IMG/VR virus record: IMGVR_UViG_3300022822_000041
Span: 1 to 38,236 of that record
Strand: one strand, 5' to 3'
Length of the DNA stretch: 38,236 bases
From: a virus
The translations under genes were made by a program, and so were the position numbers. The notes beneath the pieces were generated by a model. That model did not search any database, was not told the DNA's origin, and saw only the letters and a list, made by a program, of their open reading frames with translations. Numbering within the stretch: the first letter of the stretch is position 1; the number at the start of each line of letters is the position of its first letter. Of the stretch, positions 1 through 38,236 are shown one piece after another.

Positions 1-79
1 CAGTAAAACGGAGTTTGTTATCTTCAGGGGAGTAGGTAGCATTAAACTCAATACCTTGAGTATGTTCTGTATTTATCAT
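1..79 (-). CDS. N-terminus of a DUF3560-like protein (cut by window edge)
   Basis: The first 26 codons of a leftward gene are present; the rest lies outside the window. The start is set by the phage start element (GGAATTGACGATG, complement of 77-89). The peptide begins MINTEHTQGIEFNATYSPED and continues NKLRFT. The ATYSPEDNKLRL-type opening is what I remember at the N-terminus of DUF3560 proteins, which are common on plasmids and phages and have no settled function. That match is from memory and rests on about 14 residues. It is the first gene after a terminator hairpin (129-148) and a palindromic operator-like site (95-110), so it probably heads its own transcription unit. Confidence 0.6.
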   Translation of the reverse strand, partial: MINTEHTQGIEFNATYSPEDNKLRFT

Positions 80-94
80 CGTCAATTCCTAGGG

Positions 95-110
95 GTGTTC
101 AGGTGAACAC
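95..110. promoter_or_regulatory. Operator-like palindrome, copy 1
   Basis: GTGTTCAGGTGAACAC, one base away from the perfect 16-base palindrome GTGTTCACGTGAACAC. It lies 15 bases upstream of the start codon of the leftmost gene. It may be a protein-binding site; in RNA it could also fold as a short hairpin. Confidence 0.6.
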
Positions 111-128
111 TTATTGTTAATTAAAGTA

Positions 129-148
129 AGTCGGGGCGAACCCCGACT
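129..148 (-). terminator. Intrinsic terminator-like hairpin after the 201-aa gene
   Basis: Read on the minus strand, AGTCGGGG and CCCCGACT form a perfect 8-bp stem closed by a TTCG tetraloop and followed by TACTTTAATT. It sits between the stop of the 190-795 gene and the next operator. The T-tract is broken, so termination may be partial. Confidence 0.6.
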
Positions 149-189
149 AGGGTGTTAAATTATATTACTTTGAGAAATAATTCAAGCTT

Positions 190-795
190 TTAGGCTGTCA
201 TTAACTCTTCGAACTTCTTGATTTTTTCAACTGGCACTAATTCACCGGCTTTGCTTTTTGCTTTCTCAGGGAGGTACTTGTCCAGCGCTGTGGTTGACTT
301 TCTTAGTTGCGCCACTGTGTTCACTGAATCAAGAATGTCCCATACTTCATGGACCAAATTTTTAGCGGGCTTTCTCAATGCGTCGTACTCCTCGATTAAG
401 CCTTTTATTTTGGCGTTAACATCGAAAGTAACAACCCCGGTGGAATTCGGGGATATTAGTTTTAAACCAAGGATGCCTACATAGAAATCGAGCCCGTATC
501 TTACAGATTTTCCTCTTTCTACATTAATCCATACATCTTTGGCCTTTAATTCATAATCCTCACGCATCTTCACCGAACAAGAGCGAATATAATTACCCAT
601 CGCTTCTATTTGGGGTTCCGAAAAAGCAACCGCTAAACACTCTTTAAACCTGAGAGTGTTAAGGCCATATTTTTTTTCCATCTGAGCCCTCACTTCTTTG
701 GTTATCTTCACGTCAAGCGCCTGTATTTTTGATCCAATCTTATCTTTCAAAACGTCTCGTACTATTTTGTCACAAACTGCATGTGTTAATCGCAT
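190..795 (-). CDS. Early protein of unknown function, 201 aa
   Basis: The protein begins MRLTHAVCDKIVRDVLKDK and is mixed-charge and soluble, without membrane segments. Its start resembles phage proteins annotated as nucleotide-modification-associated domain 5 (Nmad5), which open with a RLT-x-x-x-x-x-IV pattern; this is a weak resemblance from memory. An ATG exists nine codons further upstream, but it lies inside the palindrome 815-830; the start element GGAATTGACGAT immediately before the ATG at 795 marks the real start. The gene is preceded by a perfect palindrome and followed by a terminator hairpin, so it is probably monocistronic. Confidence 0.75.
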   Translation of the reverse strand: MRLTHAVCDKIVRDVLKDKIGSKIQALDVKITKEVRAQMEKKYGLNTLRFKECLAVAFSEPQIEAMGNYIRSCSVKMREDYELKAKDVWINVERGKSVRYGLDFYVGILGLKLISPNSTGVVTFDVNAKIKGLIEEYDALRKPAKNLVHEVWDILDSVNTVAQLRKSTTALDKYLPEKAKSKAGELVPVEKIKKFEELMTA

Positions 796-814
796 ATCGT
801 CAATTCCTTGTTGG

Positions 815-830
815 GTGTTCACGTGAACAC
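815..830. promoter_or_regulatory. Operator-like palindrome, copy 2 (perfect)
   Basis: GTGTTCACGTGAACAC, extended symmetrically by GG/CC on each side. It lies 19 bases upstream of the ATG at 795 and just after the stop codon of the 843-2156 gene. A TTAAC sequence precedes it on the minus strand, as at several other copies. Confidence 0.7.
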
Positions 831-842
831 CCTTAGTTAAAA

Positions 843-2156
843 TTATCTATGGGTGAAATATAAATCATCACCGGCTATTTTGTATTGGGACGCTAGGTGG
901 ACGTTAAAATACGTTTCAACGTCGATGTACTGCATGAGCTCAAGATTCTCTAGCTGCACAACCAAGCTTTGGTCTAAAACTCCGTCTGTAACAAAGTCAT
1001 ATGCTGATTTGTAACAACCGATATAATCCCTGTCTAAATTCTCGAGCATGAATTGGTCCTGAGCCATAACTTCCGCCTCAAGCAAATCCAGCTTGGCATC
1101 TGAGTTGCCATCGACCCAATAGTTACCCCCAAAGTCTAACGGCATCACGTATTCGATTTTTTGGTTGTCGATGTAAGCTTTACCTTCCTGCGAATAGGCT
1201 AAAAAATATTCGGGGATGTTGAAAACTCTGTGGACGTAAAGCACCTCACCAAAGCTCGTATTAAAGCGCTCTGCATACTCCTCCAGAATTTCCTCAGCCT
1301 CACTGTATAGCTCCCCCATGTTATCACGCTCACTGAGACTCAGACGCAGCGTTATCTCAATGTTTGCTGGGGCCGCTGAAGGGATTAGGAATTCCACAAT
1401 CGGCTCGTTGTTATTTATCCGATCATCCCAATCATCCTCATCATCCTCGTGGAAGATACCCACCTTCGGGTATACCTTAGGTTCTGGGGGTTGCTCCGGA
1501 GCACAAGGGGGTGCTACAGGGGGTACGTTATCTGAAAAATATTCCCAACGGTCAACCCAAGCTTCACCCAGATAATTAAATTCCAGCTTAAAAATATTTT
1601 GTAGCCCGCCGACTACATCGTGGTCCAAGAAATCAGAGCCATACTCCATAAAGTTGTATTTTGGCGTCTGGTAAATTAAATCCTTGGCCTTAGTGGGGAG
1701 GCCATGCTCGAGAAAATAATTAATTCGCATCGCTGCGGCCACCGGACCCGGTCCTAGGCCATCCCAACCTGGGTAGCAAATGAAGTCATACACCCACGTT
1801 CGATAATCCTCTAACAAGCACGAAAAATCGAAGTACGTATCCAGCACATTCTCAGCATCCCAAAAGTCAGGTTGTTCGCCGGTCACGCTGACAAGTGAGT
1901 TTCTCAAGTCATAGCAAAAGGCAAACGCATTTCGCTTAATCAAAGCTAAATCCATCCCATCGGTAAGACGGTCGTAACTCACAGGGTTACACTTAGAATT
2001 AATGTAACTGTCCCAGTTCTTATTCTCATACTGGGCGACCTCTACGCCGGTGTTTAAGTGCTTAGAAAGCTTGGTTAAATTATCCATCGCTGTCTGAGAA
2101 AGTAACTTACTCGCCAGCACATGGGGTTCTCTAATTCTGGGCATTTTATTTTTCAT
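843..2156 (-). CDS. Large acidic early protein of unknown function, 437 aa
   Basis: I do not recognise the family. The protein is acidic and rich in aromatic residues. It looks two-part: an N-terminal half to about residue 210, a proline-rich linker (VPPVAPPCAPEQPPEPK) with a run of acidic residues (HEDDEDDWDD) near 215-245, then a C-terminal half. No signal peptide, membrane span or catalytic motif stands out. The start follows a variant start element, GGAATTGACGCT then ATG. It is preceded by the imperfect palindrome at 2193-2208 and is probably transcribed alone or by read-through from the operon to its right. Confidence 0.75.
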   Translation of the reverse strand: MKNKMPRIREPHVLASKLLSQTAMDNLTKLSKHLNTGVEVAQYENKNWDSYINSKCNPVSYDRLTDGMDLALIKRNAFAFCYDLRNSLVSVTGEQPDFWDAENVLDTYFDFSCLLEDYRTWVYDFICYPGWDGLGPGPVAAAMRINYFLEHGLPTKAKDLIYQTPKYNFMEYGSDFLDHDVVGGLQNIFKLEFNYLGEAWVDRWEYFSDNVPPVAPPCAPEQPPEPKVYPKVGIFHEDDEDDWDDRINNNEPIVEFLIPSAAPANIEITLRLSLSERDNMGELYSEAEEILEEYAERFNTSFGEVLYVHRVFNIPEYFLAYSQEGKAYIDNQKIEYVMPLDFGGNYWVDGNSDAKLDLLEAEVMAQDQFMLENLDRDYIGCYKSAYDFVTDGVLDQSLVVQLENLELMQYIDVETYFNVHLASQYKIAGDDLYFTHR

Positions 2157-2192
2157 AGCGTCAATTCCTAATTTTATTTGTTAATTGCAGAA

Positions 2193-2208
2193 GTGTTCAC
2201 AGGAACAC
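2193..2208. promoter_or_regulatory. Operator-like palindrome, copy 3 (diverged)
   Basis: GTGTTCACAGGAACAC, with two changes in the second half relative to the perfect palindrome. It directly follows the stop of the 69-aa gene and lies 36 bases ahead of the ATG at 2156. Confidence 0.5.
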
Positions 2209-2209
2209 C

Positions 2210-2419
2210 TCAAAGTTTATTATCTATCTCTAAAAGCTCAGCCTTTGAGGATTCTAAAATTCTCTCGATTGTTCTCGCTAACCCCACAGCTGTTTTACTG
2301 CCCCAAGTGGTGTCATAAAATCCATCCACGGGCTTTTTAAGCTTCAACATCTTGGCAATTACTTTGCCGCGAAACGCTAAAAGCGAGAGGCTCGCCTCAA
2401 CTTTATTTACTGTACTCAT
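2210..2419 (-). CDS. Small early protein of unknown function, 69 aa
   Basis: The product begins MSTVNKVEASLSLLAFRGK and ends with a helical, leucine- and glutamate-rich stretch. It is not recognised. It is the last gene of a three-gene leftward operon (3352-4137, 2429-3355, 2210-2419), starting 9 bases after the preceding stop with an AAGGA ribosome-binding site and without the phage start element, as expected for an internal operon gene. Confidence 0.6.
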   Translation of the reverse strand: MSTVNKVEASLSLLAFRGKVIAKMLKLKKPVDGFYDTTWGSKTAVGLARTIERILESSKAELLEIDNKL

Positions 2420-2428
2420 AATTAATCC

Positions 2429-3355
2429 TTAAAAATTAATAGGAGATTGGAAAACCGTTCGGGTTCTGTCCATTGGCTTGGTGTAGTAAAAATCAAACTT
2501 GCCATCAAACACACCCTTGAATCGGGTCTCCACAGGGTCATCCGAATATCTCTGAATGTAGGTACTGCAATGCTCTTGCTTGACCACAATACCCTTAATT
2601 TCATGGGGGTTTGAACGCAGCGATTCCACATCCCACAGCAATAAATCCATCGGATAGCCCCGCGTAAACCATTCTGGGTTATGCGAATAATCTTGAATTA
2701 CCCGAGCTACCATTCTAGGCACTGCATGGCCTTGAAGCGTTAACAAGGCTCGCAAATACTTTGAAAATGCTCGCAGCATCTCAAGAATAGGCTCCATTTT
2801 CGTGTCGCAATAGAAAATATACCCTGCCGTGGTGTAGCCCATACCTTGGGGCATTAAGCATTTCGCTCGCAGGGCCTCAATTTCAGTCATGATGACCATG
2901 AAGTTAGTTACGATCGCCGATAGTTTTCCGTGGTGCGCTGGAAACTTTCTCGGGCCTCGATAACCTTTGCTGCTAGACCCTGAGTTACGAGAAAAAACAC
3001 CCTCAATCCCATCTACTATCCTGGACTCTAATTTATCGAACAGCTCAGCATTGAAAAGCCATTGCTTATTCGCCTCGCCATCCTCATTCAAAGGGGCCAT
3101 AAAACCCCTTCGAACCTCAAATACCCGGTCTCTGAAACTAGGAACTGAAGTAGCCCAATAGGGTAAATCCATTGCAAAATCAGCTTGCAATTTATATCCA
3201 ACAGACTCCAGTTCAGGATATTGAAAGTCCTTAATTTCTAGCAGGGCAATAAATTTTTTCTGACTGAATAGCGTCGCAATTTGATAAAACGGACGACAGA
3301 AATCCTCAACTTTTATTTGCTCGTTCTCCCGAGCCTTAGCGAAACTGTAACTCAT
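2429..3355 (-). CDS. Early protein of unknown function, 308 aa
   Basis: I do not recognise this protein. It begins MSYSFAKARENEQIKVEDF, is soluble, and has a central serine/glycine-rich basic patch (RNSGSSSKGYRGPRKF near residue 123) that could be a flexible or nucleic-acid-contacting loop. The ATG overlaps the stop codon of the upstream gene (ATGA), so translation is coupled. Its ribosome-binding site, TTGGAG, lies within the upstream gene. Confidence 0.7.
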   Translation of the reverse strand: MSYSFAKARENEQIKVEDFCRPFYQIATLFSQKKFIALLEIKDFQYPELESVGYKLQADFAMDLPYWATSVPSFRDRVFEVRRGFMAPLNEDGEANKQWLFNAELFDKLESRIVDGIEGVFSRNSGSSSKGYRGPRKFPAHHGKLSAIVTNFMVIMTEIEALRAKCLMPQGMGYTTAGYIFYCDTKMEPILEMLRAFSKYLRALLTLQGHAVPRMVARVIQDYSHNPEWFTRGYPMDLLLWDVESLRSNPHEIKGIVVKQEHCSTYIQRYSDDPVETRFKGVFDGKFDFYYTKPMDRTRTVFQSPINF

Positions 3356-4137
3356 GATAATTGCTCCAAAGGTAGTTCTAATTGCGTTATATGGTGAGTG
3401 AAATTAGGCACCACGTATTCTTCAAACATCTCGGCATAGGCGATATCGCCATAAAAACCCCAACAAGAGTCAACCTCCTCGCCCTTGTGCTCCAAGGTAA
3501 AACCCCAAATATTGCCGGTTAAGTAATCATCCCAAACCTTAACGTCTGACGTTATCCAACCCTGAACACGCTCCTCAGTCTTGGCCGAAATACGCTGGAC
3601 ACTTAAATTTTCACGCACCACGGCTTTGCTCTGGCAAGCAAATCCCACGACCCCAGAATCCCAGCGACAAGAAAAGGAACTGGTTGAAATGGTGATACCT
3701 GAATGGTCATAGATATAAACCCACGTCCAAACATACAGAGATGAAAACAACTCCTGAAGTCTCTCAAAAACATCCGCCCCACTTACTAGGCGCTCCTCTA
3801 AGCCATAGAAATAACTTTCAACGTCATAATTTACCTTGTCTTGGATCAAGTCCATCATCGCCGCTCTAACGTCTGAGTAGTTATGCTTTAGGCCAATATT
3901 GTAGCGCCTGTGAAAAGTATAAAGCTGAGTGACCAGCTCCATTTCACAGGGCGGATCCATGCAGTCGGTCTCTCTCACAAACTCCAACTTCCAATCGCCT
4001 TGGGCTTGGAATTCATAACTTTCCTCAGAGGTGAAATTATTTTGGAAAACCGCCTCCACAAGAGCGGGGAGGGCATTGTGTAGGGCCGTTACTTTAGGTA
4101 AAACCCGATTTTTTATTGCTTGTATTTCAGTATTCAT
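3352..4137 (-). CDS. Early protein of unknown function, 261 aa
   Basis: First gene of a three-gene operon. The ATG at 4137 follows the start element GGAATTGACGAT, and a palindrome lies 27 bases upstream. The protein begins MNTEIQAIKNRVLPKVTALH, is acidic and has many tryptophans and tyrosines in its C-terminal two thirds. No family recognised. The four-base overlap with the next gene suggests the two products are made together and may act together. Confidence 0.7.
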   Translation of the reverse strand: MNTEIQAIKNRVLPKVTALHNALPALVEAVFQNNFTSEESYEFQAQGDWKLEFVRETDCMDPPCEMELVTQLYTFHRRYNIGLKHNYSDVRAAMMDLIQDKVNYDVESYFYGLEERLVSGADVFERLQELFSSLYVWTWVYIYDHSGITISTSSFSCRWDSGVVGFACQSKAVVRENLSVQRISAKTEERVQGWITSDVKVWDDYLTGNIWGFTLEHKGEEVDSCWGFYGDIAYAEMFEEYVVPNFTHHITQLELPLEQLS

Positions 4138-4164
4138 ATCGTCAATTCCTAAGGTTGTTTTGAA

Positions 4165-4180
4165 GTGTTCATGTGAACAC
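4165..4180. promoter_or_regulatory. Operator-like palindrome, copy 4
   Basis: GTGTTCATGTGAACAC, one central base different from the perfect palindrome, with symmetric flanking A/T. It lies between the 81-aa gene and the 261-aa gene. Confidence 0.6.
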
Positions 4181-4198
4181 TCCAGTTAAGTTAATTAG

Positions 4199-4444
4199 TT
4201 ACCTAGCAGGGTCTAGCAAGCGAATAAAGACCCAAGGTTTACCTTTGGGGCGGTGGTACCATTCTCCAGTTTCTTGCAACACGGGCAGCACTTCAGTTTC
4301 AAAGCAAAAGCCCCGCCGAGCACAAAAACTTTTAGCGACTCGCTCACCCGTTTTCTGAGGCATCACTTGTCGGGCCCATTTGTATTTCTCTGAAAAACGG
4401 ACTTGTAAGCCTATTTGTAGGCGCATTCCAGTTATGATCCCCAT
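4199..4444 (-). CDS. Small basic early protein of unknown function, 81 aa
   Basis: The product begins MGIITGMRLQIGLQVRFSEK, is basic and carries two cysteines (FCARRGFCFETE). Not recognised. It starts 3 bases after the stop of the 48-aa gene with an AGGTGA ribosome-binding site, so it is the third member of a compact operon headed by the 108-aa gene. Confidence 0.6.
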   Translation of the reverse strand: MGIITGMRLQIGLQVRFSEKYKWARQVMPQKTGERVAKSFCARRGFCFETEVLPVLQETGEWYHRPKGKPWVFIRLLDPAR

Positions 4445-4447
4445 AAA

Positions 4448-4594
4448 TCACCTAAAACCTAACGTTAAAGGGGTCAAATTGGAACGCTGAGCTACTTTCT
4501 CGCGCTTTTTGATATATCCTACGCTGGAACGAACGCGAGGCTTTAAAAGCTCGCACAGGGCTTTTTCTCTTTTTTCTAATTCAAGCAGATTCAC
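4448..4594 (-). CDS. Small basic early protein, 48 aa, GTG start
   Basis: A 48-codon frame starting with GTG whose first bases overlap the TGA of the upstream gene (GTGA). A strong GGAGG lies 7 bases before the GTG, inside the upstream gene. The peptide begins MNLLELEKREKALCELLKPR; it is basic and helical, with no known family. Its stop is 3 bases before the next ATG. The tight packing on both sides and the good ribosome-binding site argue that it is real. Confidence 0.6.
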   Translation of the reverse strand: MNLLELEKREKALCELLKPRVRSSVGYIKKREKVAQRSNLTPLTLGFR

Positions 4595-4917
4595 GCGGAT
4601 TCCTCCAACTGACAAGACCAAACATATTCCCCCACGCCATTCTCAACGTGAAACTCATCCGCCACGCCAAACAATCGAATGTTGCTGGCCGTAGGTGCTG
4701 CAAAATTGAGGTTTCGAAAGTTAAAGGGCTTGTCTTCCCACAAGGCAGCATTCAGCAACATGCACGGCAAACCATCCAAAGTAATGTCTATGAGTAGGCC
4801 ATAGGCTTTGTCTAAGCTCATGTAACGCGCTTTCTTGTTGCTTGAATAGAAGAGTACTGCTTTAGGGAGTTCTGTCGCTTGAGAGGGCTCCCAAGCAAGC
4901 TTGTGTATTGTTTTCAT
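4591..4917 (-). CDS. Early protein of unknown function, 108 aa
   Basis: First gene of a three-gene operon with the 48-aa and 81-aa genes. The ATG at 4917 directly follows TTTGGAATTGACG; an in-frame TTG four codons upstream belongs to that element and is not the start. The protein begins MKTIHKLAWEPSQATELPKA and is predicted to be globular and soluble. Not recognised. The promoter-palindrome at 4945-4976 lies just upstream. Confidence 0.7.
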   Translation of the reverse strand: MKTIHKLAWEPSQATELPKAVLFYSSNKKARYMSLDKAYGLLIDITLDGLPCMLLNAALWEDKPFNFRNLNFAAPTASNIRLFGVADEFHVENGVGEYVWSCQLEESA

Positions 4918-4944
4918 CGTCAATTCCAAATTATTGGTTAGTTA

Positions 4945-4976
4945 ATTATATTTTGCCGAAGTGTTCACGTGAACAC
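4945..4976 (-). promoter_or_regulatory. Early promoter overlapping operator palindrome, copy 5
   Basis: A perfect palindrome GTGTTCACGTGAACAC (4961-4976) contains a -35-like TTCACG on the minus strand. Exactly 17 bases downstream is a perfect -10 TATAAT (complement of 4945-4950). This is the clearest sigma-70-type promoter in the early arm. A protein bound to the palindrome would cover the -35. It would drive the 108-, 48- and 81-aa genes. Confidence 0.6.
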
Positions 4977-5515
4977 CCCGACAACCCAGCTAGAGTAGCA
5001 TCCCCCTAAAACCCAACGCAACTACTTCTCAATACCCCAAACTCCAGACTCGAACAACAATTGAAAACCTAGACGCGAGATTTATTTGTTGCATGGCCTT
5101 TTGTTTGCGTGAACCTAAACGAATTTAGGTATAGGTATTCATAAAATAAATTGGGCAGGGGGGTTTTGAGTCATGCCCTTTTCTTTTTAGTTTCTTGAAA
5201 CTTTAAACTAACGGTTTCAATAGAAAAAGTTTAGGCTTTTCTTTTGGTTTTCTGCCACGCTCGCAGTTTATGTTATCATTCATAATCTATTAAAGAGTAA
5301 AAGTTTATTGACAAGATTTTTTTTTCCTTGAGTTAGCTTATAGAAATAGAGCTTAGAGAATTTTGTTCTAAATCCTCTGAACGCGAGTGTAGCACCTAGA
5401 TGGAGGCATAGGGGCCAATCGAGATAAGTTCCTAAAATGAGGGTTTCGGACAAGGCCTGAAAAACGGGCTTTTTTGCTGGTTAAAAAATGAACAGCAAAA
5501 ATGTTTTTAAAACGC
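4977..5515. other. Non-coding or unassigned gap with palindromes
   Basis: No convincing gene. It holds ACCTAAA-CGAA-TTTAGGT (5113-5130), AGTTTC-TT-GAAACT near 5189-5202 next to a second AAAC/GTTT half-site pair, a hairpin TTTTTGCTG/CAGCAAAAA (5471-5479 with 5493-5501), and a plus-strand terminator-like hairpin ending in T6 near 5454-5475. A minus-strand 26-codon frame (5203-5283, with an RGRKPKEKPK basic patch) lacks a ribosome-binding site. The AT-rich stretch 5280-5340 could hold a promoter; TTGTCA on the minus strand at 5309-5314 is the best -35. Confidence 0.4.
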
Positions 5516-5707
5516 CTAGATTAACTCGAAAGTTTCGCCGCAAGTCGACCGCATTTCACGCTCAATTTCACCCAAATAAGCGAGAACTTCGACCATTTTT
5601 GAACGCCAAACTGGACGTAAATCCAGCCTTTTTAAGCCTAAAAAAGCGCCTGTTTTGCTGTTTTTTACCACAATAAGGGTTGTTTTGGTATTGGTATTTA
5701 TACGCAT
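5516..5707 (-). CDS. Small early protein of unknown function, 63 aa
   Basis: The ATG follows the start element as GGAGAATTGACGATG. The product begins MRINTNTKTTLIVVKNSKTG, with a beta-strand-like N-terminal half and a helical C-terminal half ending GETFELI. Not recognised. The leader is long (93 bases from the palindrome at 5801-5816) and contains an A8 run and a short GGCCT/AGGCC inverted repeat just ahead of the ribosome-binding site. Confidence 0.6.
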   Translation of the reverse strand: MRINTNTKTTLIVVKNSKTGAFLGLKRLDLRPVWRSKMVEVLAYLGEIEREMRSTCGETFELI

Positions 5708-6005
5708 CGTCAATTCTCCGATAGGCCTGAGGCCGTTGTTTTTTTTGGGGCGGTCTAGGTTAATACTTAGGCCGTTGGGGGTGTTAAAGATTTTTGTAAA
5801 GGGTTCACGTGAACACCTTTAAAAACCCACATGAAGCCGTTTTGAGGGTGCTACAAAAGGGCTTGATTTAGGTTCTTGGGTTTGGTTTTAGGCTTTGCGG
5901 ATGGTTTTCAGGGTGTTTAATATCCGCTAAAAGCACACATTATGTTAAATTGGTAAAGCTTTCTTTCGGGCCTTACCTCAGTTTTTGGGACTGTGCCAAA
6001 ATTTC
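5708..6005. other. Early intergenic leader region
   Basis: About 300 bases without a supported gene. It contains a palindrome copy (5801-5816), two copies of AGGCCGTTG (near 5730 and 5770), a GGCCTGAGGCC repeat followed by T8 on the plus strand (about 5724-5746), and a GCGGAT/ATCCGC inverted repeat near 5897-5928. A plus-strand reading frame across 5950-6195 overlaps the better-supported minus-strand small genes and is not called. Confidence 0.4.
5801..5816. promoter_or_regulatory. Operator-like palindrome, copy 6 (one base deleted)
   Basis: GGGTTCACGTGAACAC. Restoring one missing T in the left arm would give a symmetric 24-base palindrome including the flanking AAA/TTT. It is probably a decayed or tuned copy; it lies upstream of the 63-aa gene. 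Confidence 0.5.
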
Positions 6006-6077
6006 TCACCTTGCACCAAAAGGGTGCAAAACGTCCAAATTTAGACTTAAAAATAGCCAAAAACCCCTCTTTTTCAT
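6006..6077 (-). CDS. Possible 23-aa peptide, coupled to the membrane protein gene
   Basis: The ATG overlaps the stop of the 54-aa gene (ATGA), and GGGAGG lies 7 bases before it. The peptide, MKKRGFWLFLSLNLDVLHPF followed by GAR, is very short. The overlap and strong ribosome-binding site are the only support, so this may be chance. Confidence 0.3.
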   Translation of the reverse strand: MKKRGFWLFLSLNLDVLHPFGAR

Positions 6078-6238
6078 CGCAGAACCTCCCTTAAAACGAG
6101 TAATAAACTCCATACTACTAGCCCTGAAATACCTAAAACCATTGGTATGTTTAGGCCTTGGACCAGCATGTACAAACTCAATAATCCAACCGTAAAAAGA
6201 ACCATCATAACTAGTGCATACAGCAAAAATTGTTTCAT
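6074..6238 (-). CDS. Small membrane protein, 54 aa, two predicted transmembrane helices
   Basis: The product begins MKQFLLYALVMMVLFTVGLL. A first hydrophobic segment spans about residues 4-26, a short GLNIP turn follows, and a second segment spans about 32-49; it ends with LREVLR. The AAGGAAATAAA ribosome-binding site is 4-8 bases before the ATG, and a perfect palindrome lies 20 bases upstream. It lacks the phage start element. Size and topology would fit a holin-like, superinfection-exclusion or other small early membrane protein, but nothing decides between these. Confidence 0.65.
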   Translation of the reverse strand: MKQFLLYALVMMVLFTVGLLSLYMLVQGLNIPMVLGISGLVVWSLLLVLREVLR

Positions 6239-6258
6239 TTTATTTCCTTAATAATGGG

Positions 6259-6274
6259 GTGTTCACGTGAACAC
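6259..6274. promoter_or_regulatory. Operator-like palindrome, copy 7 (perfect)
   Basis: GTGTTCACGTGAACAC, 20 bases upstream of the ATG of the small membrane protein. On the minus strand TTTTACAA precedes it. Confidence 0.7.
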
Positions 6275-6291
6275 TTGTAAAACCTGGCGAC

Positions 6292-6334
6292 CGCGAAGGA
6301 AACTGGGGACCCCCATTTTCCTTCGCGCGTTTTT
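6292..6334 (+). terminator. Long hairpin with T-tract (plus-strand terminator or cruciform)
   Basis: Arms 6292-6308 and 6311-6327 pair over 17 bp with one mismatch and a 2-base centre (CGCGAAGGAAACTGGGG on the left). CG and T5 follow on the plus strand. It has the form of a strong rightward intrinsic terminator, although all recognised genes around it run leftwards. It could instead be a cruciform in an origin-like region. Confidence 0.55.
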
Positions 6335-6379
6335 ATAAACCCCACCCCAACCAGCACGCCTAGGCGCATGTAACAGGGC

Positions 6380-6423
<44 letters not shown>

Positions 6424-6452
6424 ATGCGCTTAATAGCGGGGCATGCTGTTAA

Positions 6453-6486
6453 AAAACAAAAGTATTCACGTGAACACTTTTGTTTT
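6453..6486. promoter_or_regulatory. 34-base palindrome built on operator copy 8
   Basis: Two 17-base arms (6453-6469 and 6470-6486) pair with a single mismatch. The core is GTATTCACGTGAACAC (6462-6477) and the arms extend as AAAACAAAA/TTTTGTTTT. It follows the terminator of the 248-aa gene rather than preceding a start codon, so unlike the other copies it may act as a terminator, barrier or origin element. Confidence 0.65.
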
Positions 6487-6497
6487 GTAACAAGCAC

Positions 6498-6533
6498 AAA
6501 AAACAGGCCTTAGGCTTGCGCCTTGGGCCCTGT
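6498..6533 (-). terminator. Intrinsic terminator of the 248-aa gene
   Basis: On the minus strand an outer ACAGG/CCTGT stem, a CC/GG pair and an inner AGGC/GCCT stem closed by a GCAA tetraloop are followed directly by T6. It lies just after the stop codon at 6549. Confidence 0.7.
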
Positions 6534-6548
6534 ATTAGGCTTGTCTAC

Positions 6549-7295
6549 TTAGTGTGCTTCATGGGCCGTCTCGGGGCGCATGCTATTGACTAACTCCAGC
6601 ATGGCCTTGCTCACTAGCACGCTTTGCTTATCGTTCAACTTGGCTTCAGTCTTAACACGTTTTGTTAGCTCGATGACCTTCGCGTCAAGTAACTTTTGAA
6701 CCTTGGTTAGTTCGGTATCAATGGCCGATTGCATAACGGTCGCAGCTGGTACGGTCGCAGCGTCCGCTTGCTTGCCCTTGGTTGCGGCCTTGGCTGGCTG
6801 TTCTTTTTTCGCTGGCTTGTTTACGGCTTTAATCTTAGTTTCTACGGTAGGAATGAAGCCGTTTAAGAATTCCATCCAATCGGTACGGTTTGAAGGCGCT
6901 TCAGTTTTGCCGAAGTCTATGGCCGTGAATATTTGCTTTGCAACATCGCTGTAGGCCTTGCTTAAGTCGACCGCTTCGACTTGCTTAAGTACTGGCTTTA
7001 GGTGCTCGACATTGGCTTGAATTGGCTTAACATAACGTGAGAAGAAATTGTGTACTTTATTATATAAAGGATGTTTCTTTTTGTTCGGTTCGGCTTTTGT
7101 GCCCTTGATATTAAAGAACGCTAATAATTCGGGTTCTTTTGTGCAGTCAATCGCTGGGTTGTTAATAAAGGCAAGCGCAAGTGCTACGCGGACGCTATCG
7201 GCTTGCATCTCGCCTTGTGTTGCGGCTTTCAAAAATGAGGTCGCTTTAGTAGCTGAAAGAATGTTGTTTTTAGTTGCTGTAGTTAATGTAGTCAT
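6549..7295 (-). CDS. Early protein of unknown function, 248 aa
   Basis: Start fixed by GGAATTGACGAA immediately before the ATG at 7295; an ATG 12 codons upstream lies in the palindrome. The N-terminal part (to about 155) is alpha-helical. A lysine/alanine-rich linker (about 163-185, KPAKKEQPAKAATKGKQ) looks disordered, and the C-terminal 60 residues look like a coiled coil. The pattern suits a nucleic-acid-binding or scaffolding protein, but no family was recognised. It is probably a single-gene unit, with a palindrome upstream and a strong terminator downstream. Confidence 0.7.
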   Translation of the reverse strand: MTTLTTATKNNILSATKATSFLKAATQGEMQADSVRVALALAFINNPAIDCTKEPELLAFFNIKGTKAEPNKKKHPLYNKVHNFFSRYVKPIQANVEHLKPVLKQVEAVDLSKAYSDVAKQIFTAIDFGKTEAPSNRTDWMEFLNGFIPTVETKIKAVNKPAKKEQPAKAATKGKQADAATVPAATVMQSAIDTELTKVQKLLDAKVIELTKRVKTEAKLNDKQSVLVSKAMLELVNSMRPETAHEAH

Positions 7296-7323
7296 TTCGT
7301 CAATTCCTATTGTGTTGTTTGAA

Positions 7324-7339
7324 GTGTTCATGTGAACAC
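7324..7339. promoter_or_regulatory. Operator-like palindrome, copy 9
   Basis: GTGTTCATGTGAACAC inside the symmetric AAGTGTTC-ATGT-GAACACTT. It is 28 bases upstream of the ATG at 7295 and has the same core as copy 4. It is the rightmost copy found. Confidence 0.65.
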
Positions 7340-7619
7340 TTGTTAATGTTATCCGCGTTTTGCGGCGCTGGGCTGTTCCAACGTGTAAGCACTATAGAAG
7401 GGGGGGTGCTAAAACTGCAAGCATTAGGGGCTAAGTGGGGGGGCAGCCCCCTCACCCCACCCCAAAAATTTTCCGAATTTCACTCCGGTGTAACCCAGTA
7501 CCTCAATGCAAAAAACTAGCAAAAATACCAATAAACCAGCGATTGTTACAAACTGTTACCGATTAGCGACAAATAGGTCTTGGTTTAGACCTTAAACTTT
7601 TGTAGTATGCCTCTCGTTG

Positions 7620-7650
7620 CCGATACCACGTTATCGGGACAGCCTTTTTT
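7620..7650 (+). terminator. Weak plus-strand terminator-like hairpin
   Basis: CCGATA and TATCGG pair around a 6-base loop; T6 begins 7 bases after the stem (7645-7650). The offset of the T-tract makes it a weak candidate. Confidence 0.3.
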
Positions 7651-7807
7651 ACGCGCACTTTCTTCCTGCCTGGTTGTGTTAGTGCGTTAACTAAGTGTTC
7701 GCAGGTTAACTTATGTGATGGTAAGCGAGCTGCGGCTATGGAGTCTTAGGAAAGGTTGGACCAATAAAATCGGCTCTTGGGGAGTGATGAACCCAATGAT
7801 AGTGGTG

Positions 7808-7823
7808 TTTGGATATTGACGAT
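7808..7823 (+). promoter_or_regulatory. Orphan copy of the start element, no start codon
   Basis: TTTGGATATTGACGAT is identical to the element before the portal and protease genes, but ATAATTC follows instead of an ATG. No supported frame starts here. It lies about 90 bases upstream of an intrinsic terminator. Confidence 0.65.
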
Positions 7824-7910
7824 AATTCACAAAGTAGTTAACTTTGCTAACCTCACTCCGTGGTCAAGCTGGGTTATTAAAAATGAAAGTTTATACTGCG
7901 TGGTAAAAGC

Positions 7911-7930
7911 ACCTCTTCGGAGGTTTTTTT
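7911..7930 (+). terminator. Intrinsic terminator, probably bidirectional
   Basis: ACCTC-TTCG-GAGGT followed by T7 on the plus strand. On the minus strand the same hairpin is followed by GCTTTT, so it may also end leftward transcription from the helicase gene, whose stop is about 100 bases to the right. Confidence 0.75.
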
Positions 7931-8031
7931 ATGTCTGGAGAAAAGTGCGCCCTGCAGTTTACCGCCGTATGATTGCTCCCGCAGGATTCCTGAGCTGGGC
8001 GTGCGATTAGCAAGACGCATGGACGCATTGG

Positions 8032-10437
8032 TTAGATTAATTCCACCCCGTAATAAAAGGTTTCAAGCTCTCCCATTTCCGTAGGCCCTTTGACTTGCAA
8101 GAAGCCATATTTTGCAGCGAGCTCTCGGGTGCGTTGGTAGAATTCTAACTCATCGGCTCGCTGGGCAGCGGTCAGGGTTCTGCAGTAGTTTCGGTACAGT
8201 TCTTTACCGGATAGTTTTGGGTGGCGGTAGAGTTGTTCGAGCAGTTCTTCTACGGGCAACCCTTTAAGGGCAGATAAGTCCCTAATTCGGATTTGAGGGT
8301 TATCCCATAGGAAGGCGTATACATTATTGTTGGCGGCGTCGAGTTCTTCAGTTGACGTTGTTTGATTTGTTGATAGAGCGAGACCGTTTCTGCTTTTGGG
8401 GTACCCGTGTGTGGCCCAGTACAGTATGGATTGTCGCTCTGTTTTAATGAGGTGTCGATGGTAGTCAAGGCGGGCATCCTCGTTAGGGACTCGGCTATTG
8501 AACGGGATAATAACCCATCGTCGAGAAAAGCCTCCCGAAGCGTCTTTTGTTTTGGGGAGGTGATTGGAGGCAAACCAATGGGTTGTCCCGATAGGACCTG
8601 CAGTACCATCGACGATATCTTTGAAGGTTTGTGAATCGATTGTTTTTCTTTCTGACAGTTCGCCGCAGACGTTAAGTAACTTTCCGGCCAGTTGGGTGTA
8701 AGCATTGTTGGGTTTCCAATTTTCAGGGGTGAGTTGGCTTTGTTTGTTTTTTGGGATGAGGGCTTTTAGGACCTCAAGCAGTTGTGACTTTCCAGAGTTT
8801 GGCACACCATAAAGCAGCACCACTTTCTGATGGCTGGTTCCGGTACCGAACAAGGTCATAGCGAACAGTTGTTGAATGAGGTTGATCGTTTCTTTTCGCT
8901 GCTCAGGGGCTTGGTCTCTGAAGGTGAAGTCTAAGAATTTCAGGAATTGTGTCGGTGGCTCTGGGGGTGTTTCTGGGTAGTCAAAGTTGAACCGGTAATC
9001 GAGCCCTTGGTTTTTATTATGTGGCTGCAGGGTTAGAGATTCGTCCAGAAAACCATTGGCAAAATTGACGCCTATTTGCTGTGTGGTTTTTATTGGGGCG
9101 GTCAGCTCGGACTTTATTATGTTAAATACGAGGGTGAGCTGGCCGGGTGTTTCAGTAATCTTGGTGTCGAAGAATCGGTGTATGAACTGCGAGACTTCTC
9201 CGCGGGGCAGGGGTCTCCAGTAGGTACCTGTGAACAATTGAATGTCTGGGTGGATAGAGGCTTCGAATCGATAATCCCCAAAGCTACGCATATACTCAGC
9301 TGCGCGTTTTCCAATCGATAGGGCTGAGCCGTGGGCAAGGTTCTCTTTTTTCAGTTTTGTTATTTGGCTTTCTACTTTGGTCAGGTTTAGGTTGAGTCCC
9401 GACTGTTTGCAAATGTATTTTTTAAGCTGGTCACGATTGAGTGGGCTCAAGGTATGGTTGAGGGCCAATTGATTAAGCAGGGCTTGGCAAGTAGTCAGCA
9501 TGCGCTGTTCATTGTCTATCGATTGCGACATTTCCTCAAATATTTGCTCTTTAAACTCACTAAAACTGAGGTGAATTGGGGGCGGGGTGGTTAATTTTAG
9601 GCTCTTAAGTATGGGTGGGGTGAGCTCTTTTTTGATATCTGGGTGCAGTGCCAAGTTGTACTTGGTTGCAGTTGATAGCAGGTAGTTTCCAAAATCGGCC
9701 TTAAAATGTCCTAATTCAGGGAAATCTGTCGTATTCGGGCTAAAGTTGGCGTAAATGGCCTGTATCTCGGACAAAATGGGTTTAAGTTGGGTGTTTTCTG
9801 TGGGTTTTGTGAGCAAATCGAGTGCAAACTGGTAGCTTTTGGCCTTAATAATTTGCTCGGATTCCGCAGATGATAGGTTTTCTAGGCTTTTCAGGTCCTC
9901 CTGGTGGTGAAAATCGGCCTTTGGTAGCTCTTGGGTGATGAGGTCTTTTAGTAGTTCGGGGTCGATGGGCTCAAGTGAGTCCAGCTGCGCTTTGCTTGGC
10001 AGGGTGGAGAGCTCAGAAATAGTAATCAGTTGCGAGGCTTTTGGCTCGCAAAGTAGGGTCAATACGGGGGTGAGTTCGTTTGGGCCAAAGGTAACGGCAT
10101 ACGGCTCCAGTTCAGTATGTTCGTTTTTGACTTTGAATAGGGTGTATTGGCTGTTTAGGGGGTGACCCTGTTGGTTTAGCCTTTCAACAAGGTGGGTCAT
10201 TTCATGGCGCAGGTCTTCGTTTATTTTCAAAGCGATATAATAATGAGTCGCGTGTGAAAAAGACAAGCCCAGCACCAGTGCTGCGGGGTTAGTTGCATAT
10301 CGTTTTTGCCAAAGGGATATGTTTAGGGGTTGCTTGGCCTTTTTCGGATCCGGTGTAATCGGTAGATTAGATTTCGGATACGTTGGCAGCAGCAAAAGTC
10401 CTCTCGATTGCGCTTCTAGGCTAATGACCTTGAACAT
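8032..10437 (-). CDS. D5-type superfamily 3 replicative helicase, with a primase-polymerase-like N-terminus
   Basis: The 801-aa protein should unwind DNA at the phage replication origin. The C-terminal half is an SF3 ATPase of the phage/plasmid D5-P4 type: Walker A GVPNSGKS (544-551), Walker B-like LLNVCGEL with Glu593, sensor asparagine in FASNH (Asn625) and arginines RRW (639-640). The preceding 450-530 fits a D5 N-terminal domain. Residues 1-170 have the length and pattern of a prim-pol domain, but the strand that normally holds the DxD metal ligands reads YYIALKI, so this part may be inactive. The start follows AGGAGA, 2 bases after the stop of the 163-aa gene; both are co-transcribed. 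Confidence 0.88.
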   Translation of the reverse strand: MFKVISLEAQSRGLLLLPTYPKSNLPITPDPKKAKQPLNISLWQKRYATNPAALVLGLSFSHATHYYIALKINEDLRHEMTHLVERLNQQGHPLNSQYTLFKVKNEHTELEPYAVTFGPNELTPVLTLLCEPKASQLITISELSTLPSKAQLDSLEPIDPELLKDLITQELPKADFHHQEDLKSLENLSSAESEQIIKAKSYQFALDLLTKPTENTQLKPILSEIQAIYANFSPNTTDFPELGHFKADFGNYLLSTATKYNLALHPDIKKELTPPILKSLKLTTPPPIHLSFSEFKEQIFEEMSQSIDNEQRMLTTCQALLNQLALNHTLSPLNRDQLKKYICKQSGLNLNLTKVESQITKLKKENLAHGSALSIGKRAAEYMRSFGDYRFEASIHPDIQLFTGTYWRPLPRGEVSQFIHRFFDTKITETPGQLTLVFNIIKSELTAPIKTTQQIGVNFANGFLDESLTLQPHNKNQGLDYRFNFDYPETPPEPPTQFLKFLDFTFRDQAPEQRKETINLIQQLFAMTLFGTGTSHQKVVLLYGVPNSGKSQLLEVLKALIPKNKQSQLTPENWKPNNAYTQLAGKLLNVCGELSERKTIDSQTFKDIVDGTAGPIGTTHWFASNHLPKTKDASGGFSRRWVIIPFNSRVPNEDARLDYHRHLIKTERQSILYWATHGYPKSRNGLALSTNQTTSTEELDAANNNVYAFLWDNPQIRIRDLSALKGLPVEELLEQLYRHPKLSGKELYRNYCRTLTAAQRADELEFYQRTRELAAKYGFLQVKGPTEMGELETFYYGVELI

Positions 10438-10439
10438 AA

Positions 10440-10931
10440 TTAAGTCTCCTGGTTAAACGCTTCTAAGTTATCGACGAATTCTGTTTTTTGAATGGGGGAT
10501 AGGTAACGGTCCATCGAATCAATCATAATCTCTTTGAACTTTTTAAAGTGCTTTACCCCAGAGGCTCGCTCTTGAGATTCAATCATCTTTTCAATCAGTG
10601 AAACCAGTAGGCGAAAGACAGCTGCTTTTTCAGTGGTGTCATCGAGGTTCAAACTGTTCTTAAAGGTTCTCATTTCAATGAACAGCTGCAGGGACTCTTT
10701 CTCAAAATCAATAGAATCTATATCGGGGATGACTTCGCCGTCTTGGTCGTAATACTGGTCATTGGCCACCACAGTGGAGGTAAAGGCTTTTTCTAACTGC
10801 TCAATTTGAGTAGACTCATAAGGGCAGTCTGGATTAGATAAGTAATCTGGGGCATTTTGAATCAGCATAGACAGTTTGTTTATGGAATTCATTACGTCAG
10901 GGGTTAGCTCAGGGTAGCTGTATATGGTCAT
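10440..10931 (-). CDS. Unknown 163-aa helical protein, possible small terminase candidate
   Basis: The ATG at 10931 follows GCATTGACG, a variant of the start element. The protein is acidic and helical: MTIYSYPELTPDVMNSINKL at the start, then in the C-terminal half a helical block (FRLLVSLIEKMIESQERASG, then a second helix and SPIQKTEFVDNL). That helical block is reminiscent of some phage small terminase subunits, and the gene abuts the large terminase gene, but it is divergent from it and precedes the helicase in an operon. It could equally be a replication accessory protein or helicase loader. Confidence 0.65.
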   Translation of the reverse strand: MTIYSYPELTPDVMNSINKLSMLIQNAPDYLSNPDCPYESTQIEQLEKAFTSTVVANDQYYDQDGEVIPDIDSIDFEKESLQLFIEMRTFKNSLNLDDTTEKAAVFRLLVSLIEKMIESQERASGVKHFKKFKEIMIDSMDRYLSPIQKTEFVDNLEAFNQET

Positions 10932-10959
10932 CGTCAATGCTCTATTTTGTATTTAGGTT

Positions 10960-11001
10960 TGATATGATACCGTGCGGCTCAACAATTTGGAATACGACGA
11001 T
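10960..11001 (+). promoter_or_regulatory. Putative late promoter and leader of the terminase operon
   Basis: TGATATGAT (10960-10968) matches an extended -10 (TGnTATAAT) with one change and has no clear -35, as in activator-dependent promoters. The predicted transcript begins close to ACAATTTGGAATACGACGAT (10982-11001), a diverged copy of the phage start element placed 23 bases before the GTG start rather than directly on it. Confidence 0.5.
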
Positions 11002-11024
11002 AATTAAAACACACTGGGGTATTT

Positions 11025-12809
11025 GTGGCTAACCAATACGTTCAAGATTTTCAGCTTACGGTCAGTAAGCTTTATAACCGTGATACTGCAGATATGTCCA
11101 ATGGGGATTGGATGTGTGCTAACACGTCCCTAAACAAGAAGCCGTTTGATTTTACGCGCTACCCTTTCCAGAAAGCCATTGCCGACGACATGCACCATAA
11201 TTTGGATTGTATGAAGCCCAGTCAGATTGGTCTCACGGAAGTCCAAATAAGAAAGTCCCTAACAATACTCAAAAGAAATCCAAACACCTCTTTGATTTAC
11301 ACGATGCCGAATGAGCGAATGTTTAAGCGTATTTCAAAGGCGCGTATCAAGCCGATAATTGAATATGATAAAACATTTAAGAAGGAGGGCGGGGGTCGCA
11401 GAACAGACTCAATGGATTTAATCAATATTGGCTCCAGCTTTCTTTACGTTACAGGCTCAAGTGAGGCGGATGCCACCTCAATAAATGCTGACTTTGTAAT
11501 GAACGATGAGATTGATTTAACGCCCCAAGATATGCTTTCGCTCTTTAACTCACGTCTTCAAGGCTCAGACCATCGGGTCAACCAGCGCTTCAGTACACCG
11601 ACTTATGAAGGGTTCGGGGTTGATAAAGGTTATGCTCGCAGCGACCAGTTTGAGTATATGTTGAAGTGTTCTCGTTGCAACCACCACCAAATCCCCCAGT
11701 TCAATCGAGAGTTCGTTCGCGTTGATGGTATGCCCGATGATATTGAGCACTTTATTGATTTACCTTATCGCTATATTGATTCAGGTAAGGTCAAGATTGA
11801 GACGGCCACGGTCGGTTGCCAAAAATGCCACAAGCCGTTGAATTTGGGGGACTACGATAATCGGGAGTGGGTGGCCAAGTTCCCAACAAGAACGCTTCAC
11901 CGAGGCTATCGTATCCGTAACTTCTCGACTCACAGGCTTGGCCCAATCTACACGTTTGAGCAGATGTTTAAGTACCTGGAGAAGGACAATCCGAAGGGTT
12001 TCCACAACACGGTTTTAGGTGAACCCTACACCAACGCGGACCAAAAATTTGTAGACTCTGAGTTGGACTTGGCCTTTAGAAACTCAGGTGTTCCGGAGCC
12101 TATTTCAGGAGCCCCGTATTTCTTGGGGGTGGATATCGGGAAGACCTGCAATATCGTGGTGGCCTTAATCCAAGACCCGAAAAAAGCCAATGTAGTGTTA
12201 ACTATGACGTGCTCAGCCGACCATTTGACTGAAGTAATTGGGCGCTTGGATTCTAAGTACCGCTTTGTTTCAGGGGTGCTTGATAGATATCCCTACACGC
12301 CAACGGTCAATTCGATTCGGGATGCTTCATCCGGGAGATTAATGCCCGCGCATTACTCAGCAGCTAAGACCGTTGATGAGGTAAAAGATGAGCTCGGGGG
12401 TATCGATTATGTCAAGGTGAATAGAACGACCGTCCTAGATGGGGTGTTCTATGGGATAAAAGGTGGGGGATGGACGATTGATGGCTTTACCACGTATAAA
12501 GAGGTCATCAAAGAGCACTTGAAGGACATGGTGCGTGATGAAATTGAAGAAGGTCAGGCCGTTTGGAAGAAGCTTAACGGAAACGACCATTTCTTTCATG
12601 CCTTAGGATACTGTCTTGCCGCGTTCTATTACAAAGGGGTATTATCTAACAACACTGAATGGCAAAACACCTTTGCGGATATTAGTGGGCTTGGAGATAC
12701 CGGTCAGTTCGGAACAACCAATGATAGTTTCTTTGAAACGGAATCCTTAATCGGTTTTGGTGGAGGCGGGAGTCCCCAGCGAGATACGATAATTCGTAGA
12801 CATAAATAA
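11025..12809 (+). CDS. terL: Terminase large subunit (GpA-like packaging ATPase-nuclease)
   Basis: 594 aa. It powers DNA packaging into the prohead and cuts the concatemer. The ATPase has a GpA-type Walker A, KPSQIGLTE (64-72), with the lysine at the front as in lambda GpA, and Walker B FVMNDE (Asp161, Glu162). A CSRC (215-218) and CQKC (265-268) pair forms a probable zinc-binding insert. The RNase H-like nuclease begins at YFLGVDIGKT (Asp370), with a second acidic residue in VLDRYPY (Asp420) and a late NDHFFHALGY block. The GTG start is preceded by GGGG; no better start exists before the upstream stop at 11001. First gene of the late operon. Confidence 0.93.
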   Translation: MANQYVQDFQLTVSKLYNRDTADMSNGDWMCANTSLNKKPFDFTRYPFQKAIADDMHHNLDCMKPSQIGLTEVQIRKSLTILKRNPNTSLIYTMPNERMFKRISKARIKPIIEYDKTFKKEGGGRRTDSMDLINIGSSFLYVTGSSEADATSINADFVMNDEIDLTPQDMLSLFNSRLQGSDHRVNQRFSTPTYEGFGVDKGYARSDQFEYMLKCSRCNHHQIPQFNREFVRVDGMPDDIEHFIDLPYRYIDSGKVKIETATVGCQKCHKPLNLGDYDNREWVAKFPTRTLHRGYRIRNFSTHRLGPIYTFEQMFKYLEKDNPKGFHNTVLGEPYTNADQKFVDSELDLAFRNSGVPEPISGAPYFLGVDIGKTCNIVVALIQDPKKANVVLTMTCSADHLTEVIGRLDSKYRFVSGVLDRYPYTPTVNSIRDASSGRLMPAHYSAAKTVDEVKDELGGIDYVKVNRTTVLDGVFYGIKGGGWTIDGFTTYKEVIKEHLKDMVRDEIEEGQAVWKKLNGNDHFFHALGYCLAAFYYKGVLSNNTEWQNTFADISGLGDTGQFGTTNDSFFETESLIGFGGGGSPQRDTIIRRHK

Positions 12810-12824
12810 ATTTGGATATTGACG

Positions 12825-14273
12825 ATGGCCAGTAAGCTACTAACTAAGTTTAAGACAATACTGCCGACTAGGGCAAAGCCTAAGGGCTCAACGGAAACGC
12901 CAACCTACGATTCTCAAAACTCGACTGAGGTATTGGCCCTCCCGGACTTTCAGGAGCATTTGGCGGACTTAATTGTTAGTCGAACTACTCAAAACTCCCA
13001 AGAGTTAATTGAAGGGCTGTTGAAATCTGACCCAGATGCCTCCAGTGCACTTCACTCCTACCTTACTACCTGTGACTCAGTTGAGCCGTACATTATGGTC
13101 AAAGATGCTGATGGCCTTATTGACCGTGAAGGGCACCAGTTGGTTAACGAGATTATTGAGCTACTGGAAACCAGACGCGATTATTCCAAAGGGTTTGTAC
13201 ACAAGAAGAGCTTGCGCCAGTTGGGTGAAGAGTTCCGATATATGATGTTGGCGCAGGGGGGTATTTGTGCTGAGGCCATCATGGGTGACCAGCTGGAGCT
13301 GACTGAAATTCGCGTGATTGAGCTTGCGAGTATTCGTTTTCAGGAGAAGGGGCCGGGTTTATTGGTACCTTATCAAGACACCGGCCAAGGGGACCCAGTT
13401 AAGATTGATATACCCACGTTGTTTATGGGTTGGTTTAGAAAGTCGCCAAAAGATGCGTATTCTAATTCTCCGTTTGTCAGTGCAATTAATACGATGGCTG
13501 CGCGTCAGCAGGTTATTAACGATTTATATCGAATTATGCAGTTGACAGGTTTCCCTCGTATTACGATCACTGTTCTTGAATCGGTCATTGCTGACTCGGC
13601 TCCGGCGGATATCCGCACCAACCCAAAAGAGCTGCGCCAGTATATCAATGCGCGGAGACGGGAGATTGGGGGCCAGTTTGCTGCGGTAAGAGCGGACCAG
13701 CCAATTGTCACTACGGATAGTGTTAAGTTTGGCATGCTAAACGAGAAGAACCCCGCTGCGGGCTTGGATGTAAGTCAGATAATTGAGGCATTGAACGCAC
13801 AGAACCAAGCGGGTCTATTAACAATGGCTACCGTTTTGGGTCGGGGTGAAAGTGGGGTTAACACGGCAACGGTTGAAGCTAACTTGTTCTCAATGAGTGC
13901 AAACAGTTTGAATGCCCCCATTGCTGAAATGCTCGGAAAAATCCTCACCTTGGCGTTACGCTTCCAAGGCTCTGAGAGTAGAGTCATTGTTAAGTATCCG
14001 GATGTTGACTTGCGCTCGGAGCTCGAATTAGAGTCTCAATTAATGATACGTTCTCAGCGTTTACGTCAAGACCTAAGCGATGGTCTATTGACTGACGATG
14101 AATATCACCTGATGATGTACAGAAGAATTCGTCCAGAGAACTCCCCTGAACTATCAGGGACGGGTTTTAATAGTAATAAGATGGAAGTGGATGTTGCGAA
14201 GATATCTCCTAACAGTGACCCTGTGGGGGCCTCTGTTAGCAAAGCTTCAGATAAGCAAGCTAAATCAAATTAG
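12825..14273 (+). CDS. Portal protein
   Basis: 482 aa. It forms the ring at the capsid vertex through which DNA is packaged and to which the tail attaches. The call rests on length, on its place between terminase and protease, and on a portal-like pattern: a variable start, a WFRKSPKDAYSNSPFVSAI stretch with helices (about 205-225), and a helix-rich C-terminal half with a polar tail. The start is the ATG after TTTGGATATTGACG; a TTG two codons upstream belongs to that element. It begins 15 bases after the terminase stop. Confidence 0.85.
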   Translation: MASKLLTKFKTILPTRAKPKGSTETPTYDSQNSTEVLALPDFQEHLADLIVSRTTQNSQELIEGLLKSDPDASSALHSYLTTCDSVEPYIMVKDADGLIDREGHQLVNEIIELLETRRDYSKGFVHKKSLRQLGEEFRYMMLAQGGICAEAIMGDQLELTEIRVIELASIRFQEKGPGLLVPYQDTGQGDPVKIDIPTLFMGWFRKSPKDAYSNSPFVSAINTMAARQQVINDLYRIMQLTGFPRITITVLESVIADSAPADIRTNPKELRQYINARRREIGGQFAAVRADQPIVTTDSVKFGMLNEKNPAAGLDVSQIIEALNAQNQAGLLTMATVLGRGESGVNTATVEANLFSMSANSLNAPIAEMLGKILTLALRFQGSESRVIVKYPDVDLRSELELESQLMIRSQRLRQDLSDGLLTDDEYHLMMYRRIRPENSPELSGTGFNSNKMEVDVAKISPNSDPVGASVSKASDKQAKSN

Positions 14274-14301
14274 CTAACTAAATAAAATTTGGATATTGAC
14301 G

Positions 14302-15480
14302 ATGGCAAAGAGACTTGAGCTAACCGAAAGAATTAAATCCTTGATTGCGAAGGCCGTCGGGGATGATGTTGATTTCACAAAGATAGCCGCTTACGAGGCC
14401 GTCAGTGCGTCTACCCGCCCAATAAGCCAAAGCTATTCTCCTTACGATGGTGCCCAGATGACCCAAGCTTTCTTGCAAGAGATGGCGGATTATCTGGAGA
14501 CCGAGAGCGTCCCTAAACTGGTGATGCACGAAGGCCATATGTTACCTATTGGTAAAGTCTTTCACGCTGATGTTCTGGCTAGTGAGAACGGGCACTTCGA
14601 TTTGAATTCCTTATTTTTTGTCCAATCCCAGAGTGAATACGCCGAGAAAATAGACCTTGGTATTATCGACGAAGTGAGTGTGGGCGCGTTACCTAATCAT
14701 GCGTATTGTTCAGAGTGTGACTTTGATTATGCTGCTCCAGGTAACGAAATGAGTTTTTACTATAGAGAATGTGACAACGAGCATATGTTGGGCGTCGATG
14801 GCGTTCACCTACGTTTAACCGGTCTCAAAAAGTGGAAAGAACAGTCGCTAGTAGGAAAGGGGGCGTCTAACAAACCCAAAATACTAGGTTCGGCTAAACA
14901 AAGATTGAGTAAAGAAGCGTATCAACAGCTTGCCGCAGATGGGATGAGTCCTGAAGCGATTGAGATGGCCTACCTTTTGTGCTCTGCAACCCAAAAAACT
15001 AATGACGAAGGTGACCCCATGGATTTGAAAGCATTAACAGACCAAGTGGTAAATCTATCTTCAGAGAAAACTAAAGCAGAAACAAAATTGGAGTTGGCAG
15101 AGACAAATCTGCTAACAGCCAATGCTTCTGTGGAATCTCTGACGGCTAGAGTTACTGAACTAGAAGCGAGTCTTGAAGCGGCGAGCAATGGTGAAGATAA
15201 AACCAAATTAGAAGAGGTTAACGTTAAGTTGGCTGAAGCTAAAACGGTTTCAGATTTCGTGGCTAAACAAGCTAACTTAGCTTGTGTGGCAGCGGGTATC
15301 GAGCTTAAAGAAAGCGCGACAGTGATTGAACAAATCGCGGCCCTTGAAGAAGCTCAAGTGAAATTGGCCAACATCCCTCGCGGCGGTGTGGCTCTCGGTG
15401 CTGGCGGTGTGGAGGATGAACTTGTTTTATCTTCACGTGCAAGCGAAGCTAGAAACAGTGCTTTTGTAAGTACACGATAG
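14302..15480 (+). CDS. Prohead protease fused to scaffold
   Basis: 392 aa. The N-terminal part looks like an S78-type prohead protease: histidines in MHEGHM (76, 79), the VSVG strand with candidate nucleophile Ser126, and the EQSLVGKGA block (180-188) typical of the end of the fold. Between them is a possible zinc-binding insert, CSEC (136-139) with Cys157 and His161. From about residue 240 to 345 a lysine/glutamate/alanine-rich coiled coil acts as scaffold; the protease would remove it during capsid maturation. The start follows TTTGGATATTGACG. Confidence 0.8.
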   Translation: MAKRLELTERIKSLIAKAVGDDVDFTKIAAYEAVSASTRPISQSYSPYDGAQMTQAFLQEMADYLETESVPKLVMHEGHMLPIGKVFHADVLASENGHFDLNSLFFVQSQSEYAEKIDLGIIDEVSVGALPNHAYCSECDFDYAAPGNEMSFYYRECDNEHMLGVDGVHLRLTGLKKWKEQSLVGKGASNKPKILGSAKQRLSKEAYQQLAADGMSPEAIEMAYLLCSATQKTNDEGDPMDLKALTDQVVNLSSEKTKAETKLELAETNLLTANASVESLTARVTELEASLEAASNGEDKTKLEEVNVKLAEAKTVSDFVAKQANLACVAAGIELKESATVIEQIAALEEAQVKLANIPRGGVALGAGGVEDELVLSSRASEARNSAFVSTR

Positions 15481-15490
15481 GAGATACAAC

Positions 15491-15883
15491 ATGTATTTTG
15501 GAACATTAACAAACCATGGTATTCGCACTGAATCAGCTGCTGGTACTTTTGAGCTAGGCGCTGGTGTTGATGGCTTTACTAAAGTCGGTATGCCGGTAAG
15601 TATTACAGGTAATAACACAGTTGACCTTTCAGCGGACGGCGCAGAAATCTTTGGCTTACTAGAGTCATATGAAGACCGCGGAGTTGAAGGCGCAACAACA
15701 GGTGCCGTTTCTTGGCAGGTTGTTACCACTTTCGATTATACCGGGACAGCTCCCGCAGCTGGCGGTAGAATTGTAGGGGCTGGTGCAGGTGCAGTTAAAG
15801 CTGCCGGGACTGGCGCGGGTATGAATACACTTGTGTTATCTGTTAACACAACTGACAGTACGGTTGAGGTTCTAATCCGATAG
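15491..15883 (+). CDS. Capsid decoration protein
   Basis: 130 aa, rich in Gly, Ala, Thr and Val with few charges, predicted all-beta. It lies between the protease-scaffold and the major capsid gene, where lambda carries gpD. Proteins of this type bind the outer surface of the expanded capsid and stabilise it. The ATG has an AGGAG ribosome-binding site 8 bases upstream and no phage start element; it begins 10 bases after the protease stop. The call is by position, size and composition. Confidence 0.75.
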   Translation: MYFGTLTNHGIRTESAAGTFELGAGVDGFTKVGMPVSITGNNTVDLSADGAEIFGLLESYEDRGVEGATTGAVSWQVVTTFDYTGTAPAAGGRIVGAGAGAVKAAGTGAGMNTLVLSVNTTDSTVEVLIR

Positions 15884-15935
15884 GGTTAGCTCTTTTCTAC
15901 AGTACAGTTTGTAGTAAAAAATTTGGAGATTGACG

Positions 15936-17135
15936 ATGAACACAAGACCATTAACCGAAATTAAACGCGCCCCACTAGCGGTCGTGTTGGGACAAATCCT
16001 TTCGGATAACCCGAATGAATCAAAAGACTCAGGCTTAAAGCTTATCAGCGATGCGAAGAAATTTGGGGTCTCAATACGAGATTACCTTACTCTATCGGTT
16101 GACGTTGCTGCGTCTGAATCAGACACGAAACGTTTTAGATCACAAGACGGTTTAATGAGCGGTTACGAAGCTACACTAGCTGAGATGAATCTGCCATTTA
16201 AAAACGCTTTCCGCCAAGGTATCACGTTGCAAGCTGCAGCAGATACGTTTGCAATGCGTCCAGGCTCACGGGCTTTATTCCCGGAAGTAATAGACGACAT
16301 GATGCAGTGGAATACTCGCCAGGATATGTTTGAAACAACTCAAGGGTTGGTTTCTCAAACACGTACTGTCACGGGTAACGAAGTTATCACTCAAGCGATT
16401 TTCGACGACCAAGGCCAGTTGAATACAGCGCCGATTGCTGAATTAGCCAACGTGCCAATTCAAACAATCAAAAGCTCTGACCGTGCGATTAAGTTCTTCA
16501 AACACGGTTCAGCGATTCGTACTTCTTACGAGTTCGATCGCCGTGCAAGCTTAGATGCGTTAACGCCGTATGCGAACCGCGTAAACCGTAACCTAGAAAT
16601 TAGTAAAGTAGGTTCTTTGACCTCATTGCTAGTCAGTGGTGATGGTGTTCACGTTGCAGCTACCGCTTACGCGGGCTCTACGTTTAAGAACTGGGATGTT
16701 GCGGGCACTAAGTCACTTAAAGACAACTACGTTGCGCTTGCTGACTTCCTAATGCAGCGGGCTCGCCAAGGTACACCAATAGACATGATTCTCTGTAGCT
16801 ACGAAATGTGGTTAGAGCTTTTCTTAATGTTTATGCCGGTTACTGGCAACAAGTCGGTTGCAGAGCATTTACAAGACCGTGGCGCTCCTAACATGGGTCT
16901 AGCTTTAGACTTCATCCAAGGTGTTAGCGTACGTATCGCTAGTTCAGCTCCAGCCGGCAAGTTGATTTGTTACTCAGTAGCAGACACAGCTGAAGAGCTT
17001 ATCGAGTCTGGATCATTGTTGAATGAATCTGAGACAGCGATTAAGAACCAATCAATTACTTATGTTAAGACAATGAACATGGGTTACCGTTTGGTTTATG
17101 GCGATACGCGTCATATCTTCGACACAACTTCGTAA
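15936..17135 (+). CDS. Major capsid protein (HK97 fold)
   Basis: 399 aa. It builds the icosahedral shell. Length, position after protease and decoration genes, and layout fit: an N-terminal helical arm, a PFKNAFRQGITLQAAADTFA region (about 89-108), a central domain, and a C-terminal strand (QSITYVKTMNMGYRLVYGD) typical of the HK97 A-domain end. The start follows TTTGGAGATTGACG, the strongest form of the start element, as expected for the most abundant protein. A TTCG hairpin follows the stop. Confidence 0.87.
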   Translation: MNTRPLTEIKRAPLAVVLGQILSDNPNESKDSGLKLISDAKKFGVSIRDYLTLSVDVAASESDTKRFRSQDGLMSGYEATLAEMNLPFKNAFRQGITLQAAADTFAMRPGSRALFPEVIDDMMQWNTRQDMFETTQGLVSQTRTVTGNEVITQAIFDDQGQLNTAPIAELANVPIQTIKSSDRAIKFFKHGSAIRTSYEFDRRASLDALTPYANRVNRNLEISKVGSLTSLLVSGDGVHVAATAYAGSTFKNWDVAGTKSLKDNYVALADFLMQRARQGTPIDMILCSYEMWLELFLMFMPVTGNKSVAEHLQDRGAPNMGLALDFIQGVSVRIASSAPAGKLICYSVADTAEELIESGSLLNESETAIKNQSITYVKTMNMGYRLVYGDTRHIFDTTS

Positions 17136-17141
17136 TTACTA

Positions 17142-17159
17142 GGGGCTTCGGCCCCGTTT
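17142..17159 (+). terminator. TTCG hairpin after the capsid gene (attenuator or mRNA stabiliser)
   Basis: GGGGC-TTCG-GCCCC followed only by GTTTA. The stem is strong but the T-tract is short, so it probably causes partial termination or protects the 3' end of the capsid message. Confidence 0.5.
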
Positions 17160-17185
17160 AAAGCCTTTCCAATTGGGAAACTATA

Positions 17186-17491
17186 ATGAAAATGTTACTT
17201 GTAGAAAGTTTAGGCAACTACATGCTGATGACTCGGGGGGGCGATGTTGAGCCCTTCAGACCTTCAGTGATTGAGCACACTGGCCAGTTCGACCAGTTCG
17301 TTAGTCAAAGCCAAGCAAAGCTAATTTGTGAGTTTAAAAATTTCTTTGATGGTTCGGAAAGGGATGTTGCTTTAGCAACCGAGGCTTTCTTAGCTAAATT
17401 TTCTGTGGATGCAGAAGACGAAGACGGGTCGGAAGAAAAGCCGGAAGAAAAGCCTGAGGCTAAAAAGCCCGCAGCGAATAAGAAGAAGTAA
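17186..17491 (+). CDS. Small protein with an acidic-to-basic tail, head completion candidate
   Basis: 101 aa. The first 70 residues look globular. The last 30 are low-complexity: an acidic run (DAEDEDGSEEKPEEKPE) then lysine-rich (AKKPAANKKK). Position directly after the capsid gene is where lambda has FI and other phages have packaging or head-completion helpers. No family was recognised. The ribosome-binding site is weak (GGGAAA), and a second in-frame ATG lies two codons downstream. Confidence 0.7.
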   Translation: MKMLLVESLGNYMLMTRGGDVEPFRPSVIEHTGQFDQFVSQSQAKLICEFKNFFDGSERDVALATEAFLAKFSVDAEDEDGSEEKPEEKPEAKKPAANKKK

Positions 17492-17505
17492 AGGAAACTA
17501 CTGCA

Positions 17506-18189
17506 ATGTTACGATTAACTGAAAATACGCCTCTGATTCTCACGGAGTTCCTGATTGGGGACACGGTTAGAGTACCTGAAGTAGGTAATGTAACCATTGC
17601 AGTAAATACGATTTCTGGTGTTGAGTTGTTAAACCAAACGACTCCCTTTGATAGCGACTTTAGCTATCAGGGCGGCTTTGCTCTTGGTGAGGGGTTAGCT
17701 GCCCAATTTTTAAAACTGAAAGTTTCTTTCCAATCCGAGGGGATATCGCGGTATTACTCGGAAACTATTCGATTGGAAAAAGACCTTCCTATTTTCGTCA
17801 CTCCTGAGCAGGTTCGTAACTTTCTGGGGGTTTCCGATCGAGAGTTAGAACTTGAAGAAATAGACCTCTACGCCAGCTATATAAGCGTTGCTGAAATACT
17901 AGGGGACTTGCTCGTCATCGATGACAACACGGTTGCTGATTTTAATAACCTCATTATGTACCACGCAGCGTTGGTTAACTGTTTTAGCTTAGAGCTAAGA
18001 CTACTTAAGAGTACAGCCATCGATGATGTGAAGAAGACTAGACTAAGCAAAGGTAACTTAAAACCTTTCATAGAAGAGATTTCATCCAAGTACAATACGC
18101 TGCTTGCCAAGTTTGACCCCGAGCAAGAGATTGAGCCTACCCAGTTAGTTGAAGTGGTTGCCAGAACAGATTTATTTACAGGTGCTTAG
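17506..18189 (+). CDS. Head-tail connector (adaptor-like)
   Basis: 227 aa. The C-terminal half (from about residue 98, FVTPEQVRNFLGVSDRELEL) has the layout of head-tail adaptor proteins: a short lead, then several amphipathic helices. These form a ring under the portal. The N-terminal 95 residues are a beta-rich extra domain. The start has AAGGAAA 9 bases upstream. It is followed after 2 bases by the next gene. The call is by helix pattern and position. Confidence 0.65.
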   Translation: MLRLTENTPLILTEFLIGDTVRVPEVGNVTIAVNTISGVELLNQTTPFDSDFSYQGGFALGEGLAAQFLKLKVSFQSEGISRYYSETIRLEKDLPIFVTPEQVRNFLGVSDRELELEEIDLYASYISVAEILGDLLVIDDNTVADFNNLIMYHAALVNCFSLELRLLKSTAIDDVKKTRLSKGNLKPFIEEISSKYNTLLAKFDPEQEIEPTQLVEVVARTDLFTGA

Positions 18190-18191
18190 TA

Positions 18192-18680
18192 ATGGATTTA
18201 ACAATCAAAGTTTGGAAGGACAACACTAAACTGGGGGTGGTGGTTACCAAGCCAAATGAAAACACTTTAACAATGATGCCGGTGCGAAGTCTTATTTATG
18301 TACAAAAGAAATATGGACTGAAATCCGGGGATATTCTCTGCAAAGTTAGAAACAAACCACATTTCATATTGGCCAGCCATCATGAAACCGAAGAAATGGA
18401 CGTTTTGCTAGGACTTCGAGTCAATACGATGGCTGAAGTTAAGAAGCAATATAGCGGTACACATCCAACAACCGGAATGCCAACGGGGCAATTCAACATG
18501 ATGTTGATTACGATACCCGCAGTTTTACAGGTTGGGGTTATTCAGGATGAAAAAAGCCTTCAGACGGACAACTCTGTTTACTATGTTGCTGAAAGACTCA
18601 GCAAAGATGATGTCATCGAGGGCAGAAATATTCACAGTATTCAGGAAATAGCAGGGCTCTTCCGCGTTGAAGTGAGGTAA
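18192..18680 (+). CDS. Probable head closure (stopper) protein
   Basis: 162 aa, beta-rich, no recognised motif. Gene order (portal, protease, capsid, adaptor, this gene, neck protein, tail terminator) places it where siphophages encode the stopper that seals the DNA in the head. Function is by position only. It starts 2 bases after the adaptor stop with AGGTG as ribosome-binding site. Confidence 0.6.
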   Translation: MDLTIKVWKDNTKLGVVVTKPNENTLTMMPVRSLIYVQKKYGLKSGDILCKVRNKPHFILASHHETEEMDVLLGLRVNTMAEVKKQYSGTHPTTGMPTGQFNMMLITIPAVLQVGVIQDEKSLQTDNSVYYVAERLSKDDVIEGRNIHSIQEIAGLFRVEVR

Positions 18681-18683
18681 CTC

Positions 18684-19652
18684 ATGAAACAGGTTGGGGC
18701 CACGTCCGCTTTCGTTATTCAGTTAGATGCGTTTATGACCGGCGTTTCAGTTGGCAACGCAGCTTTTGTGCAAGCCAAAGCGGAGGCGGCGGCTGAAGAG
18801 TTTTTCAAGCGCTACTTTAAAAACATGCCCGGTTATTTAGATAGTCTTTCAGAAACACTTCAGAGCCACGGCGGGGATAGCAATGCTTTCGGGTTTAATT
18901 ACTCAAACCCGCTGACGTATCGATGGATAGTTAAGAAGAATCCAAGCTTACGTTTTATTAAGAAATCTTCAGCCTTGGCCGCAGATAAAAAAAAGAACCC
19001 AGGGGATAAAAGTTATAAGCCTAAATTGTGGCGGGGACTGACTGTTCAAGGGTCCCTAGTTCGCCAGAAACTGAAGCTGAGTGACCAACTAAAAGGCTTG
19101 GCTAGAAATAGCGAGAATGCCTCCAAAAAAATGGTATCCGCCCTGGGTGGCGTTAATCTTAAAACGGTAACCGGGGGGGGCGCTTTGAGGCCTAGTGTTT
19201 CAGTCGGTGCGGATGGTAGGCCCAGAAATACGAAAAGTGGAAAGCGGGTTAACTGGGTTGATGCGGTTCGTCCTGAAGTGAATGCTTATTTGAATAAGAC
19301 CGACTTATCTAAAGAGCCAAGATTGACTCAGACGGGGAAGGGCATTGTTGAAATAAAAGGGGCTAAAGGTAACTTCTCCGTGCAGCGAGCACTATACCGA
19401 GGCGCTTTCTCAGTGCTGGGAAATATTTCCTTTTTAGACAAGCTAGACAAGATGGGGCCGGGTCGCACGGACTTCGATTACATTCAGACCTTAAAAAGTG
19501 CCAAGCTGATTAATAGAGCGATGGTGGGCAAGCTCAAGGGATTGAAATACTATGGCCATGACTACCCTGAAATGATGTTAGGGTATTATTTAGCGGGCAA
19601 TGATAGGAACACAGACTTAACTGAAATTTTAAAGGAAATGCTCAATGGCTGA
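18684..19652 (+). CDS. Neck or tail completion protein candidate, 322 aa
   Basis: A basic protein with a disordered, lysine-rich middle (about 95-180, with SVGADGRPRNTKSGKRV) and a more ordered C-terminus. It lies where tail-completion proteins (lambda Z, HK97 gp10-like) are encoded, but is much longer than usual. I see no diagnostic motif. It starts 3 bases after the previous stop with GAGGT, and its end overlaps the next start by 8 bases. Confidence 0.6.
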   Translation: MKQVGATSAFVIQLDAFMTGVSVGNAAFVQAKAEAAAEEFFKRYFKNMPGYLDSLSETLQSHGGDSNAFGFNYSNPLTYRWIVKKNPSLRFIKKSSALAADKKKNPGDKSYKPKLWRGLTVQGSLVRQKLKLSDQLKGLARNSENASKKMVSALGGVNLKTVTGGGALRPSVSVGADGRPRNTKSGKRVNWVDAVRPEVNAYLNKTDLSKEPRLTQTGKGIVEIKGAKGNFSVQRALYRGAFSVLGNISFLDKLDKMGPGRTDFDYIQTLKSAKLINRAMVGKLKGLKYYGHDYPEMMLGYYLAGNDRNTDLTEILKEMLNG

Positions 19653-20091
19653 TTACAAAAACATTCAAGCGTCACTATTAAAATATTGTTCGGAGAAGGC
19701 TACCTTTCTGAATACTCATTTTGGCGGAACTTTTGTGGCCACAAATTTAGATGCTTACTTGGATGAGAACGGCTTGCCTACTGAGAACATAATAGGGCTT
19801 GAGTCTTTGACGGTTGCGGCAGCTAATGATGCTCAGCCAACGGTGGTATTTAGTGCCGCAATTACGGTTGCCACTTCAGCAGATCCGAATCTGATGAATT
19901 TAAGTGATGTGATAGATGGGATATTTGACGATTTCAAACCAACAAAAGAAGTGCGTATATTTGATGTGCACACTGGGTTAACCGTAGGACATGCGATTAC
20001 GTTAGATGACACCCGTGTGATGCCAGTTCAAAAGTCTTCAAAATCTAAGATCTTCCAATCTGTCGTCTTCGAAGCGGCCTTAGTTTACTAG
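19645..20091 (+). CDS. Tail terminator protein candidate (gpU-like)
   Basis: 148 aa. Size and place just before the tail tube gene match the tail terminator, which caps the tube and joins it to the head. The protein has a helix at the start, then an alternating strand pattern. Assignment is by position and length; no signature residue was seen. The start codon overlaps the stop region of the preceding gene (translational coupling). Its 3' end overlaps the antisense gene by 12 bases. Confidence 0.6.
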   Translation: MADYKNIQASLLKYCSEKATFLNTHFGGTFVATNLDAYLDENGLPTENIIGLESLTVAAANDAQPTVVFSAAITVATSADPNLMNLSDVIDGIFDDFKPTKEVRIFDVHTGLTVGHAITLDDTRVMPVQKSSKSKIFQSVVFEAALVY

Positions 20092-20412
20092 CTCCTCCGC
20101 TTCAGTTAGCTCATGTATTACAGTGGCTAGGGTCACTTGAAAAGCTTGGGGTCGGGTGTATAGTGTACTACGGCAGAACTTATTGAGTTTCTCTAATTCT
20201 GAATCAGAGAGTCTTAAAGTAAAGCTTTTCAACGTACCGGATAAATCTACAGAAGACATATCTGTTATTTGTGGTTTATTGGTAAAGAAGTAGTCTAACA
20301 TCGTACGTATTTTTGATGCTGTATTTGGCTCATCTATAGGCAGATTTTTAACTGCTTCGTAAACTACTCCGGGGAGCGTGACTGGTACTGGGTTATTTCT
20401 CGATATCATCAT
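20080..20412 (-). CDS. Ribbon-helix-helix DNA-binding protein, antisense in the tail operon
   Basis: 110 aa. Residues 62-104 follow the ribbon-helix-helix pattern: strand KSFTLRLSD, helix SELEKLNKFCRSTL, then RPQAFQVTLATVIHEL. Residues 9-44 repeat a similar strand-helix-helix layout (VPVTLPGVVYEAVKNL, then NTASKIRTMLDYFF), so the chain may hold two tandem domains, as in TraY. Such proteins are usually repressors. The start is ATGATG with GAGG 9 bases before. It is the only leftward gene among the late genes and must have its own promoter; an AT-rich TTATTATTAATA lies upstream. It is a candidate for binding the early palindromes or for regulating late genes. Confidence 0.7.
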   Translation of the reverse strand: MMISRNNPVPVTLPGVVYEAVKNLPIDEPNTASKIRTMLDYFFTNKPQITDMSSVDLSGTLKSFTLRLSDSELEKLNKFCRSTLYTRPQAFQVTLATVIHELTEAEELVN

Positions 20413-20467
20413 AACTAGGTCCTCGTTAGTAAGGTATTAATAATAACCTAAAATTTGGAGATTGACG

Positions 20468-21304
20468 ATGGCCGGTGACGCTAAATCAACTAACTTTATG
20501 CTGGGTACTGCCACAGTAATGCTCGGCACCCCGGAAGAACTATACGCGCTAAACCCTGTAGCCCACAGCTTAGGCTTAGTAAAGAATTTTAACATCGATG
20601 CTTCGAAAACCACTACGGACCTTCAGGGTGGCCGAACCAACGAAATCATCATGACATTGACCACAGGTGCTGAAACTCGTTGCACTTTTGAAATGTATGA
20701 ATACACTGAAAAGAACATTGCTTACGCTCTAGGTCTTGAAGGGTCTGGATTGGTAGCTGTTTCGGGGGATGCTTTTGTGTCGTCTTCGTCAGCTACTTTC
20801 TCAGCTGGATCGATAGAGATTTCGGTTGCGGATGGCCTAGGTCAGGACCTTAGTGCGGGGGATACTGTTAGTTTGCGTAATTCAGATGATGAGAATATTA
20901 TTATCGGTACGGTAACTGCAGTTTCTGGAATTGCCACTGGAACGGCTTCTGGCGGCACAGCATCGATTACGATAGCGGTACCGGATACGACCTTAGCCAC
21001 TGCGTTACCTGTAGGTACTGAAGTATCTCAAGTAACATCCCTTGATGTTGGTTCTACTGACGTTGACCGTGATTATTCGGCGAAGATAACTGGCCAGTTG
21101 GCAAACGGTAAATGGGTAACGTTATTGTTCCCGAAAATCCGTATTAGCTCGGGTTTATCTATGGCGTTCTCAACGGATCAGTTTGGCAACATCCCGTTTG
21201 AGTTTAAGCCCCTAAAACCATCTTTGGTGGATAGCAACTACGCGGCGTTCAAAGGCCGTTCAGGAACTATCAGCATTGACTCGGTAAAAGCCCCACTGGC
21301 GTAA
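20468..21304 (+). CDS. Major tail tube protein with extra beta domain
   Basis: 278 aa. It polymerises as stacked rings to make the tail tube. The sequence starts MAGDAKSTNFMLGTATVMLG and contains an insert (about 105-200, rich in Ser, Thr, Gly, Val) that looks like an immunoglobulin-like or surface domain between two halves of the tube fold. The start follows TTTGGAGATTGACG, the same strong element used for capsid and tape measure. A strong terminator follows, which would allow extra copies of this product. Confidence 0.8.
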   Translation: MAGDAKSTNFMLGTATVMLGTPEELYALNPVAHSLGLVKNFNIDASKTTTDLQGGRTNEIIMTLTTGAETRCTFEMYEYTEKNIAYALGLEGSGLVAVSGDAFVSSSSATFSAGSIEISVADGLGQDLSAGDTVSLRNSDDENIIIGTVTAVSGIATGTASGGTASITIAVPDTTLATALPVGTEVSQVTSLDVGSTDVDRDYSAKITGQLANGKWVTLLFPKIRISSGLSMAFSTDQFGNIPFEFKPLKPSLVDSNYAAFKGRSGTISIDSVKAPLA

Positions 21305-21334
21305 TGTAATCCAAGGTTAAAGTGATGTACTATT

Positions 21335-21361
21335 AAAGGTCTCAGATTGAGACCTTTTTTT
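21335..21361 (+). terminator. Strong intrinsic terminator after the tail tube gene
   Basis: AAAGGTCTC and GAGACCTTT form a perfect 9-bp stem around AGATT, ending in T7. The next gene starts 20 bases later, so later tail genes depend on read-through or antitermination. Confidence 0.88.
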
Positions 21362-21380
21362 ATACCTACAGGAATTGACG

Positions 21381-21746
21381 ATGCAAATGAATAACCCCTC
21401 TCCACGATTCGAAGTTACCTTTAACAATACTAAAAAAGAAGTGTTTATGAGCTTCGGCCTAGTGAATACGATTGCCGGAATGTTTGAAGACATGAGCCAG
21501 CTTACTGAGGCATTTACCAACCCACATGTCCGAGGCGCTCTGGTGGTTGAATGCTTATCAGAGCGCAATGAAAATGGCGGTCTAGTAAAAGAAATAGATT
21601 TGAATACACTGGGCATAGAAACAGAGCATTTATTTGAATTCCTTACTTGGGTGGAGGCCCACGTTTCTGATTTTTTTACTCAGAGTTTGGTAAGGGCGAC
21701 GAGCTCGATGCGGAAAAAAGCTCAGGGAATGAAAGAAAAACCCTAG
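21381..21746 (+). CDS. Tail assembly chaperone, short form (gpG-like)
   Basis: 121 aa, MQMNNPSPRFEVTFNNTKKE at the start. It lies between the tail tube and tape measure genes, where lambda has G and GT. The short protein coats the tape measure with the longer frameshifted form during tail assembly and is absent from the virion. It ends KKAQGMKEKP. The start follows GGAATTGACG, the early-type form of the start element. Confidence 0.85.
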   Translation: MQMNNPSPRFEVTFNNTKKEVFMSFGLVNTIAGMFEDMSQLTEAFTNPHVRGALVVECLSERNENGGLVKEIDLNTLGIETEHLFEFLTWVEAHVSDFFTQSLVRATSSMRKKAQGMKEKP

Positions 21747-22033
21747 AGAGTTTTTCAACTTGGTACGAAGAGCTCACCTTTGATGAAAAAATGTGTGTCG
21801 TATTCAAAACCGTTCCTAGTCGGTTGAACACTTTCTTTTGGAAGTATACGAAAGTTGATGTTCAGTGCGAGATAAAGCTGCAGCTGGGATTAAAAACGAT
21901 TGAGATGACACAGCAATATGAAAATATGCTGAAGGTCGCAGGGGCAATTTTCGGAGAATCCGAAGACGATAAGCCCAAACCACCTAAAGACGAAGCAGAG
22001 GCCATGGCGCAGTTCGCCGCTCTAGGCCTTTAA
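21381..22033 (+). CDS. Tail assembly chaperone, long form by -1 frameshift (gpGT-like)
   Basis: The frame one base back is open from 21671 to 22033 and has no start of its own with a good ribosome-binding site; it encodes the T domain (TLESFSTWYEELTFDEK and onward to AMAQFAALGL). A -1 slip moves the short frame into it. The conserved G/GT arrangement in siphophages is the basis for calling this a programmed frameshift. The slip point is at 21671-21677 or 21714-21720. The T part would recruit the tape measure and tail tube. Confidence 0.8.
21671..21720 (+). other. Programmed -1 frameshift region with two slippery sites
   Basis: Site one, T-TTT-TTT (21671-21677), is a canonical X-XXY-YYZ heptamer in the zero frame and begins immediately after the last stop (TGA, 21668-21670) in the -1 frame. 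Site two is A6G (21714-21720), read as AAA-AAA in the zero frame. Both lead into the T-domain frame. The first fits the rule better. Confidence 0.75.
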
Positions 22034-22050
22034 AAATTTGGAGATTGACG

Positions 22051-25000
22051 ATGAGTACCGGTAACCGTATTAAGCAAACCCTGTTGAATGTTGGTGTTGA
22101 CCCGAAAGGCATCAAAGACCTAGACAGAATGGTCAAGCAGTTTCAGGCTTTAGAGAAAGCCATGAAAGACGCGGGCAAGTCTTTAAAAGATGCGGTTCCA
22201 GAAATCACAAAAGACAATTTGAAAAAGGGTGGTACCCCTGTAGATATAGGTCAAACCACCCAGTATCGTAAATTGTTAGATGCTCAAAAACAAAATATTA
22301 AGGGTGTTAGTAATCAATTCGTAAGCGACATTGTTAATAACAAAGGTTTAGGCTTAACTAGAAGTCAGAAAGCTGACGTACAACGTTCGTTCAATAACAC
22401 CTTCAAAGAAATGATGGGGGATTTCACAGGGAGCCTAAAAAAACAGGTAAAAGCCCAGCGTAAAACCCTAAACGATTTCTATACTCAGGAGTTTAATAAG
22501 CGTCCGGAGATTGCTCGTCGTACTCCGCTAACTCAAAACCAAGCCCGCAGTTTACGCGGGAATGAGTTACAAGCTGGCCTAGAGGCCACAAAAGTGCAGC
22601 TTAGAGGTGCGCGAGCGGGGCTTTCTTTTGCCCAAAAGAACGAAGGAAATGACAAGTTACTTACGCAAGCAAACTCTGAAATTAAGCGCTTAAGTAAAAA
22701 CCTGAAGCTAGGTAACGAGAGATTCGAAGACCAAACTCGGATACTTAGAAAACAATCCAACGTTGCAGCCAAGGCGGGATTTAAAGACCCAGCATTAGCC
22801 CGTTCAACGAGTTTCTTTTATAACGATCAGTTTAGAAGAAACCCAGCCACAAGTCGCTTGCCCGCTATCGATGGAAGCTCTTTAGGAACTCTTGGGGCTG
22901 GGGACCTTAGAGCGCAGATAGCCAGCCAGAAACTATTACTCAAAGGGGCCAACAGCGCCCGAGATATTGGCCAAGAAACCCGCAACACTAAGCTTGAGAG
23001 TCAGGCCTCACGCTCAATTAAAAGCCTAAGTGAAAACTTAGACAAAGCCACGCTTAGATTAAAAGAGCTAGAGAAAGCGGCTAGAGATGCTGCAGCTGCC
23101 GAGAAGAGAGCAACTACGGCTGAAACTCGTAAAGTTAATCAGCAATCCAAAGAACAACTTCGCCCAACGGACCAGCAACGCCGAGTCAATAACGCGATGG
23201 AGCGAAACAAACAAAACTCAGTGAATCGAAACATCGATGGGGGGGCCGGTCTTTTTAGACAGCAAGCCTCCCTCTTAAGAAACTATGCTGTTCTTGGTGG
23301 CGGCGTTGCTGCTGGCGCAGGAGCCGTCAGTTTCGCCGTCGAGCTACAAAAAGAATTCAAACAGCTGCAATCAATCGTTGCATTGACGAATACTGAAATG
23401 ACGGAACTTGAGGAAACCTTAATTGGGGTTTCAGAGAAAACCAAGTTTAGTGCATTGGATGTAACTCAAGCGGCGGTAACCTTAGGTCAAGCAGGTCTAG
23501 GAAAGAACGATATTGGCAACGCAATAGAAGGTGTGACGCTTTTCGCCACTGCGGTAGGTTCTGACCTTAAGTCAGCAGTAGACCTCGCTACGTCAACTCT
23601 AGGGGTCTTTAACAAGGACTCTTCGGAGATGGTCAACATCGTCGATAAGATGACGACTGCGGTGAACAGCTCAAAACTTAACTTGGATAAGCTTGCCTTA
23701 GGTCTTCAGTACTCAGGTAACTTGGCAGCACAATCGAATGTGAGCTTTGAGGAGACGGTTTCGGCCTTGGCAGCGATGGCCAACTCAGGTATTCGTTCGG
23801 GCTCAACGCTAGGTACCGGCTTACGTCAAATTATTATTGCTTTGCAAAAGCCGAGCGCGGAATTTAAGGATATTATTGGTGGCCTTGGTCTTACAATGGA
23901 CCAACTTGATATATCCTCGCGCGGATTAGTGCCAACCTTGAAGCTACTTGCGGATGAGGGTTTTACCGTCAGGGATGCGATGAAATCGATGCAGGTTAGA
24001 GCGGCCTCTGCTTTCGGGGCTTTTGCCAACAACATTGATGTTGCCGATGAGTTGCAAAAGAAAATGCGACTGAGCGGCTCAGCCACGCAAGCTAACGCCG
24101 TACAAATGACAGCCCTAGCCTTTCAGTTGGAAAGACTATATTCCATCATGAAGTCAATCGCGTTCAACGCTTTTGAGCCCGTGATTAATAGCTTAACTAA
24201 GTTGGTTGAGAAGACCGGCGATTGGTTAAGTCAGCTTAGGGAGATGAAAGGACTTATATCCTTAATCGGCCCAGGCCTTGCTATTTATGCTACGGCTGTT
24301 GGTGCACGCTCAGTCGGAAGACTTGGCGTGGGTCTTTTGAGCGGTGGGGCGAGTCTTCTTGGCGGTGCGGCTATCGGCGGTGGTAAAAAGGCCAGCCCCG
24401 AGTCGCGCACGATGGGTAAACTGGCCACGGCTATTTCTGGACGCGGGGGCCTATTAAGTGTCTTAGGCGGATTATCCCGCTTACTATCTTTCTTGCCAGG
24501 TTTTGGTATTGCTGTTGCTGCCGGTACGGCGGGGGTCCTAGCCTATAATGCTTTAGATTCTCAAGAGCGCAGCCGTGACCGAGTGGATACGACTCAAGCG
24601 CGTATCAATGAAAACGATTCTGACATTGAAACTTATGAGGCCCGGGTCACTAAAATAAATGCCGCAATTATTGAGTTGATGGATAACCAACACTTGCTTG
24701 CGGATGATAAGGAGCTTAACCGCCGTATCCAGCGTTTGAATGATGACTTTAAGCTTCAGGGTTTATACCTTGATGATAATGTCACCAGTTACGCAAACCT
24801 AATCGATAAGATGAAGGAGTTTAGAAACGAAGCCATTGAGAATAGGGATGTGCTTACGTTTAGAGACCGTGATTCTTTCTTGGAGAACAACAAAGCGGTT
24901 ATCGATGAGCTGTTTAGTAATGACCAAGAAAGCGAAACTATTTTGGATAGTCGTTTCGATCGTTTGATCAATCAAACGGATCCGAACGCTGACGGCGCAA

Positions 25001-27558
25001 GAAATAATGTCAGGAGTCCTGCTTTTGGAGACAGAAGAAACGTTAGAGGCAATAGTAGGAAATCCACCCCTTTAGATTTCTTAAACACAATATTCCCAGA
25101 CTTTGACACGCAACTTTCAGGCATTAACAAAAATCTAGCTCTTGCCCGAGACGGCGGGGATGGTTCTTTAGGCGCTTCGGGAAAAGCCGTTGAAGACTTA
25201 AACACGCTCGTTTCTGAATTAACGACCTTTGTGAATGGCGGAAAAATAACTCAAGAGAAATTACTTGCCCAAGTGTTCGGGGACGATGAGTCCTTATCTA
25301 AGAAGAGAAGTAAGGACCTTATTAAGGAGGTCTTGAACAGTCTTCAACAGCGCCAGCAAGCAGCCAACAAAGTTCAAGGGAACCTCAAGCAGTTTGATGA
25401 TTCCAATGAAACCAAGATACGGCAGGAGACGCTTAGAAAGAAAACGATTACTGATGGCCCGGGTGAGCAGGTTATTCAAATTAAGGAGGAGTTTCAATCT
25501 GCTTTTGAGGAAGTTATAAAAAAGAATCAAGATACCCCAGATGCAGAGCAAGACTATATTGCGCTTTATGATTCCGTTGAATTACTCGCGGCTAAAGCGG
25601 ATAAAGAACTTGACGCGATAACTGAAGCAGCTGAGGCCATGGCTCGTCAGTTAGTTGAGCCAGGAACCGAAGAAGAAGTGAATAAGCGGGCTCGAAAACT
25701 ATTGCGAGAAACGCGTTTCAACGCACTAGCTGCTACAGCAGAGTCAAACGTTAATGATGCTCAAAGACAAGCTGCAGAGCTTGCCACGCCAGATGTTAAC
25801 TTCAGATTCAGCCAGCAGGAAAAAGGGCTGGCTAACTTAATTTCCCCGCTTGAAGTTAGATTACGTGACAGTCTGGATATCGAGGAAAGTGGCGAGCTAA
25901 TCAATAAAATAATGGAGTACTACCGTCAGAAGGTAGATATTGAAACGGCTAGACTTGTATTTGATTCCAAGAAGGGTAAGGGGCTATCCGGCGAAGCTTT
26001 AGAAGTGCGAAATCGTGAAGCTGAAATAGACAAGCGAACCAAACTAGGGGAACTCAATTCCATTGCTTCAAAGAATCAAAGCAGAGTTGATATTGGAAAC
26101 GCATTAACCACCGCTTATGAAGGGGATGGCCAGCTTAATCTCAGTCGTACTAAATTCTCAGACGATGACCTATCAAAACAAATTACTAATTTTGTGGGGG
26201 CGGTTAAAACTACGATCGCTGACGAGTTGAAAACCTCTGAAAACCGAGCGGATATAGTCGGGAATACTTCCGCGCTTCGTAAAGTCGATGCGGAACGCTC
26301 CTTAGAACTTGGAGAGAATGAAGCTTACACCGGAAGAGCCCGACGCAGAAATATCGCGGACAGCGAATCTTCAATTGATGAGGTCAGCATCTTAGATGCT
26401 CAGTCTATTGATATTAGACGTAGAGCCTTAGCTTCCGCTATTGCGGATTACCAAAAGTTAATTGAAATACTCAATAGCCAAGTCGTCAACAACGAAGACC
26501 TAGCTAAAGGAAAATCTAAAACCGCAGCGATAAAGCAAGTTGCAGACCTTGAAAAATTAGTTACTAATCAGAAAAAATCCCTGATTGACCTAGATTCTCA
26601 AGCAGCGGAATCAGCGGAAGGCGTAGACAAGTTCGGACGGACCCTTACCAGCCTAAAGCGAGACCTAGAAGGTGGCAGCTACGACACGAACCGTCAGAGA
26701 AAGATTAAAGCTCAGGTATATGGCACAAGCTATACCCCAATCGGGGAGACTGTTGCAGATAATACGTATGCCGAGAATGAGTCGGGAGGCTTAGGTACTA
26801 AATTAACTAATGGTTTCAATGGGGCCCTTGAAGAGCTCAACATTGAGTTCTCAAACTTTGATGCTATAAGCACTTCGATTGAGGGTTTGACGGACTTAGC
26901 GAAGGGCATGGGCGACACTTTTGCCAATGCTTTTACTCAGTTTGCTACAGGGGCTTTGAGCGCTGAGGAAGCAACTAAACAACTGTTCGCATCTATGCTT
27001 CAATCGATGCTGAATATTGTGGCTCAGTCTGCATTCAAGCAGTTATTGTCCACGGTGTTTGGGAGTCTTGCAGGGGGTACTCTTGGGGGAGAAACAACTG
27101 GCGGTGGTGGCGGGGTAATGGGACCCCCCCCTCCTCCTACGGGTTATACGGGCGGTGAAGTAATGGCCGGAGGGGCCATCGGTCGCGGTTATTATGGTGG
27201 GGGTTTAATTAGTTCCGGGATAGGTAGCCGAGATTCTACGAATGCTCGGGTTGCCCGAGGGGAGTTTATCCTGCGTAAGAAAGCGGTAGACGCTTTGGGG
27301 GTTGATACGGTGCGAGCTCTTAACTCAGGGGATCCGAATATCATCGCCAAGCAAACCAGCAAAGTAGATGCGGGCACAATGCCAACGACTCAGGATAGTT
27401 CTGGCGGAGGTAAGACGGTAAACATGTATGTGGTCACTCCAGACCAAGTACCTCAGAACTTAGGCCCAAATGATGTAGTGCATGCCGTCAGTGATAACTT
27501 GATGCGGGGGGGCTCTTTGAAGACCTTAATTAAACGAATTAACATGGATACTTTATAA
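22051..27558 (+). CDS. Tape measure protein
   Basis: 1,835 aa. It sets tail length and later helps DNA cross the host envelope. By the usual 0.15 nm per residue, the tail would be about 270 nm. The N-terminal 400 residues are polar and helical with coiled coils. A TP901-type core follows (about 420-690, FKQLQSIVALTNTEMTELEE, with repeated helices). Two hydrophobic glycine-rich stretches (about 735-775 and 800-835) are likely membrane-active. A long coiled-coil region runs to 1600, and a Gly-rich segment near 1690-1720 precedes the conserved end. The start follows TTTGGAGATTGACG. Confidence 0.95.
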   Translation: MSTGNRIKQTLLNVGVDPKGIKDLDRMVKQFQALEKAMKDAGKSLKDAVPEITKDNLKKGGTPVDIGQTTQYRKLLDAQKQNIKGVSNQFVSDIVNNKGLGLTRSQKADVQRSFNNTFKEMMGDFTGSLKKQVKAQRKTLNDFYTQEFNKRPEIARRTPLTQNQARSLRGNELQAGLEATKVQLRGARAGLSFAQKNEGNDKLLTQANSEIKRLSKNLKLGNERFEDQTRILRKQSNVAAKAGFKDPALARSTSFFYNDQFRRNPATSRLPAIDGSSLGTLGAGDLRAQIASQKLLLKGANSARDIGQETRNTKLESQASRSIKSLSENLDKATLRLKELEKAARDAAAAEKRATTAETRKVNQQSKEQLRPTDQQRRVNNAMERNKQNSVNRNIDGGAGLFRQQASLLRNYAVLGGGVAAGAGAVSFAVELQKEFKQLQSIVALTNTEMTELEETLIGVSEKTKFSALDVTQAAVTLGQAGLGKNDIGNAIEGVTLFATAVGSDLKSAVDLATSTLGVFNKDSSEMVNIVDKMTTAVNSSKLNLDKLALGLQYSGNLAAQSNVSFEETVSALAAMANSGIRSGSTLGTGLRQIIIALQKPSAEFKDIIGGLGLTMDQLDISSRGLVPTLKLLADEGFTVRDAMKSMQVRAASAFGAFANNIDVADELQKKMRLSGSATQANAVQMTALAFQLERLYSIMKSIAFNAFEPVINSLTKLVEKTGDWLSQLREMKGLISLIGPGLAIYATAVGARSVGRLGVGLLSGGASLLGGAAIGGGKKASPESRTMGKLATAISGRGGLLSVLGGLSRLLSFLPGFGIAVAAGTAGVLAYNALDSQERSRDRVDTTQARINENDSDIETYEARVTKINAAIIELMDNQHLLADDKELNRRIQRLNDDFKLQGLYLDDNVTSYANLIDKMKEFRNEAIENRDVLTFRDRDSFLENNKAVIDELFSNDQESETILDSRFDRLINQTDPNADGARNNVRSPAFGDRRNVRGNSRKSTPLDFLNTIFPDFDTQLSGINKNLALARDGGDGSLGASGKAVEDLNTLVSELTTFVNGGKITQEKLLAQVFGDDESLSKKRSKDLIKEVLNSLQQRQQAANKVQGNLKQFDDSNETKIRQETLRKKTITDGPGEQVIQIKEEFQSAFEEVIKKNQDTPDAEQDYIALYDSVELLAAKADKELDAITEAAEAMARQLVEPGTEEEVNKRARKLLRETRFNALAATAESNVNDAQRQAAELATPDVNFRFSQQEKGLANLISPLEVRLRDSLDIEESGELINKIMEYYRQKVDIETARLVFDSKKGKGLSGEALEVRNREAEIDKRTKLGELNSIASKNQSRVDIGNALTTAYEGDGQLNLSRTKFSDDDLSKQITNFVGAVKTTIADELKTSENRADIVGNTSALRKVDAERSLELGENEAYTGRARRRNIADSESSIDEVSILDAQSIDIRRRALASAIADYQKLIEILNSQVVNNEDLAKGKSKTAAIKQVADLEKLVTNQKKSLIDLDSQAAESAEGVDKFGRTLTSLKRDLEGGSYDTNRQRKIKAQVYGTSYTPIGETVADNTYAENESGGLGTKLTNGFNGALEELNIEFSNFDAISTSIEGLTDLAKGMGDTFANAFTQFATGALSAEEATKQLFASMLQSMLNIVAQSAFKQLLSTVFGSLAGGTLGGETTGGGGGVMGPPPPPTGYTGGEVMAGGAIGRGYYGGGLISSGIGSRDSTNARVARGEFILRKKAVDALGVDTVRALNSGDPNIIAKQTSKVDAGTMPTTQDSSGGGKTVNMYVVTPDQVPQNLGPNDVVHAVSDNLMRGGSLKTLIKRINMDTL

Positions 27559-27559
27559 T

Positions 27560-27952
27560 ATGGCCTTGCAAACTTTTAATTTTCCGTACCACTCAGTGCA
27601 AACTGAATACCCCAACAGAGGGCTTTCGGTGGCCCTGGGGGGCGGCTGGGAATATACCGTTAAACCAAACACGCCGATAGCGGTAGATTTAACCCTAACT
27701 TTTGCTGCGATGAAACGCTTTGATGAGGGCTTAGTGCTGACCGACCGACAAGAGGATATCAGCCTTGCTCGTCTTGAAACATTCTACAGAGAACATGAGA
27801 TGCACGAATACTTTTTGTATGAGCACCCAAATTTAGGTAATATGGTTGTTAAGTTTTCAGCCCCGTTGGTCGTTCCTCCGGGGACTATTGGCGGAGATGG
27901 GGCCGTATTAAACCTGACTTTTCGGTTAAAACAGAGGTCAATAGGTTACTAA
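27560..27952 (+). CDS. Minor tail protein (gpM-like)
   Basis: 130 aa. It directly follows the tape measure and has the pattern of the lambda M / distal tail family: NFPYHSVQTEYPNRGLSVAL near the start, a helix with RLETFYREHEMHEYFLYEHP, and a C-terminal strand pair ending LTFRLKQRSIGY. It helps start tail assembly at the tip. The ATG lies 1 base after the tape measure stop. Confidence 0.75.
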   Translation: MALQTFNFPYHSVQTEYPNRGLSVALGGGWEYTVKPNTPIAVDLTLTFAAMKRFDEGLVLTDRQEDISLARLETFYREHEMHEYFLYEHPNLGNMVVKFSAPLVVPPGTIGGDGAVLNLTFRLKQRSIGY

Positions 27953-28014
27953 TTAACCTTTTATCAATTAAATGAATAAAATAGCTTGTAAATGGGCTTA
28001 AGTATAGGTAATCT

Positions 28015-28099
28015 ACACTCCGGTTAGCTTGCTACGGTAAGTTGATTATCGTCAATTCCAACATCAACCCCGCATTCATCGTGTGGGGTTTCTTTGTTT
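28015..28099 (+). ncRNA. Candidate antisense small RNA against the phage start element
   Basis: The segment lies between the M- and L-like genes and codes for nothing recognisable. It contains ATCGTCAATTCC (28048-28059), the exact complement of GGAATTGACGAT, the early form of the start element. A stem GTTGAT (28041-28046) with ATCAAC (28063-28068) places those bases in a 16-base loop. An intrinsic terminator ends the unit. A possible promoter is TTGTAA (27986-27991), 17 bases, then a poor -10 TAATCT (28009-28014). The RNA could block ribosome binding on early messages. It might instead be a relic of a leftward gene's start region. Confidence 0.35.
28066..28099 (+). terminator. Intrinsic terminator before the L-like gene
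   Basis: A 9-bp stem with one G-T pair (AACCCCGCA with TGTGGGGTT) around TTCATCG, followed by TCTTTGTTT. It sits 50 bases before the next start and would end the candidate small RNA or weaken read-through from upstream tail genes. Confidence 0.6.
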
Positions 28100-28147
28100 A
28101 TAGCCTGGAATAAGTTAGACTCAGGTTTAAAATTTGGAGAATTGACG

Positions 28148-28636
28148 ATGCCGGAAATTAGCGCAACTTTTAAAGAGGAAACTCAAAGCCTCTCACCTAC
28201 AAAACCTCTTACGTTTATAGAAATTCTTTTCGAAGACCATCTAGCCAACAACATTGCGCTGCGCTTTACCGATGGCGATACTGTTAATTGGAAGGGCCAA
28301 ACCTGGTCTAATCAACCTTTTAAAATGACGTCGATAATTAAGTCCTCTTCAGGGGAAGTTACCCGCCCAAAGCTCACTCTTCCGAATGACCAAGGGTTGT
28401 TCTCAGCTTACGTTTCTAAAAAGGTTCTGGACTTCGCAGAGGTTAATTCCTTTAAATGTTCTCCCTTGGAGCTGGATACCTTTGACGGGTTTCAACAAAG
28501 TTTTGTGGTATCTCATGTTGTCAGCTTATCTCAAGAAGCAATCACTATGGAATTAAGAAGAGCGAGTGATGGCAATAATTTTCGGTTACCCCCTAAGCGA
28601 TATACTCAACCAGAATTCCCAACGGTGATCGTATGA
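28148..28636 (+). CDS. Minor tail protein (gpL-like)
   Basis: 162 aa. It joins the tail tip under the M-like protein. The layout fits the L / DUF1833-like group: strands in the first 80 residues (FIEILFEDHLANNIALRFTD, GQTWSNQPFKM), and a C-terminus ending LPPKRYTQPEFPTVIV. Only one cysteine (FKCSP) is present, so the iron-sulphur cluster of lambda gpL is probably absent. The start is fixed by TTTGGAGAATTGACG; the frame is open for 18 more codons upstream through non-coding sequence. The end overlaps the next start (ATGA). Confidence 0.7.
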   Translation: MPEISATFKEETQSLSPTKPLTFIEILFEDHLANNIALRFTDGDTVNWKGQTWSNQPFKMTSIIKSSSGEVTRPKLTLPNDQGLFSAYVSKKVLDFAEVNSFKCSPLELDTFDGFQQSFVVSHVVSLSQEAITMELRRASDGNNFRLPPKRYTQPEFPTVIV

Positions 28637-29115
28637 TTAGTGAGCTCTTTAAGCTGGTTGGAAAGCCGTATGCTGAAGGTTATCAAGATTGCTATACCTT
28701 GGCTCAAAAGTATTACCTTCAGCAGTTTAATATCCAGCTGACGAATTATGCTCGTCCGAATAACTGGCATCATGTTACAGGCTTTAATTTGTTTGACCGA
28801 TTTTTTGAGGCTGAGGGTTTTCAGGACACAGGGAATAACGCCCATAATGTAAAAGTGGGGGATGCGTTGTTAATCAATATTGCCCGGAGCGCCTGTACGA
28901 ATCATGTGGCTATTTACGTTGGCCAAAATAAGATTTTGCATCACCTACAAGGTCAGAATTCTAAAATGGAGCCGTATTCAGACCGTTGGCGCTTTAGAGT
29001 AAAGCGAGTTTTGAGGACTCCTGCAGCGCATTATGGAAACGATTTAACTTCACTTTCTAGTTTTTACAATCAGTTGCCTCCAACCATCAAGAGCCGCCTA
29101 AAGAATGAAAATTAA
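28633..29115 (+). CDS. NlpC/P60 cysteine peptidase, tail tip (C-terminal half of gpK)
   Basis: 160 aa. It probably cuts peptidoglycan peptides during tail entry or acts in tip assembly. The active site is visible: Cys20 in YQDCYTLAQ, His91 in TNHVAIYVG and His103 in KILHHLQ. In lambda these residues lie in the C-terminal domain of gpK. Here the domain is a separate gene placed before the JAB gene. Its start overlaps the L-like stop by 4 bases, and its end overlaps the JAB gene by 11. Confidence 0.85.
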   Translation: MISELFKLVGKPYAEGYQDCYTLAQKYYLQQFNIQLTNYARPNNWHHVTGFNLFDRFFEAEGFQDTGNNAHNVKVGDALLINIARSACTNHVAIYVGQNKILHHLQGQNSKMEPYSDRWRFRVKRVLRTPAAHYGNDLTSLSSFYNQLPPTIKSRLKNEN

Positions 29116-29449
29116 ACTTGCTAAGTTACACAGCTATTGGGTGCCTGATATTGAGCGATGTGGATTTGTTTTAACAACGGGCGAAATCCTTGAGGCCGAG
29201 AATATCCACAATAACCCAGCCGAGGAATTTGAAATATGTCCTTCCGAATTTGAGAGTTATACGGATAGAGTTGCAGCGGTTTGGCACTCGCACCCAATTA
29301 CAAATGCCAACTTGAGCCTTGCAGACTACGACACCTTTGATAACTTTAGGAACCTAACGCATATTATTGTCGGCCAGCATGAGGTTATCAGTTACAAATT
29401 TAAAAATTCTGTATTACTAATAGACGAGGTTTACCGTGGTAACAATTAA
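29105..29449 (+). CDS. JAB/MPN metallopeptidase-like tail protein (N-terminal half of gpK)
   Basis: 114 aa with a complete JAMM motif: Glu17 (ERCGF), His61 and His63 in WHSHP, Ser71 and Asp74, in the exact HxH-x7-S-x2-D spacing. All zinc ligands are present, so it may be an active isopeptidase or peptidase. In lambda gpK this domain is N-terminal and fused to NlpC/P60; here it is split off and follows it. It overlaps both neighbours, so the three products are made together. Confidence 0.85.
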   Translation: MKIKLAKLHSYWVPDIERCGFVLTTGEILEAENIHNNPAEEFEICPSEFESYTDRVAAVWHSHPITNANLSLADYDTFDNFRNLTHIIVGQHEVISYKFKNSVLLIDEVYRGNN

Positions 29450-30167
29450 TCTAACCGGTTTCGATAATAGCATTCCCAAGACCATTAAACTTGAGGCCAG
29501 AACTTACAAAGAGGCCCTTGAAGGGCTTAAGTTATTCGATTTCTTCAATCCTATAAAGCAGACAAAGCGATTTATTTGTGAGGTATCCGAGTGCAACGAG
29601 GCACAAAAGTTTACTTCAGATATTAAGAATGGCGTAATGACTTTGGTATGTAACGAAACCGTAAAACAAAAGCAACTTAGGGGGGCGGGGAATAGAAACG
29701 TACGTTTTGTAATTGGCGTCATCCTGATTGTTACTGCGGTTATATTAACTTCGGGTATGGCCCTTGCGGAGATACCCTGGTATATGACTGTGATGTTCAA
29801 TGTGGGTGTCAGTTTGGTTCTTGGCGCTATTATTGAGCTGATAACAGAACCCGGTTCTGGAGATGCTAACAAGCGGCAAAGTCGCTCGGCTAGAACATAC
29901 CCAAACACAGTGGAATCGGGAACCCCGATAGCCTTGATATTTGGTACCCACCGTTTCGGGGGGCATATCTTTAGCGTCAATATTGAGTCCGCCAACGGTT
30001 CGGATGTCTATTTCAGTAAGTTTGCCGAAAATCTTTGGGTCAATATAGACCCCAACCGCCGGGACTCTTGGGATATGGTCTATAGAAATGCTGACACAAA
30101 GGAAACAGGCCTTCAAGAATGGGAGGGTTATTTAAGGACCCAAATCGGGGGGTACCAGATACCTTAA
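29436..30167 (+). CDS. Tail assembly protein (gpI-like)
   Basis: 243 aa. It begins with a ubiquitin-like beta-grasp region (LEARTYKEALEGLKLFDFF), followed by two hydrophobic segments (about 90-111 and 115-140) and a C-terminal part with the I-like pattern PNTVESGTPIALIFGTHRFG. gpI is needed to assemble the J protein on the tail tip and is not in mature virions. The start is GTG at 29436 with GAGG upstream, overlapping the JAB gene by 14 bases. Confidence 0.8.
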   Translation: MVTINLTGFDNSIPKTIKLEARTYKEALEGLKLFDFFNPIKQTKRFICEVSECNEAQKFTSDIKNGVMTLVCNETVKQKQLRGAGNRNVRFVIGVILIVTAVILTSGMALAEIPWYMTVMFNVGVSLVLGAIIELITEPGSGDANKRQSRSARTYPNTVESGTPIALIFGTHRFGGHIFSVNIESANGSDVYFSKFAENLWVNIDPNRRDSWDMVYRNADTKETGLQEWEGYLRTQIGGYQIP

Positions 30168-30179
30168 AAAGAAACTGAG

Positions 30180-30225
30180 TGATATAGTACAGGCCTACAA
30201 TTTAAATATGACGATGATTAACTAG
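30180..30225 (+). promoter_or_regulatory. Putative promoter and leader of the J gene with a mini-ORF
   Basis: TGATATAGT (30180-30188) is an extended -10 with one change from consensus and no clear -35, like that before the terminase. The leader has ACAATTTAAATATGACGATG, a diverged start element. Its ATG (30214) begins a frame of three codons (Met-Ile-Asn-stop), whose stop overlaps TAGGAG, the ribosome-binding site of J. Confidence 0.5.
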
Positions 30226-30233
30226 GAGCACCC

Positions 30234-33200
30234 ATGAAATATAAGGGTAGTGGCGGCGGAGGACCGTCTGATAAGTCAGACACTTTATTTTCTACGGATG
30301 CTTTTGAAATCCTTTTAGGTATTGCTGAAGGACCTATATTTGGTATAGCTGGGGACACCCCAGAAGAAAAGCTGCAGAATATTTTTATTAATGATACGCC
30401 TATCTTTGATACGAATAATGTCGATAATTTCGATGAAAGCCAATTACTCATCCGTTTTGAAAAAGGGTTAGAAGTTACTGCTGCGGAAGACCCTGAGTTT
30501 GGGCAAACTCCAATTCGGTATATTTTTGATGGTGCAACGGTTAACCAATCAGTTGGCTCGCAATTACTTTTTGAGGTCCCGATTTCAAAAACGACCCCGC
30601 TAATTACTGGCGGGTTTGACCGTATTCAAGTTAGAATTTTGGTGTCCTCCCTTGTCAGATACACCGATGATGGCGCTAGAACTCATGAAGTGGATTTTGA
30701 CATAAAATGCACAAAGGTTGGAGCTACAACTTGGACCCTCGAAAGTCACAATATTTCAGGGAAAACTACAGGTAGTGGATTTACTCGGGAGTACACGATA
30801 ATCGTACCCCGAACTGTGGGGACTGAAGCCTACGAAATTGAAGTAGTAAAGCGCACCAACGATGAAGATGATGATAAGAGGGACTCCCAAATATATTGGC
30901 AGTCTTACGACCTAATCAGCTCGAAAGGGGACGCCTATTCAAACGATGAAACCCCCTATAGTGACCCGAGTTTAGAGTATCATCCGGGAACCTCGATGCT
31001 GCATTTTTCAGGGGTTCTAGGGCAGCAATTAAATTCTGTCCCGACAATCAATGCGAACTACCGAGGGCTAATGTGCTCGGTACCCTCAAACTACACTCCG
31101 GAAACTAAAACCTATGATGAAACATCCGCATGGGACGGCACCTTTAGCGCTGAGAAATACCCCACGGATAATCCAGTTTGGTTGGCTCATGAGCTAATCA
31201 CAAACCTGCGTTTCGGCGCAGTTAGGTATAACCCAAAAATAAAGGTCAACCGCTACTCTTGGTATGAAAAAGCAAAGTATGCCGATGGCTATAATGCGAT
31301 TACTGGGGTTAAAGATTTAAACGACCCAATCTCAGGGGCTCAGCAAGTTGCGCGGTACACCTTCAACGCCGTATTGACCGACCCAAGCAACGGCATTAAA
31401 TTCGTTAATCAGATACTGGCAACGGCCTATTTCCTCGCCGTAGAAGATGAGCTTGGTGAAATCAAGCTTTATGCCGACATGCCTTCTTTGCCTGTAGAGA
31501 CCCTCACCCCTGAAATGTGCGTTCAAGTGACAGGACAGAGTGAGTTTTTATATTCTTACTCGCCTCTTAAAGAGCGCAGCAATGAAGTCAAAGCCAGTTA
31601 CATCGACAAGGACAATGAGTACGTAACGCAGTATTTGGGGGCTATAAGAGATGAGGATGCTATTGCCAAGTACGGGCTAAACTCAACGGAGTTCACTGCG
31701 CTAGGAACCACCACTTCGTGGGAATGCTATCGCAAGATGTATTTGATGCTGTCCTCAATGCTGTCCGAAGTTGAAATCGTTACTTTTACGTTGCCCCTTG
31801 CAGGAATTCAATTCAGCATATTTGAAGTGGTTAATATTATTGACCCCGTGATGGGGTATGGCCTTTCAGGTCGAATTATTTCCCTTAATTATGCCTCTCG
31901 AAAGATAAGTGTCCGGGACCCATTATTCATTGATGAAACTGGGATTTACACCGTAAAAATTCAGGGCCTAACGCAAACCCACGAATACACAACCTTTATA
32001 TCTCTGGACAAAGAAGGAATCCCGCTATTTGAATTTACGTTGAACGCGGACCTCCCTCCTCAAGTTGAGCTTGCAGAGTACCCAGTGGTGCGTATCGAGA
32101 ACCCAATAAATTCAACGAAGACTGTTGGCCTTCCTAAGCCTTATCGCATCACGAACATTGAAGAGAGCGATGATAAGGGCATCGACATGTATGTTATTAG
32201 TGCTGTTGAGGTTAATCCTAACAAGCACACTGACGCGGATTTACTGACCCAGAGTGTCACGCCCCAATATAATTTCTTCAGGTCTAAGCCACTTAAGAAG
32301 GTCCAGAACCTACAAGTTGTTGACCAGAGCACGGTGCGAACGCTAAAAGGGGCGAATAACAGCCTCTGGATAAGTTGGGATGAGCAAGAAGACCGCCCAC
32401 TTGGAACGCTTTATAATATTGAGGTGATAACCGATAGTATATCTGGGGCGAACCAGACCTACATCACGTCTGAGAACTTTGCAGAAATTAAAGGTTTGGA
32501 CTTTGGTAATATTATTATCCAAGTGACCGCTGAAGCTAATTCTGTCTCAGGGCCTTCAGCATTCGTTAAGTGGGAAATTGTGAGGGTTAACGCTGGGGAC
32601 TTAACATTATCTTCAGCTGTTCCGGTGATAAATGCCGCCCTAAATGGGTTTGTATTGAACGCGGACTTAGAGCTCCCCTATGCGTTTAGCAATAACCCAA
32701 ATGAGGTAATCGACCTGCTTAAAGTCGGGTATATCGATCGCGTTTTCTGCCAGCTCTTTGACATCTCAGGAACGGGGAATGTTTACCTTGGTGAGTTCTT
32801 TTCTAAGAACGGAGAGTTTAATCTCACGGCCAGCCAAATAAGACAGGTACTGAAGAATCCGGAGGTACTCCCCGATGAGCTGCAGCTGCGCTTTCATTTT
32901 GAGGACTCGGTTAGAGACCGCTATCCAGGTACTTCAAATTTGGATTTTACTTATGTGATCCAAACGGTAGGGACTATAACCGGCGTGGTACTCTCCGCTT
33001 TAGACAGTGATTATTCTGAGTACCAAGCGGATTGGGATAGTACGCACTTTGGCTACGATGTGACATTATTTGAGAATGATGGGAAGACTGTTGTTTTCAA
33101 AACTACCGTGTTTACTAACAGCCTCAATCTACCGACCTTAGATCCAAGCAAGAATTATAAATTTGTTATTCAAGGGTTCTCAGAAGCTTACGTTTATAGT

Positions 33201-36200
33201 GTGGCACAAACCACGCAGCTAAACGCACCTACGGAAGTAACCCCGTTAGCCTCGCCGGATATTAAAGTACTCGCGGGAAGCATTGTATTAACGCCCCCAA
33301 GCATTGTAAAAAGCAATCGGGTTTATCAATTCAAGTACAACACCGTAAATAATATTAATACGGCCCTAGATGGTGTCAGTGGCAACGCCTTAACGATTAA
33401 CAACGTGATAGGCGGGCAAACTTACTACTTCTGGTATAGAAGCTCGTCTGAGGCCGGTGTGGGCTCTTGGAGAACTACTTCTGCAGTTGGGCAAGAGCAA
33501 ACGCTTTATGATTGGAAGGTGTGGGCTAATGATGCAGCGGGGGCTGGAATTTCTGTGGTTGAGGGGGATAGGCCTTATGTGGGTATCAGCTCAGGCCATA
33601 CAACATCCACGCCAGTAATTACCGACCCAAGCATTTACACCTTCATCTTAAAGAAGGGTGAGAAGGGTGATGAGGGGATACTCCCAGCCCCAACTGGGAA
33701 TCCAGGGCTTTTTGCAAACGACACGCACCTCGGTTATCACGATGGAACTAATTGGGCAACTTACTTTGATAGCGCAGGTAGGCTTTATCTAAACGGGTCC
33801 AGTGACTTAACCAGTTTCTTCTACTTTGACGGCGGGGATATGCGCCTGACAGGGTTTGGAGATTTCGATGGTGGTCTTCGAGCTGACTTAGACGGGGCTT
33901 ATATTGGTGTGGGTCGTGAACCTGCTGCGGACTATAGCGGGGGTTTTGCTACTTCCGCAACTTTTGCGGAAGCGATAATGGGCTTTGGTTTGCAGTATAT
34001 TAAAGCCACAGTCCAAGGCATCTTCATGGAGGGGGATGTGTATGTAAACAACACATTGCTTACCGATATTGTGGCTAGTGGCGCGAATAACAGCACTATT
34101 TCTATCAGTGCCGGAGACTGTTTGACTACAGGCGGGAGCTTCACGCTCAATCAAAGCTCTAATAAAACAATTACCATCGACCATGGTTCTCTGGCGGCTT
34201 CAATAGACTATGGCGTAAAAAACAGTCTAGCCGTAATCAACTTCATATCTCAAGACAGTTTTGGACATCTAAAGTCAGCCGAAACGATAGACCTAGCTGC
34301 AGAGTTTGCTAAGTATATTCCGAAAACTTCGATTAACACTTCAGCCACCTCTACGAGCAGTACTACGGTTGCTGCTTCTAGCGCTCTTAGGAGCGTGTAT
34401 TTGACCGCTAATGATGCCTTACCTAAAAGTGGTGGTTCCTTAACGGGTAACCTCAGTATGGGGTCTAATAATGTTATATTTACTAGCACGTATGGACTTC
34501 AGTCTACTGGACCGTGGTTGAAGCTAAGTACTGCTCATGGATATATCGAATTTGGGCCAGCTAATGCTACTTATGCTCATATTTATACTGACCGACCTAA
34601 TTTTTATTTTAATAAAGAATTACAAGTATTAGGTAAAGAAGTATACCACGCAGGGAATATCCCAACGTGGGACCAAGACACTACGGGTACGGCTGCTAAT
34701 GCGAACCAACTAGCAGGTAATCAAGCAAGTTACTACAATCATCGTAATTATAATGATGTAACCAACTACTTAGGTGGTTATTATGTATCCGGGGGCTCTG
34801 AGAAACCTAACGGCTCTTTATTTGGTTCTGGTAGATTAAAGCTTGCAATGCTTGCAGGTTCAAACTTAGGAGTCGTCGGTACGTGGCATGATGTTCTATG
34901 GTTAAGTGGTTACTCTGGCGGGGATGTTAAGACCTCTACAGCATTAAGCTTTAGTAAAAACACATCAGGCGTTCCAGTTGTTAACATCTTACAGCAAGCA
35001 TTTGATGCTCCGGCTTGGGGTACTCCTTATGAGATATATCATACAGGTAACATTCCAACGTGGGATCAGAGTACAACGGGTAATGCAGCAACGGCAACAA
35101 ATTTAGCGAATATACCTACGAGTTTTAACGGTACGTATCCTATGGTCGTTAATGCCAGCGGTACGCTATATAGTGATGCCGGAGTTACTTTTAGAGGTTC
35201 CGACAACACGCTAACTTGTACTAACTTTGCGGGCAACGCGTCAACAGTGACTGATGGTGTTTATCTCAACGCTAACAACGTCCTGAATGGTAACAATGAG
35301 TTTAGTAGCACTGACACAAGTGGTAATTATGGTACTGCGGGTATAGAACTACGTGAAGTTGGGCGTGTTGGCAATGCCCAAAGTGTTCCTGCTTACGCAC
35401 CGGCATTATCCTTTCACTGGGGACAGCGAGTACAGGGTCGTTTAGCATTACACTCCGATAGTAGGTTTCATTTTACAGATGGAGGAACACACACTACTTA
35501 TAAAGATGTTCAAGCAAGGACTTTTTATGGTGCTTTAAATGGTAATGCCACAACAGCCTCAACAGCTTCTAAGGTCACATTTAATGCAGCAGACACTTCT
35601 AATAATAACTGGAAGGTTCTTTGGGGTAACAGCTCAGACTACGTCTATCAAACTGCGGGGTTCACATTTAACCCTTCTAAAGGTGAGTTACAAGTTGGAG
35701 GGGATATTGTCTGTGGTACAGACGTTAGAGTGCAAGGTACAGGTTCAAATACTGCTCCTGCTACTGATGACTTGATGTTAAGCGGGTATGGTCTTATGGG
35801 CAACCGTGGAAATATTTACATCACGAATAGCTCAGGGGATGTGTCAATTGGTTCAGGGAATGTACATGGTTCATCTACAAAGTTAATTATTAGTAACAAC
35901 TCTGTCAACATATATAATAGTAACTTACTGATAGGTGGAACTGAGGTAATTGCGGCTAATAGGGCAGCTACGTTTCCTTCCGTACAACTAGGCTCTATAG
36001 TTTTAAGCGAGAGTACTGATAGCAGTGGATTACTTAGGATATCTGATGCTACTACAACTTGGTCAGGGATACAGATAGGAAATAACACTGAAGATTTGTG
36101 GTCATTTATGGCTGACGGTGATACCGCTGGTATATACAACGACTCAACTAATGAATGGCACATCCTGTTTGCCGACAATGGGGCTACTCAACTACACCAC

Positions 36201-36575
36201 AATGCGGTTTCTAGGTTGCAAACCACTTCGTCTGGGGTAAACGTGACGGGCATTGTAACTGCAAGTGGAACAATAACGGGCTCTGACGCAATAGCTACTT
36301 CTGATAGAAGGCTGAAAGAAAATTTAGTTAAAATAGAAGACCCAATTGGTAAGCTGAATGCTATTAATGGGTATACGTTTAACTGGATTAGTAACCCTGA
36401 CGAACGGGTTGCTCACACGATAGCTCAAGAGGTTGAAGCTGTATACCCTGAAGCTGTAAAGACTAATGAAGAGGGTACTAAGCACGTATCCTTATCAGCA
36501 GAAATAGCCTTACTAATTGAAGTGTGTAAAGCACAGCAAAAAGAAATTGACGAACTGAAAAGGAAAGTTAGTTAA
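30234..36575 (+). CDS. Tail tip attachment protein (gpJ-like) fused to a tail fibre with S74 chaperone
   Basis: 2,113 aa, about twice the length of lambda J. Residues 1 to about 680 are the J core (start MKYKGSGGGGPSDKSD). A fibronectin type III-like domain lies near 685-790. Around 1140 a short KGEKGDEG collagen-like piece leads into a fibre region with beta-helical, Gly/Ser/Asn-rich sequence. Two related units, each with GNIPTWDQ and TTG, start at 34644 and 35037. The C-terminus is a peptidase S74 chaperone: SDRRLKEN with candidate nucleophile Ser2023, then IAQEVEAVYPE; it should trimerise the fibre and cleave itself off. From about 34.4 kb the DNA is more AT-rich, suggesting an exchanged fibre. 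Confidence 0.9.
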   Translation: MKYKGSGGGGPSDKSDTLFSTDAFEILLGIAEGPIFGIAGDTPEEKLQNIFINDTPIFDTNNVDNFDESQLLIRFEKGLEVTAAEDPEFGQTPIRYIFDGATVNQSVGSQLLFEVPISKTTPLITGGFDRIQVRILVSSLVRYTDDGARTHEVDFDIKCTKVGATTWTLESHNISGKTTGSGFTREYTIIVPRTVGTEAYEIEVVKRTNDEDDDKRDSQIYWQSYDLISSKGDAYSNDETPYSDPSLEYHPGTSMLHFSGVLGQQLNSVPTINANYRGLMCSVPSNYTPETKTYDETSAWDGTFSAEKYPTDNPVWLAHELITNLRFGAVRYNPKIKVNRYSWYEKAKYADGYNAITGVKDLNDPISGAQQVARYTFNAVLTDPSNGIKFVNQILATAYFLAVEDELGEIKLYADMPSLPVETLTPEMCVQVTGQSEFLYSYSPLKERSNEVKASYIDKDNEYVTQYLGAIRDEDAIAKYGLNSTEFTALGTTTSWECYRKMYLMLSSMLSEVEIVTFTLPLAGIQFSIFEVVNIIDPVMGYGLSGRIISLNYASRKISVRDPLFIDETGIYTVKIQGLTQTHEYTTFISLDKEGIPLFEFTLNADLPPQVELAEYPVVRIENPINSTKTVGLPKPYRITNIEESDDKGIDMYVISAVEVNPNKHTDADLLTQSVTPQYNFFRSKPLKKVQNLQVVDQSTVRTLKGANNSLWISWDEQEDRPLGTLYNIEVITDSISGANQTYITSENFAEIKGLDFGNIIIQVTAEANSVSGPSAFVKWEIVRVNAGDLTLSSAVPVINAALNGFVLNADLELPYAFSNNPNEVIDLLKVGYIDRVFCQLFDISGTGNVYLGEFFSKNGEFNLTASQIRQVLKNPEVLPDELQLRFHFEDSVRDRYPGTSNLDFTYVIQTVGTITGVVLSALDSDYSEYQADWDSTHFGYDVTLFENDGKTVVFKTTVFTNSLNLPTLDPSKNYKFVIQGFSEAYVYSVAQTTQLNAPTEVTPLASPDIKVLAGSIVLTPPSIVKSNRVYQFKYNTVNNINTALDGVSGNALTINNVIGGQTYYFWYRSSSEAGVGSWRTTSAVGQEQTLYDWKVWANDAAGAGISVVEGDRPYVGISSGHTTSTPVITDPSIYTFILKKGEKGDEGILPAPTGNPGLFANDTHLGYHDGTNWATYFDSAGRLYLNGSSDLTSFFYFDGGDMRLTGFGDFDGGLRADLDGAYIGVGREPAADYSGGFATSATFAEAIMGFGLQYIKATVQGIFMEGDVYVNNTLLTDIVASGANNSTISISAGDCLTTGGSFTLNQSSNKTITIDHGSLAASIDYGVKNSLAVINFISQDSFGHLKSAETIDLAAEFAKYIPKTSINTSATSTSSTTVAASSALRSVYLTANDALPKSGGSLTGNLSMGSNNVIFTSTYGLQSTGPWLKLSTAHGYIEFGPANATYAHIYTDRPNFYFNKELQVLGKEVYHAGNIPTWDQDTTGTAANANQLAGNQASYYNHRNYNDVTNYLGGYYVSGGSEKPNGSLFGSGRLKLAMLAGSNLGVVGTWHDVLWLSGYSGGDVKTSTALSFSKNTSGVPVVNILQQAFDAPAWGTPYEIYHTGNIPTWDQSTTGNAATATNLANIPTSFNGTYPMVVNASGTLYSDAGVTFRGSDNTLTCTNFAGNASTVTDGVYLNANNVLNGNNEFSSTDTSGNYGTAGIELREVGRVGNAQSVPAYAPALSFHWGQRVQGRLALHSDSRFHFTDGGTHTTYKDVQARTFYGALNGNATTASTASKVTFNAADTSNNNWKVLWGNSSDYVYQTAGFTFNPSKGELQVGGDIVCGTDVRVQGTGSNTAPATDDLMLSGYGLMGNRGNIYITNSSGDVSIGSGNVHGSSTKLIISNNSVNIYNSNLLIGGTEVIAANRAATFPSVQLGSIVLSESTDSSGLLRISDATTTWSGIQIGNNTEDLWSFMADGDTAGIYNDSTNEWHILFADNGATQLHHNAVSRLQTTSSGVNVTGIVTASGTITGSDAIATSDRRLKENLVKIEDPIGKLNAINGYTFNWISNPDERVAHTIAQEVEAVYPEAVKTNEEGTKHVSLSAEIALLIEVCKAQQKEIDELKRKVS

Positions 36576-37792
36576 TGGCTATATTTACAGTAAATGTGTT
36601 TTATGAGTTTGGAGAAGGCGGTGGAATTTCAGCTACCACCACCGACAATCTCAGCGCAATGGCGCGTGGAGATTACCTGCACATGTATGGTGATTTTTCT
36701 GGACCCGGAACGAATAACATTTACGCTAGGGGATTTCAGTCGGGTGTTTGGACCAATACAGCCGATGTATTATTAAACTCAGGACAGACTACAATAAAGC
36801 GAATCAGCCTATCTGCTGCTGACGGTGCGAATGACATTGTATTGTTTACCCGAACTAACACTACGGGCGATAGCGTAGCTATTACTGTTAGTGTTGCGGA
36901 TGTTACGCCAGATACCTTTAATTGGAATAACGTATCTAATGTAGAGCCAAATACCGCGATTAATTTAGGGTCCCAACGGCTGTTAGGATTTAACCGCCCC
37001 TTGGGTGTTTCCGTAACTAACGGGTATCACTTAATTTACAGGGGCTCTCGTATAATTTATGGCGGCTCTGTAGAAAATAATGACCTCTTAGAAATAAGAA
37101 CCTCTGAATTTACTGACTATGGGCAATCAAAAACAGTGACGGTTTCTGTTGGCTCGGTACCGAGTAAAAATATAAGTGTTGCTGCGAGAACAGGTCCATT
37201 AATAGATCAACTAATTCCTTTAGGTATCACATCGGGCACCATAGCTTTAAAAGCAAGTTTGTTTAATTTCTTTGGTGGGGTAAGCCCGTCAAATGTCAAA
37301 CTAACTGACTACTACAAAGGGGGTAATTATGTACCCACGATTTCTCAAAATTCAGCAGTGCCCACTTCCGGTCAAATTAAGTTAACTGACTTTTATGGCT
37401 CACACACAGCTTATTATTTTATCATTCCTCCTGTGGGTAAATCAGTTGAGGCCAATACAATTAGTGCGGCTCGCACTCTTACTCTAGTTTGGGATAAAGG
37501 GTTTAGTGATTGGGAAATAGGTTTTGGGGCAGGGTTGGAAGCAACCGCGCAATACACGTTACAAGTGTCGGTGGATAACAACGGAGCAGGTACGACAAGT
37601 CCGACCATAACCGGAGCTAGTGGCACATTCAGCACTGCTAACACTCGAATAACAATATCTCAAACTATGGCGCAAAGTACCGAAAGACTAATTTCAGGCA
37701 CGTTAACAATCGGGGCTAGAAATGTTATTGATGGTACCACACAGTCTATATCCAGAACGGTAGATTGGTCGCTCATATTTTATGGACCTTAA
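36575..37792 (+). CDS. Tail fibre-associated structural protein, 405 aa
   Basis: An all-beta, threonine/serine-rich protein with no membrane span. Two copies of a short motif (VKLTDYYKG near residue 245 and IKLTDFYGS near 270) are of the kind that recurs in phage tip and fibre proteins. The C-terminal 120 residues look like a separate beta-sandwich. The start overlaps the J stop by 1 base (TAATG), so it is translationally coupled to J and probably part of the same receptor-binding apparatus. Confidence 0.65.
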   Translation: MAIFTVNVFYEFGEGGGISATTTDNLSAMARGDYLHMYGDFSGPGTNNIYARGFQSGVWTNTADVLLNSGQTTIKRISLSAADGANDIVLFTRTNTTGDSVAITVSVADVTPDTFNWNNVSNVEPNTAINLGSQRLLGFNRPLGVSVTNGYHLIYRGSRIIYGGSVENNDLLEIRTSEFTDYGQSKTVTVSVGSVPSKNISVAARTGPLIDQLIPLGITSGTIALKASLFNFFGGVSPSNVKLTDYYKGGNYVPTISQNSAVPTSGQIKLTDFYGSHTAYYFIIPPVGKSVEANTISAARTLTLVWDKGFSDWEIGFGAGLEATAQYTLQVSVDNNGAGTTSPTITGASGTFSTANTRITISQTMAQSTERLISGTLTIGARNVIDGTTQSISRTVDWSLIFYGP

Positions 37793-37805
37793 GAGGATTA
37801 CTTAA

Positions 37806-38156
37806 ATGGTAACAGCAACTTTTACAGACCCTCAAGGGCAGACGTGGACAAATGCGGTTATTAAGGCTGTTAACTTTTCGTTAGTCAGTAATGTACTCAA
37901 AGAAAGAACGCATGGCACGAGTGAGGTTTTTAGTTATACCGATGAACTGGATTCTTATTATGACATCCACACTCAATTTGCTTATTGGGCAAACCAAGCA
38001 TCTTTAGATGCCAACAACCCCCCTTACATTTTAAGTAGGGAAAGTGCTTCACCTCCTTCGAACTGGTTTTGGTTTAGTAGTGAAGGTGTCGCGCCAATTG
38101 ATTTAGATGCTATAGAACTAGCGTGTGAATCTTATTTAGTCACCCATATTTTATAA
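37806..38156 (+). CDS. Small protein with a TDPQGQ-W motif, 116 aa
   Basis: The protein begins MVTATFTDPQGQTWTNAVIK, is beta-rich and has an aromatic middle. It lies downstream of the fibre genes with AGAGGA 9 bases before the ATG. Its opening resembles that of the next, incomplete gene, so it is one of at least two related proteins. Function unknown; a surface or fibre-tip module is the likeliest role from the context. Confidence 0.65.
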   Translation: MVTATFTDPQGQTWTNAVIKAVNFSLVSNVLKERTHGTSEVFSYTDELDSYYDIHTQFAYWANQASLDANNPPYILSRESASPPSNWFWFSSEGVAPIDLDAIELACESYLVTHIL

Positions 38157-38173
38157 ACCACTGAGGATACACC

Positions 38174-38236
38174 ATGGATTTTTTAACAACCCACACGAAT
38201 TACACGGACCCCCAAGGTCAGCTTTGGGCCGCGCCC
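38174..38236 (+). CDS. N-terminus of a paralogue of the preceding gene (cut by window edge)
   Basis: Twenty-one codons, MDFLTTHTNYTDPQGQLWAA then Pro, are present. YTDPQGQLW matches FTDPQGQTW of the preceding gene. Ribosome-binding site TGAGGA is 8 bases before the ATG, 17 bases after the previous stop. This is probably a tandem duplicate within the fibre accessory cluster. Confidence 0.65.
   Translation, partial: MDFLTTHTNYTDPQGQLWAAP

Follow-up and report, generated by a model that had tools for sequence, protein, structure and literature searches.

The small leftward gene lying among the tail genes of the viral DNA analysed here (IMG/VR record IMGVR_UViG_3300022822_000041, positions 1 to 38,236; hereafter the window, 38,236 nt) almost certainly encodes a DNA-binding protein, the putative repressor of a conserved control locus. 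The reading that we favour, and consider reasonably probable, is that of an autoregulated ribbon-helix-helix (RHH) repressor of the Arc/Mnt type which, in the clade of phages to which the window belongs (the window clade), would have in addition a distant target in the replication module. The protein is possibly also a candidate controller of the tail-tube unit. The open reading frame, its predicted fold, the conservation of its place, the selection acting on it and the operator-like sites with their positions were all computed.

The leftward gene and the predicted fold of its product

The gene (P0001; 20080-20412, minus strand) encodes 110 amino acids. It starts with ATG and its Shine-Dalgarno region, read from the sequence, lies at 20417-20424 of the same strand, with a GAGGA 7 nt upstream of the start codon. 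Its 3' end overlaps by 12 nt that of the rightward gene 19645-20091, which has no PHROG match, and 55 nt separate it from the ATG (20468) of the rightward gene 20468-21304, which matches phrog_28493, a family of unknown function. These two neighbours are called here tail terminator and tail tube, as positional names only. The initial annotation had described a leftward 110-residue gene placed in this way, with the 12-nt overlap, and the open reading frame agrees with it. The surroundings are those of an ordinary siphophage late block, in which terminase, the major head protein and the phrog_28493 gene are followed by the tape-measure chaperone. The same phage is represented by a further contig, G001 (66,179 b), which holds an identical copy of the RHH gene. 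G001 is 100% identical to the window over its positions 1-20556 (window 17681-38236) and 58631-66179 (window 1-7549); this overlap at both ends points to a circularly permuted genome of about 76 kb. That the gene is more than a chance reading frame is shown by the dN/dS values of 0.03-0.38 obtained for same-place genes within close groups, and by the persistence of the place across very divergent phages.

Sequence comparisons say little about the protein. A direct homology search against 50,697 phage records gave no match, and in IMG/VR the identical copy was the only one. Neither the window protein nor its closest kin match the Pfam RHH models; the window clade stays below every model and the window protein does not reach the curated cut-off of the Arc model PF03869. 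An AlphaFold2 model built from five window-clade sequences (mean pLDDT 83.4, pTM 0.74) predicts two β-α-α units sharing a two-stranded sheet, that is, the RHH fold. Unit 1 (residues 1-52; 20257-20412, minus strand) is made of strand 7-14 and helices 15-22 and 31-45, and its DNA-contact strand is diverged. Unit 2 (residues 53-110; 20083-20256, minus strand) is made of strand 61-68 and helices 70-83 and 87-109, and its strand reads F-T-L-R-L, as in the single-RHH orthologues described below. The first reading of the DNA had recognised one clear and one possible RHH unit. The clear unit holds, and "possible" was an understatement, as the model contains two complete units. The structure prediction proposed at that stage for tandem domains thus returned the RHH fold twice, and not an unrelated fold.

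Among solved structures, the model is best matched (Z 12.0 over 101 residues) by F relaxosome chains, which we take to be TraY. The permuted single-chain Arc 1u9p (Z 9.1 over 80 residues) also matches, as does AvtR (Z 6.9), a regulator of an archaeal virus; CopG superimposes on unit 2 within 1.1 Å over 43 residues (residues 60-102), and several archaeal-virus RHH proteins rank at the top of a viral structure library. As in the window protein, two RHH units are carried by one chain in F plasmid TraY, in the engineered 1u9p and in AvtR of a lipothrixvirus. However, TraY serves the relaxosome, AvtR comes from an archaeal virus, 1u9p is a designed protein, and sequence identities are 10-17%. By profile comparison, unit 1 has no recognisable match, and the comparison of the protein halves with the single-RHH family is too weak. 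Because direct homology and half-profile comparisons gave too little, the kinship of the window protein with the single-RHH family rests on fold, position and operator.

Conservation and evolution of the junction

Judged from terminase and tube proteins, the closest cultured relatives are KB12-38, JWF, 2-1, Seuss, Lumi and Acinetobacter phages. In JWF and 2-1, a leftward gene is annotated at this junction (PJWF_00017, labelled "Arc-like DNA binding domain protein", and gene 00017, respectively). These opposite-strand genes are positional orthologues of the window gene, but they encode a single RHH of 65-66 residues and their half-sites form a direct repeat instead of an inverted one. Caulobacter phage Seuss (L007 3496-3882, minus strand) and Xylophilus phage Lumi (L006 3644-3901, minus strand) also carry a leftward RHH gene there, without public annotation.

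A search with a tail-tube profile retrieved 61 IMG/VR loci and four loci on bacterial contigs. The upstream gene and the RHH gene were then located by profile, the window-type tandems, which fall below the profile, being confirmed by their open reading frame. An opposite-strand RHH gene occupies the terminator/tube gap in 59 of 70 related loci, a count in which some phages are entered twice under two accessions, and these loci include every gap of 239-437 nt. The 11 RHH-less loci all have a gap of 61-110 nt, and there are no intermediate sizes. No other gene was found in this gap in any locus; where present, the RHH gene stands alone. Its convergent overlap with the upstream gene amounts to 4-83 nt in all 46 non-redundant cases, so that the message is antisense to the end of the terminator gene, as had been anticipated for the window. 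The window gene shares each of these positional traits, being a leftward RHH gene at the terminator/tube junction that overlaps the terminator gene convergently.

Most junction genes encode a single Arc-type RHH and are under purifying selection. Twenty of 30 single-RHH positional orthologues match Pfam Arc at E<0.01, and their best PDB relatives are AmrZ, Mnt and Arc. In a tree of tube and terminator proteins (55 rows), phages with the window-type tandem form one clade (100/99) and those with the Seuss-type tandem another (97/91). The latter form, which sequences suggest for Seuss, L062 and L063, is separated from the window clade by single-RHH and RHH-less phages; the tandem would therefore have originated at least twice. 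The RHH-less state requires four changes on the tree. The sister position of KB12-38 and L019 relative to the window clade is consistent with a loss of the RHH gene. Since dozens of distant relatives keep an RHH gene at the same place, the antisense junction gene is a lasting control element and not a one-off insertion.

The initial annotation had noted that late operons rarely tolerate a gene on the opposite strand. The remark can stand with the qualification that phage P22 offers a classic exception, its immI region with the repressor genes mnt and arc being situated inside the late operon (PMC2629481, PMC8022706). This region, or "ant moron" (mnt, arc, ant), lies between late genes 16 and 9 and is thought to affect the level of tailspike (PMC2629481, PMC8022706). 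The likeness lies in Arc/Mnt-type RHH repressor genes that sit in a late operon, are largely independent of the late message and vary among relatives (PMC2629481, PMC8022706). Nevertheless, the window locus has a single RHH gene, in fused tandem form, and neither ant nor an arc upstream on the late strand; its neighbour is a tail-tube gene, and its place is kept over a far more divergent lineage. As it lacks an antirepressor, the locus is not classed as immI, and in its action it would most resemble Mnt or Arc. Erwinia phage Midgardsormr38 also has an opposite-strand Arc-family gene between tail genes; however, its cassette adds a sense-strand arc and two antirepressor genes, and it belongs to another phage group and to another junction. 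In the literature searched, no description of a conserved tail-operon RHH regulator locus was found.

Candidate operators at the RHH promoter and in the replication module

A leftward promoter-like element, TCGTCA-17-TATTAT (20440-20468, minus strand), precedes the RHH gene. It is conserved in all five phages of the window clade, where it ends 27 nt before the RHH ATG, in line with the independently expressed regulator that had been envisaged. Its -35 falls on the tube start codon and its -10 within an 18-bp palindrome, AGGTTATTATTAATACCT (20432-20449, minus strand). This palindrome, covering the -10 of the gene's own promoter as in autoregulation, is likely the operator, as read from the sequence. 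When the region is compared with L014, identity is 97% over the 37 nt before the tube gene, 49% at third codon positions of the tube gene and 33% on the RHH side.

The junctions of relatives contain related motifs. Half-sites of the form [AT]GGT[TA] recur at a spacing of exactly 10 bp, one helical turn, in all 11 single-RHH representatives whose DNA-contact strand reads T-x-R. AGGTT is found upstream of 24 of the 26 RHHs having an [ST]-x-R strand versus 2 of the 20 others, and is the best separator among all 1,024 pentamers; with correction for phylogeny, this link between contact residues and half-sites leaves 2-3 usable tree pairs, too few to reach significance. In seven genomes of the JWF/Burkholderia-type clade, AGGTTNTTATTGRTA matches once genome-wide, in the terminator/tube gap. 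The RHH-less gap of KB12-38 contains an operator-like TGGTTATTATTAATA, perhaps a vestige, with 2 mismatches, in the opposite orientation and AT-rich. It should be noted that the consensus AGGTTNNNNTNNATACCK was partly fitted to its own sites, independent support coming from synteny and from a rank test.

Each of the five window-clade genomes contains exactly two copies of AGGTTNNNNTNNATACC[TG], which is absent from JWF and G009. The second copy is syntenic in the window-clade genomes, about 40 kb from the RHH gene; in the window phage it falls beyond the window, at 44208-44225 of G001. In all five genomes, this second site stands 104-114 nt before the start codon of the same Q/N-rich gene, which is followed by a 5'-3' exonuclease; on the other side of the site are a helicase and a small gene. 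It overlaps promoter-like hexamers, as judged by eye. When a matrix was built from the promoter sites of the window clade alone, the second site came 2nd genome-wide in four of the five genomes and 11th in G004; the top match of this matrix in the distant genome G009 is the RHH promoter of G009 itself. Outside the window clade, no replication-side site was found; the region upstream of the Q-rich gene of JWF and G009 was searched and contained nothing convincing. A Q/N-rich protein of about 314-355 residues, encoded between the helicase and exonuclease genes, is associated with G001 44100-44230 and the equivalent stretches of G002-G005; the two that were compared with PHROG had no match.

The mechanism that we infer involves repression, autoregulation, control of the replication operon and transcriptional interference. 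With its two fused RHH units, one chain would by itself make the structure for which Arc or Mnt needs two chains. The gene would be transcribed leftward from its own promoter, between the RHH and tube genes. The repressor would bind AGGT-N10-ACCT over its own -10 and limit its own synthesis; by binding the second site some 40 kb away, over the promoter of the Q/N-rich gene, it would also damp the replication-module operon. Because the RHH gene lies on the strand opposite to the late tail operon, late transcripts coming from the head genes would cross it backwards and, at high levels of late transcription, disturb its expression, a plausible contribution. Finally, the RHH promoter and the bound repressor would stand at the entrance of a separately terminated tail-tube unit. 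One may even imagine that, throughout this ~80-kb siphophage lineage, the backward RHH gene works as a two-way switch between replication and tail, repressing its own promoter and a replication promoter and being shut off by late antisense transcription, and that two or more sub-lineages turned the dimer into one fused chain, the operator becoming altered and asymmetric. We regard this broader scenario as rather doubtful.

Alternative roles of the RHH protein

Tentatively, the RHH protein may act only at the terminator/tube junction, where it would set the amount of the abundant tube protein; it would either repress a tube promoter or act on polymerase entering the tube unit, which it would block or collide with. 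An intrinsic terminator follows the tube gene (21335-21357, plus strand) and is strong and conserved in 52 of 56 relatives versus 1 of 168 control windows, which speaks for this local role. However, it is equally common in phages devoid of the RHH gene (8 of 9). With or without RHH, the junction thus guards a separately tuned unit, of which the terminator is independent of RHH. In the JWF/Burkholderia-type clade, a rightward TTGATT-17-TANNAT stands 33-35 nt before the tube ATG, and the uniqueness of the operator in seven of its genomes also favours a purely local action, as does the P22 precedent of the ant moron and tailspike (PMC2629481). Against it, a clear rightward promoter is seen only in that clade and no good one was found for the tube gene in the window clade, so that RHH control of the tube unit in the window phage is weakly supported. 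Moreover, the syntenic replication-side site would need a separate explanation. The only other AGGTT-N5-AGGTA of JWF, which can also be counted for the local role, lies just past the tube stop codon (G010 16810-16837), fused to a palindrome-like AGGTATCAAAAATACC; it is a possible second operator on the far side of the tube gene.

It is unlikely that the gene is a prophage-expressed moron or a Mnt-like repressor maintaining lysogeny, which would silence lytic genes or protect the host. Its own promoter-like element and its location within the late operon are compatible with such a role, and an integrase is encoded in 18 of 27 related records, that of the window phage included. JWF is reported to be able to undergo lysogeny (PMC7996906). 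Relatives also occur on bacterial contigs of 290 and 559 kb. Members of the phage group found on large bacterial contigs, L105 (Burkholderia paludis MSh1), L104 (Inquilinus limosus MP06) and L107 (Azospirillum cavernae), are probably prophages. However, the presence of the RHH gene and that of an integrase are not linked: Pseudoalteromonas phage KB12-38 encodes an integrase but lacks the RHH gene, whereas JWF, 2-1, Seuss and Lumi have the RHH gene and no detectable integrase. As to the traits of a moron, the promoter-like element is present and the gene is absent from 11 of the 70 loci, but no leftward terminator was found in 18600-20080, nor was a partner gene. Purifying selection and a fixed place in most of the lineage are also unlike typical morons. 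The autoregulated repressor with a replication-side target remains our preferred reading.

The initial annotation had also proposed the protein as a reader of the early palindromes, both being regulatory features of the same genome. These correspond to the 16-bp GTGTTCACGTGAACAC, present with at most one mismatch in 11 copies in the phage (in the window at 95, 815, 2193, 4165, 4961, 5801, 6259, 6462 and 7324), mostly just upstream of leftward early genes. The proposal is very improbable and was abandoned: no copy exists in 19 related records, among them four with the nearest RHH proteins, none lies in or near the RHH promoter, and the palindrome is unlike AGGT-N10-ACCT. GTGTTCACGTGAACAC has the appearance of an operator read by some other regulator specific to this phage. 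The non-coding early region also harbours a (GT)n repeat, about 20 units long (6384-6423), adjoining a 17-bp inverted repeat (6292-6327).

Many RHH proteins are antitoxins, and 15 of 30 single RHHs also match FitA-like_RHH, weakly; with no second gene in the gap at any locus, hence no toxin partner, and no PADLOC match to a defence family, a toxin-antitoxin pair is scarcely credible here and was rejected.

Altogether, a seemingly odd insertion becomes a conserved control locus with a readable candidate operator, which accounts for a stretch left without annotation in the published phages Seuss and Lumi. At one and the same place, single RHH dimers occur alongside single-chain tandems that evolved independently, together with their candidate DNA sites, and this natural series may be useful for studying how RHH specificity changes and how dimer symmetry is lost. 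For a large group of phages whose regulation is apparently undescribed, the locus also offers a candidate link between the replication module and the control of late genes.

Follow-up and report, generated by a model that had tools for sequence, protein, structure and literature searches.

A candidate antisense RNA in a tail-gene gap of a temperate phage, complementary to a start element at about 31 phage genes

What might be encoded by a short non-coding segment that lies among phage tail genes and reads as the complement of the phage's own translation starts? The question is raised by a 195-bp gap between an M-like gene (27560-27952, phrog_34212) and an L-like tail gene (28148-28636, phrog_18) in the 38,236-nucleotide stretch of viral DNA analyzed here, which is termed the window. 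A first-pass annotation had proposed that a small RNA, transcribed from this gap with the late genes, covers the ribosome-binding sites of many early messages and acts as an early-to-late translational switch. As to its core, though not its use, the locus is quite probably a trans-acting antisense sRNA that represses translation phage-wide.

The window covers part of the genome of a temperate phage whose tail module is lambda-like. An IMG/VR contig of 66,179 bp (G001) overlaps it at 100% identity, and the far end of this contig repeats the window start (joins checked), giving a unique genome of ∼76.3 kb. Distant relatives are phages of 78–85 kb: Pseudoalteromonas KB12-38, whose portal is 59% identical to that of the window phage, Xylophilus Lumi, Achromobacter JWF and 2-1, Caulobacter Seuss and Acinetobacter EAb13. 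A megablast of the second half of the window against phage records gave no match, and a tRNA/tmRNA search of the window found none. An Nmad5 nucleotide-modification-associated domain (PF18757), barely over the cut-off, is found at window positions 190-795 on the minus strand, and among the genes of KB12-38 are some with the annotations DndB and PAPS reductase; these findings are suggestive of DNA modification in the phage group.

The candidate sRNA comprises ∼77 nt on the plus strand (28021-28097). Its 5′ end is placed 7 nt downstream of the −10 box, where the sequence CGGTTAG also begins the RNA in related phages, and its 3′ end is placed at the terminator U tail. The predicted fold has a free energy of −26.2 kcal/mol (z = −4.3) and consists of a 5′ hairpin, an 18-nt linker and a terminator. 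The 5′ hairpin (28022-28047) is present in both the minimum-energy and the centroid fold, with z = −2.9 for the 5′ half. The antisense element ATCGTCAATTCC (28048-28059), the exact complement of the start element GGAATTGACGAT, follows in the single-stranded linker, which reaches ∼28065; the mean predicted probability of being unpaired is 0.96 over the 12-mer. The intrinsic terminator hairpin (28066-28090) is followed by TCTTTGTTTA, and the feature listing of this terminator gives the downstream tail as TCTTTGTTT.

Thus the non-coding segment with its perfect complement to the start element and the terminator behind it are both present as first described. The drawing of the antisense sequence in the loop of a GTTGAT/ATCAAC hairpin fares differently. 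Such a hairpin can be drawn, yet the predicted fold places GTTGATT in the larger 5′ hairpin as its 3′ arm, and the small hairpin was rejected in favor of a 12-mer exposed in the linker. When the exact hairpin pattern was searched in IMG/VR, eight matches were returned, one of them the window's own phage (L009); with 17 fixed bases several are expected by chance, and the remaining matches were set aside. No Rfam family scored above the gathering threshold in the window.

The start element is abundantly found in the window. With up to two mismatches it occurs 19 times, compared with 2.7 expected from shuffled sequence. Apart from the antisense copy itself, exact copies are located on the minus strand at 78-89 (an exact 12-mer, gene starting near 79), 796-807 (gene at 795, 13 nt of pairing), 4138-4149 (gene at 4137, 13 nt) and 4916-4927 (gene at 4917, 14 nt), and on the plus strand at 21371-21382 (gene at 21381, 12 nt). 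Further minus-strand elements lie at 2157-2168 (gene at 2156, 10 nt), 5706-5717 (ORF at 5707, 11 nt), 7296-7307 (gene at 7295, 11 nt) and 10930-10941 (gene at 10931, 9 nt). On the plus strand, the tail gene L next to the sRNA has its element at 28138-28150 (11 nt). Pairing over 9 nt is found there at 12815-12827 (portal gene at 12825), 14292-14304 (gene at 14302), 15926-15938 (probable capsid gene at 15936), 20458-20470 (gene at 20468) and 22041-22053 (gene at 22051, whose 1835-amino-acid product is the probable tape measure by size and place). The lengths given in the first-pass annotation for the starts near 79 and at 795, 4137, 4917, 7295 and 21381, and for most late starts, agree with these values.

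Over the ∼76-kb phage, 31 ORF starts are complementary to the loop (the antisense sequence of the sRNA), with 9–15 uninterrupted pairs and duplexes of −13 to −23 kcal/mol. Shuffled loops match a mean of 0.26 ORF starts. The real loop matches 35 before and 31 after removal of duplicates, which arise where the contig end repeats the window start; as target genes were called from mechanical ORFs, the exact numbers may move by a few. In 29 of the 31 targets the complementary run ends within −2 to +2 of the start codon, such that the Shine–Dalgarno (SD) sequence and usually the AUG are covered. The predicted seed is therefore both accessible (linker 96% unpaired) and complementary to ribosome-binding sites beyond chance (31 targets against 0.3 for shuffled loops), and the earlier suggestion that an sRNA-like unit could mask the SD and start codon in many messages of the phage finds support in the sequence. 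Targets span the late strand (portal, probable capsid, probable tape measure and tail gene L) and also include genes of the early strand. Genes with the element are preceded by a median gap of 53 bp, compared with 2 bp for other genes, and thus tend to lead transcription units.

In some leaders the element lies upstream of the SD; one of these is the leader of the terminase gene (start 11025), with a degenerate element at 10989-11003 (plus strand). Terminase leaders of related phages (L170 8884 (+); L181 9697 (+)) also have the element upstream of the SD, each with its own phage's variant letters. Such placement, with letters specific to each relative, suggests that the element is maintained as a binding site and not merely as part of the SD.

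Other copies and repeats occur in the window. A sense copy of the element, TTTGGATATTGACGATAA, is found in the region 7806-7930 (plus strand) with no start codon directly after it and no evident gene; it lies ∼85 nt before a terminator-like hairpin, cacctcttcggaggttttttt (7911-7931), and may titrate the sRNA as a decoy or sponge. A near-perfect palindrome, GTGTTCACGTGAACAC, is present in eight copies in the early region (89-111, 809-831, 4159-4181, 4955-4977, 5795-5817, 6253-6275, 6456-6478 and 7318-7340), most of them just upstream of early-gene start elements. It resembles an operator at which a repressor or activator of the phage could bind. A non-coding GT dinucleotide run of ∼40 bases is located at 6380-6420.

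A unit consisting of a promoter-like sequence, hairpin, antisense stretch and terminator is found between the same two tail genes in 16 records including the window phage, as determined by inspection of the DNA after gene M. The other 15 are KB12-38, G003, G007, G014, G015, G016, G019, G020, G021, G023, G024, G025, G027, G028 and G043, the last a Comamonadaceae MAG. The records represent about nine distinct types. The 5′ hairpins differ too much in sequence between relatives for confident alignment. In a portal tree all records with the sRNA form one clade (100/100), and all relatives without the gap fall outside it; relatives outside the clade also do not have the element.

The loop of each record complements the start element of its own phage although the elements differ. 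The element is GGAATTGACGAT in the window phage, GGAAATTGACGAT in the G016 group, GGAAATCGACGAT in G019 and G020, GGATTGACGATATG in G028, GGATTGACAAT in KB12-38, GGATTAACANACATG in G043 and of the TCGACGATG type in G003; GGATTAACA is also among the elements that vary together with the loop. In G014/G015 and G007 the match of the loop to the adjacent L start is shorter (∼10 nt). The element was also recovered in the sRNA clade by de novo word enrichment at ORF starts, a test that is blind to the loops and for which G007, a 6.7-kb fragment, was too short to be included. The same test gave no element in six gapless relatives (G006, G040, Lumi, EAb13, JWF and Seuss). Of the 40,320 ways in which the loops of eight genomes can be assigned to those genomes, the cognate one scored best, both with runs of ≥10 pairs and with runs of ≥11 pairs, which indicates that seed and targets coevolve. 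With wobble-tolerant energies it ranks 16th of 40,320, as would be expected if close types cross-pair. The G019 loop has G where others have A; 20 of its elements are of the T form (wobble) and 14 of the C form (exact), and this phage is apparently halfway through a G-U wobble intermediate. The annotation had named relatives that keep the element but lose the loop as one observation that would speak against it. None was seen, and the loop is kept and covaries wherever the site is readable in the clade.

These comparisons bear on three other readings of the locus. The first holds that the element is a site in double-stranded DNA, or a site for an RNA-binding protein, and takes the inverted copy in the gap for an operator or decoy. 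The motif is indeed short and repeated, and it occurs in the genome in either orientation. However, the start elements always read in the sense direction and keep a constant position relative to SD and AUG, and the gap copy is always antisense and always between the 5′ hairpin and the terminator, an arrangement needless for a DNA site; a protein that recognizes the sense RNA would find its site missing from the antisense RNA. This reading is very improbable.

A second reading, that the linker targets the ribosome or that the elements mimic rRNA, derives from the occurrence of GGAATTGACG in the universal 907 region of 16S rRNA, the segment of the universal primer site. The window loop matches this segment over 10 nt, whereas loops of related phages match it over only 4–8 nt (KB12-38, 6; G003, G019 and G043, 4 each) and yet follow their own start elements. 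As these loops depart from the rRNA sequence, the resemblance was dropped, and the reading is hardly credible.

The third takes the minus strand of the gap to carry the sense start element of a tiny peptide gene. The element does read in the sense direction on that strand, and an ATG directly follows it in KB12-38 and G028. There is none directly after it in the window, G016, G019 or G043, and the terminator, together with the promoter in related phages, points along the plus strand. The mini-gene was rejected as not conserved and can be given almost no credence. In KB12-38 and G028 (L017 13848 (+), L175 271 (+)), the strand opposite the sRNA displays the full sense element and, directly after it, the ATG; the antisense segment thus looks like a copy of an entire start region, start codon included.

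The predicted accessibility of the seed is not uniform. The predicted folds of KB12-38 and G043 have most of the antisense stretch paired (probability of being unpaired ∼0.2), so that it would need opening.

How the RNA would be produced bears on the proposal that it is transcribed with the late genes. Most related phages display a sigma70-like promoter of their own just upstream of the sRNA: in eight of 10 distinct regions the −35 and −10 boxes match at 9–10 of 12 positions and are suitably spaced from the RNA 5′ end, and over the 10 regions the mean score is 8.9 compared with 6.8 in shuffles. The window's candidate, TTGTAA-17-TAATCT (27986-28014, plus strand), sits at the place homologous to the promoters TTGACA-17-TAGTAT/TAATCT of related phages. 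It matches at 7 of 12 positions, a chance-level value shared with G028 and one that shuffles equal or better (p 0.66). Transcription with the late genes is thus not supported by most relatives, although the sRNA could also be cut from late transcripts.

Selective arrest of early messages in the lytic cycle by an sRNA made with the late genes was the use first proposed. In the window phage early starts do pair in longer runs (mostly 10–15) than late starts (mostly 9), and the sRNA is encoded on the late strand within the late tail operon. Against this, the portal, capsid, tape-measure and tail genes are targeted too, and sRNAs of related phages have their own sigma70-like promoter. Mean pairing energies for early and late starts are −19.0 and −17.8 kcal/mol in the window phage, −20.7 and −20.2 in G016, and −18.0 and −18.1 in G014; neither G014 nor G016 displays the early preference. 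In G019 it is reversed for exactness of match, as the letter matching the loop exactly (C) is found at six late starts against two with T, and at eight early starts against 18 with T. The selectivity is therefore not upheld, and the early-to-late switch is improbable.

A protein partner for the sRNA may be encoded by the phage itself. A ProQ/FinO-family gene (PF04352) is located at 33730-33963 on the minus strand of G001. The domain scores above cut-off in all 10 near-complete phages with the sRNA and in none of 10 gapless relatives without it; the phage ProQ profile matches solved chains of ProQ, RocC and FinO in the PDB, and a scan of viral contigs with the phage alignment gave matches from the sRNA clade only. 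Since sRNA, element and ProQ share one clade, this co-occurrence represents one origin, not many. Proteins of the FinO/ProQ family bind terminator hairpins that have a 3′ tail, and at the traJ ribosome-binding site the pairing of FinP is promoted by FinO (PMC9977716). The predicted fold of the sRNA has a terminator hairpin with a single-stranded 3′ tail, the ligand form expected of FinO/ProQ-dependent RNAs. By analogy, the phage protein would bind the sRNA and probably aids it as a chaperone.

The mechanism that we infer, from expression of the sRNA to pairing in vivo, repression and timing, would proceed as follows. The linker would pair with about 31 phage mRNA leaders, usually from the SD through the start codon, and would block ribosome binding at genes that mostly lie behind an intergenic gap, early and late alike. 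The ProQ/FinO-family protein would stabilize the sRNA and speed pairing, as FinO does for FinP. Much of the phage genome would be silenced at translation in a single step, and one small RNA might thus shut off a large part of the phage's protein production at once.

Several known systems share parts of this scheme. As with FinP/FinO of F-like plasmids and Inc/FopA of pCol1B9, an antisense RNA with a terminator hairpin would pair at a ribosome-binding site or leader, and a FinO/ProQ-family protein, on which the phage sRNA may depend, is encoded on the same mobile element (PMC9977716). FinP and Inc, however, are cis-encoded with full complementarity to one target, whereas the phage sRNA is encoded apart from its ∼30 targets, which lie elsewhere in the genome and not opposite it, and matches a tag of 12–15 nt. 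Antisense RNAs acting on phage messages are also represented by c4 of P1/P7, which blocks translation and underlies heteroimmunity between related phages (PMC12197685), by P22 sar, which also blocks translation, and by lambda OOP. Unlike c4 and sar, which target ant in each case, or OOP, which targets cII, the RNA described here has no single target message, such as the one antirepressor message of c4-type RNAs, but a tag at dozens of starts (∼31 genes with one element).

The T4 RegA protein is similar in that one phage regulator acts over ∼30 initiation regions, at or just before the AUG (PMC3014915). It differs in being a protein with A+U-rich sites that have no clear sequence conservation, compared with an RNA and an exact shared tag. 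By analogy, the sRNA likely works as an RNA counterpart of RegA and resembles FinP/FinO in its probable use of a chaperone. Other regulatory RNAs encoded by phages are STnc6030 (BTP1), which gives superinfection exclusion via antisense pairing to one phage gene, and the Hfq-dependent VpdS (VP882) and PreS (lambda), which act on host and phage RNAs and on host dnaN, respectively (PMC12197685). None of these three has been described with a common phage start tag. In the open-access literature (subscription journals and preprints lay outside the search) no description of the element, the RNA or the arrangement was found.

As to the use of such an RNA, a tyrosine integrase is found in all 10 near-complete phages with the sRNA. 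In the eight records searched for repressors, no classical S24-type repressor was found and HTH_3 was found in four, so the integrase is the single pointer to a lysogenic setting. The favored role, drawn by analogy with c4 RNA heteroimmunity in P1/P7, is the silencing of stray lytic messages in the lysogen and of messages from superinfecting phages with the same element type. It is put forward tentatively, at somewhat short of an even chance. Silencing of this kind would account for the large number of tagged leading genes and for the divergence among tag types. A brake in the lytic phase is unlikely; other uses are rather doubtful. The broader picture, possible but well short of probable, is of a temperate clade with a private start tag on dozens of genes, one antisense sRNA with a ProQ-type chaperone, heteroimmunity types among related phages set by the joint divergence of tag and reader, and RNA-level immunity to superinfection acting genome-wide in place of a repressor that acts at a few promoters.

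Phage antisense RNAs found described mostly target one phage message. If the present reading is correct, one RNA acting on about one-third of the phage genes via a coevolving tag would represent a regulatory logic that is new, with translational addresses spanning the genome, and phage-encoded ProQ/FinO proteins would have a concrete job. RNA-level superinfection immunity could then be tested with a named isolate, Pseudoalteromonas sp. KB12-38, together with its phage, and the matched natural pairs of sRNA and tag would be usable for building translation switches. Dozens of tags, repeatedly rewritten along with one loop, would provide an unusually clear case of coevolution between a regulator and its targets.
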